A stretch of 64,000 bases of DNA, taken from assembly GCA_028554795.2 (NCBI GenBank), contig CM068825.1:94412451-94476450 (forward strand), in the 5' to 3' direction. The stretch is from Sinohyriopsis cumingii (taxonomy: Eukaryota; Mollusca; Bivalvia; Unionida; Unionidae). A program made the translations under genes and the position numbers. Positions 1 to 64,000 of this stretch are shown one piece after another. Each line of letters begins with the position of its first letter. Within the stretch, counting starts at the first letter, position 1. The notes under the pieces were generated by a model. It was not told the DNA's origin, ran no database searches, and was given only the letters and a program-made list of their open reading frames with translations.

Positions 1-386
1 ATGATCACATTATCCTTCTGTCCAAGTAAATTGTGTCCATACCTGGTTTATAAATTTAAAATGGTTTCCATTTGTGTGCATTGAAATACATATTTGTATG
101 TTTTTTTTCTCCATACATGTATACATACTACTGTTCTTTTGTTTGGCTATTCATTTCATCAGTATGATTTTACATACCATAAACAGTTACACAGCCTCTC
201 TGTGTGTTTGTGTTTAAATAAACAAGCAAACAAGGAAGGCTATGATACTACTATTCACACAGATAAATTCAAAACCTATCCAAATACAGTCAGTGATTAG
301 GATAATCAAGTATTCATTTCAGTTCTAAAGGGGCCCACTTTCTGCATGAATTAGAGTCTCAACTCAACAAATGTGCGTATGTAAAT
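1..386. other. Non-coding, nothing recognised
   Basis: AT-rich sequence with short chance ORFs only. No exon, RNA gene or repeat recognised. It is either upstream of MOK or inside an intron lying before the 13298 exon. Confidence 0.5.
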
Positions 387-495
387 GCCAGTTGCTTCCC
401 ATGGATTGATGGTTCTTCCTGGGTTCAACATCCATCAAAAATACCGGCAACCATATGCTGAAACATGGCATTAAATAGCACCAAACCAAACCAAA
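387..495 (+). repeat. Decayed SINE-A fragment
   Basis: This stretch keeps the order of words seen in the body and 3' end of the SINE-A copies: GCCAGT-GCTTC, TGGTTCTTCCTGGGTT, a CCGGC-ACCAT-TG segment, then GCTGAAA-ATGGCATTAAA and an A/C-rich tail. The tRNA-like head is missing, so it is 5'-truncated and old. Confidence 0.6.
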
Positions 496-689
496 TATTC
501 ATTAAACCTTGGAATGTGACACTGGTCCTCAGATTTTGATCTACCCCTATTAAGAGGTGATTTTTGATGCAATTGGTACATGGATTAATAGATGAAAAGA
601 TGATGAGGACATGCAGCTTGTAGATGCAGATTGTGGTTGCAAAATGCCGCTCATTTTTACCTATGTCTATTTTGCAGTTTGTATGCCTG

Positions 690-1820
<1,131 letters not shown>

Positions 1821-2080
1821 TTTGGGGGCCCTGAGTGGCCAAGTGGTCTAAAGCGCTCTCCATTATGGATCACTGCCATCTCACCTCTGTCTGCGCTGGT
1901 TTGAGTCTTGGATTCAGCCATTGTGGGTATGTGAGAAAGCTTGCCAGTAGCTTCTCGTGGGTCAGTGGTTCTTTCCTGGGTTTTCCTGGGTTCTTCCTCC
2001 ACCATTAATACTGGCCGCCATGTACAGCCTATCGTGTGCTGAAAAATGGCGTTAAACCCAACAACAACAGCAACAAAAAC
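1821..2080 (+). repeat. SINE family A, near full length
   Basis: A tRNA-derived SINE. The head has an A-box-like TGGCCAAGTGGTCTAAAGCG and a degenerate B box (TGGTTTGAGTCTT), resembling tRNA-Leu or tRNA-Ser. The body carries CTTCTCGTGGGTCAGTGGTT and the 3' end GCTGAAAAATGGCGTTAAA, followed by an ACA/ACAGCA-rich tail. Flanking 10-bp direct repeats AATGCCATAC (1811-1820) and AATGTCATAC (2081-2090) are a slightly diverged target-site duplication. Chance ORFs on the - strand are not genes. Confidence 0.88.
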
Positions 2081-5041
2081 AATGTCATACATTGTAGATT
2101 CCAAAGATATTGTTGTGGACATTTAAATTAGAGTTTTTCACCACAGATGATGAATCTTATTGTCCTAGAAAAAGGATCCTATCAAGTTAGATTGGAATCG
2201 ATCAACATTCTTTTGATTCTTGAATTGAATAGGTATAACTATACCAGTTGGATTGACAAATGCATTATTGAATTAACCTGTCATGGTTTGATATGATGTA
2301 TAAGGTAGAATCAAAGCAATCTGAATAGTTTCAAGTGTCCTAATTTAAAGGAGGGTCTGCAGATATTAATAAATAGATATAAGGCAACTTAGAGATTTGC
2401 TCCAATCGTGTGTACTGATGTAAGATCAATGATGTTTGAATGTGTAAATTGGTAATAGAGTCTTATTATGTAAGAGTATGAAGAAACATGTATAATGCAC
2501 AATTTAGTATACAAAACATTTGATTTGATAAAATGTACACAAGTGTTACTGCAAGTCACATTCAATGTGGTAGAACTATTTACCATACTAATGTCACACA
2601 AGGTAAGGATTTATGAATATTTTTATAAAAAAAACAGGTATAACTTTTAATTGCTAGCTGATTTGTTTTTCTTCCCTTATGACAAAAAGTACAAAAATGT
2701 AAATAATTTTCTGTGTGATGAATAAAATCCACTTGAAAAATTAATAGTGTATCTAAAGTAAAATGAACATAACAAGCTTTAAGGCGTTGGTTTAATGAAA
2801 TTTTCTGATCATAGTAACTCATACATGTACTTTTTTCGATAAAATTGTTAAATATACTTGGCCATGTAATAAATCTGAGGTAATTCACAAAAGTTGGGTG
2901 TATTTTTACCACATACACTTACCTGACCCCAACCCTGACAAACACAGTACATTGCAAAGTGCACTCTTGCAGGCAAGATAGACTTTACTGAAGGTTTGTT
3001 TTAAAGGCTGAACTTCAGAATTTTTCATTTTGTGATGTTAAAACTTGTAAGTGACTAGTTTATTTAATGAAGAAATAACATTACCTCAGTATATTTCTGA
3101 CATATGTTTTTTCTTCACATAATTGGTTTTTGAAATTTTATGGACATTTTGTGAAAGCAGGACTCCATAAGGTTCAGATACTATGAATTGTGTACACTTG
3201 ACCACTGCTGTGTTGAATGATGGTACTAGATATTAAACATGACTCTTAATGGTAATGCAAGTGCTTTCCAGTTTTAACAACAGAATGCTTGTTTGACATG
3301 CTTTAGGATACTAAGATGTGATAAATGCAGGCCTTTAAAATTCACGTTGTCAGTTGCCCAGGGCGAGTGAATCTTCGCATGAACAGGTAATAGACAAAAT
3401 ACCACAATGGAAATAACCTGTCAAAAAAGTTGAAATCTGAATTAATTTGTGTAACCTTGTAAGGTCATACAACACTCTTCAGTGTAAGGCTTCCCATTAC
3501 AACAGAGATCTGCTTACAAGGTGGATATGGTAGCAAAAAATTATAATGTATTTGCTTCATTATATGGCAGTCTTGTTGTAAGGAGGATATATTTTTGGCT
3601 CCCATGGACAGCATTATAATGGGGGAATACTGTATTGGTGCCTGTGCAAGAAAAGTAAAAGTTTTAACAGGTAAGTACAAATTTGAAATTTATTTGCTGG
3701 TATGCAAATAACATTTTAAAAGAAATTTTAAAAGCTTTCTGGGAAATATAATTGGCTGTCTTTATTTTCAAATTACTGAAGATAAAACATGCTTTGTCCT
3801 TTCATTTCTTAGAATTAACCTGAGATCATACACATAATTGGCTAACTTTTAAAAAGATTTAATACAACAAACACAGATAAACCAGAACAATGCTTGCTAA
3901 TCAGGTAGTACTTTTGTTTCTTTCTTGGGGCAGGGGGTAAAGCATATGTCAGTACTATTGCTTATTATAAGCCAACTACTGTGAACAAAAGAATCCTTCA
4001 AACACATTTATCAGATGAAAGTGTCATTGAAGGGCAGAGAGATGTTTTTAAGATAACATCTCTTAATTGTTTCTAGTTCTATCTTTCCTAATCCTATTCT
4101 CATCACAAAAATCCCATTTAGAAAAAGCAAATGCTTTTGTGTCTTGCCAGGTAATCTTAATTACACCTAACTGGTGTCCTTCTTTGGGGATAATTTGTAG
4201 TTATTACAAGTGGTATCTGGAGATTTATCTCATGTGATGAAGCATGCTATATAAAAAGTGTCATAAATTTGTTATTTTTGGAATGAGGTTTTATCATTGC
4301 AATCATTCAGTTATTTTTCTTGTGATAAAAAATATTGCTGTCATTATTAAGTCAAACATTTTCTTGAGTAGGGGCTTGATTTAGTACTGTATTTAGACAC
4401 GTGAATGAAATCTGAAAAGTTATTAAAGTGTGAATTTAATATAGCATTTAATTAATTAACAGCAAAGTGACCCAGTTTGATGGCTTTGTAGCAATTTATC
4501 TAAATTTTGATCTCCAGGTGGTAATTAAATTTTTTTACACTTTTCTTGCCTTTGTTGGACAAAAATGATGTTGATCTTGGTTTTGTCACCATTCTTGTCA
4601 GGTGTTAATAGATTTTGTGCAAGCCAATAACTTTGAAAAAGAGGAAACACAGCATTCTTTGAATTGTATAACAAAATTCTAATACCTTATTTTATGATGT
4701 ATATCACATATTCAGCTCTGAATACTGTAGACCTTGATCTGCCATTAAATTTTACATCTGCAGAACATGGGTCTACCCTTTTTGTTTAAAATTACAATCG
4801 TTTGAACAAACTACTGAGTGTGATATACCAGTGTATTATGTGGTAGCAGATCTGGGTCAGTGTTGTTTACTCTTTTGTTTTTATACATGGGTAAATATGG
4901 TAACTTGTATGTTCAGTGTTTTTGATGACCTCGGCGATTGCATGAGGCATCATTGAGATGGAACAAATCAGAGAACCTGGAAGCCTTCATGATAACTTAA
5001 AAAACCTTCCTAGAAAAATGTTAAAGCTAAACGTTAGAAAA
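2081..5041. other. Non-coding stretch, mostly unrecognised
   Basis: No exon or RNA gene seen over about 3 kb of AT-rich sequence. Around 4727-4870 there is a fragment resembling the fold-back repeats at 54520 and 55724 (GATCTGCCA ... ATTATG ... GCAGATCTGGGTC). The rest is featureless to my reading. Confidence 0.5.
4727..4870. repeat. Fold-back repeat fragment
   Basis: Contains GACCTTGATCTGCCAT near its start and GGTAGCAGATCTGGGTC near its end, which are imperfect reverse complements. The same arrangement recurs at 54520-54715 and 55724-55888, so this is probably a diverged member of one short fold-back (MITE-like) family. Confidence 0.5.
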
Positions 5042-5054
5042 CATCTTTTCATGT

Positions 5055-5382
5055 GTGTGTGTATGTGTGTGTGTGTGTGTATGATTTGGATTTTTTTAAA
5101 TGTAGCTTTAAAAAAATTTCAGACATATCGCTACGATGTCTGCAGTGTGACAGTTTATAGTGATGTCTAGCACTGGGGCATCATACCACAGACATGTAGC
5201 ATGATGTCACACCCAGTCACATTATCCTGACACCAGGTCAACCTGTCCTAAAACTGACCTCATAATGCTGAGCACCAAGTGAGGCAGCTGTTAGTACCAT
5301 TTTTATAAATCTTTGGTATGACTCGGCCAGGGTTCGAACCCATGACGTCCCGCATCCAAATGCTAGGTCAGTGGAGTGGTCT
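5055..5382 (-). repeat. SINE family B, full length, with target duplication
   Basis: On the - strand this reads from a tRNA-like head (GGGTTCGAACCCTGGCC B-box region) through the SINE-B body (GCTCAGCATTA, GTGATGTCTAGCACTGGGG in reverse) to the 3' end near 5055. It is flanked by a perfect 13-bp direct repeat CATCTTTTCATGT at 5042-5054 and 5383-5395. A short (TG)n tract at 5051-5081 lies at the 3' end of the element. The ORF over this stretch is not a gene. Confidence 0.9.
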
Positions 5383-5395
5383 CATCTTTTCATGT

Positions 5396-6685
5396 AGTTT
5401 TTATTTTTTTCACCAGCTTTAGGATATGTAAGATATAGGTGCCATTCATTCCATTGTTGCTGGCATCATCATACACACTGATATTGGATAAGTACTGTAT
5501 TTGATTTATGTTTTTCTGACATGCCTGTTATTTCCATATTCTGGGAAATAGAGTTTCTTGCTTGGAAGATAGAATCAGGAAACTATGCTGTTTCATAGCC
5601 ATGCATCCCATCCATCCCACTTGGTGAAGTCAAAGTCATTTTAAAATCTTGGTATTAGATTTTGGTTTAAGTTTTGGGGTTTATTTTAGTCTTTGATCAA
5701 AAGTCCCAAGCTCTATAGGATTAGTTAATCATTTATGTCAAGAGCTTTGCTCTTTCATATCCATGCATCCATACCCTCCTGACCTTCAAGCAAAGGCAAG
5801 ACCATTCTAAAGTGACAATAATATCTGTATCAGGTAGACAAGAAGGAGAGGAAAATGAAAACTTGGAATTTCTAACTTACTATATTTCTCACATGTACAT
5901 GTATTGTACATACAAAATATGAGTACTGTAATATGCTGTTCTGGAACTCTTTATAGTATATGCAGACCTTATAACAGTGGTCATGAAGGTGAGATTTATA
6001 GTTGGTGAATTCTCTGTTGAATCCAAATTAGTGGGAAGCAAGACATACAATTTACTTTTATGGCAGTGGCATTATGTCAACGTTTTGTTATGGCTTGGTT
6101 TAAAGTTTTCATTTGTATATATTTCCTAAATCACTAACTGGATTCTGATCATACTTGGCTTGATGATTTTGAAGCTAAAAAAATATATTCTATGGCATGC
6201 TTACACATCCCTTTTACCTTGGAATCAAGGTCCCAGTCACAGAATACATCTCTCAAGGGTTTGGTTCAAGGTTTTTCATTTGTTTACAAAAAAAGTTTCA
6301 GTTATGCAAGGCCAACCTCGTAGTCTCTAAATGTTCTTAGCACAAACTTGAGTTCATTCTTCGAGTCCTAAAACTTTGACAATCTATAATTTAAATTAAG
6401 TTAGAATCATGGAACTTTCAGGACTTTGTTAACTTTAGTAACTGCCCTAGACTACTGAATTCCACAACCTTGATATATGCCAGGCAAGATATACAATTTT
6501 GGGGTTGTGAGCTTGAGCTTCAATAACAAAGTTAGAAAATATGGGGCCAGAGTTTACATTTTAAATATAGATACAAATATGGTGATGGAAATGCAAATTT
6601 GCAGCAGGTTATTAGCCTAGAATATACTGTCAGTTCAGATTAAATGTAATGTTGGTTTTTGCTTTAATGATGGGAAACATTTCCA
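5396..6685. other. Non-coding, nothing recognised
   Basis: AT-rich DNA without supported genes or clearly delimited repeats. Confidence 0.5.
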
Positions 6686-6693
6686 TCCTACAC

Positions 6694-7020
6694 CACTCTG
6701 GTGGCCTAGTGGTTAGAGCATCCGCCCCGGATGCAGGAGGTTGTGGGTTCGAACCCTGGCCAAGTCTTACCAAAAACCTCTAAAAATGGTACTATCAGCT
6801 GCCTCGCAAGGAGCTCAGCATTAAGAGGTTAGTTTTAGGACTGGTTGGCCTGGTGTCAGGATAATGGGAGTGGGTGGGACATCATGCTACATGTCTGCAG
6901 CATGATTCCCCAGTGCTAGACATCACTTTAAACTGTCACACTGCAGACATTGTAGAGATATGACTGAAAAATTGTTAAAGCTATGTTAAAAATCTAAATC
7001 ACACAAATCACACACATCCC
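6694..7020 (+). repeat. SINE family B, full length
   Basis: The head contains GGCCTAGTGGTTAGAGC (A box) and GGGTTCGAACCC (B box). The body keeps GCTCAGCATTAAGAGGTTAG and the 3' end ATGACTGAAAAATTGTTAAA followed by a CACA-rich tail. Short flanking repeats TCCTACAC (6686-6693, 7021-7028) are a probable target duplication. Confidence 0.9.
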
Positions 7021-7146
7021 TCCTACACAAATGGCATTTCTCATATAGGTTTTATTCTGTTTTTGAAACTTCAGGTAACAGCAATTAATGAACTGGATTG
7101 AAAATCACTGCCTGCAGCAGGAATTACCAGGTTTTGTTCCACATTT

Positions 7147-7259
7147 ATGCACAGGCACTTGATTTCGGGGTAAACTAATCATGTGTACACTCACCAATTG
7201 AGTGTTAATTGTTGAGTGTACACATGATTAGTTTACCCCAAAATCAAGTGCCTGTGCAT
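7147..7259. repeat. Hairpin-forming inverted repeat, 113 bp
   Basis: Two arms of about 53 nt (ATGCACAGGCACTTGAT... and its reverse complement ...ATCAAGTGCCTGTGCAT) surround a loop of about 7 nt centred on 7203. Only a couple of mismatches are visible. No flanking duplication or coding capacity seen. Confidence 0.9.
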
Positions 7260-8039
7260 TTAAGTCAGAATAATCACACTTTAAACTGATACTTTATTCC
7301 CATGTAGGTAACTTTGTAGTTAGGTTGGTAGGTATGTCTCTTTCATTAGTATGTACTTGGCATTAAAATTCAAGGTTTTTTTTCAACTGGGTCAGGTAGG
7401 TGCGACTTCCTGTTTTTTTTGTGAAGAAAAAAGTATTTTACTGAATTCAGTTTGATCTTTGCTAATCTTGGCATACAATGGGTCCAATTAATTTGTGCAA
7501 GTAAATGCATTTTAATTTCAGTTAGAAGTAGAATTATACCCCCTGTAGACAAAGCTGGGGAGTGGTATGCACACACTGGAGTCAACTTGTCTGTCTGTTG
7601 ATCCATCCATCCATCATGCTTTGTTTACTTAATATCTCCTGAACCCTTTAAGATACCTTCATGAAACTTGAAATGCTTTTGCAACATGACTGACATTATG
7701 TTCTGTTTTAATGGAGTCTGTCTGATCAGTTTAAGTTATTTCAAATTTTATTACAAATTTTGGCTGTCCATCCATCACGCTCTTGTTAATATCTCCACAA
7801 CTGTGGTGAGGTATTTTCATGAAACTTGCTATACATTTGTATTATGACAAGAGTTTTTTGTTCCATATAAAATGTATCTTTGTTAGATATGTACTTTAAG
7901 AGTTAACACCATTTAAAAACAAAAAAAACTCTTTGCTTTTCTTATTTTGCTGAGAGGTGTTCTGTAGTCACTTGCCTACTGACAGAGCTTCGTTGTAGCA
8001 GTCCCCTGAGCAAACACAATGGAAATTTGTATATGAATC
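7260..8039. other. Non-coding, weak internal repetition
   Basis: Two related segments near 7600-7690 and 7770-7850 share CCATCCATCA-GCT, TTAATATCTCC and TTCATGAAACTTG about 170 bp apart, suggesting two units of a degenerate repeat. No gene is supported. A possible 5' LTR for the downstream retroelement was looked for here and not found. Confidence 0.45.
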
Positions 8040-8825
8040 AGAACTAGACAAATATTCTCCTTATTCTGAGAAAATTGCTGAAAATTTGAAGTGGCCAAGA
8101 GACTACTGGACTCTATTATAGCAATGTGTACTCACTAGTAAAGCTCATGATATTTACATTTCACTGTCACTAGATCAGAGAGTGACTGTGATGTAGTTAA
8201 GGTCTATATCTTAAAGGGTTATGAGTTAGTCCCTGAGGCTTACTGGCAAAAATTCAGAAACTAGAAAAAGGAAGCTGGACAAACTCATGTTGAATTCACA
8301 AGAGAAAAAGAGCAGTTATTTGATAGATGGTGCTTAGCCAAGAAAGTTGATCAAGATTATGAAAGTCTCAGACAACATGCATTAGTTGAAGAGTTTAAGA
8401 ACTGTGTCCATACTGATATTAAAACTTATCTTGATGAGCACAAGTTCGAAACTTTGGAAAATGCTGCTCATGCTGCTGATGAGTATTCCTTAGCTCATTA
8501 AGTTTCTCTTGTAAATAAGACTTCCACTCAGCATTCTTCTGGCAGAAAAGTATTTCAGCCTAATGCAAGTCCTTCTAAATCTAAATCTGGCACAACTTTT
8601 AAAATCAAACTTTTGATAAGCTTGATCAAAAATCCTTGTGTCTTCTTATGTGTACTTATTGCAAGAAGAAAGGACACGTTATTTCTGATTGCTACAAATT
8701 GAAAAATAAGCATCAGAATCACGACAGACCTATTGCAGATGTTTTTATTTATAAGAGGTAAAGGTCATGGTCATGTATTGAAGGCAATATATTTGTTGGG
8801 TCTAAGAAACCCCAGTCTGATTTTA
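8040..8825 (+). pseudogene. Retroelement gag remnant with CCHC zinc knuckle
   Basis: Reading in + frames with interruptions, this stretch encodes gag-like sequence. A first part (about 8070-8510) has KGYELVPEAYW and FTREKEQLFDRWC, a pattern found in gag regions of Gmr1/gypsy-type elements. A zinc knuckle follows at about 8648-8695, CTYCKKKGHVISDC, matching C-x2-C-x4-H-x4-C. Stops (for example after EYSLAH near 8500) and frame changes show decay. It is followed by protease and integrase pieces in the same orientation. It is an old copy in the genome and not expected to work. Confidence 0.8.
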
Positions 8826-8827
8826 TT

Positions 8828-9061
8828 ATGGAGAATTATGAATCATTCATATCAAAGGGTTCTATATCACTCCTGGGTGATTCAGCCAATCCCATCCCTA
8901 TTAAAATTTTAAGGGACACAGGAATTTTTCAGAGTGTTTTATTATCAGGTACTTTGCCATTTTCTGAGAACTCTTCTTCTAATGAGAGTGTTCTTATTCA
9001 GGGAGTAGAGTGTGACTTTGTTGATGTTCCTTTCCATTGTGTAAATTTGTCATCCGACTAA
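8828..9061 (+). pseudogene. Retroelement aspartic protease remnant
   Basis: An open segment encodes an aspartic-protease-like stretch. ILRDTG near residues 26-31 supplies the DTG active-site motif, and GVECDFVDVPFHCV near the end resembles the following strand. A stop at 9059-9061 separates it from the next open segment, which begins with matching downstream text (PVEGIHSLLGSDLAGDKVV), so the two were once one reading frame. It sits between gag and integrase as in LTR retrotransposons. Confidence 0.72.
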
Positions 9062-9073
9062 GTTTTAGGACCC

Positions 9074-9973
9074 ATGACAGTCGTAACAGCCTCTGTTTTA
9101 CCAGTTGAGGGCATTCATTCATTACTAGGCAGTGACCTAGCTGGAGATAAGGTTGTGGTTAATCCACTTGTAACTGACAAGCCTTGCTTGGATCAGAAAG
9201 TTGATCCTGTTGAAAAAGAATTCCCTGATTTATACCCAGATTGTGCAGTTACTAGAGCTGTGGCAAAGAAAACTCTTATGAATGATGTTGATCAGGAAAG
9301 TATTCCTTTAGCTGACACATGTATTGATCAGGCTTTTGATGAGGTCACTTTCACACCTTGTTTGGATCAATCAAAAGGTATTGATCACAGTGATCCTCTT
9401 TTAATTACTCATTCTCTTTATTCTAATCATGGTGACAGAGAACAATCACTTGTCATCGCACAGGAGAAAGATCATGAGATCTCCTGTTTGTTTCAAAGGG
9501 CCATTAGTAAAACTGAAGCTGCTGAAGTACCTGTTTGTTATTTCATTAAAAATGGAATTCTTATGAGAAAATGGAGACCTTCTGAGGTACCTGCTGGTGA
9601 TGAGTGGTCAGTGAATTATCAAATTGTAGTTCCAAAATCTTACAGACATGAAATACCTAGTCTGGCCCATGAAACTCCTTTGGCTGGTCATTTAGGGATT
9701 AATAAGACTTATCACAAGATCTTGACTCACTTTTATTGGCCAAAAATCAAAAGTGATGTTTGTAAATACTGCAGATCTTGTCAAACTTGTCAAATGGTAG
9801 GAAAACCCAATCAGAAGATACCTAACACTCATCTGCAACCTATTCCTGCATTTGACAAACCATTTAGCAGAAATATGGTAGATTGTGTTGGTCCCTTACC
9901 TAAGACCAAGTCAGGTAACCAATGCTTATTGTCCATAAAGGTTCCCAGTGGCAGTTCCTTTGAGGAATATTAA
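9074..9973 (+). pseudogene. Retroelement integrase N-terminal part (HHCC zinc finger)
   Basis: A 299-residue open frame. Residues 1-30 continue the protease-like text (LLGSDLAGDKVV). From about residue 165 it reads as an integrase: CYFIKNGILMRKWRP, then the HHCC zinc-binding domain HETPLAGH ... CRSCQTCQ at about residues 198-240, then PFSRNMVDCVGPLPKTKSGN, which starts the integrase core and includes its first acidic residue. The frame breaks near residue 295, and the rest of the core is missing before the reverse transcriptase begins at 10442. The striking point is position: integrase lies upstream of reverse transcriptase, as in Gmr1-type Ty3/gypsy elements. Confidence 0.88.
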
Positions 9974-10106
9974 ATCTAAAACAATAGTAAAAAGATTAGG
10001 TATTATGACCCTTACAAAGAAGAAAATTAGTTCAATTAAAATGATAATACTCCTGGGATCTAAATAAATTAAAGTAGTACCAGTATGTTGAGAGACAGCC
10101 AGGTTA

Positions 10107-10367
10107 TTGTTATTGTTGTTGTTGTTGTGGGGTTTAATGTCGTTTTTCAGCACACGATAGGCTATATATGGCGGCCAGTATTAATGGTGGAGGAAGAACC
10201 CGGGAAAAACCCCGGAAAGAACCACCGACCCACGAGAAGCTACTGGCATGCTTTCTCACATACCTACATTGGCTGAATCTGAGACTCGAACTGGCGCAGA
10301 CAGAGGTGAGATGGCAGTGATCTGTAACAGAGAACGCTTTAGACCACTCGGCCACTTGGGAACCCCC
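10107..10367 (-). repeat. SINE family A inserted in the retroelement
   Basis: A - strand copy of SINE-A. Read in reverse it starts at the tRNA-like head (TGGCCGAGTGGTCTAAAGCG, CAGTTCGAGTCTCA) and ends in a CAACAACAATAACAATAA-type tail. It is flanked by a perfect 13-bp duplication GACAGCCAGGTTA at 10094-10106 and 10368-10380. It lies in the gap between the integrase and reverse-transcriptase remnants, so it is younger than the retroelement. Confidence 0.95.
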
Positions 10368-10441
10368 GACAGCCAGGTTAAACATGCAATTAATTCAATT
10401 GTACCTGCCCGACTCAGTAAGATTTAAGTGAAGGAATACCA

Positions 10442-11238
10442 TTGGACTATACTGATTTTGGAGCAACAAATCTTCAGAATTCAGAAAATATGAAAGATCT
10501 GGACCAGAAACTTTCACATTTGCAACAACAAGAAAGGAATGAACTTAAACAGTTATTATTTGCATATGAGCACTTATTTCCAGATGTTCCTACAAGAACA
10601 AAGAAAGTTTTCCATGATGTTGAAATTGTAAATTTCGAACCTGTGAAACAACACCCGTACAGGATGAACCCTCTCAAACTGAAATACTTGAAAAAAGAAA
10701 TTCAGTATTAATGCTGGAGAATGATTTCATTGAGCCCAGTAAAAGTGACTGGAGTTCACCGCATATACTTGTTCTGAAACCAGATAAAACTTTCCAAATG
10801 TGCACTGATTATAGGAAGGTGAATAGTGTGACAAAAACAGATTCATTCCCATTACCAAGAATTAACGACTTTATTGATAAGATCGGGAATGCCAAGTATG
10901 TCACCAAATTTGACCTTCTGAAGGGATTTTGGCAGATTCCACTAACAGAAAGAGAAAAGGGAATTTTGGCATTCGTGACTCCAGATGGACTTTATCAATA
11001 TAAAATGATGCTGTTTGGGCTGAAGGGTTTGCCAAGTACTTTTAAACATTTAATGAATATGATCACCTCTGGTCCAGACAATTGTGATGCTTACATTGAT
11101 GATGTCATCATGTACAGTGACACCTGGAAGGAACATTTAGCAACAATTTGGAAATTCTTTAACAGACTCACAGATGCAAGTTTGACAATTAATTTATCCA
11201 AAAGTGAGTTCTGCCATGCTAGAGTAACATTTCTATGA
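10442..11238 (+). pseudogene. Retroelement reverse transcriptase (Ty3/gypsy type)
   Basis: Two frames that were once one, split by a frameshift and stop at about 10709. The first (10442-10711) carries the lead-in DVEIVNFEPVKQHPYRMNP. The second (10711-11238, 175 residues) carries WSSPHILVLKPD, CTDYRKVN, YVTKFDLLKGFWQIPL, FGLKGLPSTFKHLM and the catalytic YIDD motif near residue 129. This matches Ty3/gypsy RT blocks. A stop follows ARVTFL, and the connection domain continues beyond it with stops. The element copy is dead. Confidence 0.93.
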
Positions 11239-11890
11239 CATATTGTGGGACATGGACAAGTTAAACCTATAGATGCTAAGATCAGGGCTATCTCTGAATT
11301 CCCTGTGCCTTTTATTATAAAACAACTGATGTGATTTTTTTGGTATGGCTGAATACTATCAGAAATTTTGTTCCAATTTTTCCATAACTGCTGAACCCCT
11401 GACAAATTAATTGAGCAAGAAAAACAAGTTTTTTGGACTGAAAAGTGTCGGGAGACTTTTGATGAGTTAAAAGTCATACTTAAAAGTGCACCAGTTCTAA
11501 CAGCTCCAAATTTCAGCCAATCATTTAAACTCTCTGTTGATGCAAGTGATGTTTTGGTTGGGGCAGTATTGATTCAAGAAAACGAAAATAGTGTTGATCA
11601 TCCAGTGTGCTGTTTTTCTAAGAAATTAAATAAACACCAAAGAAATTACTCAGCAATCGAGAAGGAATGTTTGGCTTTGATATTGGCATTACAACATTTT
11701 GAAGTTTACATTAGTTCAACTCCTTCTTCGATTATTGTGTTTAGTGATCACAACCCCCTTATTTTCATCTGCAAGATGAAAAATAAAAATGAAAGACTAC
11801 TAAGGTGGGGTTGTTAAAAGGAATATAATATTGGCATCAGGTACATTAAGTGAAAAGATAATTTAATAGCAGATGCATTTTCTCATGTAT
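11239..11890 (+). pseudogene. Retroelement connection and RNase H remnant
   Basis: After the stop at 11236-11238 the text GHIVGHGQVKPIDAK continues in frame, then decays through several stops. From about 11431 FWTEKCRETFDELK and LSVDASDVLVGAVL mark the RNase H start with its first Asp. The open segment 11554-11817 has HPVCCFSKKLNKHQRNYSAI, EKECLALILAL and FSDHNPLIF. A last piece with DNLIADAFSHV ends near 11887. The order RT then RNase H is normal; no integrase follows. Confidence 0.88.
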
Positions 11891-12031
11891 ATAAATGTAT
11901 TATTGCATGTACACTTTGTATAATTCATAGGAGTTCTTATGTTATTTTTTTTATTTTTAAAAACTCATTTATAATTAATCTATGATAAAAAGAAAACTTT
12001 ATTATATAAATCTTTTTCTTTATGGGGAAAG

Positions 12032-13265
12032 TGTTATGTATATTTGATTTCATTTATATTTGATTTCATTTAATTGTTTGTTTGTTAGTTTGATTTGTTT
12101 ATACCATTACATGTTATTGTAATGTAACTTTATTTACTGGATTTGACATTTTCCAGAAATTTGTTTGATCTGACTGTTATTTTTGTAAACACTAATAATA
12201 GAAACTTTGTATCTAATGCTGACCTAATTCCTGACCTTGATTCAGAATCAGTAAGAGATGAAGTAAACAACTTTTTAATTTATTTTAATGTTATTCTTTC
12301 TTAGTAAAATCATTAATTTTAGTCAAGGCCATATGTGATGTTAGGCCTGTAAAAAGCTTCTATCTTGTTCTAGAAACATGATCATGTGACCCTCATACTG
12401 GAATCTGTTTGCATCTTAAATTAGTGTATAACTCTTCTCTTTAGAGAATTTAGTCAGTTGGGCTATAAACCATTGACACTTAAAGGTGTTTTTTGTGACC
12501 AGTTTGAGTTGAAATTCCATTTTATGGAATTATTAATTCTTTTCCCTGGAAATATTTAAGTGCTTATACAGAATTCTTGGACAAAGACATTTATTGAAAT
12601 TTTATTTGGAATTCAAAACTGGATTATTTTTTGTGGTTCAACAAGGAACTGTTGACACATCAGGACAACACTGACCATTGCATATGTCATAGTCTTCCAT
12701 CTTGGATTTTTTTATCAGGACTCTAACTCAGTTTCATTGGGACATTTTATTACTAGGACTTCTATTTTTCAATTCTTGGGATTATTCCTGGATTATTTTT
12801 GCATTTGATTCATAGAACAGTAAGTTCTTTTTCTCATTTTTACATTGTTTTCTAGGGAAATAAATTATTTGTAAAATTTTACAAAGCTTGTCATCTTCAA
12901 ACTTTCTTGTTACTGTTTAAAAGAGACCGCTCCGGTGGCCTAGTGGTTAGAGCGTCCACCTTGGATGCGGTAGGTCATGGGTTCAATCCCCGGTCGAGAT
13001 ATTCCAAAGACTTACAAAAATGGTACTAACAGCTCCCTTGGCACTCAGCATTAAGAGGTTAGATTTAGGACTGGTTGGCCTGGTGTCAGGATGTGACTGG
13101 GTGGGACATCATGCTACATGTCTGTGGCATGATTCCCAGTGCTAGACATCACTGTAAAGTGCCACATTGCAGACATCATAGCGATATGACTGAAAAATTG
13201 TTAAAGCTACATTAAAAATCCAAATCAAACACACACATGCTGTTTAAAAGAGCCTAAACATAACA
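12032..13265 (+). repeat. 3' LTR of the Gmr1-like element (interrupted by a SINE)
   Basis: A purine tract GGGGAAAG at 12024-12031 is followed by TGTTATGTATATTTG, the expected LTR start, and the region ends ...CATAACA. It aligns over its length with the solo copy at 39806-40727, sharing for example CTGGAAATATTT, ACAGAATTC and GGGAAA-AAATTATT. Without the nested SINE and its duplication it is about 907 bp. No matching 5' LTR was found left of 8040, so the element is truncated at its 5' side. Confidence 0.85.
12926..13239 (+). repeat. SINE family B inserted in the LTR
   Basis: A full SINE-B with the head GGCCTAGTGGTTAGAGCG and GGGTTCAATCCC, flanked by a perfect 13-bp duplication CTGTTTAAAAGAG at 12913-12925 and 13240-13252. 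It splits the end of the LTR and so is younger than the retroelement. Confidence 0.95.
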
Positions 13266-13297
13266 GGTTATACTGCACTTTTTTATACATCTTTCAG

Positions 13298-13387
13298 CTT
13301 GGAGCAGGTGAACAATTTGAGGGAAATCCAAGCCATGAGGAGACTTAGCCCACATGCCAATGTAATTGATCTACAGGAGATCATCTT
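13298..13387 (+). CDS. MOK: MOK kinase exon: helix C region
   Basis: This is an internal exon of the MAPK-superfamily serine/threonine kinase MOK. It is preceded by TTTCAG and followed by GTGAGT. The first base completes a codon from a missing upstream exon; 29 codons follow, then two bases (TT) of a split codon. The peptide LEQVNNLREIQAM is the helix-C signature of the MOK/MAK/ICK group, and the glutamate of LREIQ is the one that pairs with the ATP-binding lysine. It continues as RRLSPHANVIDLQEII. Exon length (90 nt) and phases fit the next exon at 37102, whose first base completes a Phe codon. The exon with the glycine loop and lysine should lie upstream but I could not find it. A retroelement LTR ends 32 nt before this exon. 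Confidence 0.93.
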
Positions 13388-14149
13388 GTGAGTAATGTTC
13401 TCATGGTATTTTTATCAGTTTCTGTCTGTTTCTTTGCTTTCCTGTCTGTATTTTGGTCTCTTCGTATGTATGTAGGTAACTATGTAGGTGGGTATTTACA
13501 TCTGTTTCATTTACTAAGTTACATGAGTTGTATTTGCAATTAGACCAATTTTGTATGATTTCATACTTGATATTATTTCAGACTTTTGTAAGAATTTAAG
13601 TGTAAAATTATACCCACTTAAGAAAATTACAAAAATGGGTGATAATATGGTACAAACCCGTATCAGATGACATCATATGACTGACATATTTTGTTATGGA
13701 TTATAAAGGAATATGACAGTTTAAGAAACATTTTTAATCTTATGAAAATATCAGAACTGAGGCATCAGTGGAGAGATTAGAAAATGTGCTTTATGAACTT
13801 TGTTAGTAATTTGTTTGCTAGTTTTGCTTTGGTGTGCCTGTTTGAAAATGACAAATTTTGCTTTGCTTCTTTAGGAGTAGTTGGCAGATTGTTCACCGTT
13901 GATTTTAATTCATACTAAAAGCACCTGGCATTAACCATACAGGGAATAGTCTGATCACTTTGTTGGTCTCTCAGATCTCCAATTTCCTAATTTAGGCTGT
14001 AGCTTGAATTTCAGTGCGCATATAGATCCTTGTTAGAACTTACTCAATTATACATATGCTCCCAGGGCATTCAATTGAAAACAAGGCTAAGCAAAGTACT
14101 TGCAGTAGTAATTACATCATCAATGGCTATCACTGCACACATCAGTAAG

Positions 14150-14328
14150 TTGTTGTTGTTGTTGTTGTTCTAGGGTTTAACGCCATTTTTCAGCACAAGA
14201 TAGGCTATACATGGCGGCCAGTATAACTGGTGGAAGAAGGACCCTGAAAAACCCAGGGAAGAACCACCGACCCACGAGAAGCTACTGGCAGGCTTTCCCA
14301 CGTATCCTCGCTAGCCGAGCCTTGGACT
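14150..14328 (-). repeat. SINE family A, 5'-truncated
   Basis: A - strand SINE-A whose tail is a (TTG)n run at 14150-14168. The tRNA-like head is missing, yet it is flanked by a 12-bp duplication CACATCAGTAAG at 14138-14149 and 14329-14340. Truncation with a duplication is the mark of incomplete reverse transcription at the target. Confidence 0.93.
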
Positions 14329-14559
14329 CACATCAGTAAGAAAACTGTGATGAGTATTGTTGTGTCCATTGTGTAATGGAAAGGCATTATGACTTCAGCT
14401 TCCAACACATCAAGAAGGAGCAGCAATGGAGTAAATGTGTTGCTGTGTCATGATGAGGGACCACAGGAATTTTTGTTGTTTGATCAAGCAGCCACCGTTT
14501 CCTTGAAAAATGTCAACATCAAACAATATTTGTGATATTTTTCATGTAACAGCAAAAAT

Positions 14560-16606
14560 CAGTTCAAGAGCAGTCAGTCTGGTTTCCTAATAACTCGTAT
14601 CTTGCTTCTATACTCATAGTGGTAAATTTAATAACTGGTATAGCAGTGTTAGGGACCAGCTTCACACTGCTAAAAGAGACCACAGGAAAGCTGAGAGGCT
14701 TTGGCTTTCCACCAGACTCACTATTCATAAGCAAATCTATGAAGCCGATAAGAAGAATGTCACAAATATAGTCCATGCAGCGAAATCAGCCCACTACACT
14801 ACTAAGATCATGGAAAGTTCCAGCTGCAAAGAGCTCTTCGAGATTATTAACAAGCTAATGTCAAGGAACCTGTCTCTATGGATTTCGTACATACAATCCT
14901 GATGAAGAGTGCACCAAAGGCATGTGAACTTGATCCAATTCCAACATCACTGCTGCTTGAGTGCTTAGATCCAGTATTGCCTTCATTAACTGATGTTATT
15001 AATACCTCTCTCTCTCATCCGGGGAATTCCCATCATTTTTCAAAACTGCCATTGTAAAGCCTCTGCTGAAGAAACCAACACTAGACCATAACGATTTAAA
15101 GAACTACCACCCAGTTTCTAATCTCCCATTCATATCAAAAATCTTAGAAAAGGTTGTCTATCCCAGCTTGTATCTCATCTAAATTCAAACAGTCTTTTTA
15201 GCAATGTACAATCTGCATATCGCCCTTGCCACAGTACTGAAACTACTCTTCTAAAAGTAGTTAATGACATTCTCTCTGCGTTGGATAGCGGAAAGATTAC
15301 AGTCCTCACCCTCCTTGATTTATCTGCAGCATTTGACACAATAGACCATAATATATTACTTCACCATCTCCAGCATGTATTTGGCATACAGCCTTACTGT
15401 GGTTCAAGTCCTACTTGGTCAACAGGACACAAATTGTGTCTGCAAATCGAATACACTCAAGCCCAGTTGATCTATGTTGTGGTGTTCCACAGGGGTCTGT
15501 TCTTGGACTTGTTCTCTTCATTCTATACACTCAGCCGCTCTCAAGTGTCATAGATCATCATCCAGTGTCGCACCAATTGTACGCTGATGACACCCAAATA
15601 TACAAATCTAGCCACCCAACTGAAGTTGATGCTACCATCCAAGGAGTAGAGAGGTGCATTTCTGATGTGAAATCATGGATGACATGTAACAAGCTGCAGA
15701 TGAATGATGATAAAACTGATGCCATTCTGATCACAACACAAGGACTTTCTCATTCACATACTTTACCTCAAACAATAAATATCAGCAACACCAACATTAA
15801 ATTCACACAATCAGTATGAAACCTAGGTATTAATCTGGACAGTACTCTCACATTGCACCAACATGTCATGAACATATGCAAGGCTGAATATCTTGAGCTG
15901 AGACGCATCAGCTCAATTTGCAAATATCTTTCAGTTGATGCCACTAAAACACTTGCGTGTTCATCAGTACTTTCAAGACTGGACTATTGTAACTCAGTTC
16001 TGTCTGGTTCATCTCAATATCTGCTCCAGAAACTTCAAAAAGTTCAAAACACAGCCGCTCAGATCATACTTAGAGTACCACAATCAGAGGACACCTCCCC
16101 GCTGCTCTGTACCCTACACTGGTTATCCATTTGATCCAGAATCAAACACAAAATTTGTTCTCTGTGCTGCGCTTCACTGTCAGACTCTAGTCCAACATAC
16201 CTATCCGACCTCACCCATGTGTACACACCAGCAAGATACTTACGCTCCTCTTTTGACAATCGTATACTCATTATTCCCACTATGAAAACAAAGTCATACG
16301 GACAGCGTTCTTTTGCATACCAGGGCCCAGGAACTTGGAATGAATTGCCCACTGAACTTAGACACAAAGACACAGTGATCACATTCAAGAGGGCTCTCAA
16401 AACTCACTTATTTCGACTTCAAGAACAAACTTAAAGACCTAATAATGTTTCCTACCTTAAATATTCTCAGCATGTTTTTTTAATGTTTTCTAATTTCATG
16501 GTGTTTGTTTTTGTAATCAAATCATTATATGTTTTTTATCTTATAGGTGTTGTCTAATGTTGTAAAGCGCTTAGAGCTTCTAAAGATTAGGCGCTATACA
16601 AAGTCG

Positions 16607-16636
<30 letters not shown>
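14560..16636 (+). pseudogene. L2/CR1-like LINE remnant (reverse transcriptase)
   Basis: A decayed non-LTR retrotransposon read through several frames. About 14640-14880 carries the linker before RT (KRDHRKAERLW...). About 14890-15180 carries KACELDPIPTSLLLECL. 15281 onward carries LTLLDLSAAFDTIDHNILLH. 15415-15819 carries CGVPQGSVLGLVLFILYTQP and the catalytic YADD within HQLYADDTQIY. 15853-16434 carries the C-terminal SRLDYCNSVLSG and FAYQGPGTWNELPTELR. The 3' UTR (AAAGCGCTTAGAG ... GGCGCTATACAAAG) ends in (ATT)n at about 16609-16636, typical of L2/CR1-related LINEs. Frameshifts and stops show it is dead. The exact clade is inferred. Confidence 0.88.
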
Positions 16637-16637
<1 letters not shown>

Positions 16638-16830
16638 CTCACCGCTGTCTGCATAGGTTCAAGTCTCAGGCTCGGTTAATGCTGGTACGTGAGAAAGCTT
16701 GTCAGTAGCTTCTCGTGGGTTGGTGGTTCTTCCCTGGGTTTTCCAGGATTCTTCCACCAGTTATACTGGCTGCCATGTATAGCCTATCTTGTGCTGAAAA
16801 ATGGCATTAAACCCTACAACAACAACAGCA
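16637..16830 (+). repeat. SINE family A, 5'-truncated, abutting the LINE tail
   Basis: Begins inside the SINE-A head (TCTCACCGCTGTCTGC, B box GGTTCAAGTCTC) directly after the LINE (ATT)n tail and ends GCTGAAAAATGGCATTAAA with an ACAACA tail. The body is well kept. A short (AGT)n tract follows at 16865-16885. Confidence 0.88.
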
Positions 16831-17065
16831 CTTTTCCAAGTTGCCTGATGATAATAATAATATCAGTAGTAGTAGTAGTAGTAGTTATCCTCATTTTAGC
16901 ATAATTACTGAAGGCAGCATATTTAGTACAAGTTCATCATTGTAAACTAATATTTTGTAGCACACTTGCATTTGAAGGTTAATAAAATATAAACAGTACC
17001 AGTGTCAAGAACATTAACTGCCCATACAGAGCTTTCAAATAAGGATATATGATAAATGGCTTGAG

Positions 17066-17130
17066 TAAGTATTCAAACCCACACCATTTCAGTTGCATGT
17101 CTGGCATGCTAACCACTTAGCTACTGCAGT
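17066..17130 (-). repeat. tRNA-like remnant
   Basis: Read on the - strand it shows TAGCTAAGTGGTTAGCATGCC (A-box-like) and GGGTTTGAATAC (B-box-like) at tRNA spacing. It is too diverged to be a tRNA gene and is probably the head of another tRNA-derived SINE. Confidence 0.4.
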
Positions 17131-20100
17131 TATTATAGTGAATGAATATATATGTTGCTGTAGTATTTAAAACCATGAAGCACTTTCTCAGAATTACTGC
17201 AGGTACCTTTGACCAAAGTTTCTATGAATGCAGAGGAAATGTCGGCAAACAGCACAGGTTACCTAGTTTTCCTTGTTCTTATGATACATGAATATTAATG
17301 TTGATCTTTGTAAGAATGGTCTGCTGAGACCAAAGTTGTAGTCTTTGTGTATCTTCTGATTAGAGTGTGATGTACACCAAAACTGGGTAACAGTAACTGT
17401 GACCTACTTTCTACATTGCTTAGAAATGTTGTCCAGGTTATGATTCCATTATGTTATTCAGCTGTTTCTGTCTAGCTGTGCTTTTTTTAATGATAGTGTG
17501 GTGCTCTCTAAAGCTTAGTCACTATTTTGCAGGATTGATTTGAGATTGCTTGAAATAATTGTTCACATCTTAGCAAAAGGAATATGTTTTGAGCTCCTGC
17601 TAACATATAATACCCATAGTCAGTATGATCTAGATGCCTTGATATCTTTAAAAACTGATATACTGGGCTTGAAAGACAAATTCATATACACAGCCAGCAT
17701 TGGCATCAGAGTCTGTCTTTATTACCAGGACACAGATTTACAGAGTGGGATTTAATGGTCATGTGCAGGGATATTTATTTTAAGACACTTTATAATTAAG
17801 GTATGGGTATTTGTCATTTCTGAGGGACATGAACGGTGGGCAAATGTCTCCTGAAAACACTCATGATATACCATTGTGAGCAGATTTCTTTTTTATAGCT
17901 TTATACATTGCCATATGATCCTTGAAAATCTGCATCACATTATGACAAAAATGTCATCATTTTCTTTAAACAAAACTGAGATTCTAATGTTGATTGCTAA
18001 TTTATATGGTAGATTGTATTCTTTTCTTTTTCATTGTGTTTTGGGACTTTTTTTAAGCACAAATCATAATCACATACATGTGACAGATCCAGGTTCTCAG
18101 ACCAGTAGATTTTGAGCAGTAGATTGGCTTCTGAACAAGTAGATTTTGTTATCAGCATACATTTTATGTTCTTCAAGGAAATTGAGAACTAAATAAGTGC
18201 ATTTTTGCCATAATATGTATTCTTTTCATTTTATAATAAAACAGTCAGTTTTAATCATAAATTGGATTTAGGTTCTGATGTTACGATAACTAATATGAGT
18301 CGTTATATCATATTATATTCCTTCAAAAGATTACTGTCTGGTCACCACTGATGACATTCAATGTGGATATTAAACTTCATACATAACAGGTTGTCAGTAG
18401 TTTTCTGGTCCAGATTTCCCTCTGAATCACTTCATATTTTGCAAAGAATGGGGATGTCCTCTCTGTAGCAGCACGGGAATGTTGTAACGAGAGGACAACA
18501 ATGCTCAGCCTGCAAAGAAATTTTAACTAAATTTTCCTGTTGCTGGGTTTGTACAGTTGTTGAATGCTCCCAGATAATCCTCTAAATCATGTTCACTCCA
18601 TGGAGGAAATTACTGACTTGGACTTAAAATGTATTCCTGACTGTCTCATCCTTAAGGACTTTGTCATCATGGTTCAGATTCAAAAACTCTTTTGGTAGGT
18701 TTCACCACTGTAAATTAAAATTAAAATAAAGATTAATTTAGACTTTAAATTAACAGTGAAAAATGCATGATGTATTTATGCTTTTTTCAATAATTTATCC
18801 CCAATTTATTTATGCCTTTATGAATAAAATTAATTAAATATCTTGGAATATACTGCTAACTGATATATTTTATCTAGGGATTCAACTGAATTTACATGCA
18901 TGAAATACAAAATGTGCACATACTCACCATGCCAACTCAGGACCTTTACCACTTGCCTGCACACACTCAATACTCTGATATCCATGCACTTTTGAACTGC
19001 AATATTTCTTAGCAAGTGGTTTCTTAGCATTGTGAGAAAGCACACGTTTTGGCATTTTGCATGAATTGAAAATAAAAATGCAAGAACTGCTCTTAAATAT
19101 TCCTCTTAAAACAGCTTGAACAATACAGTAACAATTAAACATGACAACAAATCTAAATACTTGGTGTGTCTGCAGAAATAATTCATTTTGGTTGCTCTCT
19201 CCATATTATCTCTCTTCCAGCAATGGTCAGCTGATTTTCATCAAAGGCTCAAAAGACATTATGCCACTTTTTTTACACCTTTATTAATTATAACACCTCA
19301 AGAGACATCCCTTGTTTGGCATTAAACTCTACATATTCCAGCAATAAGGTAATCAACTGACAATGTTGATTGTTCTTTAACAGCTGATCAGCCATGCATC
19401 ATTGCACTGGTCATTGTACTGGTGGGACAGTTCTGGTCCTCAGTAGACTGGTTTTGGCTGGTTTCTCTAATGTGTTGATCGCATACTTAAAAATATCATG
19501 TTTGGGTTTTTAATTTAAACTTGTTGTAAAAAATCTTGAAATTTTCAAAAATGGTAGATTTCAACTATAAAACAGTATGTGTAGTAGACAGCCTTTAAAA
19601 TTGTATTTTTTGGCCTGTTGCAAGTACAATCTCATGTATGCAATCAATTGTAATATTGAGACAAGTGTAACAAAATGTAGAAGAAACTGATTGCAGTAGA
19701 TCATGAGGACATTCAAATATTGCTTGTTGATATGTATGGACTCTGTATTCTTTTCTTTCTGATCATGTTTTGAGACATTCTTTAGCACAAATCATAATCA
19801 TTTGTAATATTGGGATGGGTTTTGATAAATATAGAAAAAGCACAGGAAGGAAGGCCACCCAAAACAACAGCTTGCAAGTGGCCCTGCTATTTGGGACTTT
19901 AGTAGTCTGAAAAAGTTGGAATAACAATAAGAAATAAAAAAATTCATGTCATTTTTCATTACTTTTATTTCAAAATTGTATTTATTCTTTTTATTGTTTT
20001 ATAGCCTTGTATGAATTCACAATCTTGAACTGTGACAAATATGATCAGAATATGAGACAGTAATGTGAATTACACTTAGACCATGAAATTACTGAAATCA

Positions 20101-20760
20101 GCATTGAACTCAGATGACATGCAATATTTGTTTGCATTATTGTTTATTTATATTCATTTGATGAATTATTTTGCTACACCGTTTCAAAGTATCCTTGCAA
20201 CAAACTAAACTTTAATAGATCTTAGCATTGAGTAAACTATTATACAGAATGTAAAACTTATTACAAGAGACCATGAGAAAATATTTGTTGAAGAAAGGGA
20301 TTATATTGTGCACTTGTGAACTTTAATATTAATTCAGCAAAACATTTTTATTTTCAGAAAAGATTAAAATATATGAGATATATTTACTCATACCCTAAGG
20401 AACCTTACAATGATACATGCTATCAGTATATTGAAATTGCCCTCCAGATGGTATTCCAGGTGCAGTGGTGTAAATAGGTGTAACCTGCAACTCAAGTGAA
20501 TGTTAGAACATCAGTTTATTGTTAGATTTGAGATTTTATTTTGTTTTAATGCATATAGATAAGTTTGCTTTATTTTTCCCATCAGAGATTCATGGTTTTT
20601 CCTGTTGTGCTATTTTACCTCTACTAGTCATAGACCAGAAGAGCTTATTGGATTGCATGTTGTCAATCATGTCACCCATCTACCTGTTAGCACACGTTTA
20701 TTGTCACTACTCTTTATGAACTACTTGAAGAATTGCCATGAAGCTTTTTATATACATTCA
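17131..20760. other. Intronic DNA, nothing recognised
   Basis: About 3.6 kb of AT-rich MOK intron sequence with no exon, RNA gene or named repeat. The short ORFs have no recognisable domains. Confidence 0.5.
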
Positions 20761-21757
20761 TCCCAAGATGTAGTTGGTCCTAAAGGAGATGGTGTTGTTC
20801 AGAAAGCCAGTATGGCCACCACAATAGCGATCTTGAAAATCTTGTTATTGCTAGTCTTCATGAATGGATGGTTATATCTATATGGAGTATTCACCAAATG
20901 ACTTCTTATGATGTCTGATTGACCCTAAATGAAAATAGTGCTGATCTGACATCCAATATAGGCACCACATCAGTCATCTTGAAAATCTTGCTATTGCTAC
21001 TTCTGAACAAAGAGTCATATTGGTATGTGATTCTCACCAGAAGACTTCTTATAATGTTTTGTAAGTCTTAAATGAGATTGGTTTTGCTTGGACATCCAAG
21101 TATTGCCACTATAGAGTCCATCTTGAAAATTTTGTTATAGCTATTCTTCCAGAATGGGTAGTTATATCAGCATGGTGGTTTCACTTGAAGACATCTTATG
21201 CTAGCTAGTTGTTCCTGCACTAAAATGATGTCTGATGCTGAATGTAGCTGCCGTGGCAGCCATCCTGAAAACTTGCTACTTTTTTGCTAAAACAGATAGT
21301 CATGTATTTTCACCAAAAGACTTAAGAAGATATCTAGCCTATCCTGAATGCAAATGATTCTGCTTGAACATCCAGTACGCCCATCACAGTAGCCATGCTG
21401 AAAATAATTCTGTAGTTGTTGCTTCTCTTGAATGGATGGTCACGTCAGCATGGGGTTTTCACTAAAAGACTTTTTGTGCTGCCAGCTTGGTCCTAAATGA
21501 AAATAGTGCTGATCTGATAATAAATATGGCCATTCTGGCTGCCATCTTGAAAATTTAGTTTACTCTACTCCTGAATGGAAAGACATATTGGCTTGGAGTT
21601 TCATCAGAAGACATCTCATAATGATATCCATTTGGTCATAAATGAAAATAATTCTGCCTGGACATCCAGTATGTCCATCACATTGACCATCTTGTAAATC
21701 TTGTTATAGCGACTTCATCTGAATAGATGGACATATCAGCATGGGGTTTTCACTTAA

Positions 21758-22544
21758 CCCTTTACCTCATGCAAGCGTCTTTAGATGCCTCTACTCCATT
21801 CACATGGAAGCGCCTTTTGATGCCTCTACTCCATTCACATGGAAGCGCCTTTTGATGCCTGCTGTAAACATCAGCCATTTTGAGCCGGTTGTCGTAGCAC
21901 CACCTTCGGGGAAAACCCCCTATTAGATACTACATTCATTTCTGCAAATGACAATTACAGCAGATCACGTGGTCACTGTTTATGTACTGGTCGATATCTG
22001 CTATTTAAAGTAACAGGGTCGCAATCTCCACTCTCCAAAATGGCGGTCAGGGATTTCATTCAGTACTTACGAAGTTTTCACGATTAGAATCACAACATGA
22101 AAGATTCAATAACTTAGGTAAAGGCTCTGATATTGATGTAAGTAGCAATTAGTTTTTATAAGTTATCAAATTCAGATGACTTAGTGATGTAGACGCAGAC
22201 GAAAAACTTGTAAATTTCGAGTATGAGAAATGGCAGCTACGGTTGGTCATGCGGCCTCACTGACATGACATTGAACGAGTTCTCTCAAGATTTTAAAGCA
22301 CATAAAAAATTCTTCCGTTAAAAATAATTACACAGCTATAACAATTGGACTTTACTCTTAAATTTTTTCACACATAATGGATGTGTACCAAAAATGTAAA
22401 ATGGTTAAAATTGCTGTTAAACATAACATACACTACATTGCTTAACAGTTAACAGGCAGGCTTATGCATATGAAGTTGAATAGGTAACAGGTGTTCTATT
22501 TATACCATGCTGCACTTTGTAACTATGCTCTATGAGGTAAAAGG
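21758..22544. mobile_element. piggyBac-type non-autonomous element (TTAA duplication)
   Basis: The 787-bp insert begins CCCTTTACCTCATGCAAG and ends ...TATGAGGTAAAAGG, giving imperfect terminal inverted repeats of about 14 bp. It is flanked by TTAA at 21754-21757 and 22545-22548. The host repeat resumes exactly (GGGTTTTCACTTAA / AGACTTCTTATG), confirming the borders. CC(C/T)T ends plus TTAA targets are the hallmark of the piggyBac superfamily. It carries no transposase, only a tandem 35-bp duplication near 21785-21855. Confidence 0.88.
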
Positions 22545-22800
22545 TTAAAGACTTCTTATGATATCTAGTTGATCCTGAATGAAAATGGTACTGATCTGAC
22601 ATCCATTATGGCCTCCACAGCAGCCATCTTGAAATTCTTTTTTTTTTTTTATACATATTTTCAATGAAAAATCATATCAGCATGGGATTTTCAACAGAAG
22701 AGTTCTTATGGTGTGAAGTTGGTCTTGAGCAAAAATTGTGCCAGTCTGATATCCAGTATGGCCACCACAATGATCATCTTGAAAATCTTGTTATTGCTAT

Positions 22801-23810
22801 GTGGGCGCTCACCAATTAATATGTACTTTTGAGAGACTGACGTATGTAAGGTGAAGTAGTTCGCATTTAAAACATGCACAATGGAGAGAATGTTGGCATA
22901 CCTCTATTCTACATTAATGTAATGTAGATGATATTTCTTTCGGATATTGTACTTTTGGAAATTTTACATGATTTAAGCACACTGCTTCTTAAAATGACTG
23001 CTCCCTTGTGTTAAAAAATCAGCCTGAATTAGTCTAAAGTACACTATACATAGCAGCTATTAAAATAGGGAAAATGAATTTTGCCAGACTAGACAATACC
23101 AGCTTCTGAAAGTGCAATGAATGAATTACCAAATATATAAAATGTAAAACAAATGTTATCGCTTCTTTTTTATACAATTTACCTCTAAAGTTCAGGAAGT
23201 GAAAATGACCAAGTAGAGCTAGCACTTTTTTGAAAGGTGCACATCTGAAGTAAGGCCAAGCAAAATACTCTATAACTCTTGTTTAGACCTTTTCACTATT
23301 CTGACCGGTGGCCTAGTGGTTAGAGCGTCCGCCTCGGATGCGGGAGGTTGTGGGTTCGATCCCTGGCCGAGTCATACCAAAGACTTACAAAAATGGTACT
23401 AACAGCTGCCTTGCTTGGCGCTCAGCATTAAGAGGTTAGTGTTAGGACTGGTCGGCCCGGTGTCAGGATAATGTGACTGGGTGGGACATCATGCTACATG
23501 TCTGCGACATGATGCCCCAGTGCTAGACATCACTATAAACTGCCACATTGCAGACATCGTAGCGATATGACTGAAAAATTGTTAAAGCTACGTTAAAAAT
23601 CAAAATCACATCACATCACATCACATCTATAACCCATAGTACACCCATCAATCATACACCAAAATAAAGGGAATTAAAGGTTCTTTGCATTATACCTAAG
23701 ATATACAAGGTCTTTTTTAAATAGCCAGTATAACCAGTGAGGAAAGCCGGGGAAATTCTTTTTCTTTAAAATCCTAACTCTATGCAAAATACGAAACTGT
23801 AGAGCGCCAC
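22801..23810. mobile_element. Short-TIR DNA element with nested SINE
   Basis: An insertion in the 145-bp repeat, starting GTGGGCGCTCACC and ending GTAGAGCGCCAC. The ends are imperfect inverted repeats of about 10 bp, and CTAT occurs on both sides (22797-22800 and 23811-23814). It contains a SINE-B at about 23304-23628. No transposase is visible, so it is a non-autonomous element of uncertain superfamily. Confidence 0.65.
23304..23628 (+). repeat. SINE family B, full length
   Basis: The best-preserved head of the family: GGCCTAGTGGTTAGAGCG, an anticodon-arm-like CCGCCTCGGATGCGG, and GGGTTCGATCCC. The body continues to a (CACAT)n tail. The seven-base loop CTCGGAT would present CGG, so a tRNA-Pro-like origin is possible. 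Confidence 0.93.
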
Positions 23811-24763
23811 CTATATGTACCTAGATGAAAAGTCATATCAACCTAGGGTTTTCTGCAGAAGACTTTTAATAATGTCATAGTTGGTGTTAAATGAAAATGG
23901 TTCTGATCTGACATCATCTATGACCACCATGGCAGCCATCTTGAAAATCTTGTTATTGCTACTATTCCTTAATGGGATCTCATATTCACCAAAAGACTAG
24001 TTATGATATTGTAACGCGCTCTGGTGTCGTCCTTAATTTGGTTTTCAATATCTAGAGGTTGACCACCCTCAATATTGTTGCAGTGTTCAAGTAAATATAA
24101 ATATAAGTGGTGAAACTTATAGGTGAAATAGATAGAGATTTGAGCAGATAATATAGAACAAACCAACATGAGCCCCTGTACATCTAAACAAACAATTTAA
24201 TCAATTACATAAAACAACCGTGAGATACCATTACATCAAGAATATACTCTGTTTTTAGATATAAAATTTTCACTGAATTACAGTAAGGAAAATAAAACAC
24301 AAATATATTTAAATAAAATAGCTGATCTGTTTACTGATAGATTTAGTTCATCATAGGATCAAGTGAACAGTCGAAGTCATTGCCTTGTGCAATTGCGTAA
24401 CCTGTTTCTTCCTTCACTCCACTGTAGCTGTTCTTTGATTCTGTTGGTTTTGCCTCTCTCAGTCCTCACTCTGTGCTTAGCACTTAGATTCACTGATACG
24501 TCACAGGATACATCTCAGAATTCGTCTCCGAATTATTATTACATTGCAGAATTAATCCATCGCACCATACGTCACAGGAGCTATTTTCTCCCTTTAAAAA
24601 AAAATAATAGAAATAGAGACAACCTAAATTTTCTGTTTATGATAACAGGGGCTTTTACATTATTCCCTCTAGTTATCAGATCTTACTATGGGTGCTAAAC
24701 AGATGCTAAGGCTATCAGCCAGCTCCACATGTCCTATAATGAACCCTAGTTAGTTTAATGACT

Positions 24764-25006
24764 AGTGTGCATTGACTGAAATGATGTAGAAACCATTAAT
24801 GTATTTCATTTATTCACATTTGTAAATTGAGGCTGGCTCGGAACCGCAATGCCTCGTGTGGTGTAATGTGTGATGTTAATGCGTGATGCATTAACATCAC
24901 ACATTACACCACATGAGGCATTGCGGTTCCGAGCCAGCCTCAATTTACAAATGCGAATAAATGAAATACATTAATGGTTTCTTCATCATTTCAGTCAATG
25001 CACACT
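24764..25006. repeat. Near-perfect 243-bp palindrome
   Basis: Two 119-nt arms are reverse complements around a 5-nt loop GTGAT (24883-24887). I count about three mismatches. The arms include GGCTCGGAACCGCAATGCCT and its complement. Both arms together form one long hairpin inside the TG...CA insertion. Confidence 0.95.
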
Positions 25007-25277
25007 CTCCCTTAATCATATGTGAAATCTTCTAGATCTGGTGAATTCACATGGATTCTCGTAATCATATTAACTAATGTAATACATTAAATTCTTAGAA
25101 CCTAATTCTTATGCAAACAAGACGACAAATTTAAACAATTGGTCCTACTTATCTAAAGAAAATTAATGTTTGACTTCCTATGCATAAACTCAACAGTTAT
25201 ACTTCATAAAGCAAATTAATATACGAATGTAGAAATTAAATTCATGCAAATATAAGTAAATAAATTCAGTAAAGCAT

Positions 25278-25278
<1 letters not shown>

Positions 25279-25325
<47 letters not shown>
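25279..25325. repeat. Microsatellite (AT)n(GT)n
   Basis: An AT run passes directly into a GT run. The Cys-Val-rich start of an ORF here is a translation of the repeat. Confidence 0.97.
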
Positions 25326-25326
<1 letters not shown>

Positions 25327-26130
25327 CACCACAAATTATACGGAATTGTCACAAATACCTTTGCTTTCAACGTTCCTTGCTCTATTGCCAAATTTGTTCG
25401 TCAGTTTCCTTTGACAACAGTCCCCTTTGGACAATAGTTTTTACGAGAGAATTTCTTCCAAATTCTGCAGCATCCTACTTTTGTTTTCTCTGGCAGAAAA
25501 AGCATAGACTGATTAAAATTTATGATGTGGCGATATTAAAACCTAGGAAATTTAGTGTGGGAAACACGCCCCTTATTCAGCGTAACCAATCAAAATCAAA
25601 TATATCTGCCACCTTTTCCAGAAGTGCCAAAGTCTGGGTCAGCTTGACCCGGTAGTTTCAGTAACAGAGTTTCTGTGATCTTTCAGTTGTGACAGTTTTA
25701 CCATGAAAATAAAGTTTACCATGTCCCTAATAGTCCGTCTGGCTGCTGTACCAACAAATGCTTAATTAAGAATGAAATTCATCCCCCCCCCCTTGAAAAG
25801 ACATTACCGATCATGCTAGTATGGCGATTTGATATGTGCCTGTCCCTTATAAATCTAATTAATTGTTCTCTGGTCTCAACTAATGTATTCTTCTTAGATC
25901 GCCAGAAATTTGCCCCTTCACAGATATCTGGTTGGTCCTGAATAAAAATGGTGCTGATCTGCCTTCAAAAATGGCTGCCACAATGAAAATATTGAAAATC
26001 TTCTCACTAAGTCACCTGACTGGATGTCATATTAACATTGGGTTTCCAAAAAGGTCTTCTAATGGTGTCTACTTTGTCCACAATCAAAATGGTGCTGATT
26101 TTGCAGTGGCTAATTTGAAACTATAATTGC

Positions 26131-27660
26131 TCATGAGTGTCAGAGAAGGTTTCAATGTTAAGCAATTAAATAAAGAAATGGTCTTGTCTTGAATTCTTAG
26201 AAGTTCTTTGAGTGTTTAGAGCATCAGTCCTTTCAAGGGATCTTGTTCTTTCTCATGTTACAGACTTTTTGTAAATACTGAAACAATTATCTATCCAAAC
26301 ATTTAAAGGAGACCTTACCTTAAAAAATGATACTAAACACATTTATTTTCAAATATTGTAATTTCAACATTTTGCTTAAATGATTAATTTTGTTATCTGT
26401 CATTACCAATAGATATACATATATCTAGCTCATATCTTATTTATCCTTCCCAATCTCTTTAAATTGATTAGTATACACATCTTTTGCTCTTTTCATGTGT
26501 TTGTGAGAGAGGGAAAGACAGAAGTTATTTGAGTGGCTGTACCAAGAAAGATTTGGTGGCAACAGTTCTTCTGGAGGCCATCCTTAGCATCTTTGCTGGT
26601 GTTAATTTGCTAGTTTTTGAATATCATATTCTTGTCTTATTTTTTTAATTTGACTTTGTTCAGATGTGCATGTAAAAACTGAAATATCAGCAGGACCAGG
26701 CAACATGGTCTACCATAGCTGTTCCATTTTTCTCATACTTAATACCTGATATGTATATTTCATTTATATTATGTACCTGGCATTTATCATGATTGTAATT
26801 GAGGGTTGTGAATGGAGTTAATGCCTACCTGACTTTTATGATTTTAAGTAAACAAGATGTTTACATAGCAAGAGTTCAAGTTTATTCTTGTTTGCAATAA
26901 GACTAGGTCAAGGAATTTTTCATTAGGATGATTATTTTTTTCCAGAACACTCTGTTGTGACATAGGTCAAGTGAAATGTGTATATAAAGGATATTTGGTA
27001 AACAACTATTCATTGCTGTTTAATATCAGTCTTGGGGAACCTGTAATCAGAGTTTATAGTTGTGCTCAGATATAATTTGAGAGGGATTATTTAAATTATT
27101 CAGTGGAATTACTTTTATGAAAGTTTTCATATCAGAAAGTGTTTTGATTTCCCGATATTATAATTTAATCAGACAGTCGTAAAAGTGGTTTACTTTCTTT
27201 CAAGACTTTGTGCTTACATCATTACAAGAAAACATGTTACCATGTCACTTTGAAATTCACCATTTGACCTTGTTTAATTGAAGTACTAGTCTTTGTCAAT
27301 ATAAACTACACATTACAAAGAGAAATCACAGTAATATACAGGGTCTCCATACTACGGGGAAATAGGGGGAATAGTCAGGAGAAATAAATTTTTTCCGGCT
27401 GTGAAAAGTGTTTGAATTTTGCAAATATTGACAAAAGTCTGGAAAAACCAGTAAATTTTCCTCCACAATTTGATGCCCGAAACAATTATGTAATTGAGTT
27501 GTACCTGAACTGTTCGTGAGTCAAATTTATCGAGTTCTAACCAGAATATTAGGAGGTTGTAGTATGAATCATTTGGATGCTTGCCATAAATATATTTGGT
27601 GAGGCAATCCAAATGGTCAGTGGATAAAATTCATCTAGTAGACTTTTTGTTTCACAGACA
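26131..27660. other. Intronic DNA, nothing recognised
   Basis: AT-rich intron sequence with no supported gene or repeat. Confidence 0.5.
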
Positions 27661-28095
27661 ACTCAATATCCATATCTTTTTTTTATATTGAAGGTATGAA
27701 AACCAGTCTAGCATCTCAAAAGGCCAACATAGTGGCATTAAAGCATAGCCGCTTAGCGGATGGGCTAGCAAACTTGAACAATTTAAATCAAGTTATGCAT
27801 GCATGAAAGTGATATAAAAATTATTTATTTTCTCAGAAATTGCAAGAATTAAAATCATTATGTCTTTAATCAACTGAAAGATGATAAAACTAATGTGTTG
27901 ATGAAATTTGAGCTGGTACGACCACACAGAATCTCACAACTGTCATTTTCAAATATTGTAGAATTTGTTTAAAATGAAAGTTATATACTGTTTGTATAAA
28001 AATACAAAAATGAAAGAGCACAAAATTCTCTATATTTATTCCAAGACCAACTTCTGGAGTTTTGTTGTATCACATGATTATCACGTTGACATGTG

Positions 28096-31000
28096 GACAT
28101 AGAACACAATTAATTTTACTATATAGTCTCTATGTTTGTTTCTCAGTACTGACCTTTCCACTGTCTGACATTCAATAGAAATCATCTGTTAATCTAAAAT
28201 ACCCTCAAAGATGAATTCACTATGAAGTTCTTGTCAAAGGTTCACCTGCATTTTTTTGAGAGGCTGGACTGTAAACAGAGCAGCATGTAAACAGAACACA
28301 GATTTCCAGTTCATCACCAAGGCCTTATTACTCACTGTGCACTGTTGCTGAAATACACATGGACAACCACACCCGTAGCTCATATTCTCAAGAATAAACA
28401 ATTACCTTTAAATCCCTACCAAAAATGCATAAATCTAACTCTTCTGTCACCACCAAAATTAGAGAGGAAAAAATGTTCTAAAAATAGACTAGAACTACAT
28501 TCATGGGTTCTGAACCAGAACTATTAATTGTGACATGATTCCTGACAGGCCCAATATTTTATGGCCAAATTTTGTCAAACTTTTATATTTGCATGCCACA
28601 CCTATTTCAACTTTTTACATGAAGTCTTTTTGAATTTCCTTACAAACAAGACATGTGACACCTGTCAGAAAGTGTGTAGTGCTGGTGTTCCACAAGGTGC
28701 AAGTTTTGGTCCAAGTGCTCTTGAGAAACCAAAACTAAATTTGCTATATCTTCCTTAATTGTAATACAAGATAAGGCCTGTCTAAAAATATGTTTGAAAT
28801 TTAAAAATATTGATAAATTACATTTTAATGGAAATTTAAATAAACATTAAATTTTAAAAACTAAATTTTATTGAAAAATTAAATTTTCATGCAAGTTTGA
28901 AAACTCAGCTGGACAAGTTTTAGACAGCAAAGTTGACTAATGAATGGTATTTAAAACAAATGGTAGTTTGGGTCTGTATTAACTGATAACATTTTTCCCA
29001 GGGGCAGTGAAGCAACATAGCTCAGTGGTTTTGGCAGCAAACTGCAATATGCCTGTCCAGATGCATATAGGTGTACACACTAAAGAAACAATGACAGGTG
29101 CTATGTTCCACATTTATTGTGTCAGGTACTTAGGCAGTTGTTTGTATAACTAATAGGGCACTCAGATTTAAAGTTCTGATGGGCACTCAGATTTAAAGTT
29201 CTGATGGGACCACTACCATGTTTTATAGCAAAAATGCATTCCATTTCAATGTTGATAACTACAAAAGGCGACAATGGGATAGGAAAATACAGTTTTTACG
29301 GAGGCTCTACCTTCCTGAACAGTTGTGCTAATCTCTCTCATGAAGTCCTAAGCCATGTCTTTGAGGTGCTATGTATCAGTGTGGTGATATGAACTAATCT
29401 TGGTCACTAATGGCAGTACACTGCACGTCCTTATGAAACCTTGTTATCATCACCGGACTACTGGAGAGCTTCCAAGCTGATCCAACTCTAACACTTTGTT
29501 CCAGATACCAGGCTAGACCTGAAAAGATACAGCATGTTTCACTTAATTCTAGAAAACAGTAAGATGTAGGTAAATGAAGTTAAAATGTGATAGATCTGGT
29601 GATTTCAAAATAACATTAAGATTGCAAGCAACAGAAAAAATATTAAACTTGACAGAGTGACAATCAGAAATTTGAAGCAATGGCCATGTATTAAAGTGAT
29701 AAATTCATCTTTAAAATATATGAGGTTTCTAGAAGCATATTTAGCCATTTACAGGTTAAATAACTAATCAGGTAGACTATGTATCACAAAGTTTAAGGCA
29801 ATGTTGGGGCGGTGAGGTTTGATCATTGGTACAAACATTAGTACATACCAGTATACAGGAAAGTCAAGCGACAATGTACTAAATTAAAATATATTACTAT
29901 AAGCAGTCTTATTCATAGGGGAAATAATAATTTTGAATATTGCAAGTGAATACAGCCAAATGTGGCCACACAGATCAACTATAGTACATGTACCAATAAA
30001 TCTTATATCATCAGCTAAATGTGAAGTTTTGAAATTCTGATCCCCAAAAGTTGTAAACAAGTATGGAAATTTGCATATGTGGGACATATGCAATATACTT
30101 GTTAAGATCAAATGTGCAAACATAATTCAAATGATCTGTTTGAACATTTATAGTGTATTTTTAAGAGTGTTAATTACCAATCATTAAGCTCAATGATTCA
30201 GTGGAACCAGATATCAGCTGATGCTACAATACTGCACTGTCAAAGTACTAAATTCAAATATGTTACCATACATAGGCATAATCATGATGAAAATAACATT
30301 TTGGGATATTTTCAGTGCACACAGGCAGAAATGTGCCTTACAGATTCACTGTAGGTACAGTCAGTCTATATGATGTACTGAATGTGAACTTTTGATCCCA
30401 GACATTCTAAAACATGGATATTTGTTCATGTGCAATATGTAACCATGTTAAGATCGGTTGTACAAAGTTAAATTCAAATAATCTGTTTGAATATTCCTTA
30501 TGTAATCTTTAGAGTGTCAGTTAACAGGATTATTAGTAATAAATAATGCATAAGCAAGATGGATCAATGCCGCACTACATCAGTCATTATCTTAACCAAA
30601 CTGAACATTTTGCTGTTTTCTTACATCCAAGGGTAAATATACCTGGGGAAAGTATATTTTATCCCTTAGACCTGTATTTCATTCTCGGACAGTTTAAAAT
30701 TATTTAGTAGAGAACTTGAGTAGGTTCTAGTATAAAGTTTCCATCTATGTCCTCTCACTAAATACCCTATAACTATATTTATAAACAATTACTGAAGGCT
30801 ATACTAGCATATATGTGTTACTCAGGAGGTTACCCCATCATAAACACATAAATTAACTGCTTGGACCCCTAATAAATAGTTTGACCAATACAAAATAGAA
30901 TTTTGTCTTCATGTATTTTAAACGAAGGTCTCATTTTGACTTACAAAGATATTTTCTCTGACAAAATTTGACAAATATCCATCACTGGAGCTTGTATATG

Positions 31001-31700
31001 GTGTAGGAATATATACATGCTGATATCATTTAATATCATTCCAAAAAATATATATATGTGCATTTTGGCGGGAAAATTTTAATTTTTTATTTTAAAAAAA
31101 TGTCAGTTACATTTTTTGAATAAAAATTAATTTTTTATTTTTAATTTCAGTCTTATATTTTCAAAGTCAATATTCATAACATATTCAAGTTTCATGTGTC
31201 TATCAATAATAATAAAGAAGTTATACCAATTTAAATTTTACTCAGATACTGAACTGACAGGACATAGAACACAATTTTACTATATATTCTCTACATTTGT
31301 TTCTCAGTACTGACCTTTCCACTGTGTGACAATCAATACAAATCATATGTTAATCTAAAATACCTTCAAAGATGAATTCACAGTGAAGTTCTTGTCAAGG
31401 TTCACCTGCATTTTTTGGAGAGGCTTAACTGTAAACAGAGCAGCATGTAAACAGAACACAGATTTCCAGTTCATCACCAAGGCCTTATTACTTACTGTGC
31501 ACTGTTGCTGAAATACACATGAACAACCACACCCGTAGCTCATATTCTCAAGAATAAACAATTACCTTTAAATCCCTACCAAAAATGCATAAATCTAACT
31601 CTTCTGTCACCACCAAAATTAGAGAGGATAAAATGTTCTAAAAAGAGACTAGAACTGCATTCATTGGTACTGAACCAAACTATTAATTGGACCTAGTTCC
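28096..31700. mobile_element. LTR-like non-autonomous element, 3.6 kb
   Basis: The insertion is absent from copy 2 of the block. It is flanked by the 5-bp duplication ATGTG (28091-28095 and 31701-31705). Two direct repeats of about 440 bp bound it (28096-28542 and 31261-31700), both beginning GACATAGAACACAATT and ending near TTCC, with roughly 90% or better identity by eye. The ends are not the usual TG...CA. The interior, 28543-31260, has no clear gene. A short stretch near 28680 reads SAGVPQGASFGP, reminiscent of a reverse-transcriptase block, but it is isolated. TGACAG borders both ends of the interior. Confidence 0.75.
29877..30530. repeat. Diverged two-copy tandem duplication
   Basis: About 29877-30175 and 30241-30530 share the same succession: ATATTACTAT/ATGTTACCAT, ATAGG--AAT, TGAA-TTTTGA, ATCTGTTTGAA, and AGAGTGT-AGTTA-like words. 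Copies are strongly diverged. They lie inside the LTR-like element. Confidence 0.6.
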
Positions 31701-33195
31701 ATGTGCTCTCATGCAGGGAGCATATGAAGCAGGTAATCAGACTACTCTGCCTGATGAATGAGACTGGAAAAGTTTCTTGTAATTGTTCTCGAAATAAATA
31801 TGTTGAGAATTATATGTTCTTTCTGGTTTTTACAAAAAGTATCAGACTTTCATTTAATAAAATTGAAATTTTGTACAACAACATTAAAAAGGAGTTTTTT
31901 GTTGATATCATGTGACTATTGGACATCCAATGTCATTGTTTGAGAGTTGTGAAGTCATGTGACTGTTAACGCAAATGGCGAATACCCGGTCAGGTTTCAT
32001 CTAAGCCGAGTTTTATCTAGTCTGTCAGCGGATTAAAGAAATAACAATTATAATACTTGCCATTTTTTGAGAAAATAAATATTTTTCATATTGATTTCAT
32101 GCAGGTATAAATCAATATAACAGTTTAAATTTGCTAGGCCCACTGGTAAACTATCTTATGGTGGCAGCAGATTCCAAATTTTTGATATGTAATTGCTGTG
32201 AACCCACACTCCATCTGAAATGTCCAGATGTGAAAAATGGGGTAGGAATATGCGGAGGAAACCTGGATTAGAAAAGTTTCAAATCTCTGAACTGAACTTT
32301 GGTGCGAAACTATTACACAGTGATGTGTAGCTTGAAGCATTGGTTTTAGATCTTAAGTAGAATGCAGGAGAAATGGGAAATTGTCATCCCTTTTATTATA
32401 TATTAAGAAACGATAAGAGCCCATGTATCAATACAGGTTTGGGGACTGGTTTATTGAACTATAAAAAGACAAGTTGATTCTACATAAAATTCAGTCCTTG
32501 TTTATAGAACAATATGTTATTTTGAAGGTCTTTTGTCAAAATTTAAATCAACCCTTTTGTAAATGTCTTTAAATGATGAAATTTTTAACCAGATCATCTT
32601 AAGGAGTTTAGGTTGGTTAAAAATCTTGTCTGAGATTTTATTGGCACACATAAATTCAGGGTTAAACTTTTTTCATTACAAGATAAGATTCTAATACTTT
32701 GCATTTATTGGGTTTTTTTTCATACTGTGATGGGTAATGTTTTCTTTGTATAACATGCACATATATTTTTGTATAACATGCACACATATTGCTCTAGAAT
32801 TCTTTAGAATTAAAGGTTTGAAAGGAAACAAAATAATTTATGTTCATTATGTTGTTTCCATGTAGCAACATAATGCAGGTCAGCAAAGTAAATTTAGAAT
32901 TCATATTCAGTACATTGAAATGGCTTTAAATGCCAGTTTTTAGGAATATAGTCAGATTTGTTTCGTGTGACTCATTATGTGGTTTTGTACATGATCATCT
33001 TTTCCAACATATGTTTTGGAGAGTCTTGAAAGAGAAACATCTTCAGATTTTGAAAAGGCATGTTTTATAATCCAAAATGTTCCTTAATTCCATTCAGTAA
33101 TGGTCATATGTTAACCTTGAAAAAATGAATTTCATCCTGGAAAAAACCTGGAAAAGACCTGGAAATTTATATTTAGAAAAGCATGGGAACCATGA

Positions 33196-35430
33196 GTGTA
33201 TTATCTGGATATTCATATTGGACCATCCTTAATTATAAAGAAAATTGGTGAAATAAGTCAGTAAATATAGTTTGAATTTCTTCAAAACCAAATCTGATGT
33301 TGCTTCATGATTATTTTGGCCATTGAATATACAGGAGCTAAAGAGATAAGTACCCTTCATCTTTAAAAAAAGTCATTGCGATAACATTAATGATAAAATT
33401 GGAGACTTAGCTGTGACAAAGACATTTGTATATCTGTTGTTCTGGTGTTTTCTTTCTTCTTCTCCTTATCTTCATTTTAAAATTCCACTGGATATCAAAT
33501 AAGAAACTAGTTCTTGTGCATTCAGTGTCTTGACAATGAGAATTGATATCATTGGTCTGTGCAGTAATCAAATAAACCATGCTGTATTTGTTGCTCAAGT
33601 GCCTCACATGACGTATCCTTTACAGATATTGTACTCTGTTACAAAACTCATAAATATCTTTTGAATATTTTAGGATTAATCAATAAGGAATAATTGTATT
33701 GTAATGTTAACAAAATAAAATTCCTGATACATACACAAAACAGTTTTTGTGGCTGACATAAATATTGTTAATTCTTCACTATATACTTTCACAACATCCA
33801 GCTATTACACTTGTCCAGATTGTTGAGCACAGCATGCTTGAGAAGAAAATGATTATTATATACATACATTTTCTATTCATGGCGGTTTCTGGCAATATGT
33901 TTATAGCAGGTCAGTGCTAACCATAAACGTAGGCTAAATGTTTTAAATGAAAAGAGAAAGCGGTATCAGAGGTTATCAACAATATTTAATGGAAATATGC
34001 ACATCATTTAAACAATGTTGCATTACAAAAGTTTTGCACATGCTGTCATTAACTATTATGCATATTGTGTGCAGTTTCATAATTTAAGATGTTTTATTTT
34101 TTGGCAGTAAGCTTAATAAGGGCTTGTTGACCATCATGTCTACAATCCGCTTCATAAAAAAGTTGCCACTGTGGAAGAGAAAACCATTGGCATTGTTAAT
34201 GATGTAGTTGCTTTCTAGAGGTATGTGGTATTACCAGTATGCCAGTTTGTATTTTTTCTGGTAGTAAATACCACATTACTTTTTCATTGTACCAATACTT
34301 CTGTAGTTTCCATCAATAAGGAATGTATGGAAATTCCAGAGTAATCTTGTTATGACTTTAATACCAGTAATATTAACAATGTATTTTCATTATTCATGAA
34401 AAAATAATTGAAAATACTTTTTTTACAAAGCGGTTGAATCTGTCACAAATTAATGGTGAAAATTACAAATGTAATTATATTTATAATCTTTTAATCACAT
34501 GTTTGACATGTGTCATGTATGCAAATGCAGTGTCCAGATTGAATGTTGTGAAAGTTATTTGCGCTAAAACCAACTTCTGAAAACATTTTGTATTAAAACA
34601 ATAAATTGAAAACCCCACATATGTGTTTGTTATTACTATCATATGTGAATGTGTTAAGCACATATATTCCTTTATAAGACTGTGAACCATAGGATGATTT
34701 TCAGGAACATAGTTATTTTCTGTCTGAATCTTGCATAAATTCTCCCGTTCATTGAATATTTTCTCATTGTTGTGTGTGAGTTTTATGTTTACTGGCATTG
34801 TTTGATAAATATCTTGCCCAAGTGTTGGCATTCTTCTCAGTGTGTATCTGACTATTAATAGTGTAGTTACTAAATTTTAAACTTCATTATCAACACTTCC
34901 TGTTTTTAATTATAGGCTCTATAATGTCAGCATGATGTCTTTTCACAGTGTCTACTATACTGTAATCTTAATCATCCCACTTTAGTTACAGTTTTTAGCT
35001 TACAACTGATATAACAGCTAACATGCTCATAGCAAATCCATCTTCTGTAAGGTACTGACCATTACATTTTTTGGTGGGGGCTGTGATTTTCCATTGAGTT
35101 GAAACATTTTCTTTTCTTTTATCTCAAGATAATTTATATTTCTTTTCCTAATAATATCGTGGAAAAAATATGGTATTATTTTGCTTTAAACAAAAGCAAG
35201 ATATTTAATCCAGTTATTGACAGATAGAAATTAAACAAAATCCCAGAGCACTGAAGTGTTGGTCCCAAATATCATTGTGCTTATATCATGGTACATTTCA
35301 TGGTATGTCCATGTACACATTTTTTTGTGGTTTCCTGCTCATTGCTCAGAAAGCAACCTGGCATATTGGGCTCTCATCTTTTAGCAATGATGCCAGTCCA
35401 CTGTCAATTTTGGCCTTAATTATTTAAAAT
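33196..35430. other. Intronic DNA, nothing recognised
   Basis: AT-rich intron sequence without supported genes. Chance ORFs only. Confidence 0.5.
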
Positions 35431-35439
35431 ATAAAAAAA

Positions 35440-35990
35440 TTATAAATTATGTCTTCTCAAAAACTGTTGGGATGAATTTGAACAAATTTGACAGAAAACA
35501 TTCAGGAAGTAAGGGCTTTCAAATTGGTACAGATAATGCAAATTCACTATTAACTATGGCCATCATTGGTAAAAATAGAAAGTCTTTCAAATGATTTCAT
35601 CAAATCCACTAAGCAGAATATTGACCAAATGTTGCAGAAAACATCTTTTCTTGGCACACTTTTGAGTTCTTCAAACAATTTATGTCTGCCATCAATTGCT
35701 GTCTTATTCTACTTATTCAAAAATGCTATGCAACAGAACTTGACCAAATTTGACAGAAAGCGTCCATGCTTGAGGGCCATTCATATTTATAAAAACGATT
35801 TAGATCCACAATCAAATATCTTTACCATTGTAAACAATAGAAAAACATTTACATTGCCATAAACTGCTGAACTGAATTTGACCAGCTTGGACAGAAATTG
35901 GCTTGGCATAATGGCCTTCAAGTATTTCACAAATAATTTTGATCTGCCATCAAATATGCATAAAGGTATTGTTGCGATCTCTAGGGGCTT
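35440..35990 (+). repeat. Degenerate ~137-bp repeat, first locus
   Basis: Three to four units contain TCTCAAAAACTG, TTTGACAGAAA-CATTC, TTCAAAT and a CATCAAAT--GGCCATCATT-like segment. The same family occurs at 42400-43570. It shares wording with the 145-bp family and may be a distant relative. Confidence 0.6.
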
Positions 35991-37101
35991 ATACTGTGTA
36001 AGAAGAAAGAGCAGTAACTAGCAAGTTTTGTATAATTGAAAATAATATATTTTCCTAAATGCAAAGTGAAAGAATTAACAATAACTTACAGAATGGTGAA
36101 TGAAATCCTAAAGCAAAAAGAAATCCTAAAGTCATAAAGGTTCTCAAAATTCAAATAGTTCCAAGTAATCTGAACATGTTCCAAAGGTATTCTGACTGAT
36201 GACTGTATTATACTGATCGACCAACAGTACAGAATAATATGTTATAAATCCAAATGTCCTTTAAATGAATTCCCAGTAATTTCACTTAAGCTATCAATTC
36301 ATATGTCTTTTAATGTCTTGCAGTAAATCTATATAGCTATTATATATCCAAATAGTTTTTAAATGAAATAATGTTAGATCACTACAATTCCAGTGAATGA
36401 TTATATTGAATTAATCAATGTATCTGCTCAATGTATCTCTTCCAAGACCAGTAGTAATAATAAGGACAATTAATTCTGCATAAAAATCATGTTATAAACT
36501 AAGCTAAACTGTAGTGGAGGAAATGCAATACTGGGGTTTAAAATGAATCATTCTGTAATTTTGAAATACTGATTGCGTGGTTTATTCTACCTAATGAGGT
36601 ACTTGGTCATTCTGACCTTTTTACCAAAAGCAATGTCCTTGTTGGATTGCATGATGTTTACTTGAACTGTTACAGTAAATATACCTTGGAATTTTATGGA
36701 TTACATCATACAGTGTACTCTACGCGACTTATCTTTACAGTAATATCCATTCATAGGTTATCAGCATTGAAAACAATGTCATTAATTAACCCTTACAAAA
36801 CGTAATGTTATGCAAAGAATATACATAATATAAATATATCAACAGTTTTGAAAACCTTAAAGTTGTTTAACAACATAATGCAATCAACAGTAGTATAAGA
36901 AAATTAGAAAGCAATCCCCAGACCCAGATTTTTGGCCAATTGTTCATGCTTGGACCCTATTATTGTTTGTTTGTTTGTTTTTAAAGTGACATTGGATAGT
37001 GTAAAAAATTTGATAGCACTTTGAATATGTTGTATATTTTACAACATTTCTATCATTATTTAGATTCTTATCTTTTAACTGTAACAAATATTTTTTTTCA
37101 G
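35991..37101. other. Intronic DNA before the 37102 exon, nothing recognised
   Basis: AT-rich DNA ending in the T-rich tract and CAG acceptor at about 37091-37101. A short (GTTT)n run lies at about 36965-36980. Confidence 0.6.
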
Positions 37102-37172
37102 TGACAAAAAGTCAGGATGTCTTATGCTAATTCTGGAGTTGATGGATATGAACATTTATGAATTAATAAGAG
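37102..37172 (+). CDS. MOK: MOK kinase exon: hinge region
   Basis: This 71-nt exon lies between a T-rich tract ending CAG and the donor GTAAGA. Its first base completes the Phe codon begun at 13386-13387. The peptide then reads DKKSGCLMLILELMDMNIYE followed by LIR, and one base (G) is left for the next codon. This is the kinase strand 4-5/hinge segment; the ELMDMNIYELI string is typical of MOK and related MAK/ICK kinases. The hinge sets the ATP adenine pocket. The exon is separated from the previous one by a 23.7-kb intron. A 36-bp satellite array begins 30 nt after its donor site. The leftover G requires a following exon that starts with two bases of a codon; both candidates at 48863 and 52348 do so and both restore Gly. 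Confidence 0.94.
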
Positions 37173-37202
37173 GTAAGAGTATTATTCATAAATACTGGGG
37201 GT

Positions 37203-39062
37203 AATTAGAAATCTGAAACACTTTGCATAAATAGCATGATTTAGAAATCTAAAACAACCTTGCATATATTGCATGATTAGTGATCTAAAACAACCTTGCA
37301 TATATTGCATGATTAGAGATCTAAAACAACCTTGCAGATATTGCATGATTAGAGATCTAAAACAATCTTGCATATATTGCATGATTAGAGATCTTAAACA
37401 ATCTTGCATATATTGCATGATTAGAGATCTGAAACAACCTTGCATATATTGCATGATTAGAGATCTAAAACAATCTTGCATATATTGCATGATTAGAGAT
37501 CTAATACAACCTTGCATATATTGCATGATTAGAGATCTAAAACAATCTTGCATATATTGTATGATTAGAGATCTAATACAACCTTGCATATATTGCATGA
37601 TTAGAGATCTAAAACAATCTTGCATATATTGTATGATTAGAGATCTAATACAACCTTGCATATATTGCATGATTAGAGATCTAAAACAACCTTGCAAATA
37701 TTGTATGATTAGAGCTCTAAAACACTCTTGCATATATTGTATGATTAGAGATCTAATACAATCTTGTATATATTGCATGATTAGAACTCTAAAACAACCT
37801 TGCTTATATTGCATGATTAGAGATCTAAAACAATCTTGCATATATTGCATGATTAGAGATCTAATACAACCTTGCATATATTGCATGATTAGAGATCTAA
37901 AACAATCTTGCATATATTTCATGATTAGAGATCTAATACAACCTTGCATATATTGCATGATTAGTGATCTAAAACAATCTTGCATACATTGTATGATTAG
38001 AGATCTAATACAACCTTGCATATATTGCATGATTAGAGATCTAAAACAACCTTGCAAATATTGTATGATTAGAGATCTAAAACACTCTTGCATATATTGT
38101 ATGATTAGAGATCTAATACAATTTTGCATATATTGCATGATTAGAACTCTAAAACAACATTGCATATATTGAATGATTTGAGATCTAAAACAATCTTGCA
38201 TGTATTGCATAATTTGAGATCTAATACAACCTTGCATATGTTGCATGATTAGAGATCTAAAACAACTTTGCATATATTGCATGATTAGAGATCTAAAACA
38301 ACTTTGCATATATTGCATGATTAGAAATCTGAAACAACTTCGCATATATTGCATGATTAGTGATCTAAAACAACCTTGCAAATATTGTATGATTAGAGAT
38401 CTAAAACAATCTTGCATACATTGTATGATTAGAGATCTAATACAATCTTACATATATTGCATGATTAGAACTCTAAAACAACATTGCATAAATTGCATGA
38501 TTAGAAATCTAAAACAACCTTGCATATATTGCATGATTAGAAATCTGAAACAACCTTGCATATATTGCATGATTAGTGATCTAAAACGACCTTGCATATA
38601 TTGCATGAATAGAGATCTAATACAACCTTGCATATATTGTATGATTAGAAATCTTAAACAACTTTGCATATAGAGATCTAATACAACCTTGCATATATTG
38701 CGTGATTAAAGATCTAATACAATCTTGCATATATTTCATAATAGAGATCTAATACAGCCTTGCATATATTGCCTGATTAGAGATCTAATACAGCCTTCCA
38801 TATATTGCATGATTAGAGATCTAAAAGAACTTTGCATATATTACATGATTAGAGATCTAAAACAACCTTGCATATATTGCATGATTAGAGATCTAATACA
38901 GTCTTGCAATATTGCATAATAGAGATCTAATACAGCCTTGCATATATTGCATGATTAGTGATCTAAAACAACCTTGCATTTATTGCATGATAGAGATCTA
39001 AAACAATTTTGGATATATTGCATAATTCAAAATCTTAAATGACTTTGCATATATTTAAGAAT
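37203..39062. repeat. 36-bp tandem satellite with higher-order structure
   Basis: About 50 units of 36 bp, each built on GATTAGAGATCTAAAACAA followed by CCTTGCATATATTGCAT. Most units keep the palindrome AGATCT. Two variants (CTAAAACAATC and CTAATACAACC) often alternate, making 72-bp dimers. A distinctive set of variants recurs at 37681, 38041 and 38365, giving larger periods of 360 bp and 324 bp (10 and 9 units). Because 36 is a multiple of three, long ORFs exist on both strands (411 codons on -, 299 on +) with 12-residue repeats; I read these as a by-product. The array starts 30 nt after the splice donor of the 37102 exon. Confidence 0.97.
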
Positions 39063-39805
39063 TTAATGTTGTTTACTCTGAGTTTGTTATCATCATGTAA
39101 GCTCAGTCATCAACTGACAGTTCATACCACGATAAACTCAGTAAAAATGACATTAAACTCTTATAATTGTAATTCTTTATAATTTTATTCATTTTTATGT
39201 ATATTTAGTTTACTTTGTTAAAGGTATTTCATATCAGTTTTAGAGCCTTATTTAAACATATGATTGTTGTTGAGGGCTTCTGTTAACATAGCTATTTTTA
39301 GAATGGAATTCTCTACCATTAATGAAACATCTACATCGGCATCAAACAGCTAATTCCATCAATGGTAGATGATATAAGGTTGTGAAGATTCCACAGAATG
39401 GTCTTTCTTTTTTTCTATGTATTGGCACATGGAAGCTCAATATTCAAAGCAAAGATGTTGTTTTGTTGGACGTACAAATGGCTCTGCCTATTCATTATTG
39501 TCTAGGCTCGTGAGTAACCAATTTTTAAAAAAAATCCCTATTTGTGTTCATTAACAAGTTAGGCTACATACAGAGGTACTTAGAAATGAAATTAAGACTA
39601 TCATTAAATGGTTATAGTAATGGGGGTCCAAGAGTCAAACAAAGTAAGACATCAACATCGACAGTTACAGTTGGGAAATAGGCAGAATCTATCTCTGACC
39701 CACCCCTACCCCAACTCATAACTACTGTATTCAGTTATTATGAGGCTAGTCTTTGAACCCCCCTCCTAATCCTGATATCCATTTATCTATAGTTTTAATT
39801 TAATT

Positions 39806-40727
39806 TGTATTAGGTATATTTGTTTTAATTTATATTTGATTTAATTTAATTTACTGTTTGTAAGTTTTACATTATTTTTATTTTTAATTTCATTACATGT
39901 CAATATAATGTAATTTTGTTTACTAGGAATTTTATATTTTCCAGAACATTTAGTTTGACCTGAATCTTTTCATAAATACCTAATAATAAAAACACTGTTT
40001 CTGTTTCTGACTTAGTTCACAACCTTGATTCAGAAAACATGGAGACAAGTAAACAACTATTTATTTTTATTTTATTCTTGAGTAAAATGATTGGTTTTAT
40101 CAAGGTCATACTAGGAGTATGTGATTTATTTATATGTAAACAACTTCTATTTTGTAATTCTGGGTTTCCAGAAATTGCGCAGTGGTCAGGTTTTATACCG
40201 ATGTCTATAGAGATATTTCAGAGTCAGGCTTAAAAACACTGGGACATAAAGGTGAAAGGTGTTTTTTTGTTGCGTCAGTTTGGAGTTATATGTTAATTTT
40301 TATTCAAATTATTTGGATTGTAAAAAATTAAATCTTTTTCCTGGAAATATTTGAGTGCTCATACAGAATTCCTGGTCAAGGACATTTATTTAAATTTTAT
40401 TCAGAATTCAAACACCAAAATATTGTTTTCTGTAGTTCACAAAGGACTGTACACATCAGCTCAAAACTGACTACAGTATAAGTCATTGCCTTCCATTTTG
40501 GATTTTTCGTCAGGACTCGAACTTGAATTTATTAGAACATTTCATTACTAGGACTTATAAAATTTAATTCCTGGATTATTTTTGGATTTAATTCTTAAAG
40601 CCATAAGTTCTTTTTTAAAGTTTTTTTACAGTTTTTCGAGGGAAAGAAATTATTCGTTAAATTTTTAAAAACTTGTTGTTTTCACTCTTTCTTTTGTTAC
40701 TATTTATTAGAGCCGAAACATGTAACA
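39806..40727 (+). repeat. Solo LTR of the Gmr1-like family
   Basis: A 922-bp segment starting TGTATTAGGTATATTTG and ending AACATGTAACA aligns with the LTR at 12032-13265. No internal retroelement domains lie beside it, so it is probably a solo LTR from recombination. Flanking five bases (TAATT and TAAGA) only partly match, in line with age. Confidence 0.75.
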
Positions 40728-42185
40728 TAAGAATTGTAATCAGCTATAGTGATAGACCAAGATCTAGCATACATACAAGATTATTTTTCTCCAAGTTAGA
40801 TCAAATCTGGTTGAAGAACGAATTATTTATTTTCAGAACAAAATGCATTTTATTTGATTTGGTGAACATGAATTTATTCAGTTTTCAGAATATGATATAA
40901 GCCAGCCAACATTTTTATTTCATTTTAAGGCATGTAATGTGTATGCCCTGTTTCACTGTTTACATTATTTACTTTGCATATGACTCTATTGATAGCAGTT
41001 GGTATCAAATAGTTCTCCATACAGTTTATACAATACAGTTTAAACAGAAATAAATGTACCTTGGCCTGATCATATGGTTATGTTATGACCAATGGAAATC
41101 TTCACTACATTTACCAACTAATGCAATAGCAATTATTACATAATACCCCTCTTTCAAAAATCATGTCCTTAGTTTAAATACATCACACTTTACATAGCCT
41201 TACCCTACAATATATCTCAGTTTAAAGTGGCCTCATCTGTAATATGGTTTACTAAAGTGGTCTAACCTATAACATGGTTCACTAAAGAGGTCTCAGAAAA
41301 AATGACACTATTGTGAGTTAAATCCCAGATAATCTTACATGTCCTATTACATGTCCAAAAGTATAGAATGTTCCAATAGTTTTGAATGTCATGGTGCACA
41401 ACAAATAGTCTTGAATGTTCTCATGTACCAAATGATGCAATCCAGAATGTCTTTAAATCCCGAGGTAAAGTGTTAGTCCAGAAGTGAATAAACACTTTGT
41501 AATTACAGTGAATAATTTAAATGAATAATTCATCTTGGACCATATATGAACAAAAATGTACATGATTCTATAAGTCGAGCTTAAAACAGGAATGAACAAT
41601 TTGTTTACCATACCCCTATTTATACGTATGTTACTTTACCCACAATATAATAAAATGTTTTGGAAAACTAATGATATTAATGGAAAATGTGACAAACTCA
41701 TAAGCAAGGTTATGCTTTGATCTCTAATTCTAGTGAATATATTTACAACTTAAAATTATGACAAAAGTCAAGCATGCAAAAACTACATCCACAATGCTCA
41801 GTCATGGGTAAAAATCAAGCACACAAAACAAATCTACATAACTCCTGGTTCACTAGATTGGCATCATCTATAACATGGTTCACGTTTTTTATGACTATCC
41901 TTAAATACATGTAGTTCTGTTGTGAGGAACTACTCTGATGTTTTCACACTCTGGTTAAGTTCGATGTTTGTAGTTTCTTCTTAGCTCTTTCCTAATTTAC
42001 TTATTGCTTGCAAATTAAACCATTTCCTTCTCATTTATAGCAACCTTAGTACATGTAATTGAATTTTCATGAAGCTAAAGGCTAATGTATTCTTTGTTCA
42101 TTTTGACCCCTAGAATTTCCTTTACCAGTAAATGAGTGCCCACATGGAAAACAACCACAGTAGTGTCTGGCCCTATTTTGCAATG
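40728..42185. other. Intronic DNA, minor local repetition
   Basis: No gene recognised. Short related phrases (CATCTATAACATGGTTCAC and variants) recur at about 41235-41290 and 41865-41885. Confidence 0.5.
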
Positions 42186-42186
42186 T

Positions 42187-42225
42187 TTTTTTTTTTTTTT
42201 TTTTTTCGAGAGAGAGAGAGAGAGA
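42187..42225. repeat. Poly(T) followed by (GA)n
   Basis: A run of about 20 T residues passes into CGAGAGAGAGAG-type repeats. Confidence 0.97.
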
Positions 42226-42399
42226 AAGCAGTGTGAACAGAATAGCATGTATTCTTAGTATTCATAATAAAAGAGCTGCATTGCATTATTTATGCACTTA
42301 TTTTGTTTTAAGCTTACCTTGCTGTGAACTTATGGTATGACCTTTGTCCACTGTGCCTTGTCCAGCATACTTCTGGCATTGGTCATTTGTTATTATTGT

Positions 42400-43570
42400 T
42401 AACTAATTCTCAAAAACTGACATACTAGTTTCGCCCAGACTTGTCACAGTGCATCCTGTCATAAAGGCCTTTTAAGTTTGTACACATGATGCAGATCTGT
42501 CTTCGGATATGGCTGCCATTACTTAAAATGGAAAAACCTATATACAACTTCTCGAAAACTACAGAACAGATTTGGATCAAAAGTAACATAAAGCATTCTG
42601 ACATGAGAACCTTTCAGGTTTTACAAATGATTCCAATCTACTGTCAAAGTATGTCCAGCATTATGAAAAGTAAACCAAATCATTCTGCTGCCTTTTAAGA
42701 CTTCTTGAAATGAACCCAGACCAGTTTCAGTTCAACAGAGCATCATGGCATAAATCCCTTTTCTGCCACCAAGTATGGCCACCATTGTTAAAATTACACA
42801 AACATTTAAATGACATTATCTCCAATACTGCTGAACAGAACTTTATCACATTTTACAGCCTTACATGCCATAGATCTTTTAAATTTAAAAAAAAAAATTC
42901 TGATCCAAAATCAAATTTAGCTACCATTACTGAAACTAGAAACCCTTAAAACGACGTTTTCTCAAAACCCAACAAGTAAAATTTGGTGAAACTTGATTAA
43001 AACGATTCTGTCATGAAGACCTTTTATGTCATACAAATGATGCAGATAGAATTGCTGTGTCAAGTCCACTCAATTGTAGACTGCTGCATGACAAGTTATA
43101 TTCAGCTTTTTAATTTGATTATAATTCTTAGTATATACAATACAAAACTGCAACTCATACTGCATGCCTTTCCGAAGAGACTGGTGTGCCACCATTGGCA
43201 CACATGCCATAGACTGCTAACACATGCAGTGGACCAAGAGATATGGTTGGCATTACTATAAAATGAAAAACATTTAAAACGACATCTACTCAAAAACCAC
43301 TTAATAGAATTTTATCAGATTTGACAGCAAACACCTGGTATACAGATTTGTATAGTTGATGCTGGTCCACCATTAAGTATGGTCACTGACACTAAACAAG
43401 AAGAAGCCTTCAAACAAATCCTAAACTGCTGAATTGAATGTGACCATTTCTGACAAAAAGCATCTTAGCACAAAGATTTGTGTAAATGATGCAAATGCCC
43501 AATCAGATATTTCCACAGTTACTGAAACTATAAAACCTTTAAAGAACACCTCCTACTACTGAATAGAATT
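42400..43570 (+). repeat. Degenerate ~137-bp repeat, second locus
   Basis: About eight units recur with words such as CTCAAAAAC-AC, GAACAGAATTT, ATGATGCAGAT, and GCCACCATT--TGAAA-T. Spacing of the CTC-AAAAC word (about 42548, 42820, 42958, 43288, 43424, 43553) is a multiple of roughly 135-140 bp. The four ORFs across this stretch are not genes. Confidence 0.65.
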
Positions 43571-43576
43571 TGATTT

Positions 43577-43632
43577 ATCTATAGCCTATCATGCTGAAAA
43601 ATGTTGTTAAACCCAAAACAGCAACAGCAAAA
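43577..43632 (+). repeat. SINE family A 3' fragment
   Basis: Only the last part of the SINE is present: TATAGCCTATCATGCTGAAA, TGTTGTTAAACCC and an A/C-rich tail with ACAGCA units. Confidence 0.8.
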
Positions 43633-45617
43633 CAGTATTTTCTGATACTGATAAATTCGTACAAATTTGCTGGGAAAAAATCCTGCTTTTTTTGAGAATG
43701 TAATGTGATAATCAGACTATGGAATGTGGAATGATGTTTTCCATTGGATTCAGAATAAAGCAAACATAAATATTGTACCAATGAAAACACTGCTATATTA
43801 GCTGATAAAAGGAGTGATGGAATATATGCCTTTTTTTTTTCTTCTAGCTAAATACTATATATATTATATATGTAAAGTAAAAGAGGATATGCCTATATTA
43901 GATGGGCTAAAAGTTTTTCTTAAAGATCATTGTAATTTGGACAAATATATTGCAATCAAATCTGACAAGAAAGAAGCATTTACCGGTTGGCTGATTCAGG
44001 AACAGTGTAAACCAATATGCCACCTTAACTAAGAAAGAAATGTTATAATTCAAATGCATGTTTAATTGCATCATGTCATAGTGTATATTGTATTTGTAAT
44101 GAGGCTATAAACCAAAGAAAATTGATTTATTTATTTTGGTCAGATTTGATGGTTAACAGAAACAAAAGACTATAATAGCACAAAGTCTATGTCACCTAAG
44201 TGCTGCATATTTTGCACATAAAAAACAAATTGTATATTGTATACCAGTATGTATGTTATTGCATGTGTGTTTGGGTGGGTATTTTTTTCTTTGTGTACAC
44301 TACATTTATTGTCTCTAGATTATGTTTTTTTGTAAGATGACCTTGAGATGCTGTTCCTTGACCCAGTGGTCAACTGTTCCAGGGATTAAAATAATTAATT
44401 TGCTGAAAAATGCTGACAAACTCAATGAATCCACACAAAATACCCCCAAGACAATTTAGGAATACCATTATGTGGACTCAGTCAAAAGGGAAAATTCACT
44501 TTTTATCATCAAGTTTAATTCCACCATTGCTGAATATAATTTGGCAATACATTTTAAGTTTGATGCTTTGATAACAACTTTTTTCAATAGAAATGTTTGC
44601 CACCTTTCCAGGTTTGATTTTTAATTCCATAGTGACATATAACTATACCATTCATGTACTCTTAGTATGTATGCTAACACTTCCTGTTCATTATGGTGTT
44701 TACATTGCCAGTTATATTCTGAAATAAGTTTGATACAGTAAATTAAGTAGATACTGAGAAGATACATTTGACTAAATCATGCAGAGGAAATGAGAGCTAC
44801 ATTAATTTTCCAGTGACACATAGAGGCATCTAATCCTGGTTAGCCAGGATGGGTATCAAACTTGTGACCAGTGGATTACAATTCTGATGCTCTGCCAACT
44901 AAGGTACTGCATCTACTGTTAAGTTATAACAAACTAATTTAAAGTAGCCCTCTGTAACCTGGCATCTTCTGTAGATCAAATCTCAGTATACAGGTCACCT
45001 TTATACAACATCCACAGTTATAATGTTCGGTTTAGGAAAGTTTTACTGTGTATGAGTAGCATTTGTATTTTATACCATTTTTATGCTAACCTTTGACATC
45101 CAAAATTAAATCCAGCATCAAAATGAACTGAGGATTGTATGGTAAATAAATGTTGCACCAAAATAAAGCTGATATTGCCAATAAACTGAATATTGAGTGT
45201 ACTAAAATTTTGTACATTTTGTTTTCTTTCCTTTAATTTATAGTAGTATTATGATTCTCTGCTCTAATTAACCTTGCCAACCCCAAAAATGAAAAGCATA
45301 CAAAAACCTACTTTTTTCCTGATGGGTAAATTTTGCAATATCTTGTTGACATAAGTTTTCAGGCATTGTAAACAATTGGTCATCACTATGTGACTAATTC
45401 ATGCAAATAAAAAATTGTTTATAATTCACAGCAAAATAATTTCATGACTGTGATCCTTCTATGTTATCAGCAAAAATAAATAACATGCAGGGAATTTTGT
45501 TTTGAAGTAATAAACACCATCCATGCTTTATTACAGCAAATTACAGTTAACAATTCATTTAAACCCTACTTTGCACTTCACCCCAAAGGGACTAGTGTAA
45601 CTTCTAAGGTTTTATTT
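43633..45617. other. Intronic DNA, one tRNA-like remnant, otherwise unrecognised
   Basis: No exon seen. The only recognisable piece is the tRNA-like stretch at 44850-44918, listed separately. Confidence 0.5.
44850..44918 (-). repeat. tRNA-like remnant
   Basis: On the - strand CCTTAGTTGGCAGAGCATC (A-box-like) is followed at tRNA distance by AGTTTGATACCC (B-box-like). Base pairing is poor, so it is a pseudo-tRNA or the head of an unnamed SINE. Confidence 0.45.
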
Positions 45618-45629
45618 AAACCTCAGATG

Positions 45630-45851
45630 GGGTCCCCAAGTGGCCAAGTGGTCTACAGTGCTCACCATTTCTAATCACTGCCATCTCACCTCTGTCTGCA
45701 TGGGTTCAAGTCATGGATTAGGCTAATGTAGTTTTGTGAGAAAGCTTTCCAGTAGCTTCTTGTAGGTCAGTGGTTCTTTCTGGGTTTTCCTGGGTTCTTC
45801 CTCCACCTGTTATACTGGCCACCATGTATAGCGAACAACAACAACTTTAAC
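45630..45851 (+). repeat. SINE family A, with target duplication
   Basis: A near full copy starting GGTCCCCAAGTGGCCAAGTG, with B box GGTTCAAGTCAT and the conserved body. The 3' end just before the tail is shortened compared with other copies. It is flanked by the 12-bp duplication AAACCTCAGATG at 45618-45629 and 45852-45863. Confidence 0.93.
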
Positions 45852-45863
45852 AAACCTCAGATG

Positions 45864-48862
45864 CTGTACCTGCATTCACTCTTTGATCAGTGCTGTAAAA
45901 TCTAGATTATAATTGTATAGATTTATTATTTTTGTGAAGGCGAGCTAATGTACTTACCTTTTCCTTTTGGCAGAAGCAAAATAATGTATGACCCCCTCCA
46001 ACATTTACACCTATAAAAGCACATACATATTTATAAACCCACTGCATCTCAACCATTCATTCATTTTGGTTCCAGGCAACATTTTGGAATGGGTATCATA
46101 ATATCAACTAGGTACTCCCAAGGTAGGGAGGGGGGCTAACTTTGTACATTTAGATTAAGTTTTATTTTTGGCTCAGTTGGTTTTTACCTTGTATCCTAGC
46201 TGTACAACTATTTTTTTTAACCCACTTATCCATGACAAATAACTTAAGAAAAGTGACTTGGCCTGAAAAGTTTCTTACTAATCCCATTAATGTCCTGAAT
46301 ATGTAAGCACTGGTAGTAGTACGTATTTTCTCCAACACTGACACCACTCCAGGACACCATCTCTTTCTTATTATTGGAAATTTGGTTTAAAAAATTCAGT
46401 ATAATGAAAGTTAATAAGAAAAATGAGAAATCATTTAGTATATAAATTTAGATTTATGACTTATTACCTACAGTTATACATCAACTGTAGTTTGGTTATC
46501 AGAATAACCTGAAGACACAACTAAGCGTAAGCTGAAACAGATACATCAGGCTTACGTTTTCATTAACTATTTCAAATATATATACTTCTCAGGTGTTTGC
46601 CTTCAGTCAGTGAATGTTCTGCCAAATTTCACTTTAGGGTCTTTATGGCAGAAAGCTGTTGCAACTTTTGGACAGAATTTTATGTCCCTTTTCAATTAAC
46701 TTCCTATCTTTGTCTTTTCTTGAGATGTTGTTTGTATTGATCAGGCTTGAAAGAGGTGGATTTCACACATTCCACATCATCATTTAGAGGAGCCAGACAT
46801 TTGAAAGCCAATATTCCATTGGTTTCCCATCAACATTTCTTCCGTTTAAGGTGCTGTGGAGCAAATTTTTAAGTGTGTAGGACCCTTTGTGATGCACATT
46901 GTTAATGGCTCTGTTTCCACTCTGCCCTTGTTGTTTGCAAGTTTGCTACCTTGCCTAAATATTGAAGGAAGGATTTAATTTTTCTATTATACTTTGCCCC
47001 AGTGTGTATATAAATACAGGTATATATACATAGGTACATAAAAAGCCACAAGGTGTGCATGCGCTAGGTAAGATTGTTACAAATTACCTACATCATAACA
47101 GCTTACCTGCTGATATTCACAGTTCAAAAATGTAATTGATCTTCTACACCCCACAGGGTCAGATATGTACGTGAAGGTTCTAACCAGAAATTACTCTCTG
47201 ATATATGTGATTATATAAAATTATCAGTATACAGGTGTATGTATTACTTTACAGTGACATCTTGCTTGTTTTAGTCAGATTTGTGCTATGAATATAAGCC
47301 ACATGATCCCAAGGGTTATCAGGGCAGACATCTTTTGCAGAACACAATCTGGAACACACCTATTTAGACTTCAGAGTGAATCCAAGGTTCCCATAAAGAA
47401 ATTTGACCTGAGTAGGATAGTCTGTAGTGCATTGAGGAAACAAAAATCAGTATGCCAATCATTATTTTTTTCAGACATTACAAAATGCTAATGGAAAATG
47501 TGAATTCACTGAAACTTCAACGTACTGAAATTTCAATAAACGGAAACCCCACCCTGAAATTGAATTAATTTTGTCTGGTCCCAACTTTTTATTCATGTTT
47601 TAATTTAAATGGACTTTTAAGTCAGCAAACAAAATCCCTTTATTGTGAATTCTGAAATAAATTTTTAGTCCCAACATGTTAATATTTTCATTACAATCAA
47701 CATTGTAAAACTGAGATTCAATCTGGTATTTGGACAGCCAGTGGTCTTTAAATAGCTTAATGCAATGCAGAATAAAATAAAATCCAAGATATAAAAAGAA
47801 CACATTCAGATTCATTAAAATCCTTGTTATCAAAATAGCTGTTTTAAAATTTGTACTGACTTATGATATTTTGTTAAATCATACTTTTATTTTTTTTCTT
47901 TTTGTAAGAGTATATGCCTGTTCATGTCTTTTTGGTGAAAATAGGTCATTACATTAATAAAACCTTAAAATTATTATCTTAATTTTGTATTGAGGACTTT
48001 CATGGAAGTCGGAAATCATATTAAAGCAAGTATGATTCTACAAGTATATTAACATCAATTAGAACAATAATTTTAACATTACATAAATTCATTAGGAGAG
48101 TCTTTGGAGATTTTAGTTGCTTGAGACTCTCGTTTGTTTATTCTGTTTATTTCTGTCTTAAAATTCATGTTTGCAAGAAATGTGACATAACAAAAGAAGA
48201 GAGAGGACTTGTTTTAGCTATTAAATGTTGTGGAACTTCTATTTTTATTTTATGGCTGTGATAAGTTTAGTCAGACCTAAATCGCAGAGTTGTTTTTACA
48301 GCCTCTATAAATATTTTTGAGGGATACATTTGTAATTTAAGAATATTCTATTTGTAGGTATTGTTTTCTGTTTTTCTTCACAAATACTTGTAATGCCATA
48401 CTTTACAAGACATTTTTGGTGAAGTCTTGATATACATTCTGCTTTTTCTGTTACTGTCATCAGGTTCAAACAGACTGACCACAAGTTCTAAATATATAGA
48501 CAGAAAATGCCCAAAAAAGAATTTTTGTTCATGATCACAGGTTGTTAAACTGACTCTTTCCTTTGAATTCCAGTATCAGTCACTTGATATTGTTTCCAAA
48601 TGGTGTCATGTATTTTAAACTTTGCATTATGGATAGATAAGTTATAGACAAATACAGGGAAGATTATAGCTACCTAAATGTTTTAGCTATTTGTGTTGAT
48701 TTCCTTTGTGAGAGCCTCTTAAAGCATAAGAATTCATTAATTTACAATAAAAGCAAGGATTTTTCATTAAATTTGTGTGGTTACAAGCAGTTCTTGAATG
48801 GTTTAAGATAAAGACATCAGTTTGAAATTAAATTTGCTTGAAATTAATTGACTCTTTTGTAG
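45864..48862. other. Intronic DNA before exon version a, nothing recognised
   Basis: AT-rich DNA with no gene or named repeat. It ends in the acceptor TTTTGTAG used by the 48863 exon. Confidence 0.55.
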
Positions 48863-48941
48863 GAAAGAGACATTATCTTCCTGAGCGAAAAGTGAAAAAT
48901 TACATGTATCAACTGTTGAAATCAGTTGAGCACATGCATAG
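48863..48941 (+). CDS. MOK: MOK kinase exon, version a (helix D-E), candidate mutually exclusive
   Basis: This 79-nt exon has acceptor TTTTGTAG and donor GTAAGA. It completes Gly with the preceding exon, then encodes KRHYLPERKVKNYMYQLLKS and VEHMH, and leaves AG to be completed as Arg by the exon at 54221. This is the segment running into helix E of the kinase C-lobe, just before the catalytic loop. The first part (KR..., ERKVK) resembles the usual MOK sequence in this region. A second exon of the same length, phase and motif layout lies 3.4 kb downstream at 52348; 17 of 26 complete residues (Gly to the last His) are identical. Because 79 is not a multiple of three, including both exons or neither would shift the reading frame, so one or the other is expected in a working mRNA. 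Confidence 0.9.
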
Positions 48942-49420
48942 GTAAGATTTGTCCTATGCACTCGACACAAAACTCTTCATCATGGCACAAGGTAGAGAAG
49001 AGCTATTTTCTTTGCATGTTTAGACTTAATCTAGAACGAAGCACCATATTTAAATATCCAGTTCACAAAGTCAAGCTGATAGTTGCTGATGTTTGATATC
49101 TAGAATGTGGTCCTGAGGTAAATGTCTTCCTCACAACCAGTTCCTCAAAGGCAGCTTTAATAAATTTGGACATGAGGGAGGTTGGAAAAATAAGAATTTA
49201 AAGGTTGAAAATTTAGTTCATTTATATACTTACTTTTTCAAATTGTGGAGTTAAAAGATTTATGAAATATATATTCTTCATTGGGTTTATCAATACTGAA
49301 TTTACTGTTTATTACCTACATGTTTTTTGAATAAGTGGGAATCACCTTATCCTGCTTGTATATACATGCTATGTGTACATGTGTGCATGCATATTGTGTA
49401 CATATCACACAAGAGATTTT

Positions 49421-49524
49421 AAACTTTGCAATATGATTGTGCTCTACTCCCATGATTCAGTACTAGGGTGGGAAACTTTGCAATATGATTGTGCTCCACT
49501 CCCATGATTCAGAGCTGGGGTGGG
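49421..49524. repeat. Tandem duplication, 52 bp x 2
   Basis: AAACTTTGCAATATGATTGT begins at 49421 and again at 49473, and the following text CTACTCCCATGATTCAG / CCACTCCCATGATTCAG repeats with few changes. Confidence 0.93.
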
Positions 49525-50179
49525 ACACATCTCTTTAACTGTTTCATATCGAGACTTCCAAATTTGAGATAATGATTGGGATGGTGCACAGATGTTCACA
49601 TTGGTTTTGGAATTTTGAACCACTCTCACATTGTGGAGTTGGGATTGGAGATACATTCATAAATGTGTTAATACGGGTGAGTCTGATAGCTGAGAAAAGC
49701 ATAAGGAATAGTGCTGCTTTGCTGTTGACATGTGTAGTAGTTTCAGTTATTCATTCATGATCTTTAGCATCTCTAATGAGATCAATATATTTAATGTTTC
49801 TTTAGCCTTTGAGGTACTGTCTTGTCCATGTTTATTGTTGAAACATGCATGTGACTTTTTTTCTCATTTAAGCTTTTATTTAGCCTTATTATACTGATAA
49901 TTGTTCAAGTTTGGATATTTTTAAATTCAAAATTGATATTACAATAAATCAATATGTGTGTAATTATCTCCATTATAAGGACAAACTATCTCACTGCCCA
50001 CACAAATCTGTCACAGGCATGTTGCAGATGTTTGCTTGAGTAACTGCATCTCTTTTTGCATTATAATTTAGTTCACACATACAGTCATTAATTTCTTCAT
50101 GCCTTTCAGTTGTAATTAGCTTTTGTCAAGTAAGATTGAATACAAAATATCCTTCATGTTCTTATTACAATTTTGCAAA

Positions 50180-51540
50180 AAATTTGTACTTAAAGAATCA
50201 TCTACTCCAAACATGTTTGGCAATATCAACATGGGATTTTCACTAAATGACTTATACTGTCTAGCTGGTCCTAAGCGATAATGGTGCCATTCTCATGTCC
50301 AGTAGGGCCAAAATGTAAATCGACTTGAAAATCTTGTTATTGCTACTCCACCTGAGTGGTAAGTCATATTGACTTGGGGTTTTCATCAGAAGACTTCATA
50401 TGTATAGTTGGTTCTAAAAATTGTGCGAGTCTGATATCCAATTAGGTCACTGTGGCAGCCATCTTGAAAATCTTATTGCTCTTCCTCTGAAATGGAAGGT
50501 CAAACTGACATGGGATTTTCACCCAAAAAACAATTTCTGATGTCTAGTTGATCATAAACAAAAATAGTGCCACTCTTACATCAAATATGGCCAACACAGT
50601 GGCCCTATTGAAATTCATGTTATTGCTACTCCTTCTTAATGGATGGTCATATTAACATGGGGTTGTTATTGCTACTCCTTCTTAATGGATGGTCATATTA
50701 ACATGGGGTTGTTATTGCTACTCCTTCTTAATGGATGGTCATATTAACATGGGGTTGTTATTTCTACTCCGTCTTAATGGATGGTCATAATAACATGGGG
50801 TTGTTATTGCTACTCCTTCTTAATGGATGGTCATATTAACATGTGGTTGTTATTGCTACTCCTTCTTAATGGATGGTCATATTAACATGGGATTGTTATT
50901 TCTACTCCTTCTTAATGGATGGTCATATTAACGTGGGGTTGTTATTGCTACTCCTTCTTAATCAGATGGTCATATTAACATGAGGTTGTTATTGCTACTC
51001 CTTCTTAATGGATGGTCATATTAACATGGGGTTGTTATTTCTACTCCTTCTTAATGGATGGTCATAACATAAACATGTTGTTTTCACCAGAAGGCTTCTT
51101 GTGATGTCTGGTTGGTCCAAAGAAAAATATGGTGCTAATATGACACCTAATATGGCCGCCATGGCAGTCATCTTGAAAATCTTGTTATTGCTACTCCTTT
51201 AACATAACCACTATAGTGACCATCTTAAAACTCTTGCTATATTGATGCACATCCAAGATAGATGGCCATATCAGCATGGGGTTTTAACCCCAATGACTTC
51301 TTGTGATATCTCGTTGGACCTAAATGAAAATGGTGCTGATCTGATGTCCATTATGGCCACCATGGCAGATGTTTTGAAAATCTTGTTATTACTGTTCCTC
51401 CTTGGTGGAAAGACTTATTGACATGAGGTTTTGACCAGAAAATTGATTTGGATGTTTAGTTTGTTTTAAATTCTGATCCGATCTTCAATAAGGCCATCAT
51501 GGTGGTCATTTTGAAAATCTGGTTAGTACTACTCGTGATT
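50180..51540 (+). repeat. Second locus of the ~145-bp repeat family
   Basis: Units carry the same words as the array at 20780-26130: CTTGAAAATCTTGTTATTGC, GGGTTTTCAC-AGAAGACTTC, GTCTAGTTGGTC and AATATGGCC-CC. It sits in the intron between the two alternative MOK exons and includes a 46-bp minisatellite. Confidence 0.85.
50615..51070 (+). repeat. 46-bp minisatellite, about 10 units
   Basis: The unit TTATTGCTACTCCTTCTTAA followed by TGGATGGTCATATTAACATGGGG repeats about ten times with period 46 (for example 50621 and 50667). The unit is itself a sub-segment of the ~145-bp repeat, so the minisatellite grew by local amplification inside one repeat unit. Confidence 0.95.
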
Positions 51541-52347
51541 TATCAAAGCTGTTATGGATAGGGGGTGTAACTGACAGAGTGCTTACCTTGAGACTCTGTT
51601 ATTGCTCAGAATTATCAGAGATGACTTGTTAAAAATAAGAAATGGTCTTATTCTGAATTCTTGGAAATTATTTTTGGCCTGTAGAACATCAGTCCCTTGC
51701 AAGGGACTCTTGATATAATTTAGGTGACAGGGTTTTAATTTTACCATATTATACCTAGAAGATGTTGTAATCAAAGATATTGTAAGAAGGTAGAGCTGTA
51801 CTTGTTTTACCAGTTGAATAGCTTGTTTATGTATTAAAAATGATTACATGTACTAAAAGGTCTATAAAAATTAAAGACTGTATAGTAATGCACTGTAGAA
51901 ATTACTGGCAGGTACATATCATATAAAATCCCATACTTGAAGAATAGTCATGAAGCAATAAAAATATTTTGTAAATTTTGTAATATATTTTTTTTAAATA
52001 TCATAAATTATGAACATTGTATTACTGATCTGTGATTGCGTTCTGCATGTATAATTGACACATTACATTCAAAAGTTATAAAAAGCTAATTTTTAAAAAA
52101 TATGTGAATTAAACACATTTTCACAGTATCTTCATTTCTTATTTTTTGCATAAAATAAAAAGGTTGCCAGAAATAAAGTTTGATTGAATTTTCTGGTCTA
52201 TGATGTTTAATTAACAAGTAATGTTTGATATATACCTGCTATCATCTTAATTTGTAGTTAATCTGCCACTGTTTAGTAGTTTTATTACACTGTAGTTTGA
52301 TCTGTGTATTGAATACTACATATTTACTGCTCCATTTTCCCTTCCAG
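51541..52347. other. Intronic DNA before exon version b, nothing recognised
   Basis: AT-rich DNA with no gene recognised, ending in a pyrimidine-rich tract and the CCAG acceptor of the 52348 exon. Confidence 0.55.
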
Positions 52348-52426
52348 GATTGACTCACTACTTACCTGAATTCACTGTCAGAAAATATATGTATCAACTT
52401 TGCAAATCTGTAGATTACATGCATAG
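52348..52426 (+). CDS. MOK: MOK kinase exon, version b (helix D-E), candidate mutually exclusive
   Basis: This second copy of the 79-nt exon has acceptor CTTCCAG and donor GTAAGC. It starts and ends in the same phase as version a: it completes Gly, encodes LTHYLPEFTVRKYMYQLCKS and VDYMH, and leaves AG for the Arg codon finished at 54221. The reading frame is open, the splice sites are intact, and changes cluster in the first half (KR to LT, RK to FT) while the helix-E core YMYQL-KSV is kept. That is what an alternative exon under constraint would look like, rather than a dead duplicate. The surface it changes lies before helix E, so it may alter partner or substrate contacts rather than catalysis; that part is inference. 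A decayed extra exon is the alternative, but the open frame argues against it. Confidence 0.85.
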
Positions 52427-53666
52427 GTAAGCTAGCGCCAATTTTCAGCAAGGCTTCTTGACGGATTTGGTCTTTTGATTTGTCTTTGCATGCTAATGCT
52501 TAGATATCTTCCACTAGTTGATAGAAGCTTTGTATACATATATTGCAAAATATTATAAACAATTAAGGGGTATTCTGATATGAATGTATATCAGAAGGAA
52601 GATCAGGTCATTTGTGTCACATTCTGCATGTGTTAATAAGTCAGACTTGATTTATTTGAAAAGCTTCATGTGGTATAACATAAAGAATCAATACAATTTG
52701 CTCCAGGAAACTAACAGTTCAAATAAAAATAAAACAAAAGCATGGCAGGCAATACTTAAACAGATACATCAGATATGACAGCTACAAACTAAGACAATAA
52801 ATGGGGATAATTTTCATACAGTGTCATGTATTAAACACTATACCTGCTGAAAATGTTGTCCACCATATTTTGGGTCATCCATTAAATGTATGAGAAAATT
52901 TGACTGGATGAAAAACATGATTTTTGCAAATAAAGTCTCAAAAAACCAGAAATTTAAAATTGGATGTGCCACAATGTGCCTGTAAACTGACCAAAATGCA
53001 AAACGTAACCAAGGTGTGACAAATAAACGAAAATATGAACAAACTGACAGCTCAAGGTCATACTTGACTCTTTCTGTGTTATTGCATAATTTGCATAATG
53101 CATAATAACATGTTTTGTAGGTGTGCAATCAATATTGTCTGCAAAAAGATATTTATATGAATTTCTTTTGACTTAACCTGTATCATGTAAATGTTCTCAA
53201 TAATAATACTGAGGAAGATTAACCAAAAATATGGTGGACACTAATTTCCAGGGGAGGTAAATCTAATGAAATAGTAATAAACTTATTTCACCTGAGCGCT
53301 GTTCTATACAAACTGTCATCAGAGAAGGAATTCCTTACCAAGACCTGATTGGCTGCTTAGTTTAAGCATTCAAAAAAGAAACTACATCAAGAAAATATTT
53401 TTTATTTTGAAAAATAAATCGTAATTTTCTTAGTGTACAAAAATGGAATGAAAATACATTTCAGGGCCAGCTTACATAAATGCATTTGTTTTACGGATTT
53501 AGACATATTTAATATTATTACTAATTGGTTTTTACTTTTGTTAATGAATTGTCTAATGATCAATATAGTTTGCTTTGAAGCTTTTATATCTATATACATT
53601 CTTTGCTTGGTGTTTTGAAAATGATACTTACTTGATAAATTACTTAAAGAAATAGTGGTAAATGCA

Positions 53667-53717
<51 letters not shown>

Positions 53718-54220
53718 ACAAAATTTACTTTGCATTTGGACTTTTTTATAATAGAGCAGATAGATATTGAAGCTGTTAATTTCTATTTATTTATGTTGAT
53801 AGACAATTGCAAGGAGTTTATTTTTCCGCATTACTCAGTGTAGGATCACTGCATGAGGATCAGTTAGGATTAGTATCTCTTAAAGATAATGCAGAGAGAT
53901 ACAGTAGATGATTGTTGGTAGTGTATTATGGTTTTAGGGTTAATACCAAGGGCAAGGTTACAAGATTATATTTCTGAAACACAGTCTTATATGAATGGAT
54001 TCCTCATCATTGAACTTGGCAAAATGATACATGCTTTTGGATGTTGCAGTTGATTTTTGTGTCAGTGAGTAAAAACAGTAGGCCATTGGATGAAATTTCT
54101 ATTACATTAAATAAATGGAACAAGAAACCTTTCAATGAAAGTAGACAGTTATTTGCAAGATATTGGTTTGCTTCCACTATTGTGTTCAGTAAATTTTTTG
54201 ATTTCTTCCTCTTTTTGTAG
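52427..54220. other. Intronic DNA with a microsatellite
   Basis: No exon seen between the alternative exon and the catalytic-loop exon. A (GT)n(AT)n microsatellite lies at about 53668-53713. Confidence 0.55.
53668..53713. repeat. Microsatellite (GT)n(AT)n
   Basis: A run of GT units passes into AT units. Confidence 0.97.
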
Positions 54221-54269
54221 AAATGGCATCTTTCACCGGGATGTAAAACCAGAGAACATATTAATTAAG
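54221..54269 (+). CDS. MOK: MOK kinase exon: catalytic loop
   Basis: This 49-nt exon follows a pyrimidine-rich tract ending TTTTTGTAG and is followed by GTGGGT. The first A completes the Arg codon left by either version of the preceding exon. The 16 codons that follow read NGIFHRDVKPENILIK, the catalytic loop: HRD supplies the catalytic Asp, the Lys two residues later contacts phosphate, and the Asn of PEN binds magnesium. All key residues are present, so the gene is not an obvious pseudogene. The exon ends on a codon border and joins in frame to 55577. Confidence 0.96.
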
Positions 54270-54519
54270 GTGGGTTTTAATTGTCATAAGTCTGAAAGAT
54301 AAGAATGTATTTGGATTCTGTATGTACAAGATGACAGTGTTCTTTCAGTACTACCTGTACATGACATGTTTTGTTTCAAATCTACTGAAAAACACATTTT
54401 GTAAGGTATAGAAATATTTTGTGACCATCAGGCCAGGACTTACAACTATTCCATATCAGTTGAGTCCTTTCCTCTCAACTGATAATATAAAAAAGTTTTT
54501 CAGACAGCTAATTTATTAC

Positions 54520-54715
54520 TCACAAACTGAGTCAAACTGCAAGCAAGAAAGATCCTGATCTGCCATAGCATAATGCACCTGCAAATGAGGGTTTGTGTTG
54601 TTTGTTCTATTGATTACTTCCAACAAACTGCACGGAGTCTGATCTGCCAGAATATTATGCAGTAGCAGATCTGAGTCTATGCAGGTTGAAGTTGGAGTCA
54701 TCTTATAAGCGATCA
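54520..54715. repeat. Fold-back repeat copy
   Basis: GATCCTGATCTGCCATAGCA near the left and TATGCAGTAGCAGATCTGAG near the right form an imperfect inverted repeat, with TTGTTCTATTG-TTACTT between. The same layout is found at 55724-55888. Confidence 0.7.
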
Positions 54716-55576
54716 TATACAGTCATACATTTTGTACATGTCACTTACCTTCTATAAATGCTGTTTTGATTTTTTTAAAAAAATATACATCTACCTTTGT
54801 TTGGAAAATATGTATTTGAGTTTCATTTTGATTATGAAACATGCTGTTAAAATTGATTCTTGACAATTTTATAGAAATTTCTTAAATTACATAAAAATAG
54901 CATAAAGCCTCATCAGTAATTTATTTGTGATGTTATCATTAATAACTTCAATTTGAAATAGTGTATACTTCCAGCCTCATTGTGTGAATACAGAAATTAT
55001 TAATGCTGTATGGAAATATGGCATGAATAATAGTATCAAATGCCTATCTAAGATTTAAGAGTAAGCGACATATAAGCATAAAATAAATGTTATTACCATT
55101 TTGGTAACAGTGTATTCAATAAACATTCACTGTTTGTCTGAATGCAGTTGTACGATTTTGATTTATAATTCATAACAACAGGTTTAAAAGACAGAAAGAT
55201 GCAGAAGAGTAGAATAAATGTTATAAGTGATACATATTAATAATTGTTATTATATAATTGATTACAAATATTGTCATGAAAGACCACCTGTCTTGCACTG
55301 ATTAATGAATTGTACAATGTTCTAACCTGTAATGAGAGAATGAGACTGCCTGCCTTAAAAAACACTTTTTGTTGGAAGATGGTGTAGTCTCTCAAGACAG
55401 ATTTTATGGTAGTATATTCTTATAAAAATTGCATTGTTGCAGTCTGTTAAAAAATGGAATTGGGAAATCATAGAAACAGGTCCATACTTTTGGGAGATTT
55501 TTATATATAAGTAATAGTATTTTACCATTTAATTTCTTTTGTTTGCTGATATATCCTGGTAGGCTTTTTTTTATAG

Positions 55577-55662
55577 GAAGAAGTATTGAAGTTAGCAGAT
55601 TTTGGTTCTTGTAGAAGTGTGTATTCAAAGCAGCCATACACAGAATACATATCCACAAGATG
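55577..55662 (+). CDS. MOK: MOK kinase exon: DFG and TEY activation segment
   Basis: This 86-nt exon has acceptor TTTTTATAG and donor GTGAGT. Starting on a codon border it reads EEVLKLADFGSCRSVYSKQP then YTEYISTR, and ends with TG of a split Trp codon. DFG supplies the magnesium-binding Asp. The TEY motif is the MAPK-type activation-loop site phosphorylated on Thr and Tyr, and MOK carries it in other animals. The following exon should begin by completing Trp and continue with the APE motif; I searched by eye to the window end and did not see it, so the 3' part of the gene probably lies beyond 64000, or the intron sequence hides a diverged exon. Both metal-binding motifs are intact, supporting a functional kinase. 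Confidence 0.96.
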
Positions 55663-55723
55663 GTGAGTTATAAAAACAATCAACAGAATGATCACATGTA
55701 CTTTTGGTTTTGTTGAGTCGGCA

Positions 55724-55888
55724 GCAAGCAAAACAGACCCTGTTTTGCCATCACATAATGTGCTAGCAGTTTAGGGTCTATGATGCTTGTTCTATTCCTT
55801 GAAAACTGCATAGACCCAGATCTATTAGTACATTATGCAGTGGCAGATCTGGGTCTGTGCACTTTGCAGTTGGAATCAACTTACAAGC
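55724..55888. repeat. Fold-back repeat copy
   Basis: CAGACCCTGTTTTGCCATCA and CATTATGCAGTGGCAGATCT...GGGTCTG are imperfect reverse complements about 125 bp apart end to end. An inner pair (GGGTCTATG and CATAGACCC) lies between them. It shares arms and central words with 54520-54715. It begins about 60 nt downstream of the MOK exon at 55577-55662. Confidence 0.75.
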
Positions 55889-58800
55889 AGTTATATATGG
55901 TACTGGTATATTGTACAGTCGGCACTCATTACAATGACCAAATTCATCTTCAAGCATTCAGCCATAGTAAGGAATCTGTTGTATTAATCAGACTTTACTT
56001 TAGAAGGGTTATAGTCCTTTTCTTACTAAGGACAAATCAGTATGTATAAATGATAAGAATAAATCCAAAACATAAATTTGTGCTTCATATCTAATGTTAT
56101 CATAGTTATTCTTAAATCTTATAATTATTTAAGATTAATTTTTCCATAAATGTTTACATTCTATCATCTCACATATTCACAGTAAAGTAAAATCCCAGGG
56201 AATAACATTATCTTTGTAAAAAAAAAAGACATTTACAAAGGAAATATGCATGTTCGTTAACAGATATTCTCTGTTGAAGCAGAAGTTAAAAATATTGTTT
56301 TACTTTATAAACATCATTATAAACATCAAATTCGCTTTAGAACACATTTGTTCCCATCGGTTTTCTGTCCAAACTCAAGCATTCTATTGTAACGAATGTT
56401 GTTTTATGTGAGTTGACTGTACCTTTATTTTCTTCATGATTCCAGGAAGAAAAATTGAATTAATTTTGTTAAACCTAGACCACATAGTGTAAGGTGCATG
56501 ACATGGCATTCATACGTTCAAAGTTTTTGCATGTCATATGTATGGTGTAAACAGTTCTCATTTTTAATTTTAATTTGAAGCTGATGGACTATTAAATATG
56601 TGGTCTGTGTTAATTTAAATGCAAAAGATATCTGAACAGTTCTCTATCCCAATCTGATCACTTATTTTGTCAACTACATTATGTATGTTTTGCTCTTTGG
56701 TCAGTGTTTGCCAGGTGAAGGATCTCAGGCTCACTTTGGACTCTTATTTTGAATTGTTGTACTTTGTCACACTGCAGAATAAGATCTGTAGAATTATAAT
56801 GGCCAATTACATGTTCGCATAATGCCATATATCTACAGTCAGACAATCTATACAGTACATGCACAGTGTGTGTGTCGGGTTGCCCACTAAGTCTGGTAGG
56901 CATAGACATGGGCAAGGGATTAAGTGTCCTCTGTGAGTAGTTGATGTCCACTCAGTCTGTTTAATGTGCCCCCCAAGGGTAGTGGAAATCCACTACTATT
57001 TCCAAGACACACTTTAAAGAAATTATTGAAAGCATTAATAAAAATTAATCTCTTATCACAAATACATAAGACACTGATTTAAAACAGTTATGATTTATTG
57101 CATTCATCTTTTAGATAATATTTGAAACAAGTTTATGTCAGGCTAAAAACTTGATTAAATTTATGAAAATTAATAAATGTCAGAGATGTGAGTGGCTTAA
57201 CATCTACAGCCAGTAGCATTTACAAATAAACACTTATTTATAGCTTACATGCACAATAAAATTTGAGGGAGATAATGATGTGTGTTAAACAAGATATATG
57301 AGCTGTGCTAGAAGAGTTTCTTCTATGCCTTTATTTGTAGACTTGTATAATTACATTAAATATTTGAGAGTATGGCAGTTTTTAAATGTGTCAAATTCAC
57401 CAACACTGGATTGAAGGATGCCCTTTATTAGTGGCTGTTCATGCCATAAATGAAGCCATTTTCATGAAAAAGATTACTTTGATTGTCACTTTTTTGTGAA
57501 TCCCTCATCATTGATTCAAGCACCAGCTAAGGAGTGACAATTTTATGTTGAAGTCAACCACAATACATGTTAACAATGCTTTTTAATCTTCAGTCAGGAA
57601 GGTGTCAAGCTTCGATGTTAACTTTTAGCACCCATGTTTCCAGAGGAACATTAACTTCTGAATGAAGATTTGATTGTTTATTTGTGGATAAAACAAATCT
57701 TGTACTTGTAATATGGACAGAGAAACTCAGTGTGGAGAAGTTCTGATATTTTTGCATAAAATTGGCTTCTTGCAGTATATAGAATGAACCATATAAAATT
57801 GTTATTCTCCACAGTAGTCACTCAATGCTGCAGATATAAGTATATCACAGCAGCACATAGCTATGACATCATTAAGAAAGTTCTGTGGCACTACAGACTT
57901 TCTTTTTCTTAACAGAAATGCATTTTTCTTTTTTGAAAAAGCATTTATTAAATGCAGAAATTAGAGATATTTTGGAATGTAACTATTAATCGATGTTGCT
58001 GGTAGCTCTTATTGTTAACTCGGAAACAGGCATGGATCATTAGAGAGTATGCATTTTTTAAATGTGCTGCAATTATCTTTATATAGGTATTCTTCTCTTG
58101 ACAAAATTTCAAAATTTATATACCACACTTTATCCAAAATAATTAAGTATTCATAATATCTGTTGCCAAATCATGTAATAATTAACACATACAAACTTAA
58201 AGCTTCAGAAATGTTCTAGATTGAAAGTTGGATGAGCCAGCTTTACTACAGTAATCATACTGGACACAGAATATTTGTGTCAACCTTAGAATTAATGTGA
58301 ATGGTTAAAAATAAACAGAAAATAATGGGATTTACAGTCTTGGTAGCCAAATTCTCTTGCACCTCCAGCTCGGAGTAGATAAAAAAAGTTCTACTAGGGA
58401 AAAATAAGTATGAATAAGAAGAAATTTGATTTATATGAAGCTAAAACCAAACTTACTTAAAAAACTGAAGACTGTTTATTGTCCAATAAATACACTTGTG
58501 TCTGCTGTAGATACCCGTTTCACAACTAAGTTTGCATCATAGTAGGTACTTTGGTTGAATTGCAAAAGATGACATTGACAGTGTATGTCCAGGGGAAAAT
58601 AATTGCTACTACAAGATGGAAATAAAACCCATTTTTTGTGTGCTGTGTACATATATATCTTAATGCAGTTAACCTTGGATTTTATTATTGTTTTTCATCT
58701 TGGGAGTCCAAAGTTTATTCATGTGACTTCAAACTTAGCTTTGGTTCCCAAAGATTCAGTACCATTTGGAAAAAAATTGGACATAATATCATTAATTTCA

Positions 58801-59235
58801 CATTGTTGGCCTACTTGCTAAAACCGTATATAAATATGTATTTTGTCCGCATTCTTTGGCGACATTGTTTTTTTTGTATTTACATCAGCTTCTTAAAACG
58901 GATAATTTGATCAAAATGTGACAAGTTTAACTAAAAGTAACTAAACTGATTAAAAAACATTTGCTTGACAGTCAGGAACAGTTTTGCAGTATTTGTCATG
59001 TTGACTGAAAGAATGTGTACCAAATAAATTGTATCTGTATGTATGAACTAAAATTAATACATGCAAGTTTATCTCCTACTTTAATATTTAAGTGATTATT
59101 CATTTTCATCACTTTCAAGCATCTATTTGATGATATTAAACTTATCAGATGGTCAAACTAATAATCTGAAGTTGGTTATTGAACTAAGGATCACATGATT
59201 TGTAGAGTCTCTTTCCGTATTTGTAGAGTCTCTTT
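55889..59235. other. Non-coding DNA, probably MOK intron
   Basis: No exon with the expected post-TRW MOK text and no other gene or named repeat recognised over about 3.3 kb. Confidence 0.5.
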
Positions 59236-59239
59236 CCTT

Positions 59240-62200
59240 GTCTTTTTTTATGTGGAAGCTATGAAAACCACTCTAGTATCACAAGAGGCAAACATTGTGT
59301 TGGCAAAGTGTAGCTGCTTACCGGATGGCTTAGCAAACTTTAAACATTGTTAGATCGAGTGATACATGCATGAAATGGATATGAAAATTACTGATTGTCT
59401 CAGAAATTGTATTAAAATCGGAGTTGATGAAATGTGACTGGGTACTCGCGATTTGCATTGCTAGTCACATGAGTACACAAATCTAGCAACCCATATTTTT
59501 AAATGTTATAGAGAAAAAATTAGAAAATATTAAATGAAAGTCATATACGGGTTGTAATCAAAATACAAAAATGAAAGAAAAAGTATCTTTAAATGGTCAA
59601 CTTTCTGAAAGTAAAAATATTAATTGTGGAGTACCACAAGGCTCTATCCTTGGACCTTTGTTATTCATTCTGTTTATCAATGATTTACTTCTTAAGATTG
59701 TAACTTTAATTTCTTCCACTGACCTCTATCCAGATGATACTACCCTGTCTGAGATTGGTAAAACCAAAATGGTACTTGAAAATAACTTACAAGATGTTCT
59801 CAACAGACTTCAAGTATGGTGCAAGGAAAACAGTATGATCATAAATACAGAAAAAAACGAAAGCCCTGCTATTTACAATGCAACAAAAATGAGTAAGCCT
59901 AGATAGTGACAAACTCCAGGTTCTATTTGACAATGTGGGCCTCAATATGACCTCTTAAGATAGAGATTCTTGGTGTATTCATGAATAACAATCTTACTTG
60001 GTCTATTCACATTAAACATATTTCAAAAAAGGTTAATTCTTATCTTTGGCTACTGAGGAAAATCAAAACATACATTCTTCTTCAGTATAGGGTCATCTTT
60101 TATAAAAGGTATGTTCAGCCATATCTGGACTACTGTAATGTAGCTTGGGGTAATACCTCTAATTCAAACACAACAACACTTTTAAGACTCCAAAAGAGGG
60201 CTTGCCATTTAATTCTAGATCAGAGTATAGAAAATTTTCAGGATGCAATAAATAATAGAAAGGTTTTAACAATACATGAAAGAATATTTCTTAGAAAGGC
60301 CAGATTGATATATAAAGTATCCAGAAAAGACATTCCTGTTTATCTAAGCAATATCTTTCACCAAAGAGATGCTGATGGTACTCCAAATTTAAGGTTCATA
60401 AGAAGAAAAAATTACATTATACCAAGGCCAAAGAAGGAATTGTTTAAAAAACGTTTTCAATATACTGGTCCACTGGTATGGAACAACATTCCCAATGACA
60501 TAAGGCAAGCTCCTAGCACTTCATCTTTTCACAATCAATGTCTTAAATGGATGAAATCTTTAGAAAATTGAACAGTTCTAGTACAAAAAATACCACCTGC
60601 TTTTCTGTAATTTGGCATCATTTTCATAGCTGAATGTTTCAGTGCAGGATAATATTTTATTTTTTATATATGTTTATGTTTTCATTGATGCCTGTGCATG
60701 TGTTCCAGGCTTGATTCTTTGGAATTTTAAAATTACTTAATTATTTAGTGTCGAGCCAGACTCTTCACATCATGTTGTATATACTGTATATATTGTACAT
60801 AGCAGATAGAAGGCCTCAAGGTAGATTAGTTATGTAACTAATTGAGTTACCTTCTCTAAATAAAGTCTTTATTGTTATTATTATTATTATTATAAAGAAC
60901 ACAAAGTTTTCCATAATTATATATTCCGAGAACAACTTCTGGAGTTTGTTGTATCACGGGACTACCACGTTGACTTGTGCTCTCTGCTTGATAAATAAGA
61001 CTAGCCAGATTGCTGGTTTTTACAAAATGTATCTGACTTTAATTTAATATAATTGAATTTCTCTACAACAGTATTAAAATGGAGTTTGTTGTTGATATGA
61101 CGTGACTAATGGACTTTGGATGTCATCGTTTGAGATTCGTGAAGTGACTGGTAATGCAAATGGCAAGTACCGGGTCAGGTTTCATCAATGCTGAAGTTTG
61201 ATGTAGTCTGTCAGCAGAATAAAGACATGACGAGAAAGTGAATCATTTTTCTATTGATTTCATACAGGGCTAAGTCGATATAATATAAGTTTAAATTTTC
61301 TAGGCCCACTGGTAAGCAACTACCATATGTTGCTACTGCACCACGGCGGCAAATTCCAAATTTTCTATATGCAAATGCAATGACCCCACATGCCAACCTA
61401 AATGTCCAAATATGAAAAAATGGGGTGGGAATATTTGGAGGAAACCCAGATTAGAAAACGGACTGCTATACATTTTAGCCCAAATTGCTGAATCTCAGAG
61501 CTGAAATGAGAAATTGTCGTCCCTTGTATTATATATTAAAAAACTCTTCTAGCCCCTGTATCAATACAGGTTTGGGGACAGGTTTAACGAATTACAAGAA
61601 GACAAGTTGATTTTACAGAAATTCAGTTCTTGTTTATACAACAGTATATAATTTTGAAGATCTTTTGTCAAAATTTAAATCAACCCTTTTTAAAATGTTT
61701 TTTAAATGATGGATTTTTAACCAGATCTTCTTAAGGATATTAGGGTGTTTGATAAATCTTGCTTGGGACTTTATTGGAAAAGATAAAGTCAGTGTTAAAC
61801 TCTGTTACAAGACAAGAATCTAATTATTTGCGTTTATTGTTTTTTATACTGTAATAGAAAATGTTTACTTTTTATAAGATGCATATATATATTGCTATAG
61901 AATTCTTTAGAATTAAAGGTTTGAAAGGAAACAAAACTAATGTCTCTGTTCATTATGTTGTTCCCACTTAGCAACATAATGCAGGTCAGCAAAATAAAGT
62001 TAGAATTTTTATTTTGTACATTGAAATGACTTTACATGCCAATTTAAAGGAATATAATCAAATTTGTTTCATGTGATACATTTTGTGGTTTTGTACATGA
62101 ACATCTTTTCCAGCTTAGATGTTTTGGAGAGTCTTGAAAGATAACCATCTTTAGATTTAGAAAATGCATGTTTTATAATCTAAAATTTTCTTTAATTCCA

Positions 62201-62276
62201 TTTAGTAATTTCATCCTGGAAAACCCCTGGAAATGACCTGGAAATTTATCTTTAGAAAAGCATGGGAAACATGCAA
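59240..62276 (+). repeat. Paralogous block, copy 2 (split by a LINE)
   Basis: This copy aligns in order with 27665-28095 and 31706-33195. It lacks the LTR-like element of copy 1 and instead carries a LINE at 59577-60893. Alignment stops at GAAAAGCATGGGAA, where the virus-like block begins. Confidence 0.85.
59577..60893 (+). pseudogene. 5'-truncated non-LTR retrotransposon (reverse transcriptase C-terminal half)
   Basis: The insert starts inside reverse transcriptase. A first frame (to 59906) has CGVPQGSILGPLLFILFIND and then YPDD where YADD is expected for the catalytic site. A second frame (59981-60571, 196 residues) has LDYCNVAWGNTS, LLRLQKRACHLILD and FQYTGPLVWNNIPNDIR, the conserved C-terminal region of many invertebrate LINEs. 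The 3' end is AATAAAGTC followed by (TTATTA)n. The pre-insertion site is seen in copy 1 of the block at about 28021, giving a short shared AAAGA at the junctions. Frame breaks and the Ala-to-Pro change indicate a dead copy. Confidence 0.9.
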
Positions 62277-63559
62277 GTAACATTGTTTTATCACTGAGTA
62301 TAACAGCGATTGCTCTGTACCCACCAGCGAGTAGTTGAGCTACACGAACTTGGAACTGTACATCAGCAACAGATTGCCTGAATAAATCTAAATGTTCCAA
62401 CGAAAAGTAATAGATTGGATATAATATTGTGAAATCTTACTGAGATATCTGCAAACCAGAATAAACAATCTGAAGACAACCCATAAATATCATCAACCGA
62501 TGATAAGCTCGTGTAACATGATTTTGATCAAAATTTAGCCAAACTTCTTCAGAAGGTTCTTGATGTCCATTTATCCTCAAAGCAACTTCACTAACCCCAA
62601 GCATGTCAAACACCATTGGATTTCTTTCCTGCAAATCTACTGTGGCATTTTCCTGTAATGCGATGAATATATGTCATGTCGATGATACTACCTGCTGTGA
62701 TACTATCTGCCATGTGAATAATGCAGCATTACTTTGAATGCTATCTGTATTCATTGTCAATCATGATTATGTTGATTTACAAGCTTGACCCATGAAAGAT
62801 AACAATTGTTGTTCTTCGTCGATCGATGGAGTCATTACTGGCATCCACAGTGAGTTTTGTTAGTACTACTTTACCTGCATCAGCTGTGTTAGGTCGCCAG
62901 ATTGCATCATTGTCAGTGGCTTTTCTGAGAAGTACCACATTGTGTTTATTACCAAATAGAACTTTTCTAACTTTTCTACAGAATCCAAATATATGTGATA
63001 GTGGAATCACACATGACAAATTTTCTTCATGATTTAACATTTGTCTGCATGCTGCAAATCATAAGCTGAAATCATCATTCATCGATGCAACTGTGTCCCC
63101 AGCTGCATTTAGTCTCATGTTGCTACTCTCAGGGTGATCGATGGTATCTTTCGCATACATCATTGACAGACCAGCAGACTTCGGGTAATCATTGGCATAT
63201 CTTACCAGATCCAGTACCATTGTGGCAACATCAACATTTTTGAGCCATGATTCAATATTTTTTTCATCAATCATGTATATGGCACTGTTAAATAATGCCA
63301 TAACACCATTGTTAACAAAACCAAATCGATCTAGAAGTCTGTATGCAGTATCATGTGCTTTCAAAAGTCTACCTTCTACTTCAATAAACACTTCAGCAGG
63401 TACAAAATATCTATTTGTATCTTGAACTTGTAATTCGATTTGTCCATGTGCATTAGGTACACATGTGTCATAAGAATAGTACTGGCAATCACGCACAGAT
63501 TCATCTTTGAGAACTGGCACACCCATGTCAAATGTGAGATCAGATACACAATTAAACAT
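62277..63559 (-). pseudogene. Virus-like protein remnant, possibly capsid-type (Polinton/adinto-like)
   Basis: On the - strand from 63559 a frame runs 166 codons, meets a TGA at 63059-63061, continues in the same frame to about 62777, then shifts frame and continues from about 62650 to the junction near 62277 with one more stop (TAA) at 62437-62439. Recognisable pieces in order are YFVPAEVFIEVEGRLL, IPLSHIFGFCRKV, DAIWRPNTADAGKVVLTKL, ALRINGHQEPSEEVW and SVADVQFQVRVAQ. From memory these resemble a protein family found in integrated DNA-virus-like elements of invertebrates, in which a double jelly-roll capsid role is likely. I hold the family match as moderate and the capsid role as tentative. 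The ancestral protein would be about 420-430 residues. Base use differs little from the surroundings. Confidence 0.55.
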
Positions 63560-63732
63560 TTTATTATAATTGCTGATGTCTAACAGGAAGACAACTAACT
63601 GTTATTAAACTTGCCATTATATTTTTTTTCTTTTCGTCACATGGATACACCAGCCAAATCTGCTAATTTTTTTATTTGCAGCTTGATTTATTTTGTTACT
63701 AACATTTGCAGGCATAACAATGTTAGTAGCTG

Positions 63733-63897
63733 TCATTGATAATTATTTTGCATCGGTATTGCTTTTGGGGCTATCCTTCTAAATAGACCCATAACAACAT
63801 CACCGAGTCCATCTCCATAGGTAACTTTATATATTGGTAATTGCGAATTTATCATCCTGACCATTACAGGTCCACGTTGAGCATTATATATAATCAT
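63733..63897 (-). CDS. Small basic ORF upstream of the virus-like protein
   Basis: A 54-codon frame on the - strand, about 170 nt before the start of the virus-like protein and in the same orientation. It contains VTYGDGLGDVVMGLFRRIAP, a glycine-rich then basic pattern seen in small virion-associated proteins next to capsid genes of Polinton- and adenovirus-like elements; that reading is an analogy, not a match I can verify. An overlapping frame starts at the ATGA of its stop and runs on with basic residues (KINQAANKKISRFGW), so the original protein may have been longer and frameshifted. It could also be chance. Confidence 0.35.
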   Translation of the reverse strand: MIIYNAQRGPVMVRMINSQLPIYKVTYGDGLGDVVMGLFRRIAPKAIPMQNNYQ

Positions 63898-64000
63898 CTT
63901 ATTTTCTTGTCACTGATTTAATTATATACCCTTAATCACTTTGATAATCATCAACGATTTCATCGATGAGAGACCAATAAACATTAATGTCTATGATACC
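63898..64000. other. Window end, probable continuation of the virus-like block
   Basis: No gene can be called in the last 100 bases. The virus-like block probably continues past the edge. Confidence 0.4.

Follow-up and report, generated by a model that had tools for sequence, protein, structure and literature searches.

The MOK kinase gene of the unionid bivalve Sinohyriopsis cumingii contains two adjacent 79-nt exons, A and B, that offer alternative versions of one segment of the kinase domain and that, judged from sequence, very probably form a real, mutually exclusive pair. We propose that the two are an old tandem duplicate within the gene of a ciliary kinase and would be spliced mutually exclusively, such that one gene would yield two kinases differing in the alphaD-alphaE loop and helix alphaE. 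Both exons lie in the 64,000-nt stretch of DNA that was analysed (the window), together with four further exons of the gene:

13298..13387, + strand: MOK exon of the kinase N-lobe, located by tblastn with the Potamilus streckersoni protein P0024 (29/30 residues identical), LEQVNNLREIQAMRRLSPHANVIDLQEIIF
37102..37172, + strand: MOK exon upstream of the pair, hinge and helix alphaD, DKKSGCLMLILELMDMNIYELIR
48863..48941, + strand: alternative exon A, 79 nt, the apparently MOK-typical version, KRHYLPERKVKNYMYQLLKSVEHMHR
48942..52347, + strand: intron between A and B, 3406 nt, with ends gtaag...ccag and no U12-like donor
52348..52426, + strand: alternative exon B, 79 nt, the apparently derived version, LTHYLPEFTVRKYMYQLCKSVDYMHR
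54221..54269, + strand: MOK exon downstream of the pair, catalytic loop HRD, NGIFHRDVKPENILIK
55577..55662, + strand: MOK exon with DFG and the TEY activation loop, EEVLKLADFGSCRSVYSKQPYTEYISTR

Reading the sequence directly, we found that exons A and B each have an AG acceptor, a GTAAG donor and an open frame, and share a phase that is set by the exon at 37102-37172 and carried on by the exon at 54221-54269. An earlier note on this DNA had described two 79-nt exons of common phase with intact splice sites and peptides matching at 17 of 26 residues; its coordinates, lengths, AG/GT borders, open frames and residue count all proved right, and to them we add the start of the upstream exon (37102) and the end of the downstream exon (54269). 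Joined to either A or B, the exons at 13298-13387 and 37102-37172 upstream and those at 54221-54269 and 55577-55662 downstream form one uninterrupted reading frame. As the length of each alternative exon is 1 modulo 3 nt, inclusion of both or neither shifts the frame and leads to an early stop, just as the note had stated for the frame. Translation of the four possible mRNAs placed this stop six residues past the junction codon when both exons were present and seven residues past it when both were absent, while A alone or B alone continued to the HRD catalytic loop and then the activation loop. Exons for kinase residues before 13298 or after 55662 were not found within the window.

Translation of B with its flanks gave a segment identical at 94 of 94 residues to P0024, the MOK protein of another unionid, Potamilus streckersoni, which itself matches the protein kinase domain PF00069 at 2.7e-65. 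The named matches were mostly MAPK/MAK/MRK overlapping kinases, the rest being hypothetical or unnamed-product proteins and one ICK. The exon at 55577-55662 encodes TEYISTR, and we take a TEY activation loop to be typical of MOK. With this loop, and with a kinase domain nearest to MOK, the gene falls with the MOK kinases of the RCK family. In mouse, MOK is found in cilia and its knockdown lengthens them; in mouse cells it limits cilium length and travels with the intraflagellar transport machinery (PMC4171540, accessible portion).

Several other features were noted along the window. A 36-bp minisatellite of at least about 50 copies (87% matches) starts 32 nt past the exon at 37102-37172 and occupies 37204-39000, where our scan ended; the array may extend further. 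The intron between A and B holds a perfect 18-nt palindrome at 51691-51708 (AGTCCCTTGCAAGGGACT), above 60/60 shuffles and perhaps a transposon end. Retroelement remains lie at 9062-11238 (+), with an integrase zinc-binding ORF (PF17921) upstream of a reverse transcriptase ORF (PF00078). A reverse-transcriptase ORF fragment (PF00078) occurs at 15352-15819, and the adjacent ORFs from 14594 to 16434 resemble, by eye, the same element. At 59538-60571, ORF pieces resemble by eye the end of a LINE reverse transcriptase, and a 206-residue ORF there had no Pfam match. On the minus strand, four adjacent ORFs at 62173-63601 (180, 93, 78 and 87 aa) resemble fragments of a single broken gene; a Pfam search of the 180- and 78-aa ORFs gave no match.

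The likeness between A and B is more than chance. Scoring each of the 71 open AG-79nt-GT segments of the window (both strands, A and B included) against A and against B with BLOSUM62, we obtained 87 for B versus A and 1 for the runner-up. No convincing third copy of the exon was present in the 64-kb window, where the best other tblastn match (E 0.03) had internal stops. DNA similarity did not reach beyond the exon and the first 5 nt of its donor: when the 1.2-kb surroundings of A and B were compared by blastn, the best match spanned 50 nt at 82% (48897-48946) and stopped 5 nt into the donor. A recent duplication is ruled out by this confinement. Comparison of the 25 internal codons gave 7 identical, 9 synonymous and 9 nonsynonymous, with pN at 0.23 and pS at 0.81, the latter saturated and beyond correction. 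The pair thus appears to be old, with its protein under constraint.

Both types were also found within single gene models of other molluscs. The oyster Magallana gigas (P0001) and the pulmonate snail Biomphalaria glabrata (P0002) each combine an A-type and a B-type segment in one model, so that A and B occur in one gene, A before B, in three lineages including the unionid of the window. We read the presence of both segments in one predicted protein as a probable gene-prediction artefact, given that 28 residues part the segments in one model and that B is shortened in the other; these models attest the exons, not their splicing, and hold no evidence of exclusivity. The protein database is clustered at 90% identity, which usually merges two isoforms of one gene into one record; the second isoform is thereby hidden, and both types in one gene are visible directly in only these three lineages. 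A-type records came from Mytilus, scallops, Pinctada, Solemya, Dreissena, Littorina, Pomacea, Gigantopelta, Haliotis, Patella, Aplysia, Bradybaena and Biomphalaria (P0013), and B-type records from Potamilus, Mya, Mactra, Ruditapes, Magallana (P0069), Tegillarca, Nucella, Babylonia, Lymnaea, Elysia, Physella and Lottia. Three records derive from short contigs: P0004 (A-type, 303 aa) from at most 1380 bases, P0011 (A-type, 483 aa) from at most 2026 and P0081 (B-type, 461 aa) from at most 1670. For a gene of many exons, such lengths suggest spliced transcripts. The earlier note's reading of A and B as candidate mutually exclusive MOK exons is supported by the co-occurrence of both types in one gene and by their scatter over the molluscan tree; the pair seems to belong to molluscs more widely and not to be peculiar to this genome.

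This scatter can be seen on a tree from which the exon segment was cut out. It comprised 53 rows that we chose from 177 returned proteins: 34 typed rows (29 named molluscs and 5 unnamed; 21 A and 13 B), 3 untyped mollusc-like rows and 16 outgroups, with P0001 and P0002 left out as having both segments. Types were assigned by us from the exon sequence itself, so that differences inside the exon and clustering of types on an exon tree are built in, which does not hold for the exon-free tree. On the latter, type changed 11 times, at least 9 of these changes being forced by well-supported branches; shuffled labels gave a mean of 10.7 changes, and 363 of 500 shuffles were as low. The type displayed is thus unrelated to descent beyond chance, which would follow if most of these genes carry both exons and the database displays one. 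Across all 561 typed pairs, identity outside the exon was 85.3% for opposite types (273 pairs) and 85.5% for the same type (288 pairs); inside the exon it was 62% and 79%, a gap to which the assignment of types from the exon contributes. Outside/inside identities were 0.99/0.73 for Magallana and lgn1380, 0.96/0.58 for Littorina and Babylonia, and 0.94/0.38 for Patella and Lottia. In a stretch-by-stretch comparison of 8 of 10 chosen pairs, the exon ranked as the least similar stretch, alone or tied, in 7, the exception being Littorina-Nucella, in which the N-terminal stretch was more divergent than the exon.

Trees of the exon itself rest on 26 columns. Gastropod B and bivalve B formed separate groups in the exon tree; holding all 14 B rows together gave a log-likelihood 3.1 better than that of the free search. 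Holding A and B together cost 13.1 log-likelihood units within bivalves (AU p 0.20) and 6.0 within gastropods (AU p 0.29), and window A and window B held as sisters came out 4.9 lower (AU p 0.35); on these 26 columns the AU tests rejected neither independent duplications nor sister status of window A and B. The chiton Liolophura and the mollusc-like proteins P0157 and P0158 have B-like residues (TV, CKSVD). P0157 and P0158 are fast-evolving MOK proteins with a B-like exon, possibly from cephalopods; no named cephalopod record was among the matches listed. The pair probably dates back to the common ancestor of bivalves and gastropods, and perhaps to that of molluscs as a whole, a placement that the sequences favour but do not prove. 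They likewise favour a single origin of B in early molluscs, and suggest long retention of the pair in bivalves and snails. Bivalves and gastropods split more than 500 million years ago.

Three other accounts of these data have to be weighed against an old, functional pair. Were the A/B split ordinary divergence of a single fast-evolving exon in molluscs, the high variability of B-type segments (Lymnaea and Physella share only 42% within B) would be explained, but not the near-frozen state of A (9 identical rows, 7 of them from named bivalves) or the repeated type switches among close relatives; the presence of both versions in one gene in two other lineages and in the window itself contradicts this account, which we find scarcely credible. 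Very unlikely, though not to that degree, is that unionids splice only one of the two exons, the other being an idle or decaying copy. Such a pseudo-exon would fit P0024, the sole named unionid record found, whose gene model has B only and so leaves A without support from a second unionid. Both exons are nevertheless open and have good splice sites, and the two still agree at 16 of 25 internal residues despite saturated synonymous change. Window A is identical at 25 of 26 residues to the A of oyster (P0001), scallop, Mytilus and Pinctada, and window B at 26 of 26 to Potamilus P0024. Distinctly more plausible than either, but still the lesser possibility, is that this exon was duplicated in tandem independently in bivalves and gastropods (and elsewhere) and not in one ancestral event. 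The separate gastropod-B and bivalve-B groups of the exon tree and the AU tests leave room for it, and convergent tandem duplication has been reported in other genes (PMC9741552, part of the text). It has to contend, however, with the same exon, order and 26-residue length in both classes, with the absence of an otherwise invariant lysine from 12 of 14 B rows of both classes (T in 6, S in 2), with T at that position in the chiton record as well, and with a likelihood that favours one B clade.

If A and B are the mutually exclusive pair that we favour, their exclusivity is best explained as maintained mainly through the reading frame. A frameshift and immediate stop in mRNAs with both or neither exon were computed from the sequence; nonsense-mediated decay would then spare the A-only or B-only products, and such decay of wrong products would be sufficient for exclusivity. 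A dedicated device, whether U2/U12 incompatibility as in JNK or the competing intronic RNA pairing of Dscam-type clusters, we regard as unlikely. The three donors around the pair (gtaagagtat, gtaagatttg and gtaagctagc) all begin with gtaag and are U2-like, none being U12-type by the U12 donor consensus, which rules out incompatibility of the JNK type. Steric crowding operates only below a limiting intron length and is a poor fit with the 3406-nt middle intron. The longest exact complementarity among the last 2 kb before A (of an 11.7-kb upstream intron), the middle intron and the intron after B did not exceed that of 60 dinucleotide shuffles, in a scan of one genome that imperfect pairing would escape. 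Both kinds of device are nonetheless known for exon pairs (PMC8329584 and PMC6071210, in part). Human pairs are kept exclusive by frameshift and decay, by splice-site incompatibility or by branch-point proximity, according to the accessible portion of PMC5740500. Of the features by which that source defines mutually exclusive exons, those of exon anatomy are seen here: A and B are adjacent, similar in length, in the same frame and homologous in sequence. Its second demand, that no reads join both exons, excepts cases in which the frame shifts; joint inclusion of A and B shifts the frame and yields a stop, so the exception would apply. The source also asks for junction reads that lead from each exon past the other, and in this respect A and B are a candidate pair.

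By alignment to CDKL5 and the structure model of P0024, the exon maps to the alphaD-alphaE loop and helix alphaE, in the usual naming of kinase helices. The model, built with 22 aligned sequences, is of low confidence (mean pLDDT 48.7, pTM 0.43), and from it we used only helix 121-140 (block means 80 and 72). Exon positions 8, 9, 12 and 18 are diagnostic of A versus B across rows. At position 9, lysine occupies 24/24 A rows (14 distinct) and 16/16 outgroup rows, and 2/14 B rows; in sequence terms, A seems to retain the form typical of animal MOK, and B to be derived and more variable. In a gapless match by eye to the verified p38alpha segment, positions 8, 9 and 12 correspond to Asp125, His126 and Phe129. 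A study of p38 and MK2 assigns Ile116, Gln120, Leu122, His126, Phe129, Leu130, Val158 and Glu160 to the docking groove (PMC12751014, accessible part). At the sites of p38 Leu122 and Leu130, both types mostly retain leucine and an aromatic residue. Two of the four diagnostic positions fall within the p38-type groove (p 0.15, not significant), an overlap that is suggestive at most, the use of such a groove by MOK being itself putative.

The B differences lie where alphaE begins, and the matching positions of p38 border its groove. As the likeliest consequence we suggest tentatively, with rather less than even confidence, that the swap alters the partner or substrate choice of MOK and leaves catalysis intact. 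Somewhat more speculative is the full scenario, in which a switch more than 500 million years old, arising in the molluscan ancestor, would give most molluscs an A form with the general animal sequence and a B form whose MAPK-like docking groove had been rebuilt by changes at the Phe129 site of p38 and in the alphaE lysine at the His126 site, the two possibly serving different cilia or flagella, such as motile cilia of gill and larva versus sensory cilia or sperm.

RCK kinases control cilium length, and a wider question is what makes the cilia of one animal differ in it. If bivalves and gastropods have both kept a one-exon switch in the kinase core, nature would have supplied the experiment, with two proteins identical save for 26 residues that can be tested side by side. 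It would also add the alphaD-alphaE region to the known kinase-domain sites altered by splicing, and offer a case of long standing in which to study what preserves tandem exon pairs.

Among known systems, the exon 6a/6b pair of the JNK kinases, present in JNK3 as well, lies in the C-lobe after the activation loop, unlike the MOK exon with its alphaD-alphaE loop and alphaE. In JNK1/2 (MAPK8/9) this pair, like that of MOK, is a mutually exclusive alternative exon inside a MAP kinase; its use is tissue-specific, and the isoforms differ in substrate binding (PMC8699841, PMC8329584, portions of each). JNK exclusivity is attributed in the available text to interlocked U12 and U2 sites, whereas the MOK donors are U2-like. 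FYN (FynT/FynB) likewise has tandem duplicated, mutually exclusive exons reaching into the kinase domain (PMC9741552, in part), but is a tyrosine kinase in which they cover the SH2-kinase linker and the N-terminal kinase region with the ATP site. With JNK and FYN already described in these sources, a swapped kinase-core exon, which the earlier note called unusual, has precedents. Among bivalves, the oyster Crassostrea virginica has a duplicated, alternatively spliced exon in AOX (alternative oxidase), an unrelated enzyme (PMC5589949, partial text). The orthologous vertebrate kinase, MOK (RAGE-1), had a single version of the segment in the records returned, in which 90% clustering could hide another. 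Among the open-licence papers listed, titles and opening lines of abstracts made no mention of alternative exons of MOK in molluscs. Kinase-core swaps themselves are known; what is new here is the gene, the position in the kinase and the apparent age.
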